Assembly (NCBI GenBank): GCA_027492205.1 | Contig: JAOZFN010000005.1 | Coordinates: 1 to 64,000 of the forward strand | Direction of reading: 5' to 3' | From: Thermoproteota archaeon | GTDB taxonomy: Archaea; Korarchaeota; Korarchaeia; Korarchaeales; Korarchaeaceae | Length of the DNA: 64,000 bases | Shown here: piece after piece, positions 1 to 64,000 of the stretch | Layout: every line of letters starts with the position of its first letter | Numbering within the stretch: the stretch's first letter is position 1 | The notes under the pieces: generated by a model | Told to the model about the DNA's origin: nothing | Database searches by the model: none | What the model saw: the letters and a program-made list of their open reading frames with translations, nothing else | Translations under genes and position numbers: made by a program

Positions 1-137
1 AGCAGGGTGGACTTTCCGGCGCCGCTTGCCCCGAGCAGCAGGACGAACTCACCCCTCCTGATCTCGAGGCTGACCCCCCTCAGCGCGGGCGAACCCGAGC
101 CCTCGTACCTGAACCAAACGTCCCTCAGCTCAATCAA
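1..137 (-). CDS. ABC transporter ATP-binding protein, N-terminal fragment (runs off window)
   Basis: Reverse-strand translation [51 protein letters not shown] start with Walker A; TTG start. Confidence 0.8.
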
Positions 138-229
138 GGGCGACCGCCCGGGCCTGCCTTCCCCCAGTTCAAAGGTTTTATAATCGGATGCGCGGCGGGG
201 GTCCCGAAGCTCAGGAGAGGTCGTCGAGA

Positions 230-883
230 ATGCCGAGGAGACGGAGGACTAAGAAGCAGGCAAAGGTCTGGTATGATGTGTACGCGGCAGACATCTTCCC
301 GGGTCAGTGGCTGGGTGAGACCCCGGCGTCGGATCCCTCCTTGCTCATCGGCAGGCGGGTCGAGGTCTCCCTCAGGGACATCACCGGGGACTTCATGCAC
401 GAGAAGTACAAGCTCTGGTTCGTGATCTACAGGGTCGAGGGCACCAAGGCCTTCGCCAAGTTCAACCGGATGGAGCTGAACAGAGACTATCTTAGGTCGA
501 TCGTGCAGAGGAGGACCAGCAGAATCGACATCCAGTCGGAGGGCGTGACGAAGGACGGTCACCTCGTTAGGTACTTCAACATCATAATCACCGCGGTCAG
601 GATAAGGCACAGCCAGCAGTCCGACATCCGGAAGAGGGTCAACTCCTACATGGAGGAACTCATTCCCCAGCTGACGCTCGAGGAGCTGGTCAGGGCGGCC
701 ATTCTTGGGGACAACGTGCCAATATCATCCCAGGTGGCTTCCATCTCGACCAAGATAGCCCCCATCAGGAACGTGGAGCCGAGGAAGATAGTCGTCCTCA
801 GCTACGGAGAGGGGGAGCCCGGCATACCCGAGGGGGTTGCCCTCGAGATTGAGAGCAGTTCTCCTGGCGGCGGGGGAGGGTAA
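230..883 (+). CDS. rps3ae: 30S ribosomal protein S3Ae (eS1)
   Basis: [36 protein letters not shown]...; archaeal eS1 signature; TATA-like tttataa just upstream. Confidence 0.93.
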
Positions 884-1958
884 GCGGCTCAGGCCCGTGA
901 CCTTCGATAGGCCAAAGCCAGTTATTCCCCTGGCCGGATTCTCTCTCGCCCATTACCATCTCTCGCTCCTCTCCTCACTTGGAGTCGATGAGGTAGCGGT
1001 CGTCGTCGGCTTCGGGGAGGAAAAGGTCAAGGCCGCGCTCGGGAATGGCCGTGAGTTGGGATTGGAGATCACTTATCTGAAGCAGGATCGCCAGTTGGGA
1101 ACTGCCCACGCCCTGATGGTGGCTGAGCAGTGGTTAGAGGGATCGGAGCCTTTTCTCCTTATCTATTCAGATGTCTACATACCGCCCAACACTCCCAAGG
1201 CCCTCCTATCCGCCGTCGAAGGGGAGGGGGCCGAGGCGGCCGTCGCGGTGGCGTCGGTGGAGACGCCATGGGAGTTCGGTGTGGTGGAGGCCGACCCTCG
1301 CGGTCGCCTGCGAAGGATAGTCGAGAAGCCTAGGAGGGGTGAGGAGCCCTCCAACTTGGTTATCGCGGGCGCCTTTGCATTCAAGCGATCGATCTTCGAC
1401 GAGCTGAAAAGCACCAAGCCGTCCCCCAGGGGGGAGCTTGAGCTGACCGACTCCATCACCATGCTGGCCTCGAGGTCAGATGTCCTGCTGGTGGGGGTGG
1501 GCGACCGTTGGACGGACGCCGGTAGGCCAGGAGATCTCCTCAGGGCCTCTTCATATCTTCTGGACGACGTCGCCGGGTCGAAGCTTCCCCAGACGCTGCT
1601 GAAACTCGTGAGCGGTAGGTTCTACCTGAGGAAGTCCACAGAGGGGGGCGCGGAGATCAGACCCCCCGCCTTCGTCGGGGCGAACGCCATCTTGGAGGAG
1701 GGTTCCGTCCTCGGACCCTACGCCATCCTTGAGGGCTTCAACAGCGTTGGTTCGAGGTCCTCCGTCGAGCATTCCCTTCTGCTCAGCGGCTCGTCGGTCG
1801 GGGCGGGGTCGCGCGTCAAGAGGGCGATCCTCTGCTCGAACTCTTCACTCCCCCCGGAGACCAGGACTGTCTCGGAAGACGGAGGATTCTCTGTGGTCGT
1901 GGGACCGGGTCGCAAGCTTAAGGAGAAGAATCCGCCCGCCGGGACCGTCGTGTGGTGA
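849..1958 (+). CDS. NDP-sugar nucleotidyltransferase (GlmU/RmlA-like with C-terminal hexapeptide-type domain)
   Basis: [29 protein letters not shown] motif; start could be TTG at 837 or 849. Confidence 0.88.
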   Translation: MRAVLLAAGEGKRLRPVTFDRPKPVIPLAGFSLAHYHLSLLSSLGVDEVAVVVGFGEEKVKAALGNGRELGLEITYLKQDRQLGTAHALMVAEQWLEGSEPFLLIYSDVYIPPNTPKALLSAVEGEGAEAAVAVASVETPWEFGVVEADPRGRLRRIVEKPRRGEEPSNLVIAGAFAFKRSIFDELKSTKPSPRGELELTDSITMLASRSDVLLVGVGDRWTDAGRPGDLLRASSYLLDDVAGSKLPQTLLKLVSGRFYLRKSTEGGAEIRPPAFVGANAILEEGSVLGPYAILEGFNSVGSRSSVEHSLLLSGSSVGAGSRVKRAILCSNSSLPPETRTVSEDGGFSVVVGPGRKLKEKNPPAGTVVW

Positions 1959-1961
1959 CGG

Positions 1962-3158
1962 TCACCTCTTCAGCACGATCTTGATGACATCGCCACTCTT
2001 CAAGACGTAGTCGAGTCCCAGCCGCATCTTCGTCCTAGCGTCAATTCCAAAGGCTGCCTTCTCCCCAATCTCGCTGTGGATCGCGTAGGCCAAGTCCTTA
2101 AGTGTCGACCCCCTCTCCAGGAGCAAGGCGTCTGGTAGCACCCTCCCATCCTTGTCCGTATATCTGCTCTCGTTCTCCACCGGAAACACGACGACCCCCC
2201 CGGCTACTTGGAGGGCCGCCCTGTCGAGCGCCTCTTGAACCCCCGTCCCTCCGAACTTGTCGAGGACCCTCTCCTCGACTAACCTCAACGCGCGCCTCTG
2301 GGCCTCTGTGAGCCTCGCCTCGTCGACGACGATGAACTGCGGGTCTCCTGGCTCGTACCTGATAAGCCCAGCGGACGCCGCCTTCCTGAGGATGAGCTCG
2401 GCCTCGGCAGAAGTCGGGACGACCGCGTCTCCGTACTGCTCTCTGAGTCTCTTCACGTTTTCCTCGGACTCAGGAACGTCCACCTTATTGGCAGCTATGA
2501 GAAAGGGCTTCGAGAGCCTCCTAAGGACTCTGGAAAACTTCACCAGGTCCTCTTCGCCCATGCCATCCAGAGACCTCAGACTGACCCCGGCTGCCTCCGC
2601 AGCCCTTAGGATCTCCCTTCGGCCTATCCCGAGTCCCGAGAGCACCTCTGAGAGCGCCTCGTCGGGCTTCGACCCGGACCTCACCCTCCTGACCACCTTG
2701 TCCAGGTTCTTTCGGATGATGCCAGCTATCCACCTGGCGAACTCCTCCTCAACTATTTCTACGTCCCTGACCGGGTCGTGAGTCCCCGGGGGGACTGGGT
2801 TGCCCTCGTCGTCCGTCCCACCCGAGGCGTCGACCACCAAGATGTTAACCGTGGCCCTCCTGAGGTCGTCGAGGAACTTGTTACCGAGGCCCCTGCCGGC
2901 GTGAGCCCCAACGACGAGACCGGCGACGTCGAGCAGCTTCACCGGCACGTACCTGTACCTCCCATTGCACCAGCCATACTTGGGCTCGCAGCGGACCCCA
3001 AGTTCGGTGCAGACGGATTTCACCCTCACGAATCCCACTCCCTCATTCGGCTCAATCGTGACGAACGGTCTGTTTCCTCTCTCGGCTTCTACGAGCGTTG
3101 CGGCGGAGAAGAAGGTCGTCTTGCCCACGTTGGTCTTTCCGACGACCCCTATGAGCAT
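1962..3158 (-). CDS. YchF/OBG-type redox-regulated GTPase/ATPase
   Basis: [22 protein letters not shown]-loop, TGS-like C-terminus. Confidence 0.9.
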
Positions 3159-3234
3159 CCCGACACCCCGCTCGTCAAGGTTTAAAACCCCAGCAGTGGT
3201 CGCCTCCGACGAGGAATAGAAAGGGGGTTCTGGC

Positions 3235-3813
3235 TTGGCGAGGTACTACGAGACCTACCTGTGGCGCAGAAGGAAGGAGCTTCCCGAGCTCGTTGAGTTC
3301 TGGCGGATCAGGCTTGCTGAGTGGAGGAGGCAGCCCGCGGTTGTCAGGGTCGAGAGGCCCACTCGCCCCGACAGGGCTAGGGAGCTCGGCTATCGAGCGA
3401 AGCAAGGGTTCGTCATAGCGAGGGTCAGGGTCAGGAAGGGCGGCAGGAGGAGGCCTAGGCCGAGAGCGGGCCGCAAGCAGGCCGGGATGGGCGTGCTCAA
3501 GCTCACCCCGGGGAAGAGCATACGATGGATAGCCGAGGAGAGGGCGGCCCGGAAGTTCCCTAACTTGGAGGTCCTCAACTCCTACTATGTCGCCGAGGAC
3601 GGCAGGTACAAGTGGTACGAGGTCATCCTAGTCGACCCGCACCACCCGGCCATCAAGAGCGATCCTAGGATCAACTGGATCCTCAATCCGGCCAACAAGA
3701 GGAGGGTCTTTCGCGGCCTCACAAGCGCGGGCAAGAAGGCTAGGGGACTCAGAAAGTTCAGGGGTATTCCCCCGATCGTGAAGCGATTTAAGAGGAAGAG
3801 GAAGGAGGACTGA
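3235..3813 (+). CDS. rpl15e: 50S ribosomal protein L15e (eL15)
   Basis: [18 protein letters not shown]...; L15e signature; TTG start. Confidence 0.94.
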
Positions 3814-3828
3814 AGGGGATTTTGGCAG

Positions 3829-4290
3829 TTGTCCTCCACTGGGCGGGGGATTCGCGTCTCCAGACTCACGCTCAGAACGTTCAGATACCCCACTGAGGAT
3901 AGGGAGACCGTGGAGGCCGCCCTCCTGAACCTTCTGCCCGAGGAGTTGAGGGGAGAGGCTCCGCTCTCCGCCACTAGGCTCAAGAGTGCGCACAAGTTCA
4001 CGTTCGAGGAACTTCGCCTGGATCTCAGGGGGAGGGCAGCCCACCGGACGTTGGTCAGGATACTGGCGGGGCTAAGCGAACCGGACAGGAGGGACCTCGC
4101 CCTCTCGCTCGCAAAGCGGGTCGAGGGTGGGAAACTCTACCTCCGACTGGACAAGCAGGAACTCGTCGAAGGAGTGATAAAGCTGTACAGGGGCGGATTG
4201 GGTGGACACGTTCACCTGGTTGCCAACTTCCAGGGTCCGGTGCCTCAAGAGGCCATCCTCTCGATCCTCGGGAGGGGTGAGTCGAGTTGA
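3829..4290 (+). CDS. COG1325-type predicted exosome-associated RNA-binding protein
   Basis: Position between L15e and Rnp3; EDRETVEAALLNLLP...SAHKFTFEELRLDLRG pattern. Confidence 0.7.
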   Translation: MSSTGRGIRVSRLTLRTFRYPTEDRETVEAALLNLLPEELRGEAPLSATRLKSAHKFTFEELRLDLRGRAAHRTLVRILAGLSEPDRRDLALSLAKRVEGGKLYLRLDKQELVEGVIKLYRGGLGGHVHLVANFQGPVPQEAILSILGRGESS

Positions 4291-4988
4291 GGAGCTTCGT
4301 CTATCTCAAGCTGAGGGCTGATCCCAAGGCGCAGGAGATCGTGACAACGCTGAATGAGCTGAGGAGGCTGGGATACCGGGCTGTAGTCGTAGACATCCCC
4401 CCGGAGATGTGGTCTCCAGAAGTTAGGGACGAGGTAAGGGCCCTTAGCCTCCATAACCTGCGCGTGTACGCATCCGTCGAGGTTGACGCCGAGTCGGACC
4501 CGGATTGGAGATCGACGCTGGCCCGGGTCAGACCGATCCCGGACTACCTGTCCGTGAAGGTTGCCAGGCTGGCTGACGCCCGGGCGGCGAGTCTAATAAA
4601 GTCTGTCGACTCCGTAGTCCTCTCGCCGAGCTGCGAGGAGGTCTTTTGGGACTTAGTCTCGGCCCGAGAGGCGGCTAGGACCCGTAAGGTGGTCGAGGTT
4701 CCCTTGTCCCCCATTCTGAACCAACTCGGGTCGCTCCGCCTCGACTACAGAAGGATTCGGAGGATGAAGATCATGCTGCGGGTCTCAAAGCGCGCAGGGC
4801 TCCCAATCGTTGCGTCAGACCCGTCCCTCGGGCGCCCCATCCAGCCCAGCCTCGCAGCCTCGGCGCTAACGTCCCTTCTCTCCGTCGGCTGGGAGGAGTC
4901 CCTCGACTCGCTGAGCGCGCATCCCAGCGCCATCCTCTCTGGAGAGAGGAGGCTATTCCTGAGGGGGTATGATCAGGTTGAGGATTAA
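4287..4988 (+). CDS. rnp3: Ribonuclease P protein component 3 (Rpp30)
   Basis: RSFVYLKLRADP...VVDIPPEMW...; synteny with Pop5. Confidence 0.82.
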   Translation: MRSFVYLKLRADPKAQEIVTTLNELRRLGYRAVVVDIPPEMWSPEVRDEVRALSLHNLRVYASVEVDAESDPDWRSTLARVRPIPDYLSVKVARLADARAASLIKSVDSVVLSPSCEEVFWDLVSAREAARTRKVVEVPLSPILNQLGSLRLDYRRIRRMKIMLRVSKRAGLPIVASDPSLGRPIQPSLAASALTSLLSVGWEESLDSLSAHPSAILSGERRLFLRGYDQVED

Positions 4989-5337
4989 GCTTCCGAGAGG
5001 GGTCGTAGGGCGGAGGAGGTACGTGGCATTTACCATCGTCCCCTACGGGCCCAAAAACCCTCCTTCTAGGTCAGAGCTAGAGCGGGCCATGTCAGAGGCC
5101 GCCCTCTACTTGTTTGGGGTATTGGGGTCTGCGGACCTAGATTTTTCCATCAAGTTCTACTCTGGCAGATCTGGCAAGGGGGTCTTGAAGACCGACAACA
5201 GGTCCCTCCCATACGCCCTAACCATCCTAATGACTGCGGCCGCTGCTGTGGGCCCCTTCACTCTCGAGGTCGACGGGGTGTCGGGGACGCTTAGGGGCCT
5301 TGCCAGGAAGTCCTGCTCACCGACCAAAACTCTATAA
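4969..5337 (+). CDS. rnp2: Ribonuclease P protein component 2 (Pop5)
   Basis: RRRYVAFTIVPYGP...ALYLFGVLGSADLDFSIKFYS...; overlaps rnp3 end. Confidence 0.8.
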   Translation: MIRLRIKLPRGVVGRRRYVAFTIVPYGPKNPPSRSELERAMSEAALYLFGVLGSADLDFSIKFYSGRSGKGVLKTDNRSLPYALTILMTAAAAVGPFTLEVDGVSGTLRGLARKSCSPTKTL

Positions 5338-5380
5338 TCGAGAAACCATCGAAGCCATTCGAGTTCAGAGGTGGTTTTGA

Positions 5381-6121
5381 ATGTTCCCCCAAATGGCCAG
5401 CGGATATGACCGCGCAATCACCGTGTTCAGCCCTGACGGCAGGCTACTCCAGGTCGAGTACGCTCTGGCAGCCACGAAGAGGACGCCCTTGGCTATAGGA
5501 ATCAAGAGCGCGGGGGGGGTCGTCTTGGTTGCCAGCAGGAGGCCGACCTCCCCGCTCGCCAGTCCACCCGAGAAGATCTACAAGATCGACGAGCACGTAG
5601 GCGCTATAGCCGCCGGACTCATTGGAGACGGCCTCGTGTTGGTGGACAGGAGTCGGGTTGAGGCTCAGTATCACAGGCTCATATACGGTGAGCCCATCGT
5701 CGTCAGGAATCTCGCCAAGCGGGTGGCCCTCTTCAAGCAGCAATTCACACAGTACGCAGGCCTCAGGCCCTTCGGCGTGATAATGATATACGGAGGCGTC
5801 GACCAGCAGCCCGAGCTGTTTGTCACCCACCCGGGGGGCGCCTACTACTCATACTCCGCCTTCGCCGTGGGCAGGAATTCGGAGAAGGTGAACGAGTTCC
5901 TGAAGGAGAATTACAAGTACGATCTGGGCCTGAAGGAGACTATCTTCTTGGTCTTCAGAGCCATAACTGAGGCTTCCGAGACCAAGGAGGAACTGAAGCC
6001 GGAGAACCTCGAGATAGCCGTGATCCCGGCCGAAGAAAAGAAGTTCAAGACGCTCTCCCACGATGAGGTTAGCGCCCTACTCGAGGAGTGGGGCGGCCCA
6101 GAGGAGGGGGCCCAGGCTTAA
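5381..6121 (+). CDS. psmA: Proteasome subunit alpha
   Basis: GYDRAITVFSPDGRLLQVEYA N-terminal alpha signature. Confidence 0.97.
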   Translation: MFPQMASGYDRAITVFSPDGRLLQVEYALAATKRTPLAIGIKSAGGVVLVASRRPTSPLASPPEKIYKIDEHVGAIAAGLIGDGLVLVDRSRVEAQYHRLIYGEPIVVRNLAKRVALFKQQFTQYAGLRPFGVIMIYGGVDQQPELFVTHPGGAYYSYSAFAVGRNSEKVNEFLKENYKYDLGLKETIFLVFRAITEASETKEELKPENLEIAVIPAEEKKFKTLSHDEVSALLEEWGGPEEGAQA

Positions 6122-6157
6122 ACGAATCCCCTGTCCAGAACTCGGGGGTGCGCTGAG

Positions 6158-6847
6158 TTGCCGGAGACGGTGTTGGCTCGTCTGAACAGGGCCGGGATGA
6201 GGTTTGAGATATTTGTGTACGCCGAACCGGCCTATGAGTTTAGGGAGGGCAAGAGGAAGTCGCTGGAGGGGGTTCTTGCCGTTGAGCAGATTTTCACGGA
6301 CGCCAGAAAGTCCCTGAAGGCATCTACCCAGGACCTGAAGAAGGCGTTCGGGACCGACGACGTCTACAAGATAGCCGAGGTGATACTGAAGGAGGGGGAC
6401 GTTCAGCTCACAGCCGAGTACAGGAAGAAGCTGAAGGAGGAGAGGCTCAGGTGGATAGTCAACTACATTCACAAGAACTTCGTGGATCCGAAGACTGGAC
6501 TTCCACACCCGCCCTCCAGGATAGAGAAGGCCCTATCCGAGGCGAAGGTTAAGATAGACCCCCTCCGCGAGCCTGAGGCTCAAATAAAGGAGGTGGTGGA
6601 GTCTCTACGCAAGGTCCTCCCGCTGAAGTCGGGGGCCGCGGTCATGGAGATCGTCGTCCCCTCGACATCGTATGGAAGGCTTCGCTCGCTCCTCTCTGGC
6701 CAGGGAGACGTTCTGAGCGAGGATTGGAGCAAAGACGGGACGACCGTCAAGATAACCCTTCGCGCGCCGCTTGGCTCTCAGGTTCTTATACTGGAGAAGG
6801 TGGGGCAGGCCGGTGGAGAGGTTAAGGTCATCAGAGAAGAGGGGTAA
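6158..6847 (+). CDS. SBDS-family ribosome assembly factor
   Basis: LARLNRAGMRFEIFVYAEPAYEFREGK...LEGVLAVEQIFTDARKS; SBDS family. Confidence 0.92.
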   Translation: MPETVLARLNRAGMRFEIFVYAEPAYEFREGKRKSLEGVLAVEQIFTDARKSLKASTQDLKKAFGTDDVYKIAEVILKEGDVQLTAEYRKKLKEERLRWIVNYIHKNFVDPKTGLPHPPSRIEKALSEAKVKIDPLREPEAQIKEVVESLRKVLPLKSGAAVMEIVVPSTSYGRLRSLLSGQGDVLSEDWSKDGTTVKITLRAPLGSQVLILEKVGQAGGEVKVIREEG

Positions 6848-6851
6848 AGCC

Positions 6852-7580
6852 TTGAAGTTGGGGCGTAACGAGCCGAAGATTCTGGTCGCGAACAGGGATT
6901 TGGTCCTCCCGGGTCAGCCCCTAGCCGTCGGCCCCATTAGGCCAGGAGATTACGTCTACGTGGACAAGAGAGGAGTCCTCAGGTCCACAAAGGTCGGGCT
7001 GGCGGACATAAGGGAGGGGGAGATAAGGGTCGTCCCGCTCGCGGGGAGCTACATTCCGAGAGAGGGAGATTTGGTGGTAGGGACGGTGAGCAAGGTGGCT
7101 GGCAACACGATCTTGGTGAACATAAACTCCGCGTATCCCGGTGTGATAATCCCCCCAAGGGGGCTGAGGGGGCGAGCCAGAGCCAAGTACAACCTCTCAC
7201 CGGGGGACCTAGTGCTGGCCAAGATCAAGGCCTTCGATGGAGTGTCCGCCCCCCTCCTGTCAATTGAGGGGGAGGGCCTGGGCAAGCTGGTTGGGGGCCG
7301 TGTCTACATGATCAACCCGACGAGGGTCCCGAGAGTCATAGGAAAGCGTCAGTCCATGCTCATGCTGCTGAAGAGCAAGCTCGGACCTGAAATCGTCGTC
7401 GGCCAGAATGGGGTGATCTGGTACAATCCCAAGTCACTTAAGCACGCGCTCCTCATGGAACAGGTTCTCGCGAAGATAGAGAGGGAGTCTCACGTCTCCG
7501 GCCTGAGCGACAGGGTCCTCAGGCTGATCGAGAGTTCCGGCATTTTAGACCCTCGGGGGTCAGAGGCTGGGGAGGTGTAG
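6852..7580 (+). CDS. rrp4: Exosome RNA-binding subunit Rrp4
   Basis: LVLPGQPLAVGP...GDLVVGTVSKVAGNTILVNINSAYPG S1 domain plus KH; TTG start. Confidence 0.92.
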   Translation: MKLGRNEPKILVANRDLVLPGQPLAVGPIRPGDYVYVDKRGVLRSTKVGLADIREGEIRVVPLAGSYIPREGDLVVGTVSKVAGNTILVNINSAYPGVIIPPRGLRGRARAKYNLSPGDLVLAKIKAFDGVSAPLLSIEGEGLGKLVGGRVYMINPTRVPRVIGKRQSMLMLLKSKLGPEIVVGQNGVIWYNPKSLKHALLMEQVLAKIERESHVSGLSDRVLRLIESSGILDPRGSEAGEV

Positions 7581-7585
7581 AGGAT

Positions 7586-8344
7586 TTGCCGCTTATCGTC
7601 GAGAAAAAGCCGGAGGTCCTCATAACCGAGGACGGTATCAGGACCGATGGGAGGGGGCCCCTGGACCTCCGTCCCATTAAGATTCAGGTTGGCGTGTTGA
7701 GCCGGGCGGACGGCTCTGCGTACCTCGAGTGGGGAGGGAATCGCGTGCTCGCCGCCGTCTTCGGGCCAAGGGAGGTTCACCCAAAGCACATGGCCCTCCC
7801 AGATAGGGCCTTACTGAGGTGCAGATACAACATGGCCCCCTTCTCTACTCCGGAGAGAAAGAGACCGGGTCCGGACAGGCGGAGCGTGGAACTCTCAAAG
7901 GTGATTCGAGAGGCCCTCTTACCTTCCATCTTTTTGGAGAGATATCCGGGAACGGCTATAGACGTGTTCGTTGAGATTCTGAGGTCCGACGCGGGGACGA
8001 GGGTAGCGGGCGTAACGGCGGCCTCTTTGGCCCTGGCGGATGCCGGGATAGAGATGAGGGGCCTGGTGACAGCGGTCGCAGTTGGCCGCGTCGAGGACTG
8101 GGTAGTAGTAGACCCCAACCACGATGAGGATCAGTGGGGCGACGCGGATATCCCTGTGGCCTTTCTGATGGAGGAGAAGGAGATTACCCTCCTCCAGCTG
8201 GACGGGCCGATGACGCAGGAGCAGTTCGACAAGGCCCTTGAGCTCGCATCTCAGGCCGCTGATCTGATCTACGAGGTCCAAAAGGAGGCTCTAAGGAGGC
8301 CATACGAGGCCGTGAGGCTGGAGATCTTGAGGAGGGGTGAGTGA
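7586..8344 (+). CDS. rrp41: Exosome exonuclease subunit Rrp41
   Basis: DGIRTDGRGPLDLRPIKIQVGVLSRADGSAYLEWGGNRVLAAVFGP RNase PH fold. Confidence 0.96.
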   Translation: MPLIVEKKPEVLITEDGIRTDGRGPLDLRPIKIQVGVLSRADGSAYLEWGGNRVLAAVFGPREVHPKHMALPDRALLRCRYNMAPFSTPERKRPGPDRRSVELSKVIREALLPSIFLERYPGTAIDVFVEILRSDAGTRVAGVTAASLALADAGIEMRGLVTAVAVGRVEDWVVVDPNHDEDQWGDADIPVAFLMEEKEITLLQLDGPMTQEQFDKALELASQAADLIYEVQKEALRRPYEAVRLEILRRGE

Positions 8345-9159
8345 GAGTGCTCGACGAGAGGATAACTGCCGAGCTGGTAGGCGACTACATCAGGGAGCTG
8401 GCCGCCAGCGGCCAGAGAAAGGACGGGCGAGCCTTTGACGAGGTCCGAGAGATCAAGATCAGGCCAGGTACCTTCACCAAGGCGGAGGGCGAGGCTTGGG
8501 TCTCCTTGGGCGCCACGCAGGTGCTCGTTGGCGTCAAGGCTGACGTTGGTACCCCATTCCCGGACACCCCAGACAAGGGGGTCCTGATCTCCAACGTCGA
8601 ACTGCTCCCGCTGGCCTCGCCCACGTTCGAACCGGGGCCGCCCGACGAGAACGCCATCGAGATGGCCAGAGTCGTGGACAGGGCCCTGAGGGGATCGAAC
8701 GCCATCGACATGGAGGCCCTCGCGATAAAGTCAGGAGAGCTGGTTTACATGATCTTCTTGGACATGTACGCCCTCGACCACGACGGGAACATAATCGACG
8801 CCTTCGCGCTGGGCTCGCTGGTCGCTCTCTCCAGAACGAGGATACCGGTGGTGGAGGTGACCGAGGACGGAGAGATGATCGTGAAGGAGGAGACGTTTGA
8901 CCTCCCAATCAGAGACCTCCCGATAACCTTCACCTTCATCAAGATTGGCGATGCCCTGATGCTCGACCCCACGCTCGAGGAGGAACTCGTCTCGGACGCC
9001 GCCATAACCATATCAATCGACTCCTCAGGAAGGGTCTGTTCAATCCAGAAGAGGCACGGCTCCTTCAGGGTAGATGAGATTAAAAGGGCGGTGTCGATAG
9101 CGCGCTCCAAGTACTCAGAGGTGGAGAGGATACTCAGGGAGCAGGGAGGGTTGGTCTGA
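8341..9159 (+). CDS. rrp42: Exosome subunit Rrp42
   Basis: GQRKDGRAFDEVREIKIRPG...; RNase PH fold; follows Rrp41. Confidence 0.95.
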   Translation: MRVLDERITAELVGDYIRELAASGQRKDGRAFDEVREIKIRPGTFTKAEGEAWVSLGATQVLVGVKADVGTPFPDTPDKGVLISNVELLPLASPTFEPGPPDENAIEMARVVDRALRGSNAIDMEALAIKSGELVYMIFLDMYALDHDGNIIDAFALGSLVALSRTRIPVVEVTEDGEMIVKEETFDLPIRDLPITFTFIKIGDALMLDPTLEEELVSDAAITISIDSSGRVCSIQKRHGSFRVDEIKRAVSIARSKYSEVERILREQGGLV

Positions 9160-9160
9160 G

Positions 9161-9421
9161 GTGCCCAAGAGACCCCCTATGGCGAAGCTGAGGACGCCCA
9201 GGTACGGATTGAGGATTAGGCGGCAGTACGAGGCGGTCTTGGCCAAGAGCAAGGCCACGTACAAGTGCCCCAGGTGCGGGGCCGAGGCCCTGCGTAGGAT
9301 CAGGCTGGGGATTTGGAAGTGCAAGAAGTGCGGGTTTGAGTTCGCCGGAGGCGCGTGGGAGCCGAGGACTTCGGTGTCCACGACAGCTGAGGCCGGGCTT
9401 GCTAGGGTGACTGGACGCTGA
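9161..9421 (+). CDS. rpl37ae: 50S ribosomal protein L37Ae (eL43)
   Basis: YGLRIRRQYEAV...KYKCPRCG-like CX2C...CX2C zinc ribbon. Confidence 0.93.
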   Translation: MPKRPPMAKLRTPRYGLRIRRQYEAVLAKSKATYKCPRCGAEALRRIRLGIWKCKKCGFEFAGGAWEPRTSVSTTAEAGLARVTGR

Positions 9422-9433
9422 GGCGGGTCCCTC

Positions 9434-9997
9434 TTGATCCTAATCACGACCTCTAGGGACCCCTCTCAGAGAACTCGGACGTTCATTCGAGACCTCTCTC
9501 ACGTGATACCCAGGGCTGTCCGAGTGAACCGCGGCAAAAAGAGCCTCGACGACCTCAGGTTGGAGGCCCTAAGGCAGGGACTCAGTAGGGTGCTCGTGGT
9601 CACCGAGAGGAAGGGGAACCCGGGCGGACTGAGGTTCTACGAGGCGTCGGTTGCCGCAATCAGGCCGACCGCAGCCCACATCCTGCTGGAGGGGGTGACC
9701 CTTAGGAGGGAGCTGTTCGGCAAGAAGCCTGAGAGAGTCCCCAGGGTTCTGGACCTCGCGATTGCCTACCAGGAGGGTGAAGAACACAGCGAATACGCCT
9801 CAGCCCTCGCGTCAGGGATGGGGGTGGATGCTGTCGCCGCGGCGAATGAGGAGAGAGATCTCCCAGACTCGGATGTCGTCCTTTGGATCAGGAGGATTAA
9901 TTCCCGCCCCACCGCGAGCTTCTACGTGACCGGGGCGAGGGGGTCGAGGGAAGTCGGTCCCAGACTCTTCCTCCGCGCGGTCGTGAGGTCCGGGTGA
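9434..9997 (+). CDS. Brix/Imp4-domain ribosome biogenesis protein
   Basis: ILITTSRDPSQRTRTFIRDLSHVIPRAVRVNRGKKSLDDL. Confidence 0.88.
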   Translation: MILITTSRDPSQRTRTFIRDLSHVIPRAVRVNRGKKSLDDLRLEALRQGLSRVLVVTERKGNPGGLRFYEASVAAIRPTAAHILLEGVTLRRELFGKKPERVPRVLDLAIAYQEGEEHSEYASALASGMGVDAVAAANEERDLPDSDVVLWIRRINSRPTASFYVTGARGSREVGPRLFLRAVVRSG

Positions 9998-10001
9998 CGT
10001 T

Positions 10002-10241
10002 ATGGCCGGGAGGTACTCCGCTAAGTTATTCGTGAAAGCGCCTCCTCACGTCGCTGCGCTGATCCTAGAGGTCCTCTCTCCAGACCCCTTCCTGCCCAGA
10101 CCTTCGGTTGAACAGGGCTTACTGACGTTTGTCCTATCCTCTGACTCCCCTAGAAGGCTGCGCGCGGAGCTGAACTCACTTTTGAGGTCCCTGGCCTTAA
10201 TAGAGGATCTCTTGGAGGTGGCTGATCTCCGACCCCCCTAA
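10002..10241 (+). CDS. KEOPS complex Pcc1-like subunit
   Basis: Short protein ending RRLRAELNSLLRSLALIEDLLEV; Pcc1-type pattern at the end of the exosome operon. Confidence 0.7.
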   Translation: MAGRYSAKLFVKAPPHVAALILEVLSPDPFLPRPSVEQGLLTFVLSSDSPRRLRAELNSLLRSLALIEDLLEVADLRPP

Positions 10242-10276
10242 CGTTTATTATTCGCCCGATCCCCGGTCCAACCGCC

Positions 10277-10352
10277 GGGCCGGTGGTCTAGCGGCTATGA
10301 CGCCGCCTTGACGAGGCGGAGGTCGTGGGTTCGAGTCCCACCCGGCCCACCA
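10277..10352 (+). tRNA. tRNA-Val (GAC), CCA encoded
   Basis: GGGCCGG/CCGGCCC acceptor, loop TTGACGA, T-arm GTGGGTTCGAGTCCCAC. Confidence 0.95.
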
Positions 10353-10393
10353 TCAGAGGTAACCCTAATCGGGGATCGGGAGGTAACGGGTCC

Positions 10394-10678
10394 GTGGCCA
10401 GGTACTCCGTCAGCAGATTGGGAGGTCGGGGGGTAATTACGGATAGGGGTCTCGTGCTCGGAGAACTCGTCGACCTGGTTGTCGACGAGCTGTCGGGTAA
10501 GGCGATCTCCCTCGTCGTTGAGGAGGCGAAGGGCGCGGCCGGCTCTCTGACCAAGAAGCTGAAGAGGGATCGAGAGGGATACGTCCTCATCCCCTACTCA
10601 ACGGTGAAGTACATTCGCGAGATGATAGTCGTTGACGAGCGCCTTCTAAAACTCTACATAGCGACGAAGGGGGAGTAG
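10394..10678 (+). CDS. PRC-barrel domain protein
   Basis: ARYSVSRLGGRGVITDRGLVLGELVDLVVDELSGKAISLVVE; GTG start. Confidence 0.75.
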   Translation: MARYSVSRLGGRGVITDRGLVLGELVDLVVDELSGKAISLVVEEAKGAAGSLTKKLKRDREGYVLIPYSTVKYIREMIVVDERLLKLYIATKGE

Positions 10679-10681
10679 CCC

Positions 10682-10996
10682 CTAGGGCCCTCTAGACGCT
10701 CCCATCGTCGCCTCAACGGCTTCGTTCACCACCCTCGTTAGGGCCCTAGAGAGCCGGATGGCCTCATCCTCAACGTCATCTCCCGTAGAGTGCGCGAGTT
10801 CCTTCACCCTTCTCAGAATCTCCTGCACCCTTTCCCTGTTGGCAAGAACGTAGGACGCCGCCTCTGCTACGACCAATGCCATTTCAAGGAGAGATTGCAG
10901 GTCTAAGGAGCCGGCATTCCCCAGTAGCTCTGCTCGGAGCTTTCTCTTGAATGATAGGTGGGCCCAGAGCAGGTCATCTAGACGCTGATCCCGCAT
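10682..10996 (-). CDS. Small alpha-helical hypothetical protein
   Basis: 104-aa ORF in an otherwise empty gap; helical composition. Confidence 0.5.
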   Translation of the reverse strand: MRDQRLDDLLWAHLSFKRKLRAELLGNAGSLDLQSLLEMALVVAEAASYVLANRERVQEILRRVKELAHSTGDDVEDEAIRLSRALTRVVNEAVEATMGASRGP

Positions 10997-11075
10997 CTCA
11001 ATCTTCAGGCCCTGAACAGACTAACGGTTTCTTCCGGCGAATAACTTTTAGTCCAGGGGGAGAAGTGGGCTGACG

Positions 11076-11444
11076 ATGAAGCTCCACGTCAAGCTAGTTG
11101 AGAGGAAAGAAGATCCAGTCGGTGGAGTAGCTACTCTGAGGTTCTCGGTTGAGTCCCCCGTGAAGGGAGCCCTCTCGATCGAGGTTCCACTCGGTCTTGC
11201 CCGAAGACTCTCAGAGAGATATGAGGGAGAGGCCCTTTTGCTGGAGGAGAAGCCCCCTTCCAGTGAGGGGGATCTTCTAATGAATGCTGTGGTCTACCAG
11301 TCTGACGAGAACTCCCTTCGAGCGTCCGCATACGGCCTACTAGTGATCCTGGAGCTTAAGGGTCGGGTGGCGGATCTGGCCAATTTCTCTAGGGGGGCCG
11401 AGGTCCACTTTCTGCTGAGAGACATCGTCAGCGAGAGCCCCTGA
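11076..11444 (+). CDS. Probable RNA polymerase subunit Rpo8/RpoG (Rpb8-like)
   Basis: GDLLMNAVVYQSDENSLRASAYGLLVILELKG...EVHFLLRDI resembles the C-terminal pattern of archaeal Rpb8 as I recall it. Confidence 0.5.
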   Translation: MKLHVKLVERKEDPVGGVATLRFSVESPVKGALSIEVPLGLARRLSERYEGEALLLEEKPPSSEGDLLMNAVVYQSDENSLRASAYGLLVILELKGRVADLANFSRGAEVHFLLRDIVSESP

Positions 11445-11520
11445 CTCGCAGGAAACTTTTGAGAAATTTTCCTAAATTTTTCTCCATAATTCACAATAAT
11501 ATCCTCTCAGCTCCCTCAAC

Positions 11521-12279
11521 ATGGAGGGGGGCTTGCCTCCATCGTCCTGCGAGTGGCAGCTGTCGTCCTCCGTAGATCCCTACGGAAGTTACTCTGACCT
11601 AGCAAACCACTACCCGCTCGCTTGGAGGAGAAGAGAACACTTACCCCGGTGGCTCTCTGAGGTAGTAAGCGAGCTGGACGCACCTCCGCGACTTTTGGAC
11701 CTGGCTAAGGCGATTATCTCGGGCTTACCAAAAAGCCTCCACGGGAGAAGGAGGGGGTACCTCTACCTGGCGTCTTTGGTCGTGGCAAGCAGAATTCTCG
11801 GAACTCCGTTAACGCTGAAGACCGTTTCACAGGCTGCCGCCAGCGTGGGGCTCAGGGTAAGCCCCAAGAAACTTGCGATCATGGTGGGTGAGGTATCTTC
11901 GGCTTGCAGGTCACCTGTAATCGACAGCAGGTCGGTGAGGCAATACATATCCTCCATAGTATCCCACCTCAAGCGGGATCCCGCCCTTCAATCTATCCTG
12001 CATGACCTGTTCGGCGAACATTGGGGCGTCGCTCTTGACAGGCTCCACGTGAAGTCACTCGAGCTGCTTAAGGTGACGGGCAAGGTCACGAGGTTGGAAC
12101 TCGCCGGCAAGAGCCCGGCAGTCACGGCAGCGGCGACCGTGTGGCTCACGGCTAGGACTCTGGGATTGAGGTTCATAACACAGGAGAGGGTGGCACGCGC
12201 CGCAGGCGTGAGCTCCTCGGCGCTGAGAAAGCGGACTAAACTCCTCCTGCAGGGGTCGGAGGCGGCCAAATTTGCCTGA
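11521..12279 (+). CDS. TFIIB-like cyclin-fold protein lacking a zinc ribbon (divergent TFB paralog)
   Basis: ELAGKSPAVTAAATVWLTARTLGLRFITQERVARAAGVSSSALRKRTKLLL matches the TFB second cyclin repeat; no CX2C pairs at the N-terminus. Confidence 0.75.
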   Translation: MEGGLPPSSCEWQLSSSVDPYGSYSDLANHYPLAWRRREHLPRWLSEVVSELDAPPRLLDLAKAIISGLPKSLHGRRRGYLYLASLVVASRILGTPLTLKTVSQAAASVGLRVSPKKLAIMVGEVSSACRSPVIDSRSVRQYISSIVSHLKRDPALQSILHDLFGEHWGVALDRLHVKSLELLKVTGKVTRLELAGKSPAVTAAATVWLTARTLGLRFITQERVARAAGVSSSALRKRTKLLLQGSEAAKFA

Positions 12280-13948
12280 GAGAGGCAAAAATATTCCGTA
12301 CCTTCTCGTGGCCCTTGTGGTGGTCAACGAGCTGCGGAAAAAGCTGGCACGCGGTGTTCAACTCTCTTGGGACCTTTCTTCCGAGACGCTGCTGTCGGTC
12401 GTGCCCATATTGCTACCCACAGCTCTAATTACCGGACTCTTGGCACTACTCGCCAGGTCTAGACTCCGCGGTCAGGAGGCGGCCCTTCATGCATACGTCC
12501 TCACACCCAAGGACTTCCGAAGTAAGGCCGAAGTGGACGTTACACTCATTCACCAGGTTCTGGAGGCAACAGGGCTAGAAGGACACCTCCTCCAGCGCTT
12601 GGGTTCATCCGGCCCGTCGGCCCCTATTCTCGCCGTAGCTGAGCACGGGGAAAAGGGGGCCATCTCAGCCAAGGCGGCCCTGTCCGCCCTTCGAAGCGTA
12701 CTTGGACGCGACCTTGAAGTTGTTGACATGGGTAGGCGGACTTGGCCTGATCTTTTGACGTATAGACGCAAGCCCGGGACTCCTTCTACCCCAAGGCTCA
12801 GGCTGCCCAGTGTCGAGGTGGGCAAGCGCTCGCCGGCAGTGCTCCTTGGGTATGATGGAGGGAGAAGGCCCGTAAGGCTGCCGGTGAATCTGATCTCTAA
12901 ACACATCCTTCTAATGGGGAGGACTGGTTCTGGAAAGTCAACCACTGCGATGGCTATATGTGAGAGACTGTGGTCTGACTACGGCATCCCGTTTTTGGTA
13001 CTGGATCACCACAACGAATACACTGGTATTGTGACGAGGTTAGGAGGATCTGTCGTCGGCGCCTCCGGTGGCCCTTCCCTGAACGTCTTCAGGGGGATCG
13101 CATCCAATCCGCAGGGGGCCGACATGTACGTAGAGGTTCTACGAGATGCCCTTAGCCTCACCCCCTCCCAGACTTTCATAGTCCACAGGTGCCTCTCAAG
13201 CGCCCTGAGGGCGAGTCTAGGCGAAGACCCAACGTTGGCCGATTTGATGGACGAGGTATCCGAATATAGGGAGAGAAGTGGGCCAGAGATGGAGAGCAAG
13301 CTGGCGCTTCTCAGGAAGCTGGAGCCTCTCGTCGAAGGAGAGGGAAGAGCCCATCTTCTGGTTGAGAGATTTCCTAACGTCAGCCAGCTGGACAGGCCAA
13401 CCTCCATACTTCTAGGGGGCGTGGAGTCCGATACGGTAAGGGACCTCCTAGTTCACGTGATCCTGAAGAGGGTCTACGACAGCGCAAAGGCGTGGGGACT
13501 CGGATCTCCGCTCCGGCAGGTGGTGCTGGTTGAAGAGGGAGAGCGCGTCCTACCCACGATCTCAGATGAGAGGGGCGCCACAGTAACTGACAAGATGCTT
13601 GGGGAACTGAGGAAGTTTGGGGTGGGCATGATGATAGTGACTCAGGCCCCCCACGCCCTCTCGAGAAGCGCCATGAGGAACTCGGCCATCAAGGTGATCC
13701 ACGCACTTGGATCCCCCAGAGATTTTCAAATCCTGAAACCCCTCCTCTCCCCCCTGAAGGATGGTGAGAACGTTCCAGCAAGCGCTATCTTCACCCTCAG
13801 ACCAGGTGAAGCCGTCGTGATCATGGAGGGCAGACCCGCTCCAGTGAGGTGTACGGTGGCTCCGCCCTCGGTCGAGGCCACACCCATAACGGATAGAGAA
13901 CTCACCATTCTCGCTCAAATGGCCCCCTCGTTTCACACGCTGGAGTGA
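12272..13948 (+). CDS. Membrane-anchored HerA/VirB4-like (DUF87-type) ATPase
   Basis: N-terminal hydrophobic segment; HILLMGRTGSGKSTT Walker A; QVVLVEEGERVLP Walker B; GMMIVTQAPHALS. Confidence 0.8.
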   Translation: MPERGKNIPYLLVALVVVNELRKKLARGVQLSWDLSSETLLSVVPILLPTALITGLLALLARSRLRGQEAALHAYVLTPKDFRSKAEVDVTLIHQVLEATGLEGHLLQRLGSSGPSAPILAVAEHGEKGAISAKAALSALRSVLGRDLEVVDMGRRTWPDLLTYRRKPGTPSTPRLRLPSVEVGKRSPAVLLGYDGGRRPVRLPVNLISKHILLMGRTGSGKSTTAMAICERLWSDYGIPFLVLDHHNEYTGIVTRLGGSVVGASGGPSLNVFRGIASNPQGADMYVEVLRDALSLTPSQTFIVHRCLSSALRASLGEDPTLADLMDEVSEYRERSGPEMESKLALLRKLEPLVEGEGRAHLLVERFPNVSQLDRPTSILLGGVESDTVRDLLVHVILKRVYDSAKAWGLGSPLRQVVLVEEGERVLPTISDERGATVTDKMLGELRKFGVGMMIVTQAPHALSRSAMRNSAIKVIHALGSPRDFQILKPLLSPLKDGENVPASAIFTLRPGEAVVIMEGRPAPVRCTVAPPSVEATPITDRELTILAQMAPSFHTLE

Positions 13949-13965
13949 AGGAGTTGATTCCAAGC

Positions 13966-14559
13966 CTATGGATCCCTCGCCTTAAGCCTCTGGATCACCA
14001 GCGGGCCCCTCGGCCAGCGAATCGGCGGACTCTGGACAACCTCCTTCCGAATCGCCTCCAAGATCCCGTCGGCCACCTCCTCCGGGGAAATTCGTGAGGT
14101 ATCTACCTCCAGCAATGGCTTTCCTGGGAGGTGGTGTCTGGCAGACGTTCCGCAGAAGTCCACGATCTCGGCCTCTAAGTTCTCAATGACCTTGGGCTTC
14201 TCGTACTTCCTACTAAGGAGCCTCCCCGCGAGCGCCTCCGGATTGCACCTCAGAACAACCACGAAGCTCACATGATCTGCCGGCACCGCCTCCGGATAGG
14301 TCGTGGAGACAATCACCCACCCATCCCTCTCTGAGAGTTCCCGACGGAGAGCGGTTCTCAGACCATCAATATCGAGTATCTGAACCCCTCTGTCCTCATC
14401 TGCTCCGACGACCAGCCCCTTCTCAATAGCGAATATGTTGACTTCGATGACCTCACCACCGAGTTTCTCAGCTAGTATCCTAGAGACCGTGCTCTTCCCA
14501 GACCCGGGAACTCCCGTGACTAGAATTACTGGCAAGTTCGGGGCCGCGAGGAGGTTCAA
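13966..14559 (-). CDS. Archaeal AK6/Fap7-type adenylate kinase
   Basis: PVILVTGVPGSGKSTVSRILAEKLGGEVIEVNIFA... Confidence 0.82.
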   Translation of the reverse strand: MNLLAAPNLPVILVTGVPGSGKSTVSRILAEKLGGEVIEVNIFAIEKGLVVGADEDRGVQILDIDGLRTALRRELSERDGWVIVSTTYPEAVPADHVSFVVVLRCNPEALAGRLLSRKYEKPKVIENLEAEIVDFCGTSARHHLPGKPLLEVDTSRISPEEVADGILEAIRKEVVQSPPIRWPRGPLVIQRLKARDP

Positions 14560-14593
14560 TTTTTATATAGCCTCCCTCTCCCAACGAAGTCGG

Positions 14594-14671
14594 GCTCCGG
14601 TGGTGTAGCCAGGCCAAGCATAGGGGCCTCTCGAGCCCCAGACCCGGGTTCAAATCCCGGCCGGAGCACCA
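14594..14671 (+). tRNA. tRNA-Glu (CTC), CCA encoded
   Basis: GCTCCGG/CCGGAGC acceptor; stem GGGGC-CTCTCGA-GCCCC; CCGGGTTCAAATCCCGG. Confidence 0.93.
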
Positions 14672-14707
14672 TCCTATTTCTTTGCGGTATCCTCTGTTCC
14701 CCTAGCT

Positions 14708-15097
14708 TCAGTAGGGCAGGGGGCCAAACAGAGAGTAGATCGGGTGAAATCCGTAGTGCCTTGAGATGAGGAGCCAGAGCGAGATGGCAACCATGATCGC
14801 GATCACCGACCTGACCCGCCTTCTCTGCGCGATGGGAATCGAAAGTATTAATCCAGAAATCAGGATCATTAGACCGTAGAACAGGCGCATGATGCTCTCA
14901 GCGCTAAGCATCCAGAGGATAGCCGCCCACACCCCGAACTCGCCTATCAGGAGGCCTACTCCGATCGCCAACCCCCCCACTATGGCCCCATAGATCCCCT
15001 CAATCAGAACGATCCTTGCCGAGAATGGGAGTTCCAGCCTGGGTCTGGCTCGGGCCCTCCAACTGCGTCTTTTCAGCCTTCTCCTACGGGTATACAT
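14708..15097 (-). CDS. Small multi-TM hypothetical membrane protein
   Basis: MYTRRRRLKRR... followed by several hydrophobic segments; start adjoins the pyrH stop. Confidence 0.6.
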   Translation of the reverse strand: MYTRRRRLKRRSWRARARPRLELPFSARIVLIEGIYGAIVGGLAIGVGLLIGEFGVWAAILWMLSAESIMRLFYGLMILISGLILSIPIAQRRRVRSVIAIMVAISLWLLISRHYGFHPIYSLFGPLPY

Positions 15098-15099
15098 AG

Positions 15100-15780
15100 T
15101 CAATCTCCCCCCACAACCGTACCCACCTTTTTTCCCTCGACAGCGTCCAGCAGGAGCCGGGGCCTCAACCCATCTAAAACGATGCATCGAATGGATGACC
15201 TTTCAAGGACCTTGATCGCGATAGGATCTAAGAGTTCGTACCCGCCTGGCTCGAACCGATGTCTCGCCACGATCTCTCTGAGACCCTCGTAGGAGACCCT
15301 CTCCAAGAGAGTGGCCCCGGGCTCGGAAGGAGGTCGATCAAATATCCCGGGCGCGCCAGTGGCCTTGACAAGCATGGAAGCGCCCACGAACTCGGATACC
15401 ACCGCCGCCACGGCATCTGTAGATTGGGCCGGGGCAATCCCCCCCAGCACGACTACGGGGCTCAATTTGAGTGCTGATACGACCTCCTCGTAGCTCTCCG
15501 GTACCGTCGGGTGGGCAATTTCGCCGAGAGCCGCCACCATGATCGAGGCGTTGAGCCTGGTAGCCAGAATCCCTATTTCATCAAGAAAGGCCTTGTTCGC
15601 CCCAAACCCCTCCGCCAGGCCTATATACCTCCTCGCAAGTCGCCCACCACCGGCGACGACGACAACACTCATTCCTCGCTTAACCAGGTTCGAAATAACG
15701 CCTCTGTACTCCTCCAGGATCGATGGGTCCTTGAGGCTCCTATCGAACACTACGCCGCCGAGCAGGAGCGTGATTATCAT
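15100..15780 (-). CDS. pyrH: Archaeal uridylate kinase (amino acid kinase family)
   Basis: VVVVAGGGRLARRYI...STDAVAAVVSEFVGASMLVKATGAPGIFDRPP. Confidence 0.85.
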   Translation of the reverse strand: MIITLLLGGVVFDRSLKDPSILEEYRGVISNLVKRGMSVVVVAGGGRLARRYIGLAEGFGANKAFLDEIGILATRLNASIMVAALGEIAHPTVPESYEEVVSALKLSPVVVLGGIAPAQSTDAVAAVVSEFVGASMLVKATGAPGIFDRPPSEPGATLLERVSYEGLREIVARHRFEPGGYELLDPIAIKVLERSSIRCIVLDGLRPRLLLDAVEGKKVGTVVGGD

Positions 15781-15823
15781 ACCACGCCGCGCCGACCGGC
15801 CCTTCCATTAAATAATGGGATCG

Positions 15824-16807
15824 CTACCTGCCGTCGAACCTGATGGGCTTCTCCAGCTTACTCAGCAAGACGACCCTGCTTTCGGGTACCTCGGAGAGAA
15901 TCCTGTATCCGGTCTTCTCAGCCAGAGCCTCGGCGAACTCTCGCACCTCCGCGTGAGATGGCATGTTCTCCCTTGAGAGCCTTCTCCTCGAGTAGCCCAC
16001 GTACATGTAGGCCTTGGGCTCCACGTAGGTGGGCTCGTATTTCTCAATGAGCTTCGCCCACTCCTCAGGCTTATCCATATTCAGCCCCTTGATAGCCGTA
16101 ATCCTCATCACGGTCGGCGCGGAAAGCGACTGAATGAGTTCAAGGGTCCTGTTCAACCGCTGCCACGCGTCAGGTATTAGAGGCCTGGTTATCCGCTTGT
16201 AGAGACCTTCTTCGTACGCCGGTACCGTGACGTAGAGCTGCGTCGGCTCCCTCTCTATGGACTCCAACCTCTCCGGGAGGGTTCCATTGGTGACTATGAA
16301 AGTGGTCATCCCCCTACTCCTGTACTCGTCCACGAGCCCCCCGATGTGTGGGTAGAGCATTGGCTCTCCGGTTAGAGATATCGCTGCGTGTTTGGGCACC
16401 TCCGCCTCCCTGAGCCACCTCTCGCTGAACACCCTGACGCCCTTGTAACCCTGGACGAGCACCCTGTGGATCCTTATGCTCTCCTCGGCGATGTCCTCGG
16501 GGTCGTCCCACCTCGCACCCTCGTCTGGTATCTCCTTCCACCTGAAATCCGTCGGCATGTCACTCGCGTTCAGCCTCCAGCAGTAGAGGCACTGCAGGTT
16601 GCAGAACGAAGCGGCAGGAGTCATTTGGAGGCAGCTCCAAGTCGCGATGCCGAAGAACTTGTTCTTGTAGCAAGTCCTGCCGCGCATCAGAGCCTCCCGG
16701 AACCAGTAGCACGGCTTGACGGCAGAGTGATTGAGCACGAACTTGTATCCCTGCTTCTCCATCAGCTCCTTAACGTGGTCCGGAACCCTCACGACATCGT
16801 TGACCAT
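15824..16807 (-). CDS. taw1: 4-demethylwyosine synthase TYW1/Taw1 (radical SAM)
   Basis: FCNLQCLYCWR radical SAM motif; AISLTGEPMLYPHIGGLVDEYRSRGM. Confidence 0.93.
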   Translation of the reverse strand: MVNDVVRVPDHVKELMEKQGYKFVLNHSAVKPCYWFREALMRGRTCYKNKFFGIATWSCLQMTPAASFCNLQCLYCWRLNASDMPTDFRWKEIPDEGARWDDPEDIAEESIRIHRVLVQGYKGVRVFSERWLREAEVPKHAAISLTGEPMLYPHIGGLVDEYRSRGMTTFIVTNGTLPERLESIEREPTQLYVTVPAYEEGLYKRITRPLIPDAWQRLNRTLELIQSLSAPTVMRITAIKGLNMDKPEEWAKLIEKYEPTYVEPKAYMYVGYSRRRLSRENMPSHAEVREFAEALAEKTGYRILSEVPESRVVLLSKLEKPIRFDGR

Positions 16808-16863
16808 CGGGTTCGCGCAGGTAATCGAGGGAAAAATAAAGTGGACCAGCCTAGGCTTGGCCG

Positions 16864-17472
16864 ATGACGCGCATGCTCGAGAAAATAACTAAGGTAATAG
16901 ATCGCTGCGATCAACATCTGAAGGGGCTTGAGTATACCAGAGAGGAGTCCATCCGACTGTCGCGGGACCTCTTGAGGGACGCTAGGAAGGCCGTTTCGCT
17001 CGCCCACCGGGGTTGCCTACAAGAGGCGGAGGAAGTCGTACGAGCAGCATTCTCTCGGTACAACGCCTTTCTCGGCGGCCTGTCCGGAGATGCTCGTCAG
17101 CTGGCCTATGAGACCCTCGCACAGACCTCCCAGGAACTCGTTGAGGCCATCCTCGTCGTTAAGATGCTCTCAGGGACCGATCCACCCCATCCTGAAGACC
17201 TTAGCGTGGGGTGTCGAGAGTACGTGCTCGGCCTCGCCGACGCGGCCCTAGAACTCAGAAGGGCGGCCCTTAACCTCCTCAACAGGGGCGATCTCGAGGG
17301 GGCTAGAGGGCTGGTCGCAGTCATGGAGGGGCTCATGGATCGCCTCTCCATGCTAGTCTATCCTGACGCCCTTCTCCCCGTTCGGCACAAAGTTGACACT
17401 TTGAGGGCCCTGATTGACAGGACCAAGTCGGACATACTCTACTCGTCGGGAGGGGGGGCCATTGAAAGGTAG
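16864..17472 (+). CDS. Translin-family protein
   Basis: EESIRLSRDLLRDARKAVSLAH...; all-helical translin pattern. Confidence 0.75.
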   Translation: MTRMLEKITKVIDRCDQHLKGLEYTREESIRLSRDLLRDARKAVSLAHRGCLQEAEEVVRAAFSRYNAFLGGLSGDARQLAYETLAQTSQELVEAILVVKMLSGTDPPHPEDLSVGCREYVLGLADAALELRRAALNLLNRGDLEGARGLVAVMEGLMDRLSMLVYPDALLPVRHKVDTLRALIDRTKSDILYSSGGGAIER

Positions 17473-18157
17473 GCAGGCCGCTCGGATGATCTACTTTCTA
17501 ATCTCCATGGCCAGGCTGGGCGCCGTCCGGGCGCCGGTCGAGGTGGCCAAGCTGAAGGTAGAGATGGGACTGCCGAGGACCACGCTAGCCAGGTGGATTG
17601 CCGAGGCCAGGTCTCAGGGACTTGTCGAGGTGCGGGGGGAGGGTAGGGTCAAGAGGGTTGAATTTACCAAAAAGGGCAGGGAACTCCTGAAGAAACTCTC
17701 CGAAGAACTTCAACTAGCGTTTGAGGAATTGGGATCTCCGGTGGAGATCACCGGAGTCGTCTTCAGCGGGATGGGGGAGGGCGCCTACTACGTCTCAAGA
17801 TCAGGATACAAGAGGGAATTCCTCAGGCTCTTAGGATACGAGCCGTTTCCGGGAACTCTCAACCTCCGTATAGCCTCTACTAGGGATCTTGAGGCCATTC
17901 GGAGGTGGAAAGTGTCCTCCACGCCTGTGGTGGTCCCAGCGTTTCGAGAGGGCGGCAGGACCTTCGGAGCCGTCAGGGTCTACAGGGTCTCCATACCCGG
18001 CTTTCAGCAACCGGTCCACGCAATTTACGCTGAAAGGAGACACTATTCAGACGACGTCCTAGAGCTGATCTCGCCTGAAAATCTGAGGGAGGTCCTCAAG
18101 CTTAGAGACGGCGACCCGCTTGTAGTCCGCCTGGAGCCCCAATTCAACGGAGATTGA
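17462..18157 (+). CDS. ribK: CTP-dependent riboflavin kinase with N-terminal wHTH
   Basis: wHTH then GVVFSGMGEGAYYVSRSGYKREFLRLLGYEPFPGTLNLR; TTG start. Confidence 0.92.
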   Translation: MKGRQAARMIYFLISMARLGAVRAPVEVAKLKVEMGLPRTTLARWIAEARSQGLVEVRGEGRVKRVEFTKKGRELLKKLSEELQLAFEELGSPVEITGVVFSGMGEGAYYVSRSGYKREFLRLLGYEPFPGTLNLRIASTRDLEAIRRWKVSSTPVVVPAFREGGRTFGAVRVYRVSIPGFQQPVHAIYAERRHYSDDVLELISPENLREVLKLRDGDPLVVRLEPQFNGD

Positions 18158-18163
18158 GGTGGT

Positions 18164-18239
18164 TGGTGGGCCGGGTGGGACTCGAACCCACGACCTCCGC
18201 CGTGTGAGGGCGGCGTCATAGCCGCTAGACCACCGGCCC
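18164..18239 (-). tRNA. tRNA-Val (CAC), CCA encoded
   Basis: Reverse complement GGGCCGGTGG...CCGCC-CTCACAC-GGCGG...CCCGGCCCACCA. Confidence 0.95.
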
Positions 18240-18415
18240 AGCGCGGGTGATCTGCGGCCAGGCGAGTATTAAGCTCTACTGTCCAGAGCGGGGGGTCACT
18301 ACTCAAGATCCTCCTCACCCCTGAATTCAGCGGCTTCGCTAGCTCATCCCTCCCCGCCCACTAGCCTCTCTAGGAGTGGGGATATTAAATACACTCAAGG
18401 GCCTCTGCTCGAGAG

Positions 18416-18805
18416 ATGGACCGAAAGGAATTGATTAGGACCTTCGCCAAGGCTCTCACAGACGTCAGCCGCGGTGAAGACAGGTCAAGAGCAACCGAGG
18501 TTCTTCAGACCGCCTTAAGAGATGCCGAGGAATCCGCCTCTTTGGAAGAAGGTGAGATTCAGGCCCTCCGAGGGATTATAGAGGCCCTTGGGGGCAGGTG
18601 GCCCTCTTCCTTCACTCACAAGTTGATCGCCGCCGCGGGCGACGGCGAACTACTCCGCCTCCTCCAAGAGCGCCTCGACACTTGGTCAGAAGACATCACA
18701 GAGCTCACGCCTAAAGAGGCTCAGTATATCTCTCTGTGGTCGGAGCTGATTGAGGAATTGCGGTCAATCGCGATTCCTATGGAGGAAGAAGGTCAATCAG
18801 ACTGA
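18416..18805 (+). CDS. Acidic helical hypothetical protein
   Basis: 129-aa ORF preceded by an AT-rich promoter-like stretch (attaaatac). Confidence 0.55.
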   Translation: MDRKELIRTFAKALTDVSRGEDRSRATEVLQTALRDAEESASLEEGEIQALRGIIEALGGRWPSSFTHKLIAAAGDGELLRLLQERLDTWSEDITELTPKEAQYISLWSELIEELRSIAIPMEEEGQSD

Positions 18806-19917
18806 GGGCCAGGGCTCTCCTCGGGCATGACGTACCTACCAGACCGATCTCTCTCCACAACACCCTCCCTTTCAAGCTTCCTCATGATGGCCAAGGCCTC
18901 AACGATGCCGACGCCAAGCGCCGAGGCCGCCTCTCTGAGGGTAAATGGACCTTTCGAGCGAAACAGCTCAACTATTTCGTTTGGAGCTAAGGGTCTCCCT
19001 CTTCCAGCCTTCCCAACCCGCCTCCCCTCAGCTCCCAAAGCCTCAAGCATCCTCTCCTCGTCGATGGCAACTTTTCCTCCCTCGCCAACCGTGACGTGCG
19101 ATAAAAGGGCCCGAGCGATTCTGATCATTGCCCTTGGATTGTAGTTCGCCCTCTCTGCTATCAGCCTGACCACCTTCTCCGTGAAGGGATAATACGGATT
19201 GGGAGAAGATCCCTCAATCCTATAATGGGCCATTCTCTTGCGGATTATCTCTACGGCCGCCTCAGGAGAGACTGGACTAACGCTAAGAATTCTCGCGCCC
19301 AAGTTCTCGAGAAACGAGCCGATTATCCTGATGGCCTCGGGCACGCAGGCGATGAGTATTACCTTCCCACCATCAAGCCTCTGGTACAGCTCTCGGAGGA
19401 ACTTCGCGAACGCCGCGGCGTCCTTCCTAGTCCCCGTAAGAACGTTCTCAATCTCGTCAAGCATGAAGAGCACATATCCTCTGCCGTTAAGCTCGGCAGC
19501 GACGTCCCTGCCAACCCTCAGAGGGTCCGAGAAAGCCTCCTCCCCGACCTTCCTCATGAGTAGTCTGTCCAGGATACTCGATCTCACCGCGCCCAAGATG
19601 GACCTCGCCACATCCGCCCAGTCGTCCGAATCTACCTTCACATAGAATCGGTCTGCCCAGTCTATTTGTTCGGCGATAAACCTGAGTCTCTGGGTTTTTC
19701 CGCTTCCAAACTCACCCACTAGGACAATCATTGCCTTCTCGCCGGACTCCAGCGTGTTTACGACCAGCTCCCTGAGCTCCCTGTCAACCTCGGTCGCGAC
19801 GTGGAAAGGGGTCACCTCATCCAAGCCCTCACTGGATAGTTGTGCGAATGGATTGCCTATCAGCAGCCACCTCAGGTATCCTGCCTGCGCTCCCCGCGAA
19901 GTGCTCAACGTGGCCAC
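18793..19917 (-). CDS. AAA+ ATPase (ORC/STAND-like) with C-terminal wHTH
   Basis: MIVLVGEFGSGKTQRL Walker A; YVLFMLDEIENV Walker B; C-terminal LREAASALGVGIVEALAIMRKLEREGVVERD. Confidence 0.75.
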   Translation of the reverse strand: MATLSTSRGAQAGYLRWLLIGNPFAQLSSEGLDEVTPFHVATEVDRELRELVVNTLESGEKAMIVLVGEFGSGKTQRLRFIAEQIDWADRFYVKVDSDDWADVARSILGAVRSSILDRLLMRKVGEEAFSDPLRVGRDVAAELNGRGYVLFMLDEIENVLTGTRKDAAAFAKFLRELYQRLDGGKVILIACVPEAIRIIGSFLENLGARILSVSPVSPEAAVEIIRKRMAHYRIEGSSPNPYYPFTEKVVRLIAERANYNPRAMIRIARALLSHVTVGEGGKVAIDEERMLEALGAEGRRVGKAGRGRPLAPNEIVELFRSKGPFTLREAASALGVGIVEALAIMRKLEREGVVERDRSGRYVMPEESPGPQSD

Positions 19918-20025
19918 TCAGGGAGGTTCACACGCGCCCCTAATATATGATCGCAACCCGGCGGCTTAACTGCCCTCGACGCCGATCAATATTAATATAT
20001 CTCCTGGAAGCCCCCACCGAGCGAG

Positions 20026-21027
20026 ATGAGTCCCAGATACGCGTATATGGCCACTTTGACGGCGATAACGGCATTAACCCTCCTGTTGACTGTGCCGCTC
20101 AGTGTCCAGGCCGCGTTTGGTGAGCCGACCACGCCTTACTACTACAAGGTGGATGTCCTGATGGACTTCCCCTCCCTCGACTACGCGGAGATCTCCATCA
20201 AGCAGAGCCTTTATGGGGATCTTGCCATATCTCTGAGGCAGTCGATCGAGGCCGTCGGGGAGGAGGTCTATCTAGACTCGGTCAGTTCCATAATCAAGGC
20301 AGAGATAGGTAACCGGAGCCTAATCACGGGCAGATACGACTTCGTATTGGATGGAGATCCCAAGGTCCAGGTTCGCTACTCTGGAGCGGAACTCCCCCGC
20401 GCGGAGATATTAATAGACTTTGTACTGCGCGGCAGCGAATCTGCCAGCGGGACCAAGATGCTGATGTACCTCATGGACGCGAGCCACCCCTGGCTCTATC
20501 AGCTCTACACACAACCGATCCTCGTTCGATTTGGGAACACCAGCGTCGTCGTTCCCTTGCATGAACTTAACCTGACGATCGTACTCCCGCCGGGATTCTG
20601 CGTCGAGACGGGCGGACCCCGCGCATCCGCGGTGAAGTTCTTGGGAGAGTATCCCAACCAGAGAGTCGTCTTGAACTGGCACGTCACCAACCCGTCTGTG
20701 GAAACAAGGGGGACGACCCTGAAGAGCTTTGGTCCGGTGTTTTTCATTCTCGACAGGCCAGATGAAGAGGCCTTGTCGGAGATACAGGAACTAGAGTCGA
20801 GCTTGCTGGCCTATGGACGTGCAGAGGATCTCCTCAGCGAATTAAGCCGCGCCAAGAGCACCCTCTTGGAGTTCTGCTCGGTAAATCAGACGTACCTCGC
20901 CGACCTGAAAACCAGAGCGACTCAGGTCCCTGGCGGCACTGGACCATCGCTCGTCGTCTGGGCGGCGTCCGTAGGCGTGGCCGCCGTCCTCATCGGCGCC
21001 TCGGCTATACTTATGAGGCGCCGGTAA
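20026..21027 (+). CDS. Secreted/surface protein with signal peptide and C-terminal TM anchor
   Basis: N-terminal hydrophobic LTLLLTVPLSVQA; C-terminal VVWAASVGVAAVLIGASAILMRRR. Confidence 0.7.
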   Translation: MSPRYAYMATLTAITALTLLLTVPLSVQAAFGEPTTPYYYKVDVLMDFPSLDYAEISIKQSLYGDLAISLRQSIEAVGEEVYLDSVSSIIKAEIGNRSLITGRYDFVLDGDPKVQVRYSGAELPRAEILIDFVLRGSESASGTKMLMYLMDASHPWLYQLYTQPILVRFGNTSVVVPLHELNLTIVLPPGFCVETGGPRASAVKFLGEYPNQRVVLNWHVTNPSVETRGTTLKSFGPVFFILDRPDEEALSEIQELESSLLAYGRAEDLLSELSRAKSTLLEFCSVNQTYLADLKTRATQVPGGTGPSLVVWAASVGVAAVLIGASAILMRRR

Positions 21028-21076
21028 AACTTTTCTCTCACTGCTCCACTGACAGATCTACCCGCGAAAATATTAT

Positions 21077-21116
21077 CTGCCCAAGAGCGGCCTAGGCGGG
21101 GGTCGCTCCTGGGCAG
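21077..21116. repeat. Imperfect inverted repeat (CTGCCC-AA-GAGCG...CGCTC-CT-GGGCAG) at the orc1/cdc6 5' end
   Basis: Read directly: 6+5 bp arms with a 2x2 internal mismatch. Confidence 0.7.
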
Positions 21117-21120
21117 CATA

Positions 21121-22269
21121 GTGCTGGACGAGGAGAAGCTCTCACACAGTCATATTCCAAACAGGCTTCCGCATCGAGAGGAAGAGCTGAAGAAGATACG
21201 TTACGCGCTCGAGAGGGGGTCAGGCCCTCTCCTTGTCTACGGAAGGACGGGCGTCGGTAAGACAGCGGCGTCGCGCCTTGCGGCCCGCCTCGTGACCGAC
21301 TCGACTGGTACCCCCTTTGCCTACGTCAATTGTTCCTTCAGTCCTAGGACCGCGTCTAGGGTGCTATCTGAGATAATTCGCCAGCTGAGCGACGGAATGC
21401 CAGATAGGGGAATCTCCTTTCAAGATAGGCTCTCCCTGCTCGGGACCATAGTGGCAGACCTCAACGGGGAGGTTGGAGTCATCCTAGACGAGGTCCAGGA
21501 TTTAACTAAGGGTGGGGAGGAGCTCGTGTACTCCCTCCTGAGGCTCCACGAGAATGGGCAGGCACCATCTCTCAGCAGGCTCGTGATCATATACAGGGAG
21601 GAGACGCGTCCACAGTTCTTGGCCGAGAGCTCCACGCTCAGCTTCTTCACCCTCAAGCTTCGATTCGGGCCCTACAGTCAGGAGCAGCTGGTCGACATAT
21701 TGAGGGCCAGGGCTCAAGAGGCGCTCAGGCCTGATGCCTTCTCTGACGACGCCCTGAGAGAGATCGCCCGCCTGACCGCCAGCTACCAGGAGGGCAACGC
21801 CAGATACGCCCTATCCCTCCTGAGGGCGGCCGCCCTCTTGGCTGAGAGCGAGGGCTCTCGCGTGCTGGATGTCGAACACGTCAGACGCGCGGAGGAGGGC
21901 GCGGAGGTCTCCACCGTGGACCTCTCCATCTTGGGAAGTCTCGACCTACACGATCAGCTGATACTGTTGGCCGTCGCCAAACTCCATTCCAGACTCGGCG
22001 AGAGGTGGGTGACGATGGGGGCCCTCAAGGAGGAGTACCGCGTGATAGCCGAGGGCTACGGCATCCCTGCCTTCAAACACACTGCCATTTGGAGGCGCGT
22101 CAAGGACCTTGGCGCCTTGGGAATCCTCGAGATACGACGCTCGGGGAAGGGTATGAGAGGGCAGACGACCCTGATCTCCCTCCGAGCGCCGCCGGAAGAA
22201 CTGTCGGAGATTGTAGAGGGCATCTTGAACAGGAAGGTGGGGAAGTGGCCAATCAGGACACCCCTCTAA
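21121..22269 (+). CDS. cdc6: Orc1/Cdc6 replication initiator
   Basis: PHREEELKKIRYALE...LLVYGRTGVGKTAASR...VILDEVQDL; C-terminal WH; GTG start. Confidence 0.9.
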   Translation: MLDEEKLSHSHIPNRLPHREEELKKIRYALERGSGPLLVYGRTGVGKTAASRLAARLVTDSTGTPFAYVNCSFSPRTASRVLSEIIRQLSDGMPDRGISFQDRLSLLGTIVADLNGEVGVILDEVQDLTKGGEELVYSLLRLHENGQAPSLSRLVIIYREETRPQFLAESSTLSFFTLKLRFGPYSQEQLVDILRARAQEALRPDAFSDDALREIARLTASYQEGNARYALSLLRAAALLAESEGSRVLDVEHVRRAEEGAEVSTVDLSILGSLDLHDQLILLAVAKLHSRLGERWVTMGALKEEYRVIAEGYGIPAFKHTAIWRRVKDLGALGILEIRRSGKGMRGQTTLISLRAPPEELSEIVEGILNRKVGKWPIRTPL

Positions 22270-23506
22270 CGTTCTCTAGAGCGGACTGAAGGGCCTCAGG
22301 ATCCAACCCGTGCCTCCTCGCGAACTCTATGACTTTCGCTGGCCTGTCGCCCAACGCGGCCTTGATCAGCGGGAGAATCTCCCTTGCGACCACCTTGGAG
22401 GGCACGTGGTACCTCTTGGCCAGCTGTAGGGACACTTCTCTAATCGTCCTCCTGGACTGGACTGTGGCAGATGCTTGCTTCACCCAGGACGGAAACGAGA
22501 ACCTCACATAGCCCGTCTGTTCTCCCGTCGTCAATTTGGCTGAGCACACGCCCAGAGTCGCCATCTCGTTTGCGTACGCCAGGAGCCTCCAGCTCTGAGT
22601 TCGCACGATCCTCCCCCTGAAGACATCCGCGCGGGACAGGTACTCGTACGCCAGTGCGAGGGTCTTCGGGCTCTTGTAGACCAGAGGTACGTTTTCCTCC
22701 ACCCACCTGAGGATCATGTCAGGATCGACGTCGACGCTCATGGTCATCCAGGCCGTGTACCTGCAGTTCTTTCCAAGAAATATGGCCCTCATCAGCTCGA
22801 ATATGTTCTTCTCTACGTCCCTGCTCCCGAAGATTCTTCCGACGGCCCCAACGAGTTCTCGAGATCCCTTGGCGACGGCCTCTAGGTCGTTTATCGCTGC
22901 CCTCAGGTCACCTTTGGAGTTCTGTGCGATAGCCTTCAGCGCCGTCTCTGGCAGGCGGACCCCCTCCCGCTGGGCGATCCTTCTCAGCACCGCGTAGACG
23001 GTCGTCCAGCGAAGCCTGGTGAACTGCACCATCGTCGTGAGACCCCTGAGCTGCGCGAGCCCCTGCTCATATGGGTCGTTGGCCGTCAGCACGATGGGAA
23101 CCGGTGCCCTCTTCAGGATCTCCCTAAGTATGGAAGCGATGGTGCGGGCCTCCGAGGGCAGGGCGTCTATCTCATCGAATAAGATCATTCTCCTCTTCCC
23201 CGTGAAGAGGGACCGAGCAGTCAGCCCCTCCAGCAGCTTGGATAGGCGCTCTCTGCTCCTGACGTCGCTCGCGTTGACCTCAACGATCTCCATGTCCAAC
23301 TCCAGGGCTATTGCGTAGGCCGCAGAGGTCTTTCCGGTTCCTGGGGGCCCGTACAGGAGGAGGGGCCTAACCTTCTTTCCCATCTTGACGTCTTCAATCC
23401 ACTTCCTGATGGCCTCGACCGCCTTCTTTTGTCCCACTATCTCGTCCAAGCTCTTGGGCCTATGCTTTTCCGTCCAGGGTATCCTCTCGAGAGAGGCCTC
23501 GCTCAA
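22253..23506 (-). CDS. rfcL: Replication factor C large subunit
   Basis: WTEKHRPKSLDEIVGQ...LLLYGPPGTGKTSAAYA. Confidence 0.95.
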   Translation of the reverse strand: MSEASLERIPWTEKHRPKSLDEIVGQKKAVEAIRKWIEDVKMGKKVRPLLLYGPPGTGKTSAAYAIALELDMEIVEVNASDVRSRERLSKLLEGLTARSLFTGKRRMILFDEIDALPSEARTIASILREILKRAPVPIVLTANDPYEQGLAQLRGLTTMVQFTRLRWTTVYAVLRRIAQREGVRLPETALKAIAQNSKGDLRAAINDLEAVAKGSRELVGAVGRIFGSRDVEKNIFELMRAIFLGKNCRYTAWMTMSVDVDPDMILRWVEENVPLVYKSPKTLALAYEYLSRADVFRGRIVRTQSWRLLAYANEMATLGVCSAKLTTGEQTGYVRFSFPSWVKQASATVQSRRTIREVSLQLAKRYHVPSKVVAREILPLIKAALGDRPAKVIEFARRHGLDPEALQSALENVRGVS

Positions 23507-24477
23507 GTCCTGCCACCCACCGCGGCCAGCTTGGCCAGGAGGGCCGACAGCTGAATGTCGCCATGTGAACCTTCGGTGAGCCTGAAGTCCGCCTCTCCGA
23601 TGTGGTAGGCAAGCTCCGCCTTGACCGCATCGTTGAGGTTCGGCAGGGCCATTATCTCCCTGTGGAGCTGTCTGACTATGTCCTCCGCCGACATGCCATA
23701 TGTGATCATGAGATCCCTCAGCGTCGCCCTGGCCTTCATGAAGTCCCCTTTCAGGGCGAGCTGGATCATATCACGCACTTCCTGAGGGCTCGCTATCCCC
23801 GCCACCTTGTAGACGAGGATAGCGTCGACGACCTTCCCGAAGGCGGATGCGGTCTGGAGGAGATTTATCGCCCTCCTTAAGTCCCCTTCAGCGACGTACA
23901 CAATCGCATCCAGCCCCTCCTCCTCATAGGAGACGTCCTCATTCTCTGCGATGAACCGGAGCCTCTCCTTTATGGCCTCGTCCGGCAGGGGGTTGAACCT
24001 GAACACGGCGGTTCTGGACTGTATGGGCTCTATGATTTTCGAGGAGTAGTTGCACGCCAGTATGAACCTCACGTTGTCGGAGTAAAGCTCCATGACTCTT
24101 CTGAGAGCGTGCTGGGCATCGGCAGTCATGCTGTCGGCCTCGTCTAGGTGTATGATCTTGAAGGGAGCATCTCCGAAGGGCATGGCCCTGGCAAAGTCCT
24201 TCACCTTCGTGCGGATGGTGTCGATCCCCCTCTCGTCAGAGGCGTTCAGCTCCATGTAGTTCCTACGGAAGGCCTCCCCCTCGCCGAAGAACTCGTGCGC
24301 CAGGGCAATTGCCGTAGTAGTCTTTCCGGTTCCCGCTGGGCCCGCGAACAGCAGGTGAGGTATGGACCCTTTGGCGACGAACCCCTTTAGAGCGTCTACA
24401 ACTTCCTCCTGATCCACCACGTCGTCCAATTTCCTGGGCCGATACTTCTCAATCCAAAGTTCGAACGCCAAATTCAT
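23503..24477 (-). CDS. rfcS: Replication factor C small subunit
   Basis: WIEKYRPRKLDDVVDQ...LLFAGPAGTGKTTTAIALAHEFFGE. Confidence 0.96.
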   Translation of the reverse strand: MNLAFELWIEKYRPRKLDDVVDQEEVVDALKGFVAKGSIPHLLFAGPAGTGKTTTAIALAHEFFGEGEAFRRNYMELNASDERGIDTIRTKVKDFARAMPFGDAPFKIIHLDEADSMTADAQHALRRVMELYSDNVRFILACNYSSKIIEPIQSRTAVFRFNPLPDEAIKERLRFIAENEDVSYEEEGLDAIVYVAEGDLRRAINLLQTASAFGKVVDAILVYKVAGIASPQEVRDMIQLALKGDFMKARATLRDLMITYGMSAEDIVRQLHREIMALPNLNDAVKAELAYHIGEADFRLTEGSHGDIQLSALLAKLAAVGGRT

Positions 24478-24578
24478 CCCTCCGAACTCCTCATCAAGGG
24501 ACTCTCCGGAAAATAATTAGGTGCCGGTCCTAAGGGCCGATCCTCACCTTTATAACTCCGGCCGGAGCGCCACGGGAG

Positions 24579-24797
24579 ATGTTCCCGGTAAGGTGCTTCA
24601 CGTGCGGGGCCGTCATAGGAGATAAGTGGGAGGAGTACATCTCGAGGGTTTCCCAGGGTGAGCCCCCGGGCAAGGTCTTGGACGAGATGGGCATCAGGAG
24701 GTACTGCTGCAGGCGGATGTTCCTCTCCCACGTCGATGTAAGCGACGAGCTGGTCATGTTCGCCTCAATGGCAAAGCTGAAGATGGCTCCGCCGTGA
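24579..24797 (+). CDS. rpoN: DNA-directed RNA polymerase subunit N (Rpb10)
   Basis: [20 protein letters not shown]...[14 protein letters not shown]. Confidence 0.97.
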
Positions 24798-24849
24798 GCG
24801 CCTGCCGAAGGTTTATACGTCCACTCGGTTGGTGCGGGTGGTGCGAAAA

Positions 24850-25500
24850 ATGCCGGACGCTCGGGACGAGTTCATGTCCATACCCGTCGAGGACAAGGAC
24901 CTGCTGGTCCCCAGACAGAAGTACCTCTCCGCCGGGATACACGTGGGCACGAAGGTCAGGACCAAGGACATGGAGAAGTTCATCTACAAGGTGAGGCCCG
25001 ACGGGCTCTGCATGATAGACATTCGCAAGACTGACGAAAGAATCAGGGTCGCGGCCAAGTTCCTCGCCCGAATGAATCCGGAGAAAATCTTGGTGGTTTC
25101 GGCAAGGATCTACGGGTTCAAGCCCGTCAGGAAGTTCGCGGAGTACGTGGGCGCCAAGGCGATCACCGGCCGCATCCTTCCAGGGCTCCTGACGAACCCA
25201 CAGTCTCCCTCCTACACCGAGCCCGAGGTGGTCTTACTCTCAGACCCCAGGGTGGACAAGCAGATCCATGACGAGAGCGCCAAGGTCGGCATACCCGTGG
25301 TAGCCCTGGTCGACGCGGACAACACCTTGGAGAACATAGATCTCGCTATACCCGCAAACAACAAGGGTAGGAGATCCCTGGCCTTCATCTTCTGGCTGCT
25401 GGCCCGCGAGGTCTTGAGGGCGAGGGGAGACCTTCCCCCTGACGGCGAACTCCCGGAGGGCTACGAGGCCTTCGCCACGAGGATCATGGGGATAATGTGA
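24850..25500 (+). CDS. rps2: 30S ribosomal protein S2 (uS2)
   Basis: [48 protein letters not shown]. Confidence 0.95.
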
Positions 25501-25555
25501 CATTCCCCCCGATACAGTTTTTCATTCGCCCACTCCCATCAACCGGGAGAGCATC

Positions 25556-26404
25556 ATGAGCGTCAGGAGGCCCGCCGTCGCCGGGTTCTTCTATCCTGCG
25601 GGTCCATCGGCCCTCTTACGCTCCCTGAAGGAGGCCTTCAGTAGGGCAGGTTACGCACAGATACCCCGAGCCTCCGAATCCGGCCCCCGCTCAATAAGGG
25701 GCGCCATGTGCCCTCACGCCGGATACGTCTACTCGGGCCACGTTGCGGCCACGGCGTACGCGAAGTTGGCAGAAGACGGCATGCCGGACGTCTTCGTCTT
25801 GGTGGGACCCAACCACACCGGACTGGGTGAGATGATCTCCGTCTACCCGGGAGGGTTCTGGGAAACTCCGCTGGGGAGAGTCCCCATCGACTCCGAGTTG
25901 GCGGCTGAGATAAGGGAGAGCTGCCCCTTGGCACGGTTCGACAAGCTTGCCCACCTGAAGGAGCACTCCCTGGAAGTTCAGCTCCCCTTCATACAGGCGG
26001 TATTTGGAGAAGTGAAGATAGTCCCAATAGCAATGCTAGATCAGTCCCCGGGGGCCGCCACATCACTTGGCTCCGCCATCGCTTCGGCATGCTCAAGCTT
26101 GGGGAGGGACTGCGTAGTGATAGCCTCCTCCGATATGTCTCACTACGAGCCGGCCGAGGTGGCCGAGAGGAAGGACAGAAGGGCCTTGGAGGCGATCATC
26201 TCCATGAACGTGGAGGCCCTCTACGAGGCAATCTCGGCGCTGAACATCTCCATGTGTGGATACGGCCCGGCGGCCGCCATGCTCGTTGCCTCGAGGCTCA
26301 TGGGGGCTGAGAAGGCTGAACTCCTGGCCTACACTCACAGCGGTGAGACCACCGGGGATTACTCGGCCGTAGTGGGTTACGCGTCGGTGGTGGTGCGCGC
26401 TTGA
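25556..26404 (+). CDS. MEMO1-family protein (AmmeMemoRadiSam system protein B type)
   Basis: VRRPAVAGFFYPAGPSALLRSL...GAMCPHAGYVYSGHVAATAYAKL. Confidence 0.92.
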   Translation: MSVRRPAVAGFFYPAGPSALLRSLKEAFSRAGYAQIPRASESGPRSIRGAMCPHAGYVYSGHVAATAYAKLAEDGMPDVFVLVGPNHTGLGEMISVYPGGFWETPLGRVPIDSELAAEIRESCPLARFDKLAHLKEHSLEVQLPFIQAVFGEVKIVPIAMLDQSPGAATSLGSAIASACSSLGRDCVVIASSDMSHYEPAEVAERKDRRALEAIISMNVEALYEAISALNISMCGYGPAAAMLVASRLMGAEKAELLAYTHSGETTGDYSAVVGYASVVVRA

Positions 26405-27525
26405 GCACCCCTTCTCGAAAGTTGGATCACCTTCTCATAGCCCGTGATCGGGAAGTGGAGGCCCTGAGACTCAATTGGCTGCCGCAGATATACATTCTGC
26501 ACGAGGCCCTTCCCGAGATGGACCTCGACCACGTAAGCCTCGAAACAGACTTCTTGGGAAGGACCGTCGCCGCGCCCCTCATCATCGAGGGCATGACCGG
26601 AGGACACGAGGTCGCGGAGAGGATAAACAGGGCCCTGGCATCGGTGGCAGAGGAGTTTCGCGTTGCCATAGGGGTTGGCAGCCAAAGGGCAGCCCTGGAG
26701 CACCCCGAGCTCATCGGCACATATAGAGTGGGGAGAGAGGAGGCCCCCGACGTTCCGCTCATAGCAAACATTGGGGCCACCCACATCACCGGTGAGCGGG
26801 GCCTCCGCAACGTTCAAGAGGTTGCGTCAATGATAGAGGCCGACGCCGTTGCAATTCACCTAAACGCGCTCCAAGAGGTAGTGCAGCCCGAGGGAGACCC
26901 TATGTACGCCGGGGTCCTTGCGGCCCTGAGGGACCTCTCACGGGAGGCAGGCGTGCCCATAGTGGTCAAGGAGACCGGGACCGGAATCTCGGGGGAGACC
27001 GCGCGAGCCATAGAGAGGGCAGGGGCGTACGCGATTGATGTCGGCGGCGCGGGCGGGACTCACTGGGCGATAGTGGAGGGGCTGAGGTATCCGCAGGACC
27101 ACAGACTGGCGCCCTCCCCATTCAGATTCACGACTTGGGGGATACCGACACCGGTGAGCGTGGCCGAGGTGTCCTCTCTCACGTCTAGGGTCAAGGTGAT
27201 CGGCTCTGGCGGAGTCCGCAGCGGGGTGGACGCCGCGAAGGTGATAGCCCTCGGCGCCCACATGGCCGGGGCCGCTCTCCCCTTCCTCCGAGCCTTCTAC
27301 AGGGGAGGGAGGGATTCTCTCAGGGACGCCATGGAGAGGTTCATCTCAGAGCTTAGGTGGGCCCTGTTCTTGGCGGGCTGCAGGACTCCAGCCGAGCTGA
27401 GGCTCCGAGGTCGTGCGGTCGTCACAGGCGACCCGCTTCAGTGGCTCCAACAGAGGCTGGGCCCCGGATGGCAAGTTTATAAACCCGGGATGAAGTCGCC
27501 TCGATGGCTTGTAGGGTGGGGATGA
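26401..27525 (+). CDS. fni: Type 2 isopentenyl-diphosphate delta-isomerase
   Basis: RKLDHLLIARDREVEA...APLIIEGMTGGHEVAERINRALA...GVGSQRAAL. Confidence 0.93.
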   Translation: MSTPSRKLDHLLIARDREVEALRLNWLPQIYILHEALPEMDLDHVSLETDFLGRTVAAPLIIEGMTGGHEVAERINRALASVAEEFRVAIGVGSQRAALEHPELIGTYRVGREEAPDVPLIANIGATHITGERGLRNVQEVASMIEADAVAIHLNALQEVVQPEGDPMYAGVLAALRDLSREAGVPIVVKETGTGISGETARAIERAGAYAIDVGGAGGTHWAIVEGLRYPQDHRLAPSPFRFTTWGIPTPVSVAEVSSLTSRVKVIGSGGVRSGVDAAKVIALGAHMAGAALPFLRAFYRGGRDSLRDAMERFISELRWALFLAGCRTPAELRLRGRAVVTGDPLQWLQQRLGPGWQVYKPGMKSPRWLVGWG

Positions 27526-27528
27526 AGG

Positions 27529-27921
27529 ATGACCGCAGGAGACAAACCCTTCTACGTGAAGTTCGAGACCCCTGAGGACCTGGTTCCCAAGATATACGAG
27601 CTCATCGAGCTCGCTAGGACGACCGGGGGTAAGATCAGAAAGGGCGTCAACGAGACGACGAAGTCCATAGAGCGTGGCGAGGCCGTGTTCGTCGTCGTGG
27701 CCGAGGACGTCGATCCGCCCGAGATAGTGGCCCACATCCCGCTGCTGTGCGACGAGAAGAACGTTCCGTACGCCTACGTTCCCAGCAAGGCTGAGCTGGG
27801 GAAGGCGGCGGGCATCGAGGTAGCCTCCTCCTCGGTCGCCATAATCGATCCGGGTCAGGCCAAGAGCCTCATGGAGGCCCTCGTGGAAAAGATAGAGGAG
27901 GTCAAGAAGGCCTCTTCGTAG
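27529..27921 (+). CDS. rpl7ae: 50S ribosomal protein L7Ae (eL8)
   Basis: [45 protein letters not shown]. Confidence 0.96.
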
Positions 27922-27986
27922 CCTCCCCCTCTGCGGCGGGTTAATATACCCTCGATCTCTCCCAGGACCGACGGGAGGTAGGTGAA

Positions 27987-28205
27987 GTGTCCTCCGAACA
28001 GGACAAGGCGTATCCAGCCGAGGTCGTGGAGATAATTGGGAGGACGGGAGTTGCCGGCGACGTGATCCAGGTGAGGGCGAAGGTCCTCGCGGGAAAGGAC
28101 AGGGGGAGGGTCCTGACCAGGAATGTGAAGGGGCCCGTCAGGCTCGGCGACATCCTCCTGCTCAGGGAGACCGAGATGGAGGCCCGCAAGCTGAAGCCGA
28201 GGTGA
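27987..28205 (+). CDS. rps28e: 30S ribosomal protein S28e
   Basis: [24 protein letters not shown]...[16 protein letters not shown]. Confidence 0.93.
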
Positions 28206-28220
28206 GGCGAGGGGATAAGC

Positions 28221-28448
28221 TTGAGCAAGGCGGCTTACAGGGCGCTGAAGACGTGCAAGTTCTGTGGGGCTGAGATAGAGCCCGGGAAGGGCTGGATGTA
28301 CGTCTTGGCGGACGGCACCATCTGGTACTTCTGCTCGTCCAAGTGCGCGAAGAACATGCTCCACCTTGGCAGGAAGCCCGAGAGGGTCAGGTGGACTGCC
28401 AAGGCCAGGGAGCTCAAGCAGAAGAGGAGACTCGGCCAGAATGTCTGA
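28221..28448 (+). CDS. rpl24e: 50S ribosomal protein L24e
   Basis: CKFCGAEIEPGKGWMYVLADGTIWYFCSSKCAKNM. Confidence 0.95.
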   Translation: MSKAAYRALKTCKFCGAEIEPGKGWMYVLADGTIWYFCSSKCAKNMLHLGRKPERVRWTAKARELKQKRRLGQNV

Positions 28449-30225
28449 GGAGCGCCCCCCGAGGTATCGTCAGCCGCTGGTGGCCGTCCTTGGCCACGTT
28501 GACTCGGGAAAGACGACTCTACTGGACTACATAAGGAAGACCCGCGTGGCCGCAAAGGAGCCGGGCTCGATAACCCAGCATGTCGGAGCGTCCGAGGTCC
28601 CTGCGGATGTCATCGAGAGGGTCTGTGAACCGGTGTTCAAGTCCCTCGGAGTCCGCTTCGAGCTGAAGACAAAGGGCCTGCTCTTCATAGACCTACCAGG
28701 TCACGAGGTGTTCTCCAACCTCAGGAAGAGGGGTGGTTCGGCCGCCGACGTCGCGATACTGGTCATAGACATCATGGGGGGAGTTCAGCCCCAGACGGTG
28801 GAGTCGATAAACATCCTGAGGGAGAGGAAGACCCCGTTCGTCATAGCCCTGAACAAGATTGACCTCATAGCGGGATGGAAGAGCAAGCCCGGCGCGCCCT
28901 TCATAGAGTCAGTCAAGGAGCAGCCCCCGAGGGCCATAGCAGAGTTTGAGCGGAGATTCTACACGATCTTGGGACAGCTGGCGGAGCACGGAATCAATGC
29001 GGAGCGATACGACAGGATCACCGACTTCACGCGAACGTTCGCCGTAGTCCCGACGAGCGCCGCTACGGGGGAAGGGGTCCCGGACCTGCTGGCCATACTC
29101 TTGGGTCTCGTCCAGAGGTACATGCTCGACAGGCTTGAGATCACCTCTGAAGAGGGTAGGGGCGTCGTCCTAGAGGTCAAAACCATGCACGGGCTCGGAA
29201 CGGTCATCACAGCGATCATCTACGACGGGGAACTTAGAGAGGGGGATACCATCGTGCTGGCTGGCCTCAGGGGGGCTATCGTGACGAAGGTGCGCGCCCT
29301 CTTCCGCCCGCGGCCCCTCGATGAGATGAGGGCACCCGGGGCAAAGTTCCAGAGGGTGCCGTCCGCAAGCGCGGCGGCTGGCGTGATGGTCTCCGCCGTC
29401 GACCTCGAGGGCGCCATCGCCGGCTCGCCGCTATTCGTGGTCAGGAACCCCGAGAAGCTCCAGAGGGCCGTTAGGGCCGTCGAGGAGGAAGTCGGCGCCA
29501 TACTGATCAAGACCGACAAGGTGGGCGTGATAGCCAAGGCGGACACCCTGGGGACGCTAGAGGCCCTGGTCTCCCACCTGAGGTCGAAGGGGATCCCCGT
29601 CAGGAGGGCCGACATCGGCCCTGTGACTAAGACAGACGTTTTCGAGGCTCATGCGATGAAGTCCGACGATCCGAAGTACGCAGTAGTGATCGCTTTCAAC
29701 GTCAAGGTCACGGAGGAGGCAGAGCAGGAAGCCAAGGGCAGGGGCATCAAGATATTCCACGACGTGATCATATACCAGCTCATAGAGAAATTCGAGTCAT
29801 ACTTGGAGGAGCTAAAGAGGAGGGAGATAGAGGAACTCCTCTCGAGCGTGGTATATCCGGCCGAGATCTTGGTTCTCCCTGATTACATCTTCCGAAGGAG
29901 CGACCCAGCCATAGTGGGTGTTGAGGTCCTCAGGGGGAAGATCAGGCCGGGCTATCCCCTCATAAACGAGTCGGGGAGGAGGGTCGGAGTCATCCAAGAC
30001 ATCCAGGACAGGGGCGTTAGGCTTCCGGAGGCCAAGGCCGGGGACAAGGTGGCCGTCTCGATAAGGGGTGGGGTAGTCGGCAGGAACGTGAAACCAGGCA
30101 GGACGCTCTACACGGAGGTGTTCGATGTTTACGACCCCAAGAAGAGATCAATGTTCTTCGCGATGCTCTCCGAGGAGGAGAAGGAACTCTACCGACGGAT
30201 ACTTGCCCTAAGGATGAGGCGGTGA
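28441..30225 (+). CDS. infB: Translation initiation factor aIF5B (IF-2-like)
   Basis: RQPLVAVLGHVDSGKTTLLDYIRKTRVAAKEPGSITQHVGA. Confidence 0.96.
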   Translation: MSEERPPRYRQPLVAVLGHVDSGKTTLLDYIRKTRVAAKEPGSITQHVGASEVPADVIERVCEPVFKSLGVRFELKTKGLLFIDLPGHEVFSNLRKRGGSAADVAILVIDIMGGVQPQTVESINILRERKTPFVIALNKIDLIAGWKSKPGAPFIESVKEQPPRAIAEFERRFYTILGQLAEHGINAERYDRITDFTRTFAVVPTSAATGEGVPDLLAILLGLVQRYMLDRLEITSEEGRGVVLEVKTMHGLGTVITAIIYDGELREGDTIVLAGLRGAIVTKVRALFRPRPLDEMRAPGAKFQRVPSASAAAGVMVSAVDLEGAIAGSPLFVVRNPEKLQRAVRAVEEEVGAILIKTDKVGVIAKADTLGTLEALVSHLRSKGIPVRRADIGPVTKTDVFEAHAMKSDDPKYAVVIAFNVKVTEEAEQEAKGRGIKIFHDVIIYQLIEKFESYLEELKRREIEELLSSVVYPAEILVLPDYIFRRSDPAIVGVEVLRGKIRPGYPLINESGRRVGVIQDIQDRGVRLPEAKAGDKVAVSIRGGVVGRNVKPGRTLYTEVFDVYDPKKRSMFFAMLSEEEKELYRRILALRMRR

Positions 30226-30279
30226 GGGTCAGCTTTATTTTGCTGGAACTAGTTCTCGCGTGACGAGGAGGTGTAGCGT

Positions 30280-30702
30280 TTGTACGCGAGAAAGAGAAAG
30301 GAAGAGAACGTAATAGTGTTCGACATAGCCGATCCTGAGACTGGGAGGACCTACCACTTTCAGGTTCCCGAGGAGAGGCTGGTACCACTGATAGGTAAGA
30401 GGATAGGCGAGGTGGTCCACGGAGACGCTATAGGCTTCCCTGGTTACTCGTTCAAGATCACCGGGGGTACCGACCGAGACGGCTTCCCCATGCACCCAGG
30501 GCTCCAGGGGCCCGGCAAGAGGCGGGCGCTTCTCTCAGGTCCTCCTGGATTCCACTCAAGTAGAGAGGGGGAGAGGAGAGCCAAGACGGTTAGGGGTAAT
30601 GTGATCTCCGAGTACACCAAGCAGATCAACCTGAAAGTCATCGAGAAGGGTTCCACCCCTTTGGGGGACTACTTACCCAAGGAAGAGGCCTCCGCGGAGT
30701 GA
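30280..30702 (+). CDS. rps6e: 30S ribosomal protein S6e
   Basis: FDIADPETGRTYHFQV...GFPGYSFKITGGTDRDGFPMHPGLQGPGKRR. Confidence 0.95.
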   Translation: MYARKRKEENVIVFDIADPETGRTYHFQVPEERLVPLIGKRIGEVVHGDAIGFPGYSFKITGGTDRDGFPMHPGLQGPGKRRALLSGPPGFHSSREGERRAKTVRGNVISEYTKQINLKVIEKGSTPLGDYLPKEEASAE

Positions 30703-30722
30703 GGAATTAGAGGGGGGTTCAT

Positions 30723-31997
30723 TTGGCCGAGAGGGGGCCCGACGGGGAGCCGCTTCAGCCCGAGATGAATGTGGGGACCGCTGGTCATGTCGACCACGGG
30801 AAGTCCACGTTGGTTCAGGCACTCACGGGGATCTGGCCGGAGAGACACAGCGAGGAGCTCAAGAGGGGGATAACGATAAAGCTAGGCTACGCCAACGCGG
30901 ATCTCAGGAAATGTCCCAGCTGCGAAGACGACGACCCGTCTTGCTACACGACCTCTAGGGAGTGCCCCCTCCATCCCGGGGAGAAGACCGTCCTCATGAG
31001 GAAGATCTCTCTGGTGGACTGCCCCGGGCACGACACGCTGATGGCCACCATGCTCGCGGGCTCGACGCTGATGGACGCTGCGCTGCTGGTGATAGCGGCC
31101 AACGAGGACGTCCCACAGCCCCAGACGAGGGAGCACCTGGCCGCCCTCAAGATAATGGGAGTCAGGCAGATAATCGCGGTTCAGACCAAGATAGAGCTCG
31201 TGGACGACGAGAAGGCGGTAGAGAACTACGAGAAGATAGTCGAGTTCCTGAGGGGGAACTTGGACGAGGTGCCTCCTGTGATCCCGGTCTCCGCCATCAA
31301 CGGCGTGAACATAGACTTCCTTATTCGAGAGATGGTGAGGAGATTCGCCCCGCCCGAGAGGGACCTGACCAAGCCTCCTAGGATGTACGTCGCGAGGTCC
31401 TTCGATGTCAACAAACCCGGAACTCGCCCAGACAAGCTCGTGGGTGGAGTCCTCGGCGGGACCATCGTACAAGGCAAGTTCTCCGTGGGAGACGAAATAG
31501 AGCTGAGGCCCGGCATCTACGCAGGCGGGAAGTTCACCCCCATAACCACTGAGATTGTGAGTCTCAGAAGCGAGAATACCGAGCTCCACTACGCGATAGC
31601 TGGCGGTCTGATAGGCGTAGGGACCAAGCTGGACCCCGCCCTGACGAAGGCTGACAACATGGTTGGGAACGTAGTCGGCCTGCCGGGCGAGCTACCTCCC
31701 ACTTGGCAGGAGCTCGACATCAAGGCCAAGTTCCTCGAGAGGATAGTTGGGCTCCGCGAGGAGATTGAAGTGCGCAAACCCAAGCTTAAGGAGCTGATAA
31801 CCCTGAACGTGGGAACCGCCACGGTTCCAGCGATAGTAAAGGCGATAGACCCCGAAGACAACCTTAGAGCCCTTCTGAGAATACCGGTGTGCGCTGAGCA
31901 GGGCCAGAGGGTTGCCATCTCCATGAGGATAGGGGGGAGGTGGAGGCTAGTCGGCTATGGGTTTATTGAAGGCGGGTTCGAATATAGGCCCGCCTGA
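30723..31997 (+). CDS. Translation initiation factor aIF2 gamma
   Basis: EMNVGTAGHVDHGKSTLVQALTGIWPERHSEELKRGITIKLGYA. Confidence 0.97.
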   Translation: MAERGPDGEPLQPEMNVGTAGHVDHGKSTLVQALTGIWPERHSEELKRGITIKLGYANADLRKCPSCEDDDPSCYTTSRECPLHPGEKTVLMRKISLVDCPGHDTLMATMLAGSTLMDAALLVIAANEDVPQPQTREHLAALKIMGVRQIIAVQTKIELVDDEKAVENYEKIVEFLRGNLDEVPPVIPVSAINGVNIDFLIREMVRRFAPPERDLTKPPRMYVARSFDVNKPGTRPDKLVGGVLGGTIVQGKFSVGDEIELRPGIYAGGKFTPITTEIVSLRSENTELHYAIAGGLIGVGTKLDPALTKADNMVGNVVGLPGELPPTWQELDIKAKFLERIVGLREEIEVRKPKLKELITLNVGTATVPAIVKAIDPEDNLRALLRIPVCAEQGQRVAISMRIGGRWRLVGYGFIEGGFEYRPA

Positions 31998-32065
31998 GCC
32001 TCACCAACCCACGATCCAACGTGGACAGGTAAGAGATATATTCGGGGAGCATCTCTCAGGATCGA

Positions 32066-32158
32066 GCGGCCGTGGTCTAGCCTGGACCAGGATGGGGGCC
32101 CTCCAAGCCTCCGCGAGGCAAGCCCCAGACCCGGGTTCAAATCCCGGCGGCCGCACCA
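32066..32158 (+). tRNA. tRNA-Gly (TCC) with probable 15-nt intron at 37/38 (32106-32120), CCA encoded
   Basis: GCGGCCG/CGGCCGC acceptor; GGGGC...GCCCC anticodon stem; the 22-nt loop contains the hairpin GCCTC-CGC-GAGGC. Confidence 0.8.
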
Positions 32159-32225
32159 CGCCCTCTTCAGCTGGGGGAGATACACCTGAAACCATTAATC
32201 CGATAACTCTGCGGGAATTCCCGCC

Positions 32226-32558
32226 ATGTCAGATTTCACCGAGGAGGTCATGAGAGCCAGGGAGCGGCTTAGGGCCGCCGCGAAGGAGGTTGCCCGGGCC
32301 AACGGGATAACTCAGGAGAAGGCGCTTGAACTCGTCGCTGACCTCGCTCTAGCGTTTGTGGATGGCGTGACAAAGTCCTCCAGATTCGCCGGCTTGAGCG
32401 AGGAGTGGATGAGGATCGCGGCCTCTGCCAAGAGACCACCAAACTGCAGAGCCCCTTGCGCATTCTCTGAGAGTCTAGAGCACGTTCTCAGAGTTCGCTA
32501 CAAGTTCATGGACATGCACTACCTCTTGGCCGTGAGGGGAAGATCAGGGGGGACGTGA
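32226..32558 (+). CDS. Hypothetical protein
   Basis: 110-aa helical ORF between two tRNAs. Confidence 0.5.
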   Translation: MSDFTEEVMRARERLRAAAKEVARANGITQEKALELVADLALAFVDGVTKSSRFAGLSEEWMRIAASAKRPPNCRAPCAFSESLEHVLRVRYKFMDMHYLLAVRGRSGGT

Positions 32559-32607
32559 GGACGCCCTGCGAAGCTTTAAATATCCTGATGGCCGATCCAA
32601 AACCGGC

Positions 32608-32681
32608 GCCCCGGTAGCTCAGCCCGGCGGAGCACCGCCTTGGTAAGGCGGGGGTCGCGGGTTCGAATCCCGCCCGGGGCT
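32608..32681 (+). tRNA. tRNA-Thr (GGT)
   Basis: GCCCCGG/CCGGGGC; CCGCC-TTGGTAA-GGCGG; CGGGTTCGAATCCCG; TATA-like ctttaaata upstream. Confidence 0.95.
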
Positions 32682-32758
32682 TCATGCTCCCAATTTTCGG
32701 GCCTCCTATCAGCGTTTTAATACTCCTCGGGCTGGTCCTCTGGAGGCGATAAAAGACG

Positions 32759-33367
32759 GTGTTAGCCACGGCACTTGGACTAAAGTTCAAGAACGGCGTT
32801 GTGCTTGCGGCCGATAGGAGGGTCTCCTACGGGACTTTCGTGCTGAGTAGGGCAGCCCGAAAGGTCTTCCCAGTGAACGATCGCGTAGGTGTGGCGTTTT
32901 CCGGGATCCCAGCAGACATGCAGGAACTCTACGATTCGCTCGTCTATAACGTGAGGATCTACGAGATGGACGAGGGGAGGAAGGCGACCCCCTCCAACGT
33001 GGCCCGCCTGCTCTCAATCTTGCTCTACAGCGGGAGATTCACGCGATTCTTCTTGGCCGAGGTGGTGGTTGGAGGCCTATCTCCCGAGGGACCAAAGATA
33101 ATCGCGGTGGACGCGGCCGGAGGAATGCTCGAAGATGACTTCGCGGCAGAGGGAACAGGGGCCCAACTCGCAACCGGGATCCTTGAGAGGGAGTTCAGGA
33201 AAGACATGTCAGAGTCTGAAGCCGTCGAGCTGGCCAAGAGAGCCATGATTGCGGCCATTGAGAGGGACGCCATGTCTGGCGACGGAATAGACATCCTCGT
33301 AGTGACTGAGGAGGGAATTAAGGAGGAGTTCGTCCCACTAAGGGCGTCTTGGAAACCTCAGCCGTAA
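32759..33367 (+). CDS. psmB: Proteasome subunit beta (possibly non-catalytic paralog)
   Basis: GLKFKNGVVLAADRRVSYGTFVLSRAARKVF...RDAMSGDGIDILVV; in-frame TAA shortly upstream fixes the start near GTG 32759. Confidence 0.92.
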   Translation: MLATALGLKFKNGVVLAADRRVSYGTFVLSRAARKVFPVNDRVGVAFSGIPADMQELYDSLVYNVRIYEMDEGRKATPSNVARLLSILLYSGRFTRFFLAEVVVGGLSPEGPKIIAVDAAGGMLEDDFAAEGTGAQLATGILEREFRKDMSESEAVELAKRAMIAAIERDAMSGDGIDILVVTEEGIKEEFVPLRASWKPQP

Positions 33368-33408
33368 TTCCAACTTATTTATCCAATCTTGCCGCAAGGT
33401 GTGGGGGA

Positions 33409-34574
33409 TGAGTCCCAGCCCGAGGGTAGATCCCGAATCTCTCAAGAGGACTCTGCTGGACCTCGTGTCCATAAAGAGCTACAGCGGGGACGAGGGTCAG
33501 ATAGCCGACTACCTAATCGACAGACTCTCGTCGGTGGCCGATCGAGTCGAGAACCAGCCCGTCTCCGACTGCGGTGGAAACGTGATTGCCCACTTCGGAG
33601 ACACCTCCAAGGACAAGATAATCCTCCTCTCTCACATGGATACAACGGAGGTCTTCGCGGGCTGGACCAGGAGTCCCTGGGGAGAGGTTGAGGACAATAG
33701 GGTTTACGGGCTGGGATCCCTTGACGCCAAGTCCTCCCTGGCCGCTATGATAGAGGCCACCCTCGTGGCGGTGAACGCGCTCGGGGGCACATCCACCCTT
33801 GAGAGGGGTGTGATGCTGGTAGCCGTGTGCGATGAGGAGGGATACAGCCGGGGCACTTATGAGTTTGTAAAGAGCGGAAAGGCCAACGGCTCAGTAGGCG
33901 CTGTGGTGGGTTCTCCGACCTCGTTGAGGATTGGACGTGGGGCCTACGGCCGACTGGTCTTCGACGTTGAGGTTAGGGGGAGGGCCTCGACCGATGTTGA
34001 GCAGGAGGGCGTCAACGCGATTGTTGAGGCGGCGAGGCTAGTCCTGTGGGCCGTCGACTATCCCAAACAGAAGTCTTCGGGTGGAGGATCCGTCGCGCCG
34101 CTCAGCATCAAGTCGAAGGAGACGATCATTGTCCACCCCGACCTCTGCATGTTGAGGCTGGACAGACACTACCCACCTGGCGAAGAGGAGGCGTCGGCCA
34201 AGAGGAAATTCCTCTCTTACCTGAAGCGTGTTAAGGGGCTCCGGGCAGAGGTGAAGGTGTCTCCAATCAAGAGGCCCACCCCCTTCCTGACCCCCTTCGA
34301 GCTCCCCAGCGATCATCCCTTCCTGGCGGCCTTCTCAGAGGCCTACAAGGAGGCCCTACCCGGCAGGGGCGTGGAGACCGTGATCGTACCAACTGTCAGC
34401 GACGCCAGCTACCTCCACAACCTGGCGCAGATCCCCGCGGTAATTTTCGGGCCGTCCGGGGGGAATAGGCACTCTCCCGATGAGTACGTCGACCTGGACT
34501 CGGCCGTCGACATGGCAAACGTGCTAGCCCACCTGATAATCTCACTCCAACGGGGAGAGATCCCTCAGGGCTGA
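33409..34574 (+). CDS. M20-family metallopeptidase/deacylase
   Basis: ILLSHMDTTE...YGLGSLDAKSSLAAMIEA...DEEGYSRGT...HSPDEYVDLD. Confidence 0.85.
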
Positions 34575-34604
34575 TGGTGGGGCGAAGCCCGAGCGGTGAG
34601 ACAG

Positions 34605-35759
34605 ATGAGTTTTCTGGGCATCCTCCTGTCCTACGCGATAGCGACGTCGGCGACCTCCATTTTGGCCAGGAAGTTGGGCATAGAGTGGCTTGAAGGCGGG
34701 CCCCTCTACCTCCAGATCAACTCCTCAGGTAGAATGAAGGAGATCCTGCTGAAACCAGCAAAGGTCCTCAGGAGGGCCTTCACAGTAGTTGGGGATCTCT
34801 CCACAGCTCTGGCCATTCCCCTCGGCTTGGTCACCGCTGCCTGGCTCGCAAGGATCACATGGAACTTGATCTCCTCTGGCTGGCAGGCTCCTCCTTCGGT
34901 ACTCCCTCCCATACCGGGTTTCACGCTCTCTCTCAGCTGGGGTGTTGTACTGGCTCTCTTTCTCACGCTGCTGGCCCACGAGCTGGGGCACGCCTACGCA
35001 GCGGTGGGAGAAGGACTCCAGATCAGGAAGATTGGCTTCTTCATCCTTCTCCTGATACCAGGCGCTTTCGTTGAGCTTGACGAGAGAGAACTTCTCTCAC
35101 TCTCACCGCGAAGATCCGCGAGGGTCCTGTCGAGTGGCATAGGGGCGAACGTGATCCTCGCCATTCTACTTCTGGCGGTGGGCCTAGGCACGCTTCAGGG
35201 CTTTCCAAGAACACCCTCTGGAATCTACGTGGAGCGAGTGGTCCCAGACAGTCCCTCTTGGGGGGTAATTCAGCCCGGTACCGTAATCTACGCCATGAAC
35301 TCCACACCCACCCCGACGATAGACGCGCTCTCCTCTTTCCTCAGGGGGGCAAAGCCGGGAGACCTGGTGATCTTAGACACCAGCGAAGGACCGCTGTCCC
35401 TGAGGCTTGGGTCTAGGCCGGATAACCAGTCGGCGCCATGGATGGGCGTGTTACTTTCTCCACTGGGGTACTACGCACCGAGAATCTCCATCCTCCCTAC
35501 ATCCTGGGCCTTCGAGCTCTCTAAGGACATCCTGCTGGCGATCCTGTTCAACCTGAGCGCCGCGGCAATCAACGCCATGCCCGCCCTCCCACTGGATGTG
35601 GGCAAGGTCCTGGCGATTCGCCTGGGGGTCGAGCTCACCGGCGAACGGAACCTCACTGACACCTTAGAGGGGAGGGTCGTGCTCGCGGTGTCTGCACTAA
35701 TATGGATCCTCTTGGCGGTAAATCTGGGCTACTCGGTGATTAGGTTTGTCGTCTCGTGA
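34605..35759 (+). CDS. Site-2-protease-like M50 membrane metalloprotease with PDZ
   Basis: LLAHELGHAYAAVGEG; PDSPSWGVIQPGTVIYAMN PDZ; NAMPALPLDVGKVL; multiple TM. Confidence 0.87.
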   Translation: MSFLGILLSYAIATSATSILARKLGIEWLEGGPLYLQINSSGRMKEILLKPAKVLRRAFTVVGDLSTALAIPLGLVTAAWLARITWNLISSGWQAPPSVLPPIPGFTLSLSWGVVLALFLTLLAHELGHAYAAVGEGLQIRKIGFFILLLIPGAFVELDERELLSLSPRRSARVLSSGIGANVILAILLLAVGLGTLQGFPRTPSGIYVERVVPDSPSWGVIQPGTVIYAMNSTPTPTIDALSSFLRGAKPGDLVILDTSEGPLSLRLGSRPDNQSAPWMGVLLSPLGYYAPRISILPTSWAFELSKDILLAILFNLSAAAINAMPALPLDVGKVLAIRLGVELTGERNLTDTLEGRVVLAVSALIWILLAVNLGYSVIRFVVS

Positions 35760-36810
35760 AGAGCGGGTGGGGAATCCATTCTTCGGGGTGGCCCCGCCGC
35801 CTAAACCAGCCAGCCTCATTGATCGAGCGTTTAAGGCCGCCTTCTCCCCGAAGTCCCTCGGCAAGATACCCGACCCCGTTATGAGAGCCAGGGCCAGGGA
35901 GCGGGCCCGGATAGTGGCTTTCAGGGACGTAGTCTGGAACACGCTCCGTTCATCCGTGAGGTCATTCCCCCCTCTGAACTCGGTCCACCCCTTCTATAGG
36001 GAGCTGGCAGACGTGGTTTTCGGCGTCGACCGGCTCCGCCACTGCCTTGGGGCCCTAGAGTGGGCAGCCAAGGTGACGAGAAGGGTCGCCGCGGCCGAGG
36101 TGCGCAATCTCTACCGGGCAGAGGATTTCCCACGGCTCGAGTCTGTGAGGAAGAGGGCCATGGCGAGGATGGTCTCGATCGTCAGAAGGGTGTCCGAGGA
36201 GATAGAGTGCGTCAGGGAGGCCGCCGCTAGGCTCAGGAAACTTCCCTCCATAGATCCTCAGACGCCCACAGTGGTCATCGCCGGCCCCCCCAACACCGGA
36301 AAAAGCACGTTGGTGAGGAGAATCTCCACGGGCAGCCCTGAGGTGGCGGAGTACCCCTTCACAACGAAGGGGATCCTGCTCGGCCACGCCTCGCTCAGGG
36401 GGGTGGGCCGCGTCCAGGTGATGGACACACCCGGACTTCTGGACAGGCCGCTCCACGAGAGGAATGAGATTGAGCTCCAGGCTATTGTGGCCCTTAAATG
36501 GCTGGCCGACGTGATCCTCTTCGTGTCGGATCCCTCAGAGACCTGCGGCTATAGGATCGAACAGCAGATCGGTCTCTTGAGGGAGATAGCCTCTCAGTTC
36601 GGCGAATCGCCGATAATAGTCGTCTTCAACAAGGCCGATCTTGGAGGCCTATTTGAGAGGGGGGCGAGAGAGTTCACCAACGCGTGCCGAGACCCCGGAT
36701 ATCCCTACCTAAGGGTGTCTGCCGAGAGGGGTGAGGGGATCGAGGAGCTTCTCGAGGTGGTCAGGAGGGAACTCCAAGGTGGAAGAAGGAGAACTGGTGA
36801 TTCTCCTTAG
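35746..36810 (+). CDS. NOG1-like GTPase
   Basis: PTVVIAGPPNTGKSTLVRRIS...YPFTTKGILLGH...VMDTPGLLDRPLHERNEIE. Confidence 0.88.
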   Translation: MSSREERVGNPFFGVAPPPKPASLIDRAFKAAFSPKSLGKIPDPVMRARARERARIVAFRDVVWNTLRSSVRSFPPLNSVHPFYRELADVVFGVDRLRHCLGALEWAAKVTRRVAAAEVRNLYRAEDFPRLESVRKRAMARMVSIVRRVSEEIECVREAAARLRKLPSIDPQTPTVVIAGPPNTGKSTLVRRISTGSPEVAEYPFTTKGILLGHASLRGVGRVQVMDTPGLLDRPLHERNEIELQAIVALKWLADVILFVSDPSETCGYRIEQQIGLLREIASQFGESPIIVVFNKADLGGLFERGAREFTNACRDPGYPYLRVSAERGEGIEELLEVVRRELQGGRRRTGDSP

Positions 36811-37819
36811 CGGGGAGCATCCAACTCTCCCTCTGCTCGAACTCCGCGGGGTAGTGGAGGCCGAGCGCGTCGCGGAGGAGCCGCATCTCCTGTCCCCCCA
36901 GGTTGCCCAGTTCTCCGCGCTAGACCCGTTAAAAGCGGCGATGACAGTGTCTAGGAGGGCCTCGTTCGCAAGATCCGTATCCGCCTACCTGGGCTCAGCA
37001 CGGGGATCCCTGAGACTCGTTAACGAACTCCTCGACAGAATCGATTGGTCAGGCCTAAAGGGCCCCTTTGCGGTCCGTGCAATACGCGTTCAGGGCGCCC
37101 TCAGGCAACTCAGTAGGAAAGAGATCTCCGAGCGGGTTGCGGCGTCCATCCTGAGGGCTAACTCTTCCCTCGAGGTGGATCTGGAGGCTCCAAGGACCGT
37201 CATTCTAGCCATTCTGAGCGGGAATCTCATTCACTTGGGAATCCTGTTGGCCGAGGTGGACCGATCAGCGTTCCGCGAGAGGGACGTGTCCAGGAGACCC
37301 TTCAAGCACCCAGCCTCCATGAATCCGAGGCTTGCTAGGGCGATGGTGAACCTGGCAAGGGTCAGAAGGGGAGACGTGGTGTTAGATCCATTCGTTGGCG
37401 CCGGTGGGATCGCTCTTGAGGTGTTATCGGTTGGGGGACGCCTGCTGGGATGCGACGTTGACCGGAGGATGGTGGCAGGGACCGAGCTAAACCTCCGGCA
37501 CTACGGCTACGCTGAGGGCTACCATCTATGGGTCTGCGACGCTACCTCCCTTCGACTTGACCGTCAGGTGGATGCCGTAGTAACCGATCCCCCCTACGGC
37601 CGCTCCACGCCGCTGACAGACCATCCCCTCCGGACGTTCTCGGCCTTAGTGTCTAGGGTGACAGATTTCCTCCGACTGGGCGGCCGGCTCGTCGCCGCTT
37701 ATCCGGCGGAGGCCCACCCCGACGAGGTGATCGCGTCGTACCTAGAGGTCGAGGAGGCGGTGGATTACAGGGAGCACAAAAGCCTAACAAGGAGGATAGT
37801 CGTGGCGAGGTCAAGGTGA
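36779..37819 (+). CDS. tRNA guanine-N2 methyltransferase (Trm-G10/Trm11-like)
   Basis: DVVLDPFVGAGGIALE...AVVTDPPYGRSTPL; GTG start. Confidence 0.85.
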   Translation: MEEGELVILLSGEHPTLPLLELRGVVEAERVAEEPHLLSPQVAQFSALDPLKAAMTVSRRASFARSVSAYLGSARGSLRLVNELLDRIDWSGLKGPFAVRAIRVQGALRQLSRKEISERVAASILRANSSLEVDLEAPRTVILAILSGNLIHLGILLAEVDRSAFRERDVSRRPFKHPASMNPRLARAMVNLARVRRGDVVLDPFVGAGGIALEVLSVGGRLLGCDVDRRMVAGTELNLRHYGYAEGYHLWVCDATSLRLDRQVDAVVTDPPYGRSTPLTDHPLRTFSALVSRVTDFLRLGGRLVAAYPAEAHPDEVIASYLEVEEAVDYREHKSLTRRIVVARSR

Positions 37820-37825
37820 CCGCCC

Positions 37826-38731
37826 TTGAAAGTGACCTTCCTAGGGACCAGCAGCGCCGTGCCCACCAAGGACAGATCCCTGACGTCCATAGCCCTAGTC
37901 ATGGACGGAGAGTACCTCCTCATCGACGCCGGGGAGGGCACCCAGAGGAGGATCATCGAGGCTGGCCTGGGGTTCGGTCGCCTCAATAGGATTTTCATCA
38001 CCCATCTCCACGGGGACCACTTCTTAGGGCTCTTTCCGCTCCTCCAGACGATGGGGATATTGCGTAGGACCAGGCCCTTGGAGGTCTTCTCTCCACCGGG
38101 GCTTGGCGCGCTGATCGACAGCCTCGCAAAGCATGCCTCTTTCAGAGTAGATTTCCCCCTCAAGCTCGTCGAGTTTAGCGGAGAGGCCAAGTTCGAATTC
38201 AAGAAGTACACGGTTAAGGTGTTCCCAGTAGAACACGGAGACACGCCGACGTTCGGGGTAAAGGTCGTGGAGAGGCCCAAACCAGGAAAACTAGACGTTG
38301 AACTGGCCGACAGGCTCGGTGTCCCCCCGATCATGCGAGGGCTGCTGAAGAAGGGTATCCCGGTCAGATTGCCCGATGGGAGAGTGGTCCGTCCCGAAGA
38401 GGTGGTCGGCCCCCCTAGGCCCGGCAAGACGGTGGTCTACTCATCCGACACGAGACCCACGGAGGGGGTGATCCAAGAGGCCACCGAGGCCGATTTGCTG
38501 ATCCATGACGCCACATTCACGTCCGATCTTGCCAACAGGGCCGAGGCGACCGGACACAGCACAGTTGAGGAGGCCTGCGAGGTCGCTCTCAAAGCGAGGG
38601 CGGCCAGGCTGGCCCTCACGCACTTTAGCGCCCGATACAAGGAAGAAGACCTCAAGGAGATAGAGGACCGCGCGAGGGCGATCTTCCCAAACGCGTTCGT
38701 GGCCAGGGACCTCATGACGATTGAGCTGTGA
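37826..38731 (+). CDS. rnz: Ribonuclease Z (tRNA 3' endonuclease)
   Basis: MKVTFLGTSSAVPTKDRSLTSIAL...FITHLHGDHFLGLFPLLQTM. Confidence 0.95.
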   Translation: MKVTFLGTSSAVPTKDRSLTSIALVMDGEYLLIDAGEGTQRRIIEAGLGFGRLNRIFITHLHGDHFLGLFPLLQTMGILRRTRPLEVFSPPGLGALIDSLAKHASFRVDFPLKLVEFSGEAKFEFKKYTVKVFPVEHGDTPTFGVKVVERPKPGKLDVELADRLGVPPIMRGLLKKGIPVRLPDGRVVRPEEVVGPPRPGKTVVYSSDTRPTEGVIQEATEADLLIHDATFTSDLANRAEATGHSTVEEACEVALKARAARLALTHFSARYKEEDLKEIEDRARAIFPNAFVARDLMTIEL

Positions 38732-39227
38732 ACGCGCTACCACGAAGGGCGGCCCTGACCTCTGCCTGCGTAGTCTCCCTCACTATCCTCCCTCCCGAGG
38801 TCTTAGGGGCCAACCAGTCAAGGAACAGGGTGACATTACCCTCCATATGCTCGGGAAGGATTATCTCCAAGTGGATAGCCCCAAGCGGGCTCTCTTCCTC
38901 TCCTTCGCACAGCACAATGGAGCCAGAGAGCGCGGCCTGCTTGTGAATCAGCAGCTCCATGACGGCTCCCCGCAGAGATGACCGGAGAAGCATGCGGGCG
39001 GTGTCTAGGATTCTATTTGTCCGGAAAGAGCTGCGCAGCTTATACAGTTTGTCTAGGCCAGAGGTCTCAAATCCCATGAGCCGCGGCCAGCCCTCCCCAA
39101 GCTGATCGGGGAGTTCATCCCCTTCGCTGACGGGAACTACGTTCTTAATCGCCTTCAGTACCTTAGACGGGTTCTCTGTTCTGTTTACCCATGCCGAGAC
39201 GCGTATTCTCACCCTACCCTCACCCAT
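38712..39227 (-). CDS. UPF0201-type (COG1931) RNA-binding-like protein
   Basis: VRIRVSAWVNRTENPSKVLKAIKNVVP...SFRTNRILDTARMLL. Confidence 0.7.
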   Translation of the reverse strand: MGEGRVRIRVSAWVNRTENPSKVLKAIKNVVPVSEGDELPDQLGEGWPRLMGFETSGLDKLYKLRSSFRTNRILDTARMLLRSSLRGAVMELLIHKQAALSGSIVLCEGEEESPLGAIHLEIILPEHMEGNVTLFLDWLAPKTSGGRIVRETTQAEVRAALRGSAFTAQSS

Positions 39228-39229
39228 AC

Positions 39230-39607
39230 TCACACCTCCAGGGAGAGGCACTCCTCCACCCTCACTGGGAGGCCCAGCCTAAGGTATCCCGCGACAGGCC
39301 AGCGGACGATGGTGGCGCCAAGCTGGCTCAGTTCAGACTCCAGCCTCTCTCTGATTTTCATCCCTTCTGAATCGAAGTCAGTCAGGATCACGTATCTTTT
39401 GCCGCAGACAGCCGGGGAACCCCCCACCCTCATTTCACGCGCTAGCTCGACAACCGTGATGAAGCGACCGCGTACCCCCAGTTTTACGAGAGCCTGAACG
39501 TCTCTCTTGCCTTCGACGACTATCAGAGTCCCCACCCGAACGGACTCCTCCGAGAGCGTCTTGGCCCAGCGCTTTATCCCCTCAACATCGAGCTGCGGCT
39601 TGGTCAT
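39230..39607 (-). CDS. Toprim-domain protein (UPF0292-like)
   Basis: GTLIVVEGKRDVQALVKLGVRG...RYVILTDFDSEGMKIRERL. Confidence 0.8.
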   Translation of the reverse strand: MTKPQLDVEGIKRWAKTLSEESVRVGTLIVVEGKRDVQALVKLGVRGRFITVVELAREMRVGGSPAVCGKRYVILTDFDSEGMKIRERLESELSQLGATIVRWPVAGYLRLGLPVRVEECLSLEV

Positions 39608-39689
39608 TAGACATGTTCACCTTCCCTCTTCGTTTCCCAGGTCTTCATCGATCTCGTTCGACAGTATTGGGCACACAGATCCGTCAATA

Positions 39690-39707
39690 AACGATTATGA
39701 ACGATTA
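39690..39707. repeat. Direct repeat AACGATTA x2 with 10-bp period in a divergent promoter region
   Basis: aacgattatgaacgatta read directly. Confidence 0.8.
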
Positions 39708-39732
39708 ATTAAGTTCTCGGAATGTCGACCCG

Positions 39733-40893
39733 ATGCGCTGGTCGATAAATTCGACGTTCGTCGTTGCCGTCTGGTCGTTGGCCCTACTGTTAGTGCTGCC
39801 GCTTAAGACGCTACCAGTCAGTTGCGAGCCGACACCAGAGGAGCCTCCGTATTTGATTGAGTTCAAGGCCTATGTTGATGTCTCGAGCGATGACGCCTCC
39901 AGGGTCACCATATCGGGCACGCTCTTCAATCCGGCAGGCTCCAGAACGGCCGTCAAAGCGGTCTCTATCCCACTTGGGCCGGCCGAACTGATAAAACTGG
40001 ATCCGTCGAGCGTTTCGACGTCCGAGGGAGCGCGGGTCGAGATCCTCGATGGACAGGACGCCACGTCTCTCGTCGTAGTCCTTCCCTCTCCGGTACCCCC
40101 GGGCGAGAAGGGAGCCTTTCAGGTATCCTACGTCGTCCTGCCCGGCGGCTATGTCAAGCCCTGGATGCCCATCGGCGGCAACTCTACGGCCGGAGGTTAC
40201 AGAATGTTCAACTTCAACCTATACAACCCCAATTTGACCATGGTCCAGGGCATCACCGACGTGCAGGTCACAGTCCTCCTTCCCAGGGATGCCCTGCTCA
40301 CCCAGCTCAGCCCGCTCATGAACCTTTTCTATCCCAACAAGCCGGTGATCGAGGCGAATCTGGTTACCAGAAGGACGCAGGTCAGCTGGACAAATCTTAC
40401 GGTGGCGCCCGGCGAGGGCAGGCTCTTTATCGTTACCTATTCCCTGCTGGGAACCCCCAGCCCGCCGCCTCAGTCCCAGCAGAGTCCCCCAGGGAATACC
40501 ACGTCGGGCCAGGTAGCCCCCATGAGTATGGTCGTCCTGGTGGGGTCCAACGGCCTCGCAGCCCTGACCTCGGCCGCGCTCACTTACCTGCTGCTCAGGC
40601 GCAAATTGACGCAGCCCAGAGAGGCCCCCACGGTGAAGGAGGAGGCCCCGCCAAAGACGGTCCTCTCCCAACTCTCTCCGGAGGAGATGAAGATCCTGGA
40701 AACCGTGCAGGCGGCCGGTGGATCTGTATCCCAGCGGGATATCCCGCCCATGGTGGGCTTCTCTAAGAGCAAGGTCTCTAGAATGCTCAAGAGGCTGGAA
40801 GAACTTGGGTTGATAAATAGAACCACCCTGGGGAGGACCAAACTGATCGAACTATCTGAGACGGCCTCTCGATTGCTGAGTTCCTCGGATTAG
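39733..40893 (+). CDS. Membrane-anchored wHTH regulator: signal peptide, extracytoplasmic domain, TM, cytosolic MarR-like wHTH
   Basis: N-terminal hydrophobic signal; MVVLVGSNGLAALTSAALTYLLLRRK TM; C-terminal LSPEEMKILETVQAAGGSVSQRDIPPMVGFSKSKVSRMLKRLEELGLINR. Confidence 0.82.
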   Translation: MRWSINSTFVVAVWSLALLLVLPLKTLPVSCEPTPEEPPYLIEFKAYVDVSSDDASRVTISGTLFNPAGSRTAVKAVSIPLGPAELIKLDPSSVSTSEGARVEILDGQDATSLVVVLPSPVPPGEKGAFQVSYVVLPGGYVKPWMPIGGNSTAGGYRMFNFNLYNPNLTMVQGITDVQVTVLLPRDALLTQLSPLMNLFYPNKPVIEANLVTRRTQVSWTNLTVAPGEGRLFIVTYSLLGTPSPPPQSQQSPPGNTTSGQVAPMSMVVLVGSNGLAALTSAALTYLLLRRKLTQPREAPTVKEEAPPKTVLSQLSPEEMKILETVQAAGGSVSQRDIPPMVGFSKSKVSRMLKRLEELGLINRTTLGRTKLIELSETASRLLSSSD

Positions 40894-40908
40894 GTCCCGG
40901 GTAAGAGG

Positions 40909-40997
40909 TGGTGCGGGGGGTGGGATTTGAACCCACGCGGGCCTACGCCCAGCGGATCTTGAGTCCGCCGCCTTGGACCAGGCTCGGCCACCCCCGC
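40909..40997 (-). tRNA. tRNA-Leu (CAA), long variable arm, CCA encoded
   Basis: Reverse complement GCGGGGGTGGCCGAGCCTGGTCCAAGGC...GCGGA-CTCAAGA-TCCGC...GTGGGTTCAAATCCCAC. Confidence 0.94.
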
Positions 40998-41025
40998 CCG
41001 TGTGTGCTGATAGTGAGAGGACCTC

Positions 41026-41853
41026 CTATTTGACGTTTTTGCGGGCCGACCACCTCCCGGCTCTCTCGACTATCCTCCCGTAGAACCCCTCTGGTTCCGG
41101 ATACGTCCTAGCAAATCTCGGCCCATCCCCGACGAGCCTGATCCTCGCCTCCCTCTGTAGTGGGACTTCAACTTGGCCGTCTATGATTCCGACGAGGTCC
41201 CTGTTGGACTCCACCCTCACCTCGATGTTCATGGGTGCAACGAAGGAGGTGACCGGCACTATCATGCTTGGCGGCCAGGCTGCCAGCGGGGCGGCCACCA
41301 GGGCGTCGACCCTGGGGTCGACTAGCGGTCCGCCAGCAGACAGCGAGTAAGCCATCGACCCCAGCGGGGTCGCGAATATCAAGCCATCCGCAATGAACGA
41401 GTTCACAAACGCCCCACCAACGTACACCGAGAGCTTGCTTGCCTTCCCCCTGATGCCACAGGCCAGCAGAACCTCGTTTAACGCGGGGGAAACCGGAACT
41501 CCCTCGAGCCGGACGGCTGGGTGCGTGACGACCTCATAGTCCCCCTCGACAAGCCTCCTGAGACCTTTCTGGAGGCTACCTTCATCCAACTCCATTAGGA
41601 GTCCGTACGTTCCGTCCTTGACGCCGATCAAAGGGAGGGCTCCCCTTGAGTCGTGATAGGCCTTTAGCAGGGTTCCATCACCGCCGATCGCCATGACGAT
41701 GGCGCCGGGCCTGGACTCGACCGGCGAGGGCTCTCTGAGTATCTCTACTCCGTGGTCAGAGAGGAACCTGACCGCCCTCTCGGCCAGCCTGGATGCCTCC
41801 GGGCTATCCTCCCTCACGTACAGGTGAACCCTCTCTATCGGGTGAGCTCTCAT
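41026..41853 (-). CDS. nadK: NAD kinase
   Basis: AIVMAIGGDGTLLKAYHDSRGALPLIGVKDGTYGLL. Confidence 0.9.
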   Translation of the reverse strand: MRAHPIERVHLYVREDSPEASRLAERAVRFLSDHGVEILREPSPVESRPGAIVMAIGGDGTLLKAYHDSRGALPLIGVKDGTYGLLMELDEGSLQKGLRRLVEGDYEVVTHPAVRLEGVPVSPALNEVLLACGIRGKASKLSVYVGGAFVNSFIADGLIFATPLGSMAYSLSAGGPLVDPRVDALVAAPLAAWPPSMIVPVTSFVAPMNIEVRVESNRDLVGIIDGQVEVPLQREARIRLVGDGPRFARTYPEPEGFYGRIVERAGRWSARKNVK

Positions 41854-41904
41854 GAGGCTCGCGATCCCTGGCTTCAGCCAAGTTATTAGGCTGAGGCCCT
41901 CACC

Positions 41905-42480
41905 TTGCAGAAGGTGGGACTCCTACCCACGCTGTCGGCCGAGACGTCAAATCTGCTGATTAGTCTCTCAGAGATCCGAGTGAAGGTGATTAAGACTGTA
42001 GAGGGCCTTCCTGAGGAGTTCCCATGGCCGCTGAAGAAGGGCATGGAGATCGACGTCCCCGCGTGGCTGGCCGACACTCTAACATCGCTGGGAGTCGCAG
42101 AATATGCGGACCCCTTGGACCTCAAGTCATTCGAAACCCTTCTCAGTAAGGAGCTGGTGACCTCCCGCCTCACGAGACTCCCGCCGGCTACGTTCACATG
42201 GTTCCTGCGAGAGAGAAAGAAGATCGAGGTCGAGGCAGGCGATCCGCTCGCCGCGCGAAGGCTCTACATAACCGGGCGGGACCTGATCAAGAAGAGACTG
42301 TCTAAGGCCCTCAGATACGCTGTTCTGGCAACCGAATCTGAGGTCGTCGAAAAGAGGCTTGTAGAGAGGCTAACTCCACCTGAACGAGTTGTCTACGCTC
42401 AGATCAGGCTTATAATCGGTAGGTGGATAAGCTTACTCTTGGGCGAGAAGGGGGAGGATGGGGGAGACCGCGGAGTTTGA
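41905..42480 (+). CDS. GINS complex subunit (Gins23-like), upstream of MCM
   Basis: Divergent GINS-like pattern; overlaps the mcm start as in many Crenarchaeota. Confidence 0.6.
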   Translation: MQKVGLLPTLSAETSNLLISLSEIRVKVIKTVEGLPEEFPWPLKKGMEIDVPAWLADTLTSLGVAEYADPLDLKSFETLLSKELVTSRLTRLPPATFTWFLRERKKIEVEAGDPLAARRLYITGRDLIKKRLSKALRYAVLATESEVVEKRLVERLTPPERVVYAQIRLIIGRWISLLLGEKGEDGGDRGV

Positions 42481-45400
42481 CGGGGACCTGGTCGCCGTCT
42501 ACGAGGATTTCATCGTCACGTTCGTTGACGAGGCCGGGGAGAGGAAGTATCTTAACAAGATACCGGAGATGGTGGAGTCTCGAAAGAGATCCCTGAGGGT
42601 GGACTACCAAGACCTCTTCTCCCACCTCCCCTCCAGGGAAATTGCGAAGGATCTGCTGGTGAACCCACAGCGTCACCTCGAGGCCGCCTCCCTGGCCTTG
42701 GCTAGATTAGTAAGGAGGTACGGCGACATCTCCGGGGAGGAGTTAGAGCTTTACGCTTCCGGTAAGTTCCACGTCAGGTTCTACAACCTACCCACGACGG
42801 CGTCCATAAGAGACCTCCCATCCTACTCCCTCGGAAGGTTTGTCCAACTCTCCGGAATAGTCATCCGCGTCTCCGACGTATTCGACAAGCCAGTGAAGAT
42901 CGCCTACGTGTGCCGGAACCCAGACTGCCCGGACTACGGAGTTCCGCTCCTTTTAGATCCCATGGAACCCAAACCAAAGACCTGCCCGACCTGCGGGAAA
43001 GCCACACTAAAGAGGGACTTGGAGAAGACCGAGCTGGTCAGCTGGCAGGTTATTCGGGTTCAGGAGCGGCCTGAGGACCTCCCGCCTGGAGCCATGCCTA
43101 AGCACGTAGATGCCATCCTAACCGACGACCTCGTCGACGAGGTCAAGCCGGGCGACCGGGTGACTCTCACCGCCATAATCAACCTTCGTCCGGCGCGTCG
43201 GCAAGAAGACTCCGGTTACGGCATCCTGTTCAAGAGGTACCTCGTCGTGAACGATGTGGAGGTTCCGACAAGGACGTACGAGAAGATCGAGATAACACCG
43301 GAGGACGAGAGAGCGATATTGGAGTTAGCGCGTGACTCCAAGCTCGAGGAGAAGATCGTCGACTCGATAGCTCCTTCGATCTACGGCCACAGGATCAAGA
43401 AGAAGGCGATAGCCCTGGCCCTCTTCGGAGGGAACCCGGTAGTCCTTCCGGATGGGACCCGAATAAGGGGCGAGATTAACCTCCTCTTCGTGGGAGATCC
43501 GGGCACGGCGAAGTGCGTGAGTAGAGACACGCTGGTGTTAACCAAAGATGGCCCGACTCGAGTGGACTCGCTCATAGACGAGTCTACGGCGTTTGATGCC
43601 CCAGACGGGAAGGTCAGCAGGGTCAACACGAGGGTTCTCTCCATGTCTCCGACTCTCTCCTTGGATTGGGTGGACCCCACGGCGGCCGCAAAGCGCTCTC
43701 AGAACAGCGATCTCTTGGAGGTCCGCACCAAGACCGGCCTGCGGATTAAGGTGACAAAGAACCACCCGTTTCTTGTCCTAGACACCGACGGCTACGTTAA
43801 GTACCTCCCGGCGTCTGAGCTGAGGCCGGGTAGCTTTGTAGCCATCGTGGGCAGCTTTCAGCCGCCGAACGTTCATCCTCCCGTCACCCACTGGATCCAG
43901 ATCACACCTTCCCTCATGGAACTCCTCGGAATCTTGCTCACCAGGGCGAGGATCCTCGACGCCGGTCGAGGGAGAGAATACCATCTTCTACTGCCACCAA
44001 GCGCCGCGCAGAGATTTGCCGAGCTGGCCAAAGAAGTCGGAGTCGTAAGGTTGGAGGAGCACGGAAGGCTCTGTCACGTGAGGCTCCGCGTGAAGAAGAG
44101 GCTGGCAGCTGATCTCTCGAGACTGATACCCACACTTGACGGCCACCCGAGCACCCGCGAAATCCCATTTTGGATCGTCTCAGCCGAAGTTTCTCACCTA
44201 GTAGCCTTCCTGAAGGGATATCTCAGGGCAGAGTCGTCCTACCTAAAGAAGACTCGTTGTCTGGCAATCGTGGCCCGCAATCCGAAGATCATGCATCAGC
44301 TCCGCCTGATCCTCTCCAGGCTGGGCGTGACACACCCCAGGATTCAGCCCTCCAAGTCGGGCCATCGACTCCTCTTGTCGGCCTCTCAGATCTCCGTCCT
44401 CAACCAAAACGTTGATCTATCCGAGATCCTGCCAGCGGAGGCGTTAATCAAGCGAGACACAGGTGGTTCCGATCTAAGCGACAAGATCCCGCACGTAGGG
44501 AAGATCCTCCACCGGATAAGGCGATCACTCGGCGTCTCCCGGGAAAAGCTGGGAATTCCGATCTCCACGCTCATACGGTACGAGAGGGGTCTCGCCCACA
44601 TCCCCAGGTCTCGCCTCAGGAAGGTCTTGCTGGAGCTCGAGAGGGCCGCGGGGGACCTCCTCAGGTCATACCCAACAGGACGGGAGATCAGGCGTGAGCT
44701 GGCCTACCTCAACATGCTAGTTGAGTCTGACGTGGCCTGGGATGAGGTGGAGTCCGTCAGGACGGTCCACGGGGACGGCTGGGTGTACGACGTGGAGGTT
44801 CCCTACAACAGGAACTTCGTAGCGAACGGCTTCATCGTACACAACAGCCAGCTGCTCAAGTACACTGCTCAGATAGCGCCGAGAGGACTCTACACTACGG
44901 GCAAGGGGGCAACGGCCGCAGGGTTGACCGCTGCGGTCGTCCGCGACGCGGCGACGGGCGGATGGACGCTGGAGGCGGGCGCACTGGTTCTGGCGGACAG
45001 GGGGGTCGCCTGCATAGACGAGTTCGACAAGATGAACGAGAATGACAGGAGGGCGATCCACGAAGCCATGGAGCAGCAGACGATATCCATAGCGAAGGCG
45101 GGGATAGTGGCAACGCTGAATGCCAGAACGACCATAATCGCGGCCGCCAACCCGAAGTATGGTAGGTACGATCCTTTGAGGAGCCCTGCCGAGAACATAA
45201 ACCTCCCGCCCACGATCCTCTCGAGGTTTGACCTGATCTACTTGATCAAGGACGTGCCGGAGGAGGACTACGACGCCGGGGTTGCGGACCACATTCTGAA
45301 GGCTAGAATGGGCGTAAACCCGGACGTGGAGCCCGCCATCCCACCAGACCTCCTGAAGAAGTACGTAGCGTACGCCCGCCAAAGAATAAGGCCCCAGATG

Positions 45401-45916
45401 ACTGAGGAAGCCTCTAGGGTGATCAGGGAATTCTACCTGAGCATGAGGAGAGAGGTCGGAAAGCTGGCGGGTGAGATGGAGGGGCCGCTCCCAATTCCGC
45501 TCACCGCCAGGCAGCTGGAGGCCCTGATAAGGCTGGCCGAGGCCAGGGCGAGGATGTTCCTTCGATCCTACGTCACGGAGGAGGACGCCCTGACGGCGGT
45601 CGAGCTCATGAGGGAGATGCTCTACGACGTCGGCCTCGATCGGACCACCGGGATGCCAGACATGACGGGCGTCGTTGGGGCGTACATGTCGGCCACTAGG
45701 AGGCGGGAGGAGCTGATGAAGCTCCTGAACGAGATGGCGACAAAGGCGGACTCGAGGATGGTCTCGGAGGAGGAATTCATCAGGGAAGCGATGGAGGTCC
45801 TCCAGATCGAGGAGAGAATTGTGAGGAACGAGATCCGCGTCCTCAGGGAGAACGGGCTCATATACTCCCCAAGGCCTGGATTCCTGAAGCCCGCGTCGGG
45901 CTCCACGGCGCTATAG
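42458..45916 (+). CDS. mcm: MCM replicative helicase precursor with in-frame intein
   Basis: LFVGDPGTAK|...|SQLLKYTAQIAPRGLYTTGKG; VLADRGVACIDEFDKM; ILSRFDLIYLI; zinc motif CX4C...CPTCGK. Confidence 0.97.
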   Translation: MGETAEFDGDLVAVYEDFIVTFVDEAGERKYLNKIPEMVESRKRSLRVDYQDLFSHLPSREIAKDLLVNPQRHLEAASLALARLVRRYGDISGEELELYASGKFHVRFYNLPTTASIRDLPSYSLGRFVQLSGIVIRVSDVFDKPVKIAYVCRNPDCPDYGVPLLLDPMEPKPKTCPTCGKATLKRDLEKTELVSWQVIRVQERPEDLPPGAMPKHVDAILTDDLVDEVKPGDRVTLTAIINLRPARRQEDSGYGILFKRYLVVNDVEVPTRTYEKIEITPEDERAILELARDSKLEEKIVDSIAPSIYGHRIKKKAIALALFGGNPVVLPDGTRIRGEINLLFVGDPGTAKCVSRDTLVLTKDGPTRVDSLIDESTAFDAPDGKVSRVNTRVLSMSPTLSLDWVDPTAAAKRSQNSDLLEVRTKTGLRIKVTKNHPFLVLDTDGYVKYLPASELRPGSFVAIVGSFQPPNVHPPVTHWIQITPSLMELLGILLTRARILDAGRGREYHLLLPPSAAQRFAELAKEVGVVRLEEHGRLCHVRLRVKKRLAADLSRLIPTLDGHPSTREIPFWIVSAEVSHLVAFLKGYLRAESSYLKKTRCLAIVARNPKIMHQLRLILSRLGVTHPRIQPSKSGHRLLLSASQISVLNQNVDLSEILPAEALIKRDTGGSDLSDKIPHVGKILHRIRRSLGVSREKLGIPISTLIRYERGLAHIPRSRLRKVLLELERAAGDLLRSYPTGREIRRELAYLNMLVESDVAWDEVESVRTVHGDGWVYDVEVPYNRNFVANGFIVHNSQLLKYTAQIAPRGLYTTGKGATAAGLTAAVVRDAATGGWTLEAGALVLADRGVACIDEFDKMNENDRRAIHEAMEQQTISIAKAGIVATLNARTTIIAAANPKYGRYDPLRSPAENINLPPTILSRFDLIYLIKDVPEEDYDAGVADHILKARMGVNPDVEPAIPPDLLKKYVAYARQRIRPQMTEEASRVIREFYLSMRREVGKLAGEMEGPLPIPLTARQLEALIRLAEARARMFLRSYVTEEDALTAVELMREMLYDVGLDRTTGMPDMTGVVGAYMSATRRREELMKLLNEMATKADSRMVSEEEFIREAMEVLQIEERIVRNEIRVLRENGLIYSPRPGFLKPASGSTAL
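43514..44845 (+). mobile_element. Intein (444 aa) in the MCM Walker A motif, with degenerate LAGLIDADG-type domain
   Basis: Starts CVSRDTLVLTKDG, block B TKNHPFLVL, ends VYDVEVPYNRNFVANGFIVHN|S. Confidence 0.95.
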
Positions 45917-45932
45917 AAGGAGGAGCAGCCTG

Positions 45933-48089
45933 ATGTCCGTTCGAGACCTCCTACCTCCGGAAGTCGCGGACATCCTCACCGAGTGGGGCATCTCAGAACT
46001 CTTCCCGCCGCAGGTGGAGGTGGCCCGGAGGGGACTGGTGAGGAAGGGCAACTTCGTGCTCGCATCCCCGACGGCCAGCGGCAAGACCTTGGCCGCCGAG
46101 ATCGCCGCACTGCACGACCTCTTACACGAGGGAAAATGCGTTTACGTGGTTCCCCTCAGGGCGATCGCATCTGAGAAGTACGAGTCGTTTAGGGCGCGAT
46201 ACGGGCCCCTCGGGTTCTCCGTCAGGATGTCCGTGGGAGACTACGACTCCTCGGAGGAGCCTCTGGGCAGGCACGACGTGATTATCACCACCTACGAGAA
46301 GCTAGACTCGATAATCCGCCACGATCCAGCCTGGCTCTCCGAGCTCACGACCGCGGTCTTCGACGAGATACACTTCGCCCACGACTCCGAGAGGGGGCCG
46401 ACCATTGAGATGACCGTGGCGAAGCTCATCGACTCCAACCCCAACATCAGGAGAATCGCCCTCTCGGCCACGGTCGCCAATCTGGAAGAGGTGTCTGCCT
46501 GGCTCGAGGCCGAGCCGATCTCAGTCCCCTGGAGACCGGTCCCCCTGAGGGTGGGCGCCTACTCAAGGTCGGGCGGGATCATCCTCTGGGAGGATGGGGG
46601 GGAGGAGAAGATTCCTAGGAGGACGGGGATGCCAGAAGTGGATCTCGCACTGAGGTCCGCCCGCGACGGCGGACAAGTCCTCATCTTCTACCCAACTAGG
46701 AGATCATCGGTCGCGGGCGCCTTCAAGGTTGCCAGGGCCCTGTCGGCTCACATGATTGGGTTCGACAGAGACGCCACCCGGGAGCTGGCCGAATCCATCC
46801 TGAGCCTAGAGCCGAGGACGCGCCTCCTGGAGAAGCTGGCTGAGGCATGTAGAGGGGGGGCCGCATTCCACCACGCGGGCCTTCCTTACAAGGCCAGGCG
46901 GACGGTGGAGGAAGCGTTCAGGAGGGGCGTACTGCTCGCGATAGCGGCCACCCCGACTCTCGCGGCCGGGGTAAATCTCCCCGCCAGGACGGTCGTGATA
47001 AAGAGCCACAAGAGGTACGACCGCACCAAGGGGAGGCAGGCCCCCATAACGGTCATGGAGTTTCACCAAATGGCAGGGAGGGCCGGCAGACCCGGATTCG
47101 ACGAGGTCGGCGAGGCCATAGTCGTCGCTTCAAGTCAAAAGGACGCTGAGGAGCTGCTCAGAGAGTACTCGGCGGGGAAAATCGAACCAATAGTCTCCAA
47201 GCTCGACGACCCCCACAAGTTCAGGACGCACCTTCTCTCCCTCATAGTTCTCAAGTCTCCAGCGTCGGCGAGGGATGTGTCCACGGTGTTGGAGCGCACC
47301 CTCCTCCACATTCAGGCCGGTGAGGAGGTGGTGTCTCGGCTGATACCGCCGGCCCTGGACTTTCTCGTTCGAGAGGGCTTCGTGAGGGAGGTCTCCGGTG
47401 GTAGGTTGGCGGCCACGATGTTCGGCATCAGGACCGCTCAGCTCTACGTGGACCCGGTGTCCGCCCTGATGATGGCCAAGGCGTCCGAGAGACTGTTGTC
47501 CGTGGACGAGAGAGTGAGGGACGCGTCGGCGCTCCACCTGATAGGTCTCCTCCCAGACATGTACAAGGCGCCCGTCAGATCCAGGGAGCCCCCTGAGGTT
47601 GAGGAACTTTTGGAGGAAATTGAACCGCTGATACCACCGGAGGAACTCCCGCTTGAGGTTACCTTCAGCTGGTTCTCGGCCGTGAAGATGGCCGCCGTGC
47701 TCAGGGCATGGATCGAGGAAGCGCCCGAGGCCCTCATCGAGGAGACATACGGCGTCGAGCCGGGAGACCTGAGGAGCTACGTGGAGGTTGCGACCTGGCT
47801 GGCGTACGCGTTTTCCGAGATAGCCAGGCTGTTTGGTAGGCCGAAGGAGGCCGCATATTTGAGGAACCTATCCGCGAGGCTGGAGGCTGGGGTGAAGCAG
47901 GAGATACTCCACCTGACCAGGATTCCGGGCGTCGGCAGGAGGAGGGCGAGGCTCCTGTACTCGGCTGGGTTCAAGACGCTAGAGGACCTGGCAAAGGCGA
48001 GCCCGAAGGCACTCCAGGCCATCCCCGGTATAGGCCCCAAGCTGGCCGAGAATATCATAAGGGAGGCAGCCGCCCTCCTGCCGAGGTGA
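45933..48089 (+). CDS. Hel308-type Ski2-like DNA helicase
   Basis: LASPTASGKTLAAEIA...VFDEIHFAHD...ATPTLAAGVNLPARTVVI; C-terminal HhH IPGVGRRRARLLYSAG. Confidence 0.9.
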   Translation: MSVRDLLPPEVADILTEWGISELFPPQVEVARRGLVRKGNFVLASPTASGKTLAAEIAALHDLLHEGKCVYVVPLRAIASEKYESFRARYGPLGFSVRMSVGDYDSSEEPLGRHDVIITTYEKLDSIIRHDPAWLSELTTAVFDEIHFAHDSERGPTIEMTVAKLIDSNPNIRRIALSATVANLEEVSAWLEAEPISVPWRPVPLRVGAYSRSGGIILWEDGGEEKIPRRTGMPEVDLALRSARDGGQVLIFYPTRRSSVAGAFKVARALSAHMIGFDRDATRELAESILSLEPRTRLLEKLAEACRGGAAFHHAGLPYKARRTVEEAFRRGVLLAIAATPTLAAGVNLPARTVVIKSHKRYDRTKGRQAPITVMEFHQMAGRAGRPGFDEVGEAIVVASSQKDAEELLREYSAGKIEPIVSKLDDPHKFRTHLLSLIVLKSPASARDVSTVLERTLLHIQAGEEVVSRLIPPALDFLVREGFVREVSGGRLAATMFGIRTAQLYVDPVSALMMAKASERLLSVDERVRDASALHLIGLLPDMYKAPVRSREPPEVEELLEEIEPLIPPEELPLEVTFSWFSAVKMAAVLRAWIEEAPEALIEETYGVEPGDLRSYVEVATWLAYAFSEIARLFGRPKEAAYLRNLSARLEAGVKQEILHLTRIPGVGRRRARLLYSAGFKTLEDLAKASPKALQAIPGIGPKLAENIIREAAALLPR

Positions 48090-48093
48090 CGCC

Positions 48094-49458
48094 TTGCCCG
48101 TACACCCGGTGGAGTATAGATACGGATCGCCTCAGATGCGAGAGATCTTCGATGTCCACAATCGGTACAAATTGATGCTAGAGGTAGAAGCTGCCCTAGC
48201 GAGAGCGGAAGCGGAAGAGGGTCTGATCCCAAGAGAGGCGGCAGAGGCAATTGAATCAGCCGTTCGGGAGGGCAGAGTGAGAGTCGAGAGAATACTCGAA
48301 CTGGAGGGGGAGGTCAAACACGAGACGATGGCGGTCGTGCTGGCTCTTGCCGAAGCCTCCGGGCCTCTGGGGGAATATGCCCACTTCGGAGTGACTTCAA
48401 ACGACATCTTGGACACCGTCTTGGCCCTTCAGATCAAGAGGGCCTGCGGGATAATCCGCGAGAAGCTGGCCAGGCTCACGCTCGAAGTGGTTCGCAGGGG
48501 TCGAGAGACGCTCGACCTGGTCGCGCTCGGGAGGACTCACGGGATGGCAGCCCTCCCAATACCCTTCGGCTTCAAGTTCGCCGTGTGGAGCTCGATCCTC
48601 GTCCGAAACCTGGATAGGCTGGCGGCCGCAGAGGATAGGGCCGCCAGGGGCAAGATAGCCGGAGCCGTGGGCACAATGGCCGGCCTCCAGGGAGTCGGCA
48701 GGAGGATCCAGGAAAGGGTTATGGAGATTCTAGGGCTTGAACCCTCTGAGATATCCACTCAAGTGGTTCCACGCGACTCGCTGGCCGAGCTCATAACCAC
48801 TTTGGCGCTGATCTCGTCGACGCTCGACCTAATGGCCAACGAGGTGAGGAACCTCCAGAGGACGGAGATCGGGGAGGTCGAGGAGCCGTTTGAGGAGCGG
48901 AGACAGGTGGGATCCAGCACGATGCCCCACAAGAGAAACCCCATAATGTCGGAGAAGGTCTGCGGGCTGGCCAGGGTCATGAGGGGGCTCGCGGTGGCCG
49001 CCCTCGAGAACGTGGTCCTGGAGCACGAGAGGGACCTCACGAATAGCTCTACGGAGAGGATAATCGTGCCGGAGGCCTTTCTCCTTCTAGACGAGCAGCT
49101 GGAAACCATGATCAAGGTGGTCTCAGGCCTAAGGATCAGGAGGGAGGCCATCGAGTCAAACCTGAGGAGGGTCGCCAGCCTGATAATGTCAGAGCGGGTC
49201 ATGCTGGAGCTGGCCAGGAAAGGACTCGGTCGGCAGAGGGCCCACGAACTCGTCAGATCCCTGGCGATGCGGGCCATCTCGGAGAAGAAGCAGCTGGCGG
49301 AGGTCCTAAAGGCCTCGCCCGAGGTTACCTCGCTGCTCTCTCTCGAGGAGATAGACGCCCTGATGGAACCCTCTACGTACCTCGGCGAGGGACCCGAGCT
49401 CGCGAGGGCCGCCCTAGACAGGGCAGAGGAGGCGGCCAGGGCGGCGATATCCGGTTGA
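48094..49458 (+). CDS. purB: Adenylosuccinate lyase
   Basis: EYRYGSPQMREIFDVHNRYKLMLEVEAALARAEAEEGLIP...GSSTMPHKRNPIMSEKVCGLARVMR. Confidence 0.96.
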   Translation: MPVHPVEYRYGSPQMREIFDVHNRYKLMLEVEAALARAEAEEGLIPREAAEAIESAVREGRVRVERILELEGEVKHETMAVVLALAEASGPLGEYAHFGVTSNDILDTVLALQIKRACGIIREKLARLTLEVVRRGRETLDLVALGRTHGMAALPIPFGFKFAVWSSILVRNLDRLAAAEDRAARGKIAGAVGTMAGLQGVGRRIQERVMEILGLEPSEISTQVVPRDSLAELITTLALISSTLDLMANEVRNLQRTEIGEVEEPFEERRQVGSSTMPHKRNPIMSEKVCGLARVMRGLAVAALENVVLEHERDLTNSSTERIIVPEAFLLLDEQLETMIKVVSGLRIRREAIESNLRRVASLIMSERVMLELARKGLGRQRAHELVRSLAMRAISEKKQLAEVLKASPEVTSLLSLEEIDALMEPSTYLGEGPELARAALDRAEEAARAAISG

Positions 49459-50810
49459 CCGGGGGGCGTGGGTTGGAGGGGGACTTCTACCTCAGATTCC
49501 TAGGAGGAGCTAGGGAGGTCGGCCGATCCAGCGTGGAGCTGGGACTCGGGTCTAAGTCTCTGATCCTCGACTCGGGCGTCCATGTCGGCGCGAAGACACC
49601 CGAGGACAGGTATCCCCTCCGGCCCAGAGGGGAGGTGGAGGCGCTGATAGTCACCCACGCCCACCTCGACCACAGCGGGTTCTCACCCGCGCTGGTGAGG
49701 GACACGGGGTGCCCCATCTACAGCACCCCGCCAACCAGAGACGTGTCTGAGCTGCTCCTGGTTGATTTTCTCGCGCTTCAGGAGCAGAGCGGTGAGGATA
49801 AGCCCTACGAGAACGAGGACGTCATGAGGCTGAGGAGCCTAGAGCACCCAGTGAGCTTGAGGTCGCCCTTCGAGATAGGCGACGCCACCATCACGCTCTA
49901 CGATGCAGGCCACGTCTTGGGGAGCGTCATGGTCAGGATAGAGATACCCGACGCGTTTAGCGTTCTCTACACGGGTGACCTGAATCTCGGGGGAACTAGA
50001 ACCCTGTCCGGGGCCGACACGGACATTCCTCCCACGGACTACGTGATAATCGAGTCCACCTACGGTGGGGACGGGGACGCTCACCCAGCGAGGAAGAAGG
50101 TGGAGAGGAAGTTCATCACCGACGTGAGGGAGACCGTGTTGCGAGGGGGCAAGGTGATAATCCCCTGCTTCGCGCTGGGCCGAGCCCAAGAGGTGCTGCT
50201 GACCCTCCTGGCCCACATAGACAGCGGGTCGCTGCCTCCAACTCCGATATTCGTGGACGGCATGATAGTGACGATAAATAGGATCTACTCTCTCTACTGG
50301 AGCTGGCTCAGGCCAGAACTCCAGAGGAAGGTTCGCCTGTCCAAGAGGAGTCCATTTGACCACGAGCTTGTGGAGGAGGTCCGCGACCGGAAGGAGATCT
50401 TGGAGATCACGGAGCCCTACGTAGTGGTAACGACCTCAGGGATGCTCCAGGGAGGGCCGGTGGTAGACTACCTGCGCGGCCTCGCTGGCGACTCGAGGAA
50501 CCTCATCTATCTGACGGGGTATCAGGTCAGGGGGACGAGGGGGAGGGCCCTACTCGAGGGCCAGAGGAGGCTCACCCTCGACGAGGGCGACGAGATAGAG
50601 GTCAAGGCGAGGGTGGAATTTGCGGAGTTCTCGGCACACTCGGATCAGAGCGGCCTAATCGCGTTTCTCTCCCGCATACCCGGTGTTAGGGAGGTGTTCG
50701 TAGTCCACGGAGAGCCGGAGAAGTCCCGCCAACTCAGCATGAAGCTTGAGTCAAAGGGCACCCTCTCCTACGTGCCTCGAGTCGGCGAGCGGGTGACGCT
50801 CAGAGCGTGA
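49455..50810 (+). CDS. MBL-fold beta-CASP ribonuclease without KH domains (aCPSF2/aRNase J-type)
   Basis: LGGAREVGRSSVELGLGSKSLILDSGV; THAHLDHSG; FALGRAQEVLLTL; EFSAHSDQSGL. Confidence 0.9.
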   Translation: MTGGRGLEGDFYLRFLGGAREVGRSSVELGLGSKSLILDSGVHVGAKTPEDRYPLRPRGEVEALIVTHAHLDHSGFSPALVRDTGCPIYSTPPTRDVSELLLVDFLALQEQSGEDKPYENEDVMRLRSLEHPVSLRSPFEIGDATITLYDAGHVLGSVMVRIEIPDAFSVLYTGDLNLGGTRTLSGADTDIPPTDYVIIESTYGGDGDAHPARKKVERKFITDVRETVLRGGKVIIPCFALGRAQEVLLTLLAHIDSGSLPPTPIFVDGMIVTINRIYSLYWSWLRPELQRKVRLSKRSPFDHELVEEVRDRKEILEITEPYVVVTTSGMLQGGPVVDYLRGLAGDSRNLIYLTGYQVRGTRGRALLEGQRRLTLDEGDEIEVKARVEFAEFSAHSDQSGLIAFLSRIPGVREVFVVHGEPEKSRQLSMKLESKGTLSYVPRVGERVTLRA

Positions 50811-50909
50811 TCTGACGTCGGTATTACGTGCGCGCAGCCACCTAATTATTCCACCGCCGTTAGGTCCATCCTGGAGGGGCCCCTCACCCATCGACAGGGG
50901 GAGCCGGCT

Positions 50910-51563
50910 TTGTTCGGGGAAGCTGTCAGGAAGCTGTTAAACTTCTTGCTCGGATCGCAGGAGAGGCAGAAGGTAGCCTTGGGAATCTACGGTCCGGTGA
51001 ACTCCGGCAAGACAACCCTCGCCAACCGCATGACCAGGGATTTCACTGGGAAAGACCTCGGATCGGTCAGCAAGGTTCCACACGAGACTCGGACCATTCA
51101 GATAGCCAAGGGGGTCAGAGCGAGGCTCCAGGGCAACGGAGGCAAGGCGATAGTAATGGACATAATCGACACCCCGGGCATTGCCACCCACATCAGCTAC
51201 AGAACCTTCCTGAGGTTCGGCTTCACGAAGGACGAGGCCATAAGGAGAGCAGAAGAGGCCGCACGCGGCGTTGTTGAGGCCATAAAGTCGCTTGACAACG
51301 TAGATGTGGCCCTAATAGTCCTAGACTCAGCCAAAGATCCTCTGAGCCAGGTGAACCTCCTGCTCCTGAGTCACGTCGAGGCGAAGGGAATTCCGCACAT
51401 ACTCGTGGCGAACAAGATCGATCTCCCCTACGCCCGACCCTGGAAGGTGGCCGAGTCCTATCCCGATAAGATATCCGTTCCGGTGTCGGCCCTGAGGGGA
51501 ACGCACATAGACATGCTGTACAGGAAAATCTACGAGCTGGTTAGCAGAGGTGAGGGCTCTTGA
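50910..51563 (+). CDS. Era-like small GTPase
   Basis: VALGIYGPVNSGKTTLANRM...PHETRTIQIAKG...DIIDTPGIATH. Confidence 0.85.
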   Translation: MFGEAVRKLLNFLLGSQERQKVALGIYGPVNSGKTTLANRMTRDFTGKDLGSVSKVPHETRTIQIAKGVRARLQGNGGKAIVMDIIDTPGIATHISYRTFLRFGFTKDEAIRRAEEAARGVVEAIKSLDNVDVALIVLDSAKDPLSQVNLLLLSHVEAKGIPHILVANKIDLPYARPWKVAESYPDKISVPVSALRGTHIDMLYRKIYELVSRGEGS

Positions 51564-51847
51564 GATCAAAAGCGAGAAGAGAGGTGCTTGTCCTCAGCGA
51601 AATGCCCCGAGGAGGGCGCGCCCGCGAGATCCTCCAGGAAGTACTCAAAAACAGAAGGACGCTGGTCATAGTCAGGCCCAACATGGCGGAGATGCTCTCG
51701 CTGATTCAGGAGGCCCTCCTACACGGAGATGGGCATGACGGACTGGGGATCAAGGTAGAGACCCTGGGGCGGGAGGGACCGATGGTAATCGCTCCCGGGG
51801 AAGTGGTCCTCAAGAAGAGGAGAGATACCATCACCATGACGCTGTGA
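51560..51847 (+). CDS. DUF2073-like protein
   Basis: Position directly after the Era-like GTPase; compact 95-aa alpha/beta pattern. Confidence 0.6.
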   Translation: MRSKARREVLVLSEMPRGGRAREILQEVLKNRRTLVIVRPNMAEMLSLIQEALLHGDGHDGLGIKVETLGREGPMVIAPGEVVLKKRRDTITMTL

Positions 51848-51848
51848 G

Positions 51849-52208
51849 GTGACCTCGGTGGGATACACCCTGATCTTGGTATGCCCTTGGTGCGGATACT
51901 CCGAGACGTTCGATCCGGAGGACTCTCCGCCGGAGAGGTGCCCAGCTTGCGGCTCGAGCGAGATCTTAATCATGGCGTACCGCAGCTTGGTGCACGACTC
52001 CAGGGCCGCGAAGGGAGGGGATTCTAAGAGGAAGAGGTTCCGTGTCCCGATTGCGACAAAAATGAAGCCCGTGGCTCCAATATTTCAGCTTGAGCCGGGA
52101 ATCTTCAGGGTTGACCTAGAGAGGTTGTTTGAGGCGCCGGTCGAGCTGGCCGAGGAGGGGGTCGGGAGGTTCAGACTGCTCACGGGCGAGACGGGAGACG
52201 GACGCTAA
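51849..52208 (+). CDS. Zn-ribbon protein (COG3364/OapC-like)
   Basis: CPWCGYSETFDPEDSPPERCPACGSSEILIMAYRSLVHD. Confidence 0.65.
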   Translation: MTSVGYTLILVCPWCGYSETFDPEDSPPERCPACGSSEILIMAYRSLVHDSRAAKGGDSKRKRFRVPIATKMKPVAPIFQLEPGIFRVDLERLFEAPVELAEEGVGRFRLLTGETGDGR

Positions 52209-52210
52209 GG

Positions 52211-52993
52211 TCAATCCACCAGCTTCCTGGATGTTACGACAAACCCGGTGTGGGCGATCATTCTGGACGCTGGACGGGTTCTCTGCTCGTTTACCTCATA
52301 ACCCCGAACTAGAACCTCGACCACCTCAATGTGTCCGAAGCCCCCATCCCTGGCGGCCACCGCGAACTTCTTGATCTGCTCGCAAGAGGGGACGAAGACG
52401 GCCAGCGGGGCGCCGGGCTTCAGAACTTCCCTGGCCGCCGGAAGCACCTCCCACGGCGCCGCCATGTCCAAGAACATCGCGTCGACGTCCCTTTCGGCGA
52501 TGTCGGTTCTGAGGTCCCCCAACTTCAGCTCCACATTCCTGACCCCCAACCTCCTCAAGTTCTCCTTGGCCATCTCGTGGAACTTCGGATTCACCTCATA
52601 GCTGACGACCTTTCCCGTAGGTCCAACCGACAGCGAGAGAGCGTACGCGAGCGATCCAGACCCCGTTCCACCCTCAACTACTAGGTCGCCAGGCCTCACC
52701 CCGCTCTTGATGATCATGTAGGCGGCGTCCTTGGGGTAGATGATCTGCGTCTTCCTACCGAGCTTCTCCATGATGTCGGCAGTGGTCGGGCGGAACACCC
52801 TCGCGATTCCCTTCTTGACCTCCACGGAGCATCCCCAGCGACGGCCGATCAGCTCCCCTAGGTCGACGGGACCCAGGTGCGTGTGGAATACCTTCCCTCT
52901 CTCTACCCTCACCAGATACTTCTTGGGACCCTTCCTCCTTCTCTCGAATACGAGGAGGGCGAGGTCTCCCTCCGATATTTCAACGGCCATCAA
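52211..52993 (-). CDS. trmI: tRNA (adenine-57/58-N1) methyltransferase
   Basis: TTADIMEKLGRKTQIIYPKDAAYMIIKSGVRPGDLVVEGGTGSGSLAYALS. Confidence 0.93.
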   Translation of the reverse strand: MMAVEISEGDLALLVFERRRKGPKKYLVRVERGKVFHTHLGPVDLGELIGRRWGCSVEVKKGIARVFRPTTADIMEKLGRKTQIIYPKDAAYMIIKSGVRPGDLVVEGGTGSGSLAYALSLSVGPTGKVVSYEVNPKFHEMAKENLRRLGVRNVELKLGDLRTDIAERDVDAMFLDMAAPWEVLPAAREVLKPGAPLAVFVPSCEQIKKFAVAARDGGFGHIEVVEVLVRGYEVNEQRTRPASRMIAHTGFVVTSRKLVD

Positions 52994-53016
52994 GGGAGGA
53001 CGTGAACTTCGCAGTC

Positions 53017-53164
53017 AAAAAGCGTGACCTGAGCCCTCCATCGTCAGGAGACGAACCTCCCGCAGCCGCTAGGCCAAACTAAGCAGCGCCTCGAACACCA
53101 GACCAGCGATCCACCTTGGACGATCTGTGTGATCTCCCACCGCCCTCGGTCGAGCCGAACTCAG
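53017..53164 (-). ncRNA. Candidate small RNA: upstream TATA-like element, closing stem, 3' T-run
   Basis: Minus strand: ccaaataaaaag (53174-53185), then CTGAGTTC...GGGCTCAG closing helix, then TTTTT at 53021-53017; no credible ORF. Confidence 0.3.
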
Positions 53165-53205
53165 AGCGTGAATCTTTTTATTTGGGGCCGTATAGTAACG
53201 TCGTC

Positions 53206-53221
53206 CCGCCCATATGGGCGG
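53206..53221. repeat. Perfect 16-bp palindrome CCGCCCATATGGGCGG
   Basis: Read directly upstream of the small wHTH gene. Confidence 0.95.
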
Positions 53222-53267
53222 CGTCTCCCGGGCTTAAACGTCCAAAAAGTGTGCCCGGTGGGGGAAA

Positions 53268-53504
53268 TTGAGGATAATACTGAACGCACACCTGAAGATT
53301 CTCCGGCGACTGGCTTACGCCGGTGACGAAGGTGTTGTCGCCTCTGAACTAATCCCAAGCAGGGTGGACAGGGAGCAAGTCCTGGGCTTCTTGTCAGAGA
53401 TGGGTTGGATCGCACGGCAGAGGAGGTTCAGAGGGGAACGAGTCTTCATCACCAAAAAGGGACTTCTTTTCCTTGAGAACCACGGCGACGGCTACGACGC
53501 ATAA
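53268..53504 (+). CDS. Small winged-helix DNA-binding protein
   Basis: AHLKILRRLAYAGDEGVVASELIPSRVDREQVLGFLSEMGWIARQRRFRGERVFITKKGLLFLEN; TTG start. Confidence 0.7.
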   Translation: MRIILNAHLKILRRLAYAGDEGVVASELIPSRVDREQVLGFLSEMGWIARQRRFRGERVFITKKGLLFLENHGDGYDA

Positions 53505-53557
53505 CCCCCCGCCCCTCTTCATTTATTTTCCCCGGAGTTCCATCGCTAGGAATCCGC

Positions 53558-55324
53558 ATGCTGGGAGACTTAAGAGTGAGGGCATCCGACGCTTCAGCTA
53601 GGCTCGCTGAGCTCGAGACGAAGAGCGGAAAGCTCAGACTCCCCGCATTCCTACCAGTGTACAATCCCAACAAGCCCTACGTCTCGCCCTCGGAGATGAG
53701 GAGGGTGGGCGCCCAGGCGATATTCACGAACTCCTACATAATATGGAGGACCCCGCGCCTGAGAGAGGTAGCCCTGGAGCGGGGCGTCCACGGCCTGCTT
53801 GGATTCGACGGCATAGTATTCACGGACTCGGGTGCCTACCAGATCTACAGGTTCGGCGGGATAGAGGCCACCAACCTAGACATGCTCAGGTTCCAGCACG
53901 CCATAGGATCGGACGTCGCGTCAATAGTGGACGTTCCCATGGCATCCCACCTCCCCAGGAGGGAAGCCCTCGATGGCGTGAGGATGACCGTCCGCAGCGC
54001 GAGGGAGTGGAGAGAGCACAGGGACGAACTCCAAGGCACCCTCTGGATTGGAACCCCGCAGGGATCCACCCATTGGGACCTGATAGGGTACACCGCCAGG
54101 GAGATGGCCGCCCTGGGGTTCGACTACTACGGCGCCGGCTCTCTTAAGGTGGCCCTGGAGACCTACGACTTCAAGGTCCAGGTCGATCTCCTCCTCGCAA
54201 TCAGAAGGTGGCTCCCGGCTGGTAGGCCGATACACTTCTGGGGGGTTGGCCTCCCATCGGCGCTGGCCCTGTTCACAGCGCTGGGGGCGGACAGCTTTGA
54301 TTCAGCCTCTTACGCCCTGTTCGCGGAGAGTGGGCGGTACATGACCCCACACGGGACCCTCCTCTTAGACGAGCTTGAAGAGTTTCCCTGCGATTGCCCC
54401 GTCTGCTCGAACTGGACCCCCAGGGAGATAAAATCCCTCCCCAAGGCGGAGAGGGTCTCGTTGCTATCAAAGCACAACCTCCACGTCCTGCTGAGCGAGA
54501 TGAGGCTGATCAGAGAGGCAATAAGGGGCCAGTGGCTGTGGGAACTCGTTCAGGAGAGGGTGAGAGCCCACCCGCGCCTCTTAGAGGCCCTCCAGTGGGC
54601 ACTCTCGAAGTACCGGGACATCCTGGAGGAGAGGGAGCCGTTCACCAAATTCCACGGCCTCTTCTACTCCGGGCCCGAGTCCGAGCACAGACCCGAGGTC
54701 ATTCGAGCTAAGAAGGCTTTGAAGAGGGTTTCCGCGGGAGGTCGGGTCTTCGAGCACCCTATTTTTGGCAAGGTGCCCATCGGCCTCAGATACACGTACC
54801 CATTCGGACAGTCCATTGTCCCGGGTTGGACCGAGCCCTCGGCGTCCCCCAGTGACTCGGAACTGATCTCAGCCATTCTCCAGTATCAGTTCGGCGTTAA
54901 AGCACCGGCAGCCTTTCGATCTCTTCGGCTCACTCGGTCGAGGGCGACTGGAATGCCCCGCGATGTGTACGACGGAGAGACTAGGGTGGGTAGCATAAGG
55001 CCGGCTGACGGCATGTTCGTCCCCTCTTTAGAAGGAGCGATCAGGCTGATCAAGGCCCTCCCGTGGCCAAAGGGGAGGGTTGTGGTGAGGGACGAGTACG
55101 CCGATAGGGTGGCCAGGGGCACGACGGTGTTCGTGAAGTTCGTCAAGGAGGTTGATCCGGAGATAAGGCCCGGAAGCGAGGTTATAGTCGTAGACGGCAG
55201 CGACAACGTTCTGGCCGTTGGAAAAGCCATCCTATCTGCGGCTGAGTACAGATCATTCCGCAGACATCAGTTCATCCGTCTGAGGCATCACTCCCTCCCA
55301 AGAGAGACCTCGGGGGAGGGTTGA
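53558..55324 (+). CDS. tgtA: Archaeosine tRNA-guanine transglycosylase
   Basis: VFTDSGAYQIYRFGGIEATN; CDCPVCSNWTPREI zinc site; C-terminal PUA. Confidence 0.95.
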   Translation: MLGDLRVRASDASARLAELETKSGKLRLPAFLPVYNPNKPYVSPSEMRRVGAQAIFTNSYIIWRTPRLREVALERGVHGLLGFDGIVFTDSGAYQIYRFGGIEATNLDMLRFQHAIGSDVASIVDVPMASHLPRREALDGVRMTVRSAREWREHRDELQGTLWIGTPQGSTHWDLIGYTAREMAALGFDYYGAGSLKVALETYDFKVQVDLLLAIRRWLPAGRPIHFWGVGLPSALALFTALGADSFDSASYALFAESGRYMTPHGTLLLDELEEFPCDCPVCSNWTPREIKSLPKAERVSLLSKHNLHVLLSEMRLIREAIRGQWLWELVQERVRAHPRLLEALQWALSKYRDILEEREPFTKFHGLFYSGPESEHRPEVIRAKKALKRVSAGGRVFEHPIFGKVPIGLRYTYPFGQSIVPGWTEPSASPSDSELISAILQYQFGVKAPAAFRSLRLTRSRATGMPRDVYDGETRVGSIRPADGMFVPSLEGAIRLIKALPWPKGRVVVRDEYADRVARGTTVFVKFVKEVDPEIRPGSEVIVVDGSDNVLAVGKAILSAAEYRSFRRHQFIRLRHHSLPRETSGEG

Positions 55325-56120
55325 GGAGCGAGTTATAGATGTAGCACTCCCCGGGTTCAACCCTCAAATCATCCCCCCCGCGGCCGGGATCCGGCTCAAC
55401 CCCCTCCCAATCGATCAGGGCGAAGGGGGTCTTCTCGGCCGACTCTCCCATTACCAGCGCCGCCGAGGCCGCCAGACTGTCGGCCACGTTTACGACCGTG
55501 AACCTGAGAGGCTTCCCGTAGATGTCCGGTTTTCCCCTAAGGTCCCGAAGGGGCTTCAGCCCCCACACGCCCAGCGCTACCCCTATGACCCCCCTCCTGA
55601 ACAGCGTGAGCCTGCTGTCCACGATGATCGCCCCCACAGCCACACCCCGGCGGTCTAGGAACCACTCAACTATCCTCCTGGCCTCCCCGTCCGGATCGAC
55701 GGGATGGAGAACCACGTAGCCCGGAGGTGAGTTAGATCGATCGATACCGGCCGAGCCCACCGGTATTCCGTTCTTGTAGGTGAACAGGTACCCTCTGTAC
55801 CCGCCCAAGAGAAGGTCCGCCTCTTCGAGAACGGCGGAAGTCTTCCAGGGTTCCGCCCCGTAGTGTTCAGCGATCCGCTTAGCTAGGTCGCTAACCTCAG
55901 ACCACCGGCTGATGGGGACCACCCTCCCCTGACTGTAGGAGACGACCTTGCTGGCTACCGCTATTACCTCCCCGTCCGAGAGGTGGATGCCCCTGTAATC
56001 GAGTTCCTGGTCGAGTCGGGCCAAGTAGTCCTCTCCGATTCCGATTGGGGGATCTACCGGACCTATCGGTCGAACCCTCAGCACTCCAGTCCCCCCTGAT
56101 GCCCACACGGCTCGAAGCAC
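55272..56120 (-). CDS. cofE: Coenzyme F420-0:L-glutamate ligase-like (CofE)
   Basis: LSDGEVIAVASKVVSYSQGRVV...; VGAIIVDSRLTLFRRGVIGVALGVWGLKPLRDLRGKPDIYGKPL. Confidence 0.87.
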   Translation of the reverse strand: MLRAVWASGGTGVLRVRPIGPVDPPIGIGEDYLARLDQELDYRGIHLSDGEVIAVASKVVSYSQGRVVPISRWSEVSDLAKRIAEHYGAEPWKTSAVLEEADLLLGGYRGYLFTYKNGIPVGSAGIDRSNSPPGYVVLHPVDPDGEARRIVEWFLDRRGVAVGAIIVDSRLTLFRRGVIGVALGVWGLKPLRDLRGKPDIYGKPLRFTVVNVADSLAASAALVMGESAEKTPFALIDWEGVEPDPGRGGDDLRVEPGECYIYNSLLNPPPRSLLGGSDASDG

Positions 56121-56650
56121 CTCTCGAGCAGCTCTACGGCCTCTGCCCTCCTCCCTTCATCGACTCTAACCACCACAGCCCCCCGCCCTGGCTGCCCGTA
56201 GACTACCGCCGCGTCCGTGGGTGAGAGGATAACCGCGGGGAAGCCCAGCAGATCCTCCTCTCCATCGACCAATACGGTGACCCTCTCCCCCCCGATCGCG
56301 GAGGCAATCGCGTCCTTCACGGACCTCCAGGCCTCTCTGGTTATCGTGCCCGCGGGATTTCCTGTCTCAATGACCCTCCTCCCCAGAAGGAGGGCTGGCA
56401 AGTCGACCTTCTCCCTCTTCTCCATCATGTCCACTATGGCCACGTCGGGTTCAACCCCCGCCTCTACCATGCTCGCCGAGACCCTGTCACCAACGGCCAC
56501 GATGAGACTGCAGCCTCTGAATACCTCGGCCCCCAGAGACCCCCGCAACGGGCCTCTGGGTTTGGCCAATATAGCCCTGCACTCGTCTCTGAGCCTGACG
56601 TCGACGATGAGCTCATCTCCCTTTAGCAACATCTCCGTTACGGCCGCCAC
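56078..56650 (-). CDS. GTP-dependent dephospho-CoA kinase (DUF359 family)
   Basis: LIVAVGDRVSASMVEAGVEPDVAIVDMMEKREKVD...NPAGTITREAW. Confidence 0.85.
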   Translation of the reverse strand: MAAVTEMLLKGDELIVDVRLRDECRAILAKPRGPLRGSLGAEVFRGCSLIVAVGDRVSASMVEAGVEPDVAIVDMMEKREKVDLPALLLGRRVIETGNPAGTITREAWRSVKDAIASAIGGERVTVLVDGEEDLLGFPAVILSPTDAAVVYGQPGRGAVVVRVDEGRRAEAVELLERCFEPCGHQGGLEC

Positions 56651-56682
56651 CTGAATATAATCCAGGAGGGCGCTCCACCCGG

Positions 56683-58260
56683 ATGAAGGTACTCTTGGTC
56701 GACGCGCTTGCTTCAGGCTCAGGCAGAAGGAGATCCTCCATTGACGTGATCGGGGCAGGGCCTAGGCAGATTGCCGGGATTCTAGAGACGTTCGGAATTG
56801 AATACAGGTTGGTCACCGCTGAGGACGCCCTGATATCCAAAGCTAGGGAGTTTGACGTCCTGATGGTCAGCGCCATGACCATGGACGCGCCGGCCGCTCG
56901 GCGGCTGGCGGCCCGCCATCGTAGGGCCGTCAAGGTCTTGGGTGGGCCGATAACCAACGACCCCACCGTCGTCTCTAGGCTAGGGTACGACTTCGGGATC
57001 TGGGGTGAGGGCGAGGCGGCGCTGGCGCGGGTAATTGAGGCTGGCGGACTTTCAGAACCGAGCCGCCTGACCCCCGATATCCCGAATTTGCTGCTGAACC
57101 GCGGGGGCAGAGTGGTGGCGGGACCGAGGAGAAGGTTAACCCCCGGTGAATTCAACTCTCTCTCACCGTCGACGGAGGCGGTCAGGCACTACAGATCCAG
57201 ACCCCACTACCGCTACGCACGGGTTTACGTTGAGGTCGAAAGGGGCTGTTCAAATTTCATTAGACCGGCGCTGACGGCAGATCGAAAAATCTGCGATGTC
57301 TGTGGAGCCTGTCTCGGAAGCAGGCCGCCGCTGGAGGTATGTCCCCAAGGGATACCCCCTGGATGCGGTTACTGCTCGATTCCAGCAACGTACGGTGCAC
57401 CCAAGTCCAAGGACGTCTCCAACGTTGTGCGCGAGGTCGAGAGCCTGATAGCGCTGGGCGCTCAGCGGATCATACTAAGCGGCGCCGACTTTCTCGATTA
57501 CGGGCGGGATCGGGAGGGAGGTGCGTTACACCCGTGTGAGCCGGGACCGAACCTGGGTGCCGTCGAGGATCTCCTGCGGTCAATAGCGTCAATACCGCAG
57601 GTGAGGGACGGCGAGGTCTACGTGGGGATTGAGAACGTTAAACCCTGTCTCTTGACCGACGAGGCGGTATCTCTGCTCTCGCACTACCTGCCAAACTCCG
57701 TCGTTCACGTGGGGATTGAGACGGGGGACGACCCTCACGCGAGGATCCTGGGGAGGCCCTGCAGCTCGACACTCGCTGAGGAGAGGGTTAAGGCGGCGGC
57801 GGAGGACGGCCTGAGGGTATACGCGTACTTCATCCACGGCCTCCCAGGGCAGTCGATGGCGACGGCTAGGGCTACCGTGGAGATGATGGAGAGGCTCTAC
57901 AGGGCCGGTGTCGAGAAATTCACCGTCTACAGGTTCAAGCCCCTCCCGGGTTCGGCCTTCGAGTCCCTTCAGCCGGGCCCACCTGCCAGAGAAGACAGGG
58001 CCTCTGCGCTCATAGAGTCAACGGCCAGGAGGCTCAACGTCGCCCGCAAGCGCGGGATGATGGGAAAGAGGCTCGAGGTCATCTTCTCGTCCAACTTCCA
58101 CAGGGGCGCCAGGGTGGCCTACCCGATCCGCGAGGGCCCAACTTGCCTAGTGAAAGGCGCTCCCAAGTCTGTCAGGGTTGGCGACAGGGGTTACGTCCTC
58201 GTGACGGGTCTCGTGTCGGATAGGGCGCTGCTGGCGGAGTTTCTCAACAAGGAGACTTGA
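56683..58260 (+). CDS. B12-binding-like / radical SAM protein with Cys-rich insertion and C-terminal TRAM-like tail
   Basis: MVSAMTMDAPAARRLA...VEVERGCSNFIRPALTADRKICDVCGACLGSRPPLEVCPQGIPPGCGYCSIPATYG. Confidence 0.85.
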   Translation: MKVLLVDALASGSGRRRSSIDVIGAGPRQIAGILETFGIEYRLVTAEDALISKAREFDVLMVSAMTMDAPAARRLAARHRRAVKVLGGPITNDPTVVSRLGYDFGIWGEGEAALARVIEAGGLSEPSRLTPDIPNLLLNRGGRVVAGPRRRLTPGEFNSLSPSTEAVRHYRSRPHYRYARVYVEVERGCSNFIRPALTADRKICDVCGACLGSRPPLEVCPQGIPPGCGYCSIPATYGAPKSKDVSNVVREVESLIALGAQRIILSGADFLDYGRDREGGALHPCEPGPNLGAVEDLLRSIASIPQVRDGEVYVGIENVKPCLLTDEAVSLLSHYLPNSVVHVGIETGDDPHARILGRPCSSTLAEERVKAAAEDGLRVYAYFIHGLPGQSMATARATVEMMERLYRAGVEKFTVYRFKPLPGSAFESLQPGPPAREDRASALIESTARRLNVARKRGMMGKRLEVIFSSNFHRGARVAYPIREGPTCLVKGAPKSVRVGDRGYVLVTGLVSDRALLAEFLNKET

Positions 58261-58266
58261 GCGAGG

Positions 58267-58343
58267 TGGTGGGGCCGCCGGGATTTGAACCCGGGACCAC
58301 CAGCGCCCCAGGCTGGCATCCTACCAAGCTAGACCACGGCCCC
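58267..58343 (-). tRNA. tRNA-Pro (GGG), CCA encoded
   Basis: Reverse complement GGGGCCGTGG...CCAGC-CTGGGGC-GCTGG...CCCGGGTTCAAATCCCGG. Confidence 0.94.
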
Positions 58344-58407
58344 ACGGCCAAACCATCTCGTCCCAGCTCTGGTTATAAACAGTTTGTCTGAGCCGGTCTG
58401 ATCTGCG

Positions 58408-58836
58408 TCAGGTTAGAGGGCCTCGCTTTCCCCTAGGACCATATGCCCACGCCTCTTTGAAGACCCTGTCTGCCACTATGAGAACGTAAGCTTCAGTCTC
58501 CGGTCTCGCAATGAGAAACCTCCCGTCTAACATTTGGTGCGGCCACTTCCTGCTCGCCACACTTCGATAGGGCAGCCATCTAACTCTGTAGAACCTCTTC
58601 TCCACATACACTCTAGCCCTCGTGGCGGGTAGGGGCAGCTTCTTCCAGGCGCCAATGCCCTCGGCATCCCACAGGACTATCTCGCTGGCCCTCTCGCCAG
58701 AGGCTGTAGTCGCTTTCCTGGAGTACCTCGCGATTCTGACAACCCCGACGGAGTAAACCCGATCGAGCCTGTACTCTCCGACTGGTATGAGCTTGCCGCG
58801 CCCGTCTTTGAATCTGTCACTGTAGGGAAGAGGCAC
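58408..58836 (-). CDS. Hypothetical protein
   Basis: 142-aa ORF with no competing better ORF; no family recognised. Confidence 0.5.
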   Translation of the reverse strand: MPLPYSDRFKDGRGKLIPVGEYRLDRVYSVGVVRIARYSRKATTASGERASEIVLWDAEGIGAWKKLPLPATRARVYVEKRFYRVRWLPYRSVASRKWPHQMLDGRFLIARPETEAYVLIVADRVFKEAWAYGPRGKRGPLT

Positions 58837-59081
58837 TTAGACCTTCCATTTGGCGTAACTATAAATCCTAGGGTTCTGTAGACGAATGCAAACACGCCTA
58901 ACGAAGTAAAACGTCTAGAGGACGAGGTTCAACCCACACTTTTGATGAACTCCCCATTTGAATGCTTATGTCCAATCCTGGGATTGCAGAGGGGACGCTA
59001 ATCTGAAGTGAATTCAGAGAAAACTTCCCCAAAGAGACACCGGTCTCACTAGATGCGGCATTCATAGTTTTGAGGTTTCCG

Positions 59082-59321
59082 ATGAAGTCAAGTAAAAGGA
59101 ACCGAGGCCCTAGCCCCTTTACAACGGGCGCGCTGGTGTCGGCCGTCATCGCATCCCTCCCCGAACCAAACGGGTGGATAAAGGGCTTGACAGTCCTGTC
59201 ACTTGCAACCGTCTTGGGCGTCACCTTCACTGGGAACGTGACGGAAGGGCTCTTGGAGTCCCTGCTGGGGGCATTCACTTCTGGGGCCATAACCCGCCTC
59301 CTGCAGTCGCTGGGTAGGTAG
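59082..59321 (+). CDS. Small hydrophobic hypothetical protein
   Basis: TTGALVSAVIASLPEPNGWIKGLTVLSLATVLGVTFTGNVTEGLLESLLGAF; Gly/Leu-rich. Confidence 0.35.
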   Translation: MKSSKRNRGPSPFTTGALVSAVIASLPEPNGWIKGLTVLSLATVLGVTFTGNVTEGLLESLLGAFTSGAITRLLQSLGR

Positions 59322-59371
59322 CAGAGTCGACGCGCATGCGGCCCACGGCCGGCCGGGCCTGCTGAAGGCCT

Positions 59372-59417
59372 AAAGTTCTTTATAACACATACGAAAGTTT
59401 TATATAGCGAAAACTTT
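59372..59417 (+). promoter_or_regulatory. TFB promoter: two TATA-like boxes plus 8-bp inverted repeat AAAGTTTT-N8-AAAACTTT
   Basis: aaagttctttataacacatacgaaagttttatatagcgaaaacttt. Confidence 0.75.
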
Positions 59418-59425
59418 GAAAATGG

Positions 59426-60418
59426 ATGGTGGGGGATCCCTTGGAGGGTGGCCGGAAGAGCGATAAGGAGAGCCTGTTTACTGAGGTAAAGTTTACCTGT
59501 CCCCGCTGCGGGAGCGATCAGATAATCAAGGACCCGAACACTGGGGAGCTGGTCTGCGCGAGCTGTGGGTTGATTCTAAGCACGGGTATGGTTGATACGG
59601 ATAAGGACTGGAGGGCCTTCGACGCCGATGAGTACATGGATAGGGCGCACACCGGGGCCCCAGTAACCCCAACCCGATCCGGATACGGCCTAGACTCCGA
59701 CATCGCCATGACCAGCGGATTGAGCAGGAAGTCCGTTCAGACCCTCAGGAGGACCCACAGGCACGTCAGCGATGCTAGGGAAAAGGCGGTGGAGCCAGCC
59801 CTCAGGAAGATAAGACTCGCGGCCGAGACCCTGAACCTGCCTCCTGAGACCGTGGAGGACGCCGCCATGCTCTATCGGAAGGCGGCCGGTGAGGGTCTGG
59901 TGAAGGGTAGGAGCATGGACGCCATGGTGGCCGCCGTGATCTATGCGGCGTGCAGGAGGACGGACGTGCCTCGGTCGCTGGAAGAGGTCGCCTCACTCTT
60001 CAACTTGAAGGAGAAGGAGGTGGGAAGGAGCTTTCGCTTCCTGTTCAGGAAGCTGGGCATAAGGATACCGCCTCCCAAGCCGGAGAACTTCGTCTACGCA
60101 ATATGCGCCAAGCTGGGGCTGCCCGAGAGGGTGGCTACCCAGGCCATCAGGATACTGAAGATAGCCCGTCAGCAGGGGGCGACTATGGGGAGGGAGCCCG
60201 TCGGCGTCGCGGCGGCTGCCATATACATGGCCAGCCAGGAGTTCGGTGAGCACAAGACTCAGAGGGAGCTTGCTCAGGCCGCGGGCGTCACCGAGGTCAC
60301 GGTCCGAAACAGGTACAAGGAACTCCTCGCCAAGGTCCACAAGCTCTGGCTGGAGCAGCTTCCGGAGGACCTGAAGAAGCAGATGGCCTCCTTCCGCGAG
60401 TCAGCCGAGGGTCAGTAG
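59426..60418 (+). CDS. tfb: Transcription initiation factor TFB
   Basis: CPRCGSDQIIKDPNTGELVCASCGLIL zinc ribbon; AAAAIYMASQEFGEHKTQRELAQAAGVTEVTVRNRYKEL. Confidence 0.97.
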   Translation: MVGDPLEGGRKSDKESLFTEVKFTCPRCGSDQIIKDPNTGELVCASCGLILSTGMVDTDKDWRAFDADEYMDRAHTGAPVTPTRSGYGLDSDIAMTSGLSRKSVQTLRRTHRHVSDAREKAVEPALRKIRLAAETLNLPPETVEDAAMLYRKAAGEGLVKGRSMDAMVAAVIYAACRRTDVPRSLEEVASLFNLKEKEVGRSFRFLFRKLGIRIPPPKPENFVYAICAKLGLPERVATQAIRILKIARQQGATMGREPVGVAAAAIYMASQEFGEHKTQRELAQAAGVTEVTVRNRYKELLAKVHKLWLEQLPEDLKKQMASFRESAEGQ

Positions 60419-60472
60419 GCGAGACGACAGGTTTTTACACCATGAGGTCTTGCCCCTCGAGAGGAGGCTAAG

Positions 60473-60616
60473 ATGTACGTCTGCCTCAGGTGCGGGTACG
60501 TCTTCACGAAGGAGGAGATGGAGGAGTACTTCAATGTCTTCAAGTGTCCGAGGTGCGGCTACAGGATCCTCCGAAAGGTGAGGAGAGAGACTCCTAAGAG
60601 AGTTAAGGCAATCTGA
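60473..60616 (+). CDS. rpoP: DNA-directed RNA polymerase subunit P (Rpb12)
   Basis: 47-aa MYVCLRCGYVFTKEEMEEYFNVFKCPRCGYRILRKVRRETPKRVKAI; absent from the supplied ORF list (too short). Confidence 0.93.
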   Translation: MYVCLRCGYVFTKEEMEEYFNVFKCPRCGYRILRKVRRETPKRVKAI

Positions 60617-60619
60617 GGG

Positions 60620-61255
60620 GTGATACCGAAGATGCCCGACGTTAAAGGGCCCCTCAAGGAATTACTGATGCTGGCAGCGGTCGCCGCCCTCCTCTTCCTG
60701 TTCTTTCGAGTAGTGCTTCCCCGGGCCATGGGGGTCGATTCCCCGATCACCGTAGTTCACGGTCCTTCAATGGAGCCGACGTATGAGGATGGGGACATCC
60801 TCTTGGTGAAGCACGTCGATCCGAGTAGCCTCAAGGTCGGCGACGTGATAGTTTTCCTGAATCCCAACGTGCCCCAGTGCAAGTCGGATCCAGACTTCTC
60901 ACCGAGGTGCAGGATCGTCCACAGGATAGTTGGAATAGAGACTGAGGGAGATAGGCTCTACTTCGTAACCCAGGGGGACAACCCGGTCACCAATCCCAGG
61001 CCGGACTGGGGCAGGGTGCCGCCTGAACTTATCCTGGGGGTTCCCGTCCTCCACATAGCGGTCCCTCAGATGGGGCATCTCCTCCTCTTCCTGCAGAAAC
61101 CACTAGTCAGGGTGGCAATAGCGTCGGCACTGGTCTTGTTAATCGTGTGGGACTTCCTGGCGTCCGCTAAGGAAGAAGGCGAGCAGACGCAGGAGTCTGA
61201 ACCGGGGTTCAGCGATGAATCTCACCATGGAGACCCGTCGCGCCTCCCTGAGTGA
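60620..61255 (+). CDS. Signal peptidase I (archaeal type)
   Basis: VVHGPSMEPTYEDGDILLVKHV...CRIVHRIVGIE...TQGDNPVTNP. Confidence 0.92.
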   Translation: MIPKMPDVKGPLKELLMLAAVAALLFLFFRVVLPRAMGVDSPITVVHGPSMEPTYEDGDILLVKHVDPSSLKVGDVIVFLNPNVPQCKSDPDFSPRCRIVHRIVGIETEGDRLYFVTQGDNPVTNPRPDWGRVPPELILGVPVLHIAVPQMGHLLLFLQKPLVRVAIASALVLLIVWDFLASAKEEGEQTQESEPGFSDESHHGDPSRLPE

Positions 61256-61256
61256 T

Positions 61257-61276
61257 TTATAAAGGAGCCTTTATAA
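61257..61276. promoter_or_regulatory. TBP promoter: perfect inverted repeat TTATAAAGG-AG-CCTTTATAA built of two TATA elements
   Basis: Read directly, 22 bp before the tbp ATG. Confidence 0.85.
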
Positions 61277-61297
61277 GGCCCGACAGAGGTTTCTGGA

Positions 61298-61915
61298 ATG
61301 CCCCCCGATAAGGAAAAGCAGGGAGAGGTCGTCGCGGGGATCAGGTTTCCACGTGAACCCGAGATTAACATCCAGAACGTCGTGTCCTCCGCTGACATTA
61401 GGCAGAAGCTGAACCTCAAGGAAATAGCTCAGAAGATCAAGGAGTCGAGGTACGAACCCAACAAGTTCCCGGGTCTGGTACTCAAACTCAAGGAGCCAAA
61501 GGCCGCCCTTCTGGTTTTCAGCAGCGGGAAGTTCGTGTGCACGGGGACGAAATCTGTCGAGGAGTCCGCCCTGGCCGTCAATAAGGCCATCGACCTCATG
61601 AAGCAGCACGGCATCAAGATCAGCAACAGACCCCTGGTCAGGGCCGAGAACATCGTCGCGTCCGCGAAGCTGTTCCTCAAGGTTGACATAGAGAGGTTGG
61701 CCATGGAGCAGCCCAACACTCTCTACGAGCCGGAGCAGTTTCCGGGACTCATATACAGGATGGACGATCCGCCGGTGGTGTTTCTGGTCTTTGCCTCCGG
61801 GAGCTTGGTGTGTACCGGAGCCAAGAAGGAGGCGGACGTTAGGAGGGCGGTCTACAAGCTGAGGAGGGTGTTGGCAGAGGGCGGATACTTCATAACTGAA
61901 GAGGGCGTCGGTTGA
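61298..61915 (+). CDS. tbp: TATA-box-binding protein
   Basis: Two repeats ...NKFPGLVLKLKEPKAALLVFSSGKFVCTGTKS / EQFPGLIYRMDDPPVVFLVFASGSLVCTGAKK. Confidence 0.98.
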   Translation: MPPDKEKQGEVVAGIRFPREPEINIQNVVSSADIRQKLNLKEIAQKIKESRYEPNKFPGLVLKLKEPKAALLVFSSGKFVCTGTKSVEESALAVNKAIDLMKQHGIKISNRPLVRAENIVASAKLFLKVDIERLAMEQPNTLYEPEQFPGLIYRMDDPPVVFLVFASGSLVCTGAKKEADVRRAVYKLRRVLAEGGYFITEEGVG

Positions 61916-61922
61916 GGGGGCT

Positions 61923-62558
61923 ATGACGCTGCAGCTCACCGACGAGGAGGGCGGGTACCTAGTTAGGCTTGCTAGGCGGGCCATTACCCTCTTCTTAACC
62001 GAGGGAAAGACCCCTGAGGAGCAACCACCCAACCCCAGGCTCCAAGAGAAGGCGGGGGCGTTCGTCACGCTGAAGACCTATCCAGAGGGACGCCTGAGGG
62101 GGTGCATAGGCTATCCGGAACCCACCCTCCCTCTCTACCGAGCAGTCATTCAGGCAGCCATATCCGCGGCCACGCAGGATCCTAGGTTCTATCCAGTGAC
62201 GCCGGGAGAGCTCCCTAACATCACGGTGGAGGTCAGCGTTCTAACGCCGCCAGAGCCGCTCAGAGTGGACGACAGGAGGGAGCTGCCCGGCCTCATAAGG
62301 GTGGGTCGGGATGGCCTGATCATTCAAGCCGGACATTGGAGCGGTCTCCTCCTACCCCAGGTCCCGGTCGAGTGGGGCTGGGACTCCAGAGAATTCTTGG
62401 ACCAGACCTGCGTGAAGGCCGGGTTGCCGCCAGGCTGCTGGATGAGACCCGATGTGGAGGTGTTCAGGTTCACCGCCATAGTGTTCGCGGAGGAAAAACC
62501 CATGGGGAGGGTGGTTCGAGAGAGGCTGACGGCGGGCGAGGGTCATGGGTTGCGATAG
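61923..62558 (+). CDS. AMMECR1-domain protein
   Basis: GAFVTLKTYPEGRLRGCIGYPEPTLPLYRAVIQAAISAATQDPRF. Confidence 0.95.
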   Translation: MTLQLTDEEGGYLVRLARRAITLFLTEGKTPEEQPPNPRLQEKAGAFVTLKTYPEGRLRGCIGYPEPTLPLYRAVIQAAISAATQDPRFYPVTPGELPNITVEVSVLTPPEPLRVDDRRELPGLIRVGRDGLIIQAGHWSGLLLPQVPVEWGWDSREFLDQTCVKAGLPPGCWMRPDVEVFRFTAIVFAEEKPMGRVVRERLTAGEGHGLR

Positions 62559-63085
62559 GCTCGGTCTATCGCCCACCTCATCTCATTGACCAGCTTGTCC
62601 ATCTCGTCCGCTGGAACGCCCCTCACGACTATGCGCCTAAGTGCCCCATCCTCTGCCTCTATGTTGTAAGCGACCCCGGGGGACGATCTCCTCAGCTCTC
62701 TCAGCCTTCTAGTGAGCCACCCTATGGGACCAGAGTCGGCCCTGACGTCCCCTTCCGTCTCAAGTATGAGGATGCCCTTCGCTCTATTGACCAGTATTCT
62801 CCCAATCCTCTCCTCTCCGGAGAGGATCTCCCTCTCCTCGACCTCCTGCGGTGATGGAGGCTCCAGGCGTTCCTCGACCTTTGTACCCTCCTCGGGGACT
62901 GCGGCAGGCGACGTTAACGTGTCGGCGGTAGTTATTGTCGCCTCCAATAGGATGTCATCGAGGGCGTCCAGCATCGACCGCAGCCTCAATAGCTCCTTCT
63001 CCAGCTCGTCTATCCTGGTCTTCAACATGTTTCTGAGCTCAAGGAGATTTCTCATCCTATCTTCTCTTTTCAAGCCTAACCCCAT
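62543..63085 (-). CDS. Coiled-coil hypothetical protein
   Basis: LLELRNMLKTRIDELEKELLRLRSMLDALDDILLEA; adjoins lysS in the same direction. Confidence 0.65.
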   Translation of the reverse strand: MGLGLKREDRMRNLLELRNMLKTRIDELEKELLRLRSMLDALDDILLEATITTADTLTSPAAVPEEGTKVEERLEPPSPQEVEEREILSGEERIGRILVNRAKGILILETEGDVRADSGPIGWLTRRLRELRRSSPGVAYNIEAEDGALRRIVVRGVPADEMDKLVNEMRWAIDRAYRNP

Positions 63086-63089
63086 CCTC

Positions 63090-64000
63090 TCAAGAATAGT
63101 TTGAGATTGACTTGCGTATTAAGGACTTGGCCCTCTCAACCCCCAGACGCTTCATAAGCGGGCCAAGCCTCGGCCCACTCTTGGCGCCCACCAGTAGCGT
63201 GTAGACGGCCGAGAAGAACTCCTTCGGCTTCACTCCACTGGACCTGCAGACCTCGAAGGCGCGGGACTGAATTTCCTCAGCATCCATGCCCTCGTCGATC
63301 TCAGCGAGAAATTTCTCTATGGCCGCCAGGACCTCGGGGCTCAGCTCGGGCCTCTCCTCGATGAACCTGGACTTGATGTCCCTGACGTAGTTCAGGGCCC
63401 TCTTGAACCACTCCCTGAACGTCTGATCCGTCAGGAGCGAGCCAGATTCAATTTCGTAGTACTCGGACACGAATTCCACCACGGCAGAGAGGAGCTCCTC
63501 TTCCTTCATCTCCCTCCAGGGGAGCAGCTCCACGATGTTGATGAGCGACCTGAAAGCATACTTGGGGGGCTGCGGAACCTCCCTCAGCAGGTACGCGTAC
63601 TCTACGAGTCTCTTTACGGTGATCCTGTCCCTCTCGGAGGGTATCCTGTCCAGGTTCCAGTAGAGCCTGAGGTGCCTCTCCAGGTCCTCGACGTACTCGG
63701 GCGCCCTCTCTAGGGAGATCGCGCGGGTCCCCCTGTACCTCTTGAACATCAGGAGCCTCAGGCTCTCGGGCGGCGCGTAGCGGAGCCAGTCCTGGGGGGT
63801 GATGACGTTCCCCTTGGACTTTGAGATCTTCTCTCCGGTCGCGTCGAGGAACATCTCGTACCTTATCGTCAGGGGCGGCTCGAATCCAAGGACTTCCCTG
63901 GCGATCCTCTGATTCACCCTGAAGCTGTCGGCGATGTCCTTGCCGTGTGGCTCGAACACGACTCCCAGCGCGGCCCACCTGGCGGCGAACTCCCCCCACT
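63090..64000 (-). CDS. lysS: Class I lysyl-tRNA synthetase (C-terminal part; 5' end beyond window)
   Basis: WGEFAARWAALGVVFEPHGKDIADSFRV...EKISKSKGNVITPQDWLRYAPPESLRLLMFKR. Confidence 0.92.
   Translation of the reverse strand, partial: WGEFAARWAALGVVFEPHGKDIADSFRVNQRIAREVLGFEPPLTIRYEMFLDATGEKISKSKGNVITPQDWLRYAPPESLRLLMFKRYRGTRAISLERAPEYVEDLERHLRLYWNLDRIPSERDRITVKRLVEYAYLLREVPQPPKYAFRSLINIVELLPWREMKEEELLSAVVEFVSEYYEIESGSLLTDQTFREWFKRALNYVRDIKSRFIEERPELSPEVLAAIEKFLAEIDEGMDAEEIQSRAFEVCRSSGVKPKEFFSAVYTLLVGAKSGPRLGPLMKRLGVERAKSLIRKSISNYS

Follow-up and report, generated by a model that had tools for sequence, protein, structure and literature searches.

A TFB paralogue encoded beside rpoG in Korarchaeia that keeps two predicted cyclin repeats and lacks the zinc ribbon and B-reader

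The zinc ribbon and the B-reader are the parts of TFB and TFIIB that recruit the polymerase and aid the start of transcription. In Sulfolobus, TFB3 acts as a co-activator; it is induced by damage and cannot substitute for TFB (PMC7289017). The TFB3 of T. tenax is without a cyclin fold, and the neighbouring locus tags TTX_1929 and TTX_1930 belong to tfb3 and rpoG, respectively (PMC3189178). In Sulfolobales, DNA damage induces the ced and ups genes (PMC11868833). In plants, the Arabidopsis protein AtBRF5 is a TFIIB-like protein without the N-terminal zinc domain (PMC7865254). In a korarchaeote, a gene named “TFIIIB” is co-directional with rpoG, and cooperation between RpoG and TFIIIB was suggested on this basis (Koonin, Makarova and Elkins 2007, PMC2234397).

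The gene described here (Table 1) lies in a window of 64,000 nucleotides, i.e., the whole stretch of DNA that was analysed, from contig JAOZFN010000005.1 of a Thermoproteota archaeon of the Korarchaeaceae, in the thermophilic class Korarchaeia. Its product matches the Pfam TFIIB repeat with an E-value of 7.6e-6, the strongest stretch being the second cyclin repeat, which the first-pass annotation had already recognised. The first cyclin repeat is weak by itself and becomes clear once relatives are added; both repeats align to canonical TFB in a profile-profile comparison (hhalign; E 6e-25, probability 99.6), and human TFIIB is found in the PDB with the family profile at an E-value of 1.1e-19. 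The AF2 model (mean pLDDT 77.5) comprises two cyclin folds and aligns with the TFIIB/TFB core over ~210 columns in a Foldseek search of the PDB (1d3u_B, TM 0.69 by target, E 8e-4); ranks 1–16 of that search are all TFIIB/TFB, whereas cyclins reach a TM of about 0.3. A non-TFB cyclin or a generic helix-turn-helix protein was considered as an identity and rejected: Cyclin_N scores 0.11 compared with 7.6e-6 for TFIIB, and the PDB profile and Foldseek matches favour TFIIB/TFB. Judged by sequence and predicted structure, the product is a TFB/TFIIB homologue, as had been proposed at first pass, and has two cyclin repeats. The canonical TFB of the same genome, which had been correctly located at 59426, has the complete set of modules: ribbon, linker and both repeats.

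Table 1. Coordinates of the TFB-like gene, the regions of its product, its neighbours and the canonical TFB in the window
Feature	Position	Strand	Basis and remarks
rpoG, RNA polymerase subunit 8 (Rpb8 homologue), 122 aa	11076..11444	+	Upstream neighbour; identified via orthologues
TFB-like gene, ribbon-less	11521..12279	+	ORF, ATG start, 252 aa, pI about 10.3
N-terminal tail, residues 1–37	11521..11631	+	Predicted disordered, pLDDT below 50; in place of zinc ribbon and B-reader
Cyclin repeat 1, helices at residues 43–128	11647..11904	+	AF2 secondary structure; hhalign to canonical repeat 1
Cyclin repeat 2, residues 136–251	11926..12273	+	AF2 model; Pfam TFIIB match at residues 194–242
Helix-turn-helix of repeat 2, residues 221–242	12181..12246	+	Basic recognition helix GVSSSALRKRTKLL; alignment with canonical GVTEVTVRNRYKEL
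CedD/HerA-type DNA-translocase ATPase	12272..13948	+	TTG start; 8 bp overlap with the end of the TFB-like ORF
Canonical TFB (comparison)	59426..60418	+	PF00382 5.5e-44; Zn_Ribbon_TF 3e-14

The zinc ribbon is absent from the TFB-like protein. There is one cysteine among the first 60 residues, in agreement with the earlier remark that the N-terminus has no CX2C pairs. A ribbon hidden by an upstream start, which had been named as one of the findings that would overturn this claim, or by a frameshift, was looked for and is ruled out: the reading frame is closed by a stop 7 codons before the ATG, and no frame of 10901–11760 contains a C-x(1–4)-C pair pattern. The gap between rpoG and the ATG is only 76 bp, and a 95% identical orthologue in another genome (G001) has the same N-terminus. 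The B-reader and linker are also missing, as the first-pass annotation said: 44 residues precede cyclin helix 1, compared with 121–169 in canonical TFBs, and the B-reader/B-linker of about 80–90 residues of canonical TFB is not found.

A search of the genome contigs with the single protein matched only the near-identical G001 orthologue. A family profile was built from 23 relatives and searched over 26 Korarchaeia genomes, in 25 of which a short TFB paralogue is present, usually as a single copy; the sole genome without one (G022) is 63% complete. A canonical TFB accompanies the paralogue in nearly all of these genomes. TFIIB repeats are scored by 22 of the 23 family members, and the TFIIB-type zinc ribbon (PF08271) by 13 of the 23 relatives; nine members are ribbon-less, i.e., that of the window and those of G001, G004, G017, G005, G007, G003, G009 and G011. 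From the ribbon to the first cyclin helix there are 81–92 residues in canonical TFBs and 25–48 in the ribbon-bearing korarchaeal paralogues; thus, all korarchaeal paralogues are without much of the B-reader/B-linker. G038 and G060 have rpoG-linked paralogues that are more distant, and in these the linker still has 89 residues. The paralogues are basic (pI 9.3–11), with a net charge of +10 to +29, compared with +4 to +8 in korarchaeal canonical TFBs; identity between genera is low (20–30%) and branches are long.

Some genomes have an extra TFB paralogue. That of the window genome (L062:4722-5633, G000:C9) and its counterpart (L090, G001:C51) have kept a ribbon in which the first pair is degenerate (C-P-I-D / C-P-V-D), and they lie near genes which, judged by eye, are type IV pilus assembly-like; the G001 copy has two in-frame stops near each other. 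In the extra paralogue of G002 (L054 / L091, G002:C79), the first knuckle is CxC instead of CxxC (MKCECGGEL).

In phylogenetic analysis, canonical TFBs form a clade apart from all paralogues (support 100/100), and the TFB-like protein of the window groups among the paralogues with those of G001 (100/99) and G004 (93/87). The placement of TFB3 had a support of 13 in the first tree, and TFB3 was omitted from the second. The tree implies four changes for the ribbon-less state. A one-time loss, i.e., a single ribbon-less clade, is rejected by the AU test (p = 0.0016); a topology with G017 placed in the G007 group is compatible with the data (p 0.17) and would reduce the losses to three. Thus, the tree indicates that the zinc ribbon was lost independently three to four times, the exact count being limited by long branches. 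Since a single loss is rejected and the relatives are mostly ribbon-bearing, the ribbon-less state is, on this phylogeny, derived and recurrent. Much of the B-reader/B-linker has been lost in all Korarchaeia members, with the ribbon losses coming afterwards. The earlier account, a paralogue without ribbon or linker, stands in these respects; it missed the derived and recurrent nature of the loss, and the setting beside rpoG and a CedD-like ATPase.

The ratio dN/dS between the window and G001 is 0.31 in the core and 0.73 in the N-terminal tail (few sites); for the ribbon-less orthologue pair G007/G003 the value is 0.20. In the genomes examined, the rpoG-linked copy has an uninterrupted reading frame. 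As judged from substitution patterns, the TFB-like gene is under purifying selection and is not a pseudogene. Canonical-invariant positions of the fold have been kept by the paralogues (Arg177, Gly255, Pro258 and several Ala). At the canonical-invariant positions of repeat 1, Arg183, Gly200 and Arg204 are found in none of 29 paralogues and Lys197 in 4 of 29; in the recognition helix, Val291 is found in none and Arg294 in 9 of 29. In the alignment, the protein of the window has retained Arg294, and Val291 is replaced by Ser. The lost positions presumably include contacts to TBP and DNA, Val291 and Arg294 being taken to correspond to human Val283 and Arg286. The residues of the recognition helix differ across the paralogue family, and thus no shared DNA target is implied.

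The rpoG of the window is highly divergent and has no Pfam match when searched alone; of its orthologues, 18 of 20 match PF16992, and a search of the PDB with the family profile gives S. pombe Rpb8 (3e-15) and archaeal RpoG/Rpo8 chains (7e-11 to 9e-11). The ATPase has CedD as its top NCBIfam match (111 bits, E 6e-32, below the cut-off of 600) and is the best CedD match of the genome, as is the same ATPase in nearly all genomes of the class; matches to the CedB model are weak and nearly all fall on this same CedD-like ATPase. The co-directional cassette rpoG–TFB-like gene–ATPase is present in most Korarchaeia genomes, including those with ribbon-less paralogues such as G007 (L051); the TFB-like gene either overlaps the gene for the ATPase or adjoins it, and lies next to rpoG on the same strand in nearly all Korarchaeia loci with a readable upstream side. 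G038 and G060 (L056, L055) belong to another archaeal class, in which rpoG lies beside a ribbon-bearing, long-linker TFB paralogue, with no CedD-like ATPase adjoining; Lsm and TGT genes are nearby, and a canonical TFB is present besides. In other Thermoproteota, a CedD-like ATPase often follows directly after rpoG, without a TFB (L143, L144, L145, L147, L151, L153, L158). This suggests an old linkage between an RNA polymerase subunit and a DNA-import-type ATPase; because the pairing occurs elsewhere in Thermoproteota without a TFB, the TFB gene was apparently inserted into an rpoG–ATPase pair that already existed. The rpoG loci of Thermoproteota were also checked for inserted TFB genes: one Sulfolobales genome (G163) has a TFB3-like gene in the vicinity of rpoG, and none was found in the other members of its class examined. 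On the opposite strand (10682–10996), divergent to rpoG, there is a gene for a small predicted helical protein; other Korarchaeia have small divergent ORFs in this position (clusters c15, c41, c43), which are possibly its fast-evolving orthologues.

Of the roles offered at first pass, that of a “specialised factor” is favoured. There is about an even chance that the TFB-like protein, a derived rpoG-linked paralogue, acts through its core alone as a DNA-binding accessory factor to the transcription machinery. The sequences show that, in this ancient family of rpoG-linked TFB paralogues, the B-reader/linker was shortened across all korarchaeal members, and that the zinc ribbon was then lost in the branch of the window and independently elsewhere. 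Both polymerase-facing modules of TFB are gone, and a basic two-cyclin core with its helix-turn-helix is retained under purifying selection, in linkage with rpoG and the CedD-like ATPase gene. Because ribbon and reader are absent, such a protein would not be expected to bring in RNA polymerase by way of the dock, nor to help in starting transcription as TFB does. The core may bind DNA with a specificity unlike that of the canonical BRE/TATA complex, or may dock on the transcription machinery, and so serve as an accessory regulator, possible targets of which include the rpoG–ATPase operon itself. However, the low conservation and long branches also fit drift under weak constraint, and operon linkage by itself does not define function.

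The first-pass annotation had also proposed an antagonist, the core of which would occupy the TBP–promoter complex instead of canonical TFB and block recruitment of the polymerase. A ribbon-less TFB that retains the cyclin core and helix-turn-helix should indeed be recruitment-dead, but if it competed for that site, it should also keep the repeat 1 and recognition-helix positions which have been wholly or mostly lost (Arg183, Lys197, Gly200, Arg204, Val291, Arg294), and most members of the paralogue family still carry a ribbon. Since these canonical-invariant positions are lost, it is less likely that the protein simply competes with TFB for its promoters; the proposal is weakened, and some form of competition, although conceivable, is unlikely. 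It is equally unlikely that the TFB-like protein is a polymerase-associated partner of RpoG, its cyclin core binding RNA polymerase near subunit 8 or elsewhere as a lineage-specific co-factor of initiation or elongation. The same-strand adjacency to rpoG in Korarchaeia and in the class of G038 and G060 is as such a partnership would predict, and cooperation of RpoG with “TFIIIB” was proposed from neighbourhoods (PMC2234397); yet rpoG has a like ATPase neighbour elsewhere without a TFB, so that adjacency may mean co-expression only, and the paralogues have no conserved extra domain for contact with RNA polymerase.

By analogy with Sulfolobus TFB3, the TFB-like protein might instead regulate DNA uptake or exchange by controlling the CedD-like translocase of its own operon. 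The intimate arrangement of the two genes and the standing of this ATPase as best CedD match in nearly all genomes of the class are in keeping with this, as are the damage induction of ced and ups in Sulfolobales (PMC11868833) and the reported role of TFB3 as an activator there (PMC7289017). However, the ATPase is remote from CedD (111 bits compared with 600), CedB matches are weak and nearly all the same ATPase, a Sulfolobales TFB3-like protein is closer to the canonical profile (4e-9) than to the TFB-like family (0.004), and the module pattern of TFB3 is the opposite one; such control is quite improbable, although gene position suggests that the TFB-like protein may be tied to DNA translocation through its CedD-like partner. 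A decaying paralogue with little function left would account for the long branches, the repeated module loss and the stops in the C9-type second paralogue of G001, but this is very improbable, being largely refuted by the purifying selection (core dN/dS 0.2–0.3) and by the retention of the rpoG-linked copy as an open frame in its cassette position.

The favoured reading of an accessory factor can be extended, with a slim chance of being right: Korarchaeia would have turned a duplicated general factor into a DNA-binding regulator consisting of the cyclin core only, co-expressed with RNA polymerase subunit 8 and a translocase ATPase, and would have discarded the ribbon at least three times. If true, a general initiation factor would have become a regulator dedicated to linking transcription with DNA exchange. 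The stepwise, repeated shedding of modules under selection, beside a gene for an RNA polymerase subunit, can be seen as a natural experiment on the lone TFB core, and the 2007 suggestion of cooperation between RpoG and TFB becomes testable.

The rpoG–“TFIIIB” neighbourhood has been known since 2007, and the K. cryptofilum “TFIIIB” gene beside rpoG is very probably an orthologue of the TFB-like gene. The text of that paper (PMC2234397) gives the neighbourhood only, and does not describe the loss of ribbon or linker or the CedD-like partner; a search of open-licence papers found neither a ribbon-less archaeal TFB nor an earlier description of the ribbon loss or of the linkage to CedD. AtBRF5, which is from a plant, has a linker and a single cyclin fold, and has no rpoG linkage. 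Canonical TFB/TFIIB, the closest fold in the PDB, shares with the TFB-like protein the two cyclin repeats and the helix-turn-helix, and differs in having the ribbon, the B-reader/B-linker and the invariant positions of repeat 1 and the recognition helix. Identity with Sulfolobales TFB3 is not supported by the profile scores. The TFB3 of Sulfolobus and Thermoproteus is likewise a degenerate paralogue of TFB, and its linker is short, at 20 residues in the TFB3-like protein of G163; however, TFB3 has kept the ribbon and is missing one cyclin fold, whereas the TFB-like protein has lost the ribbon and kept both folds.
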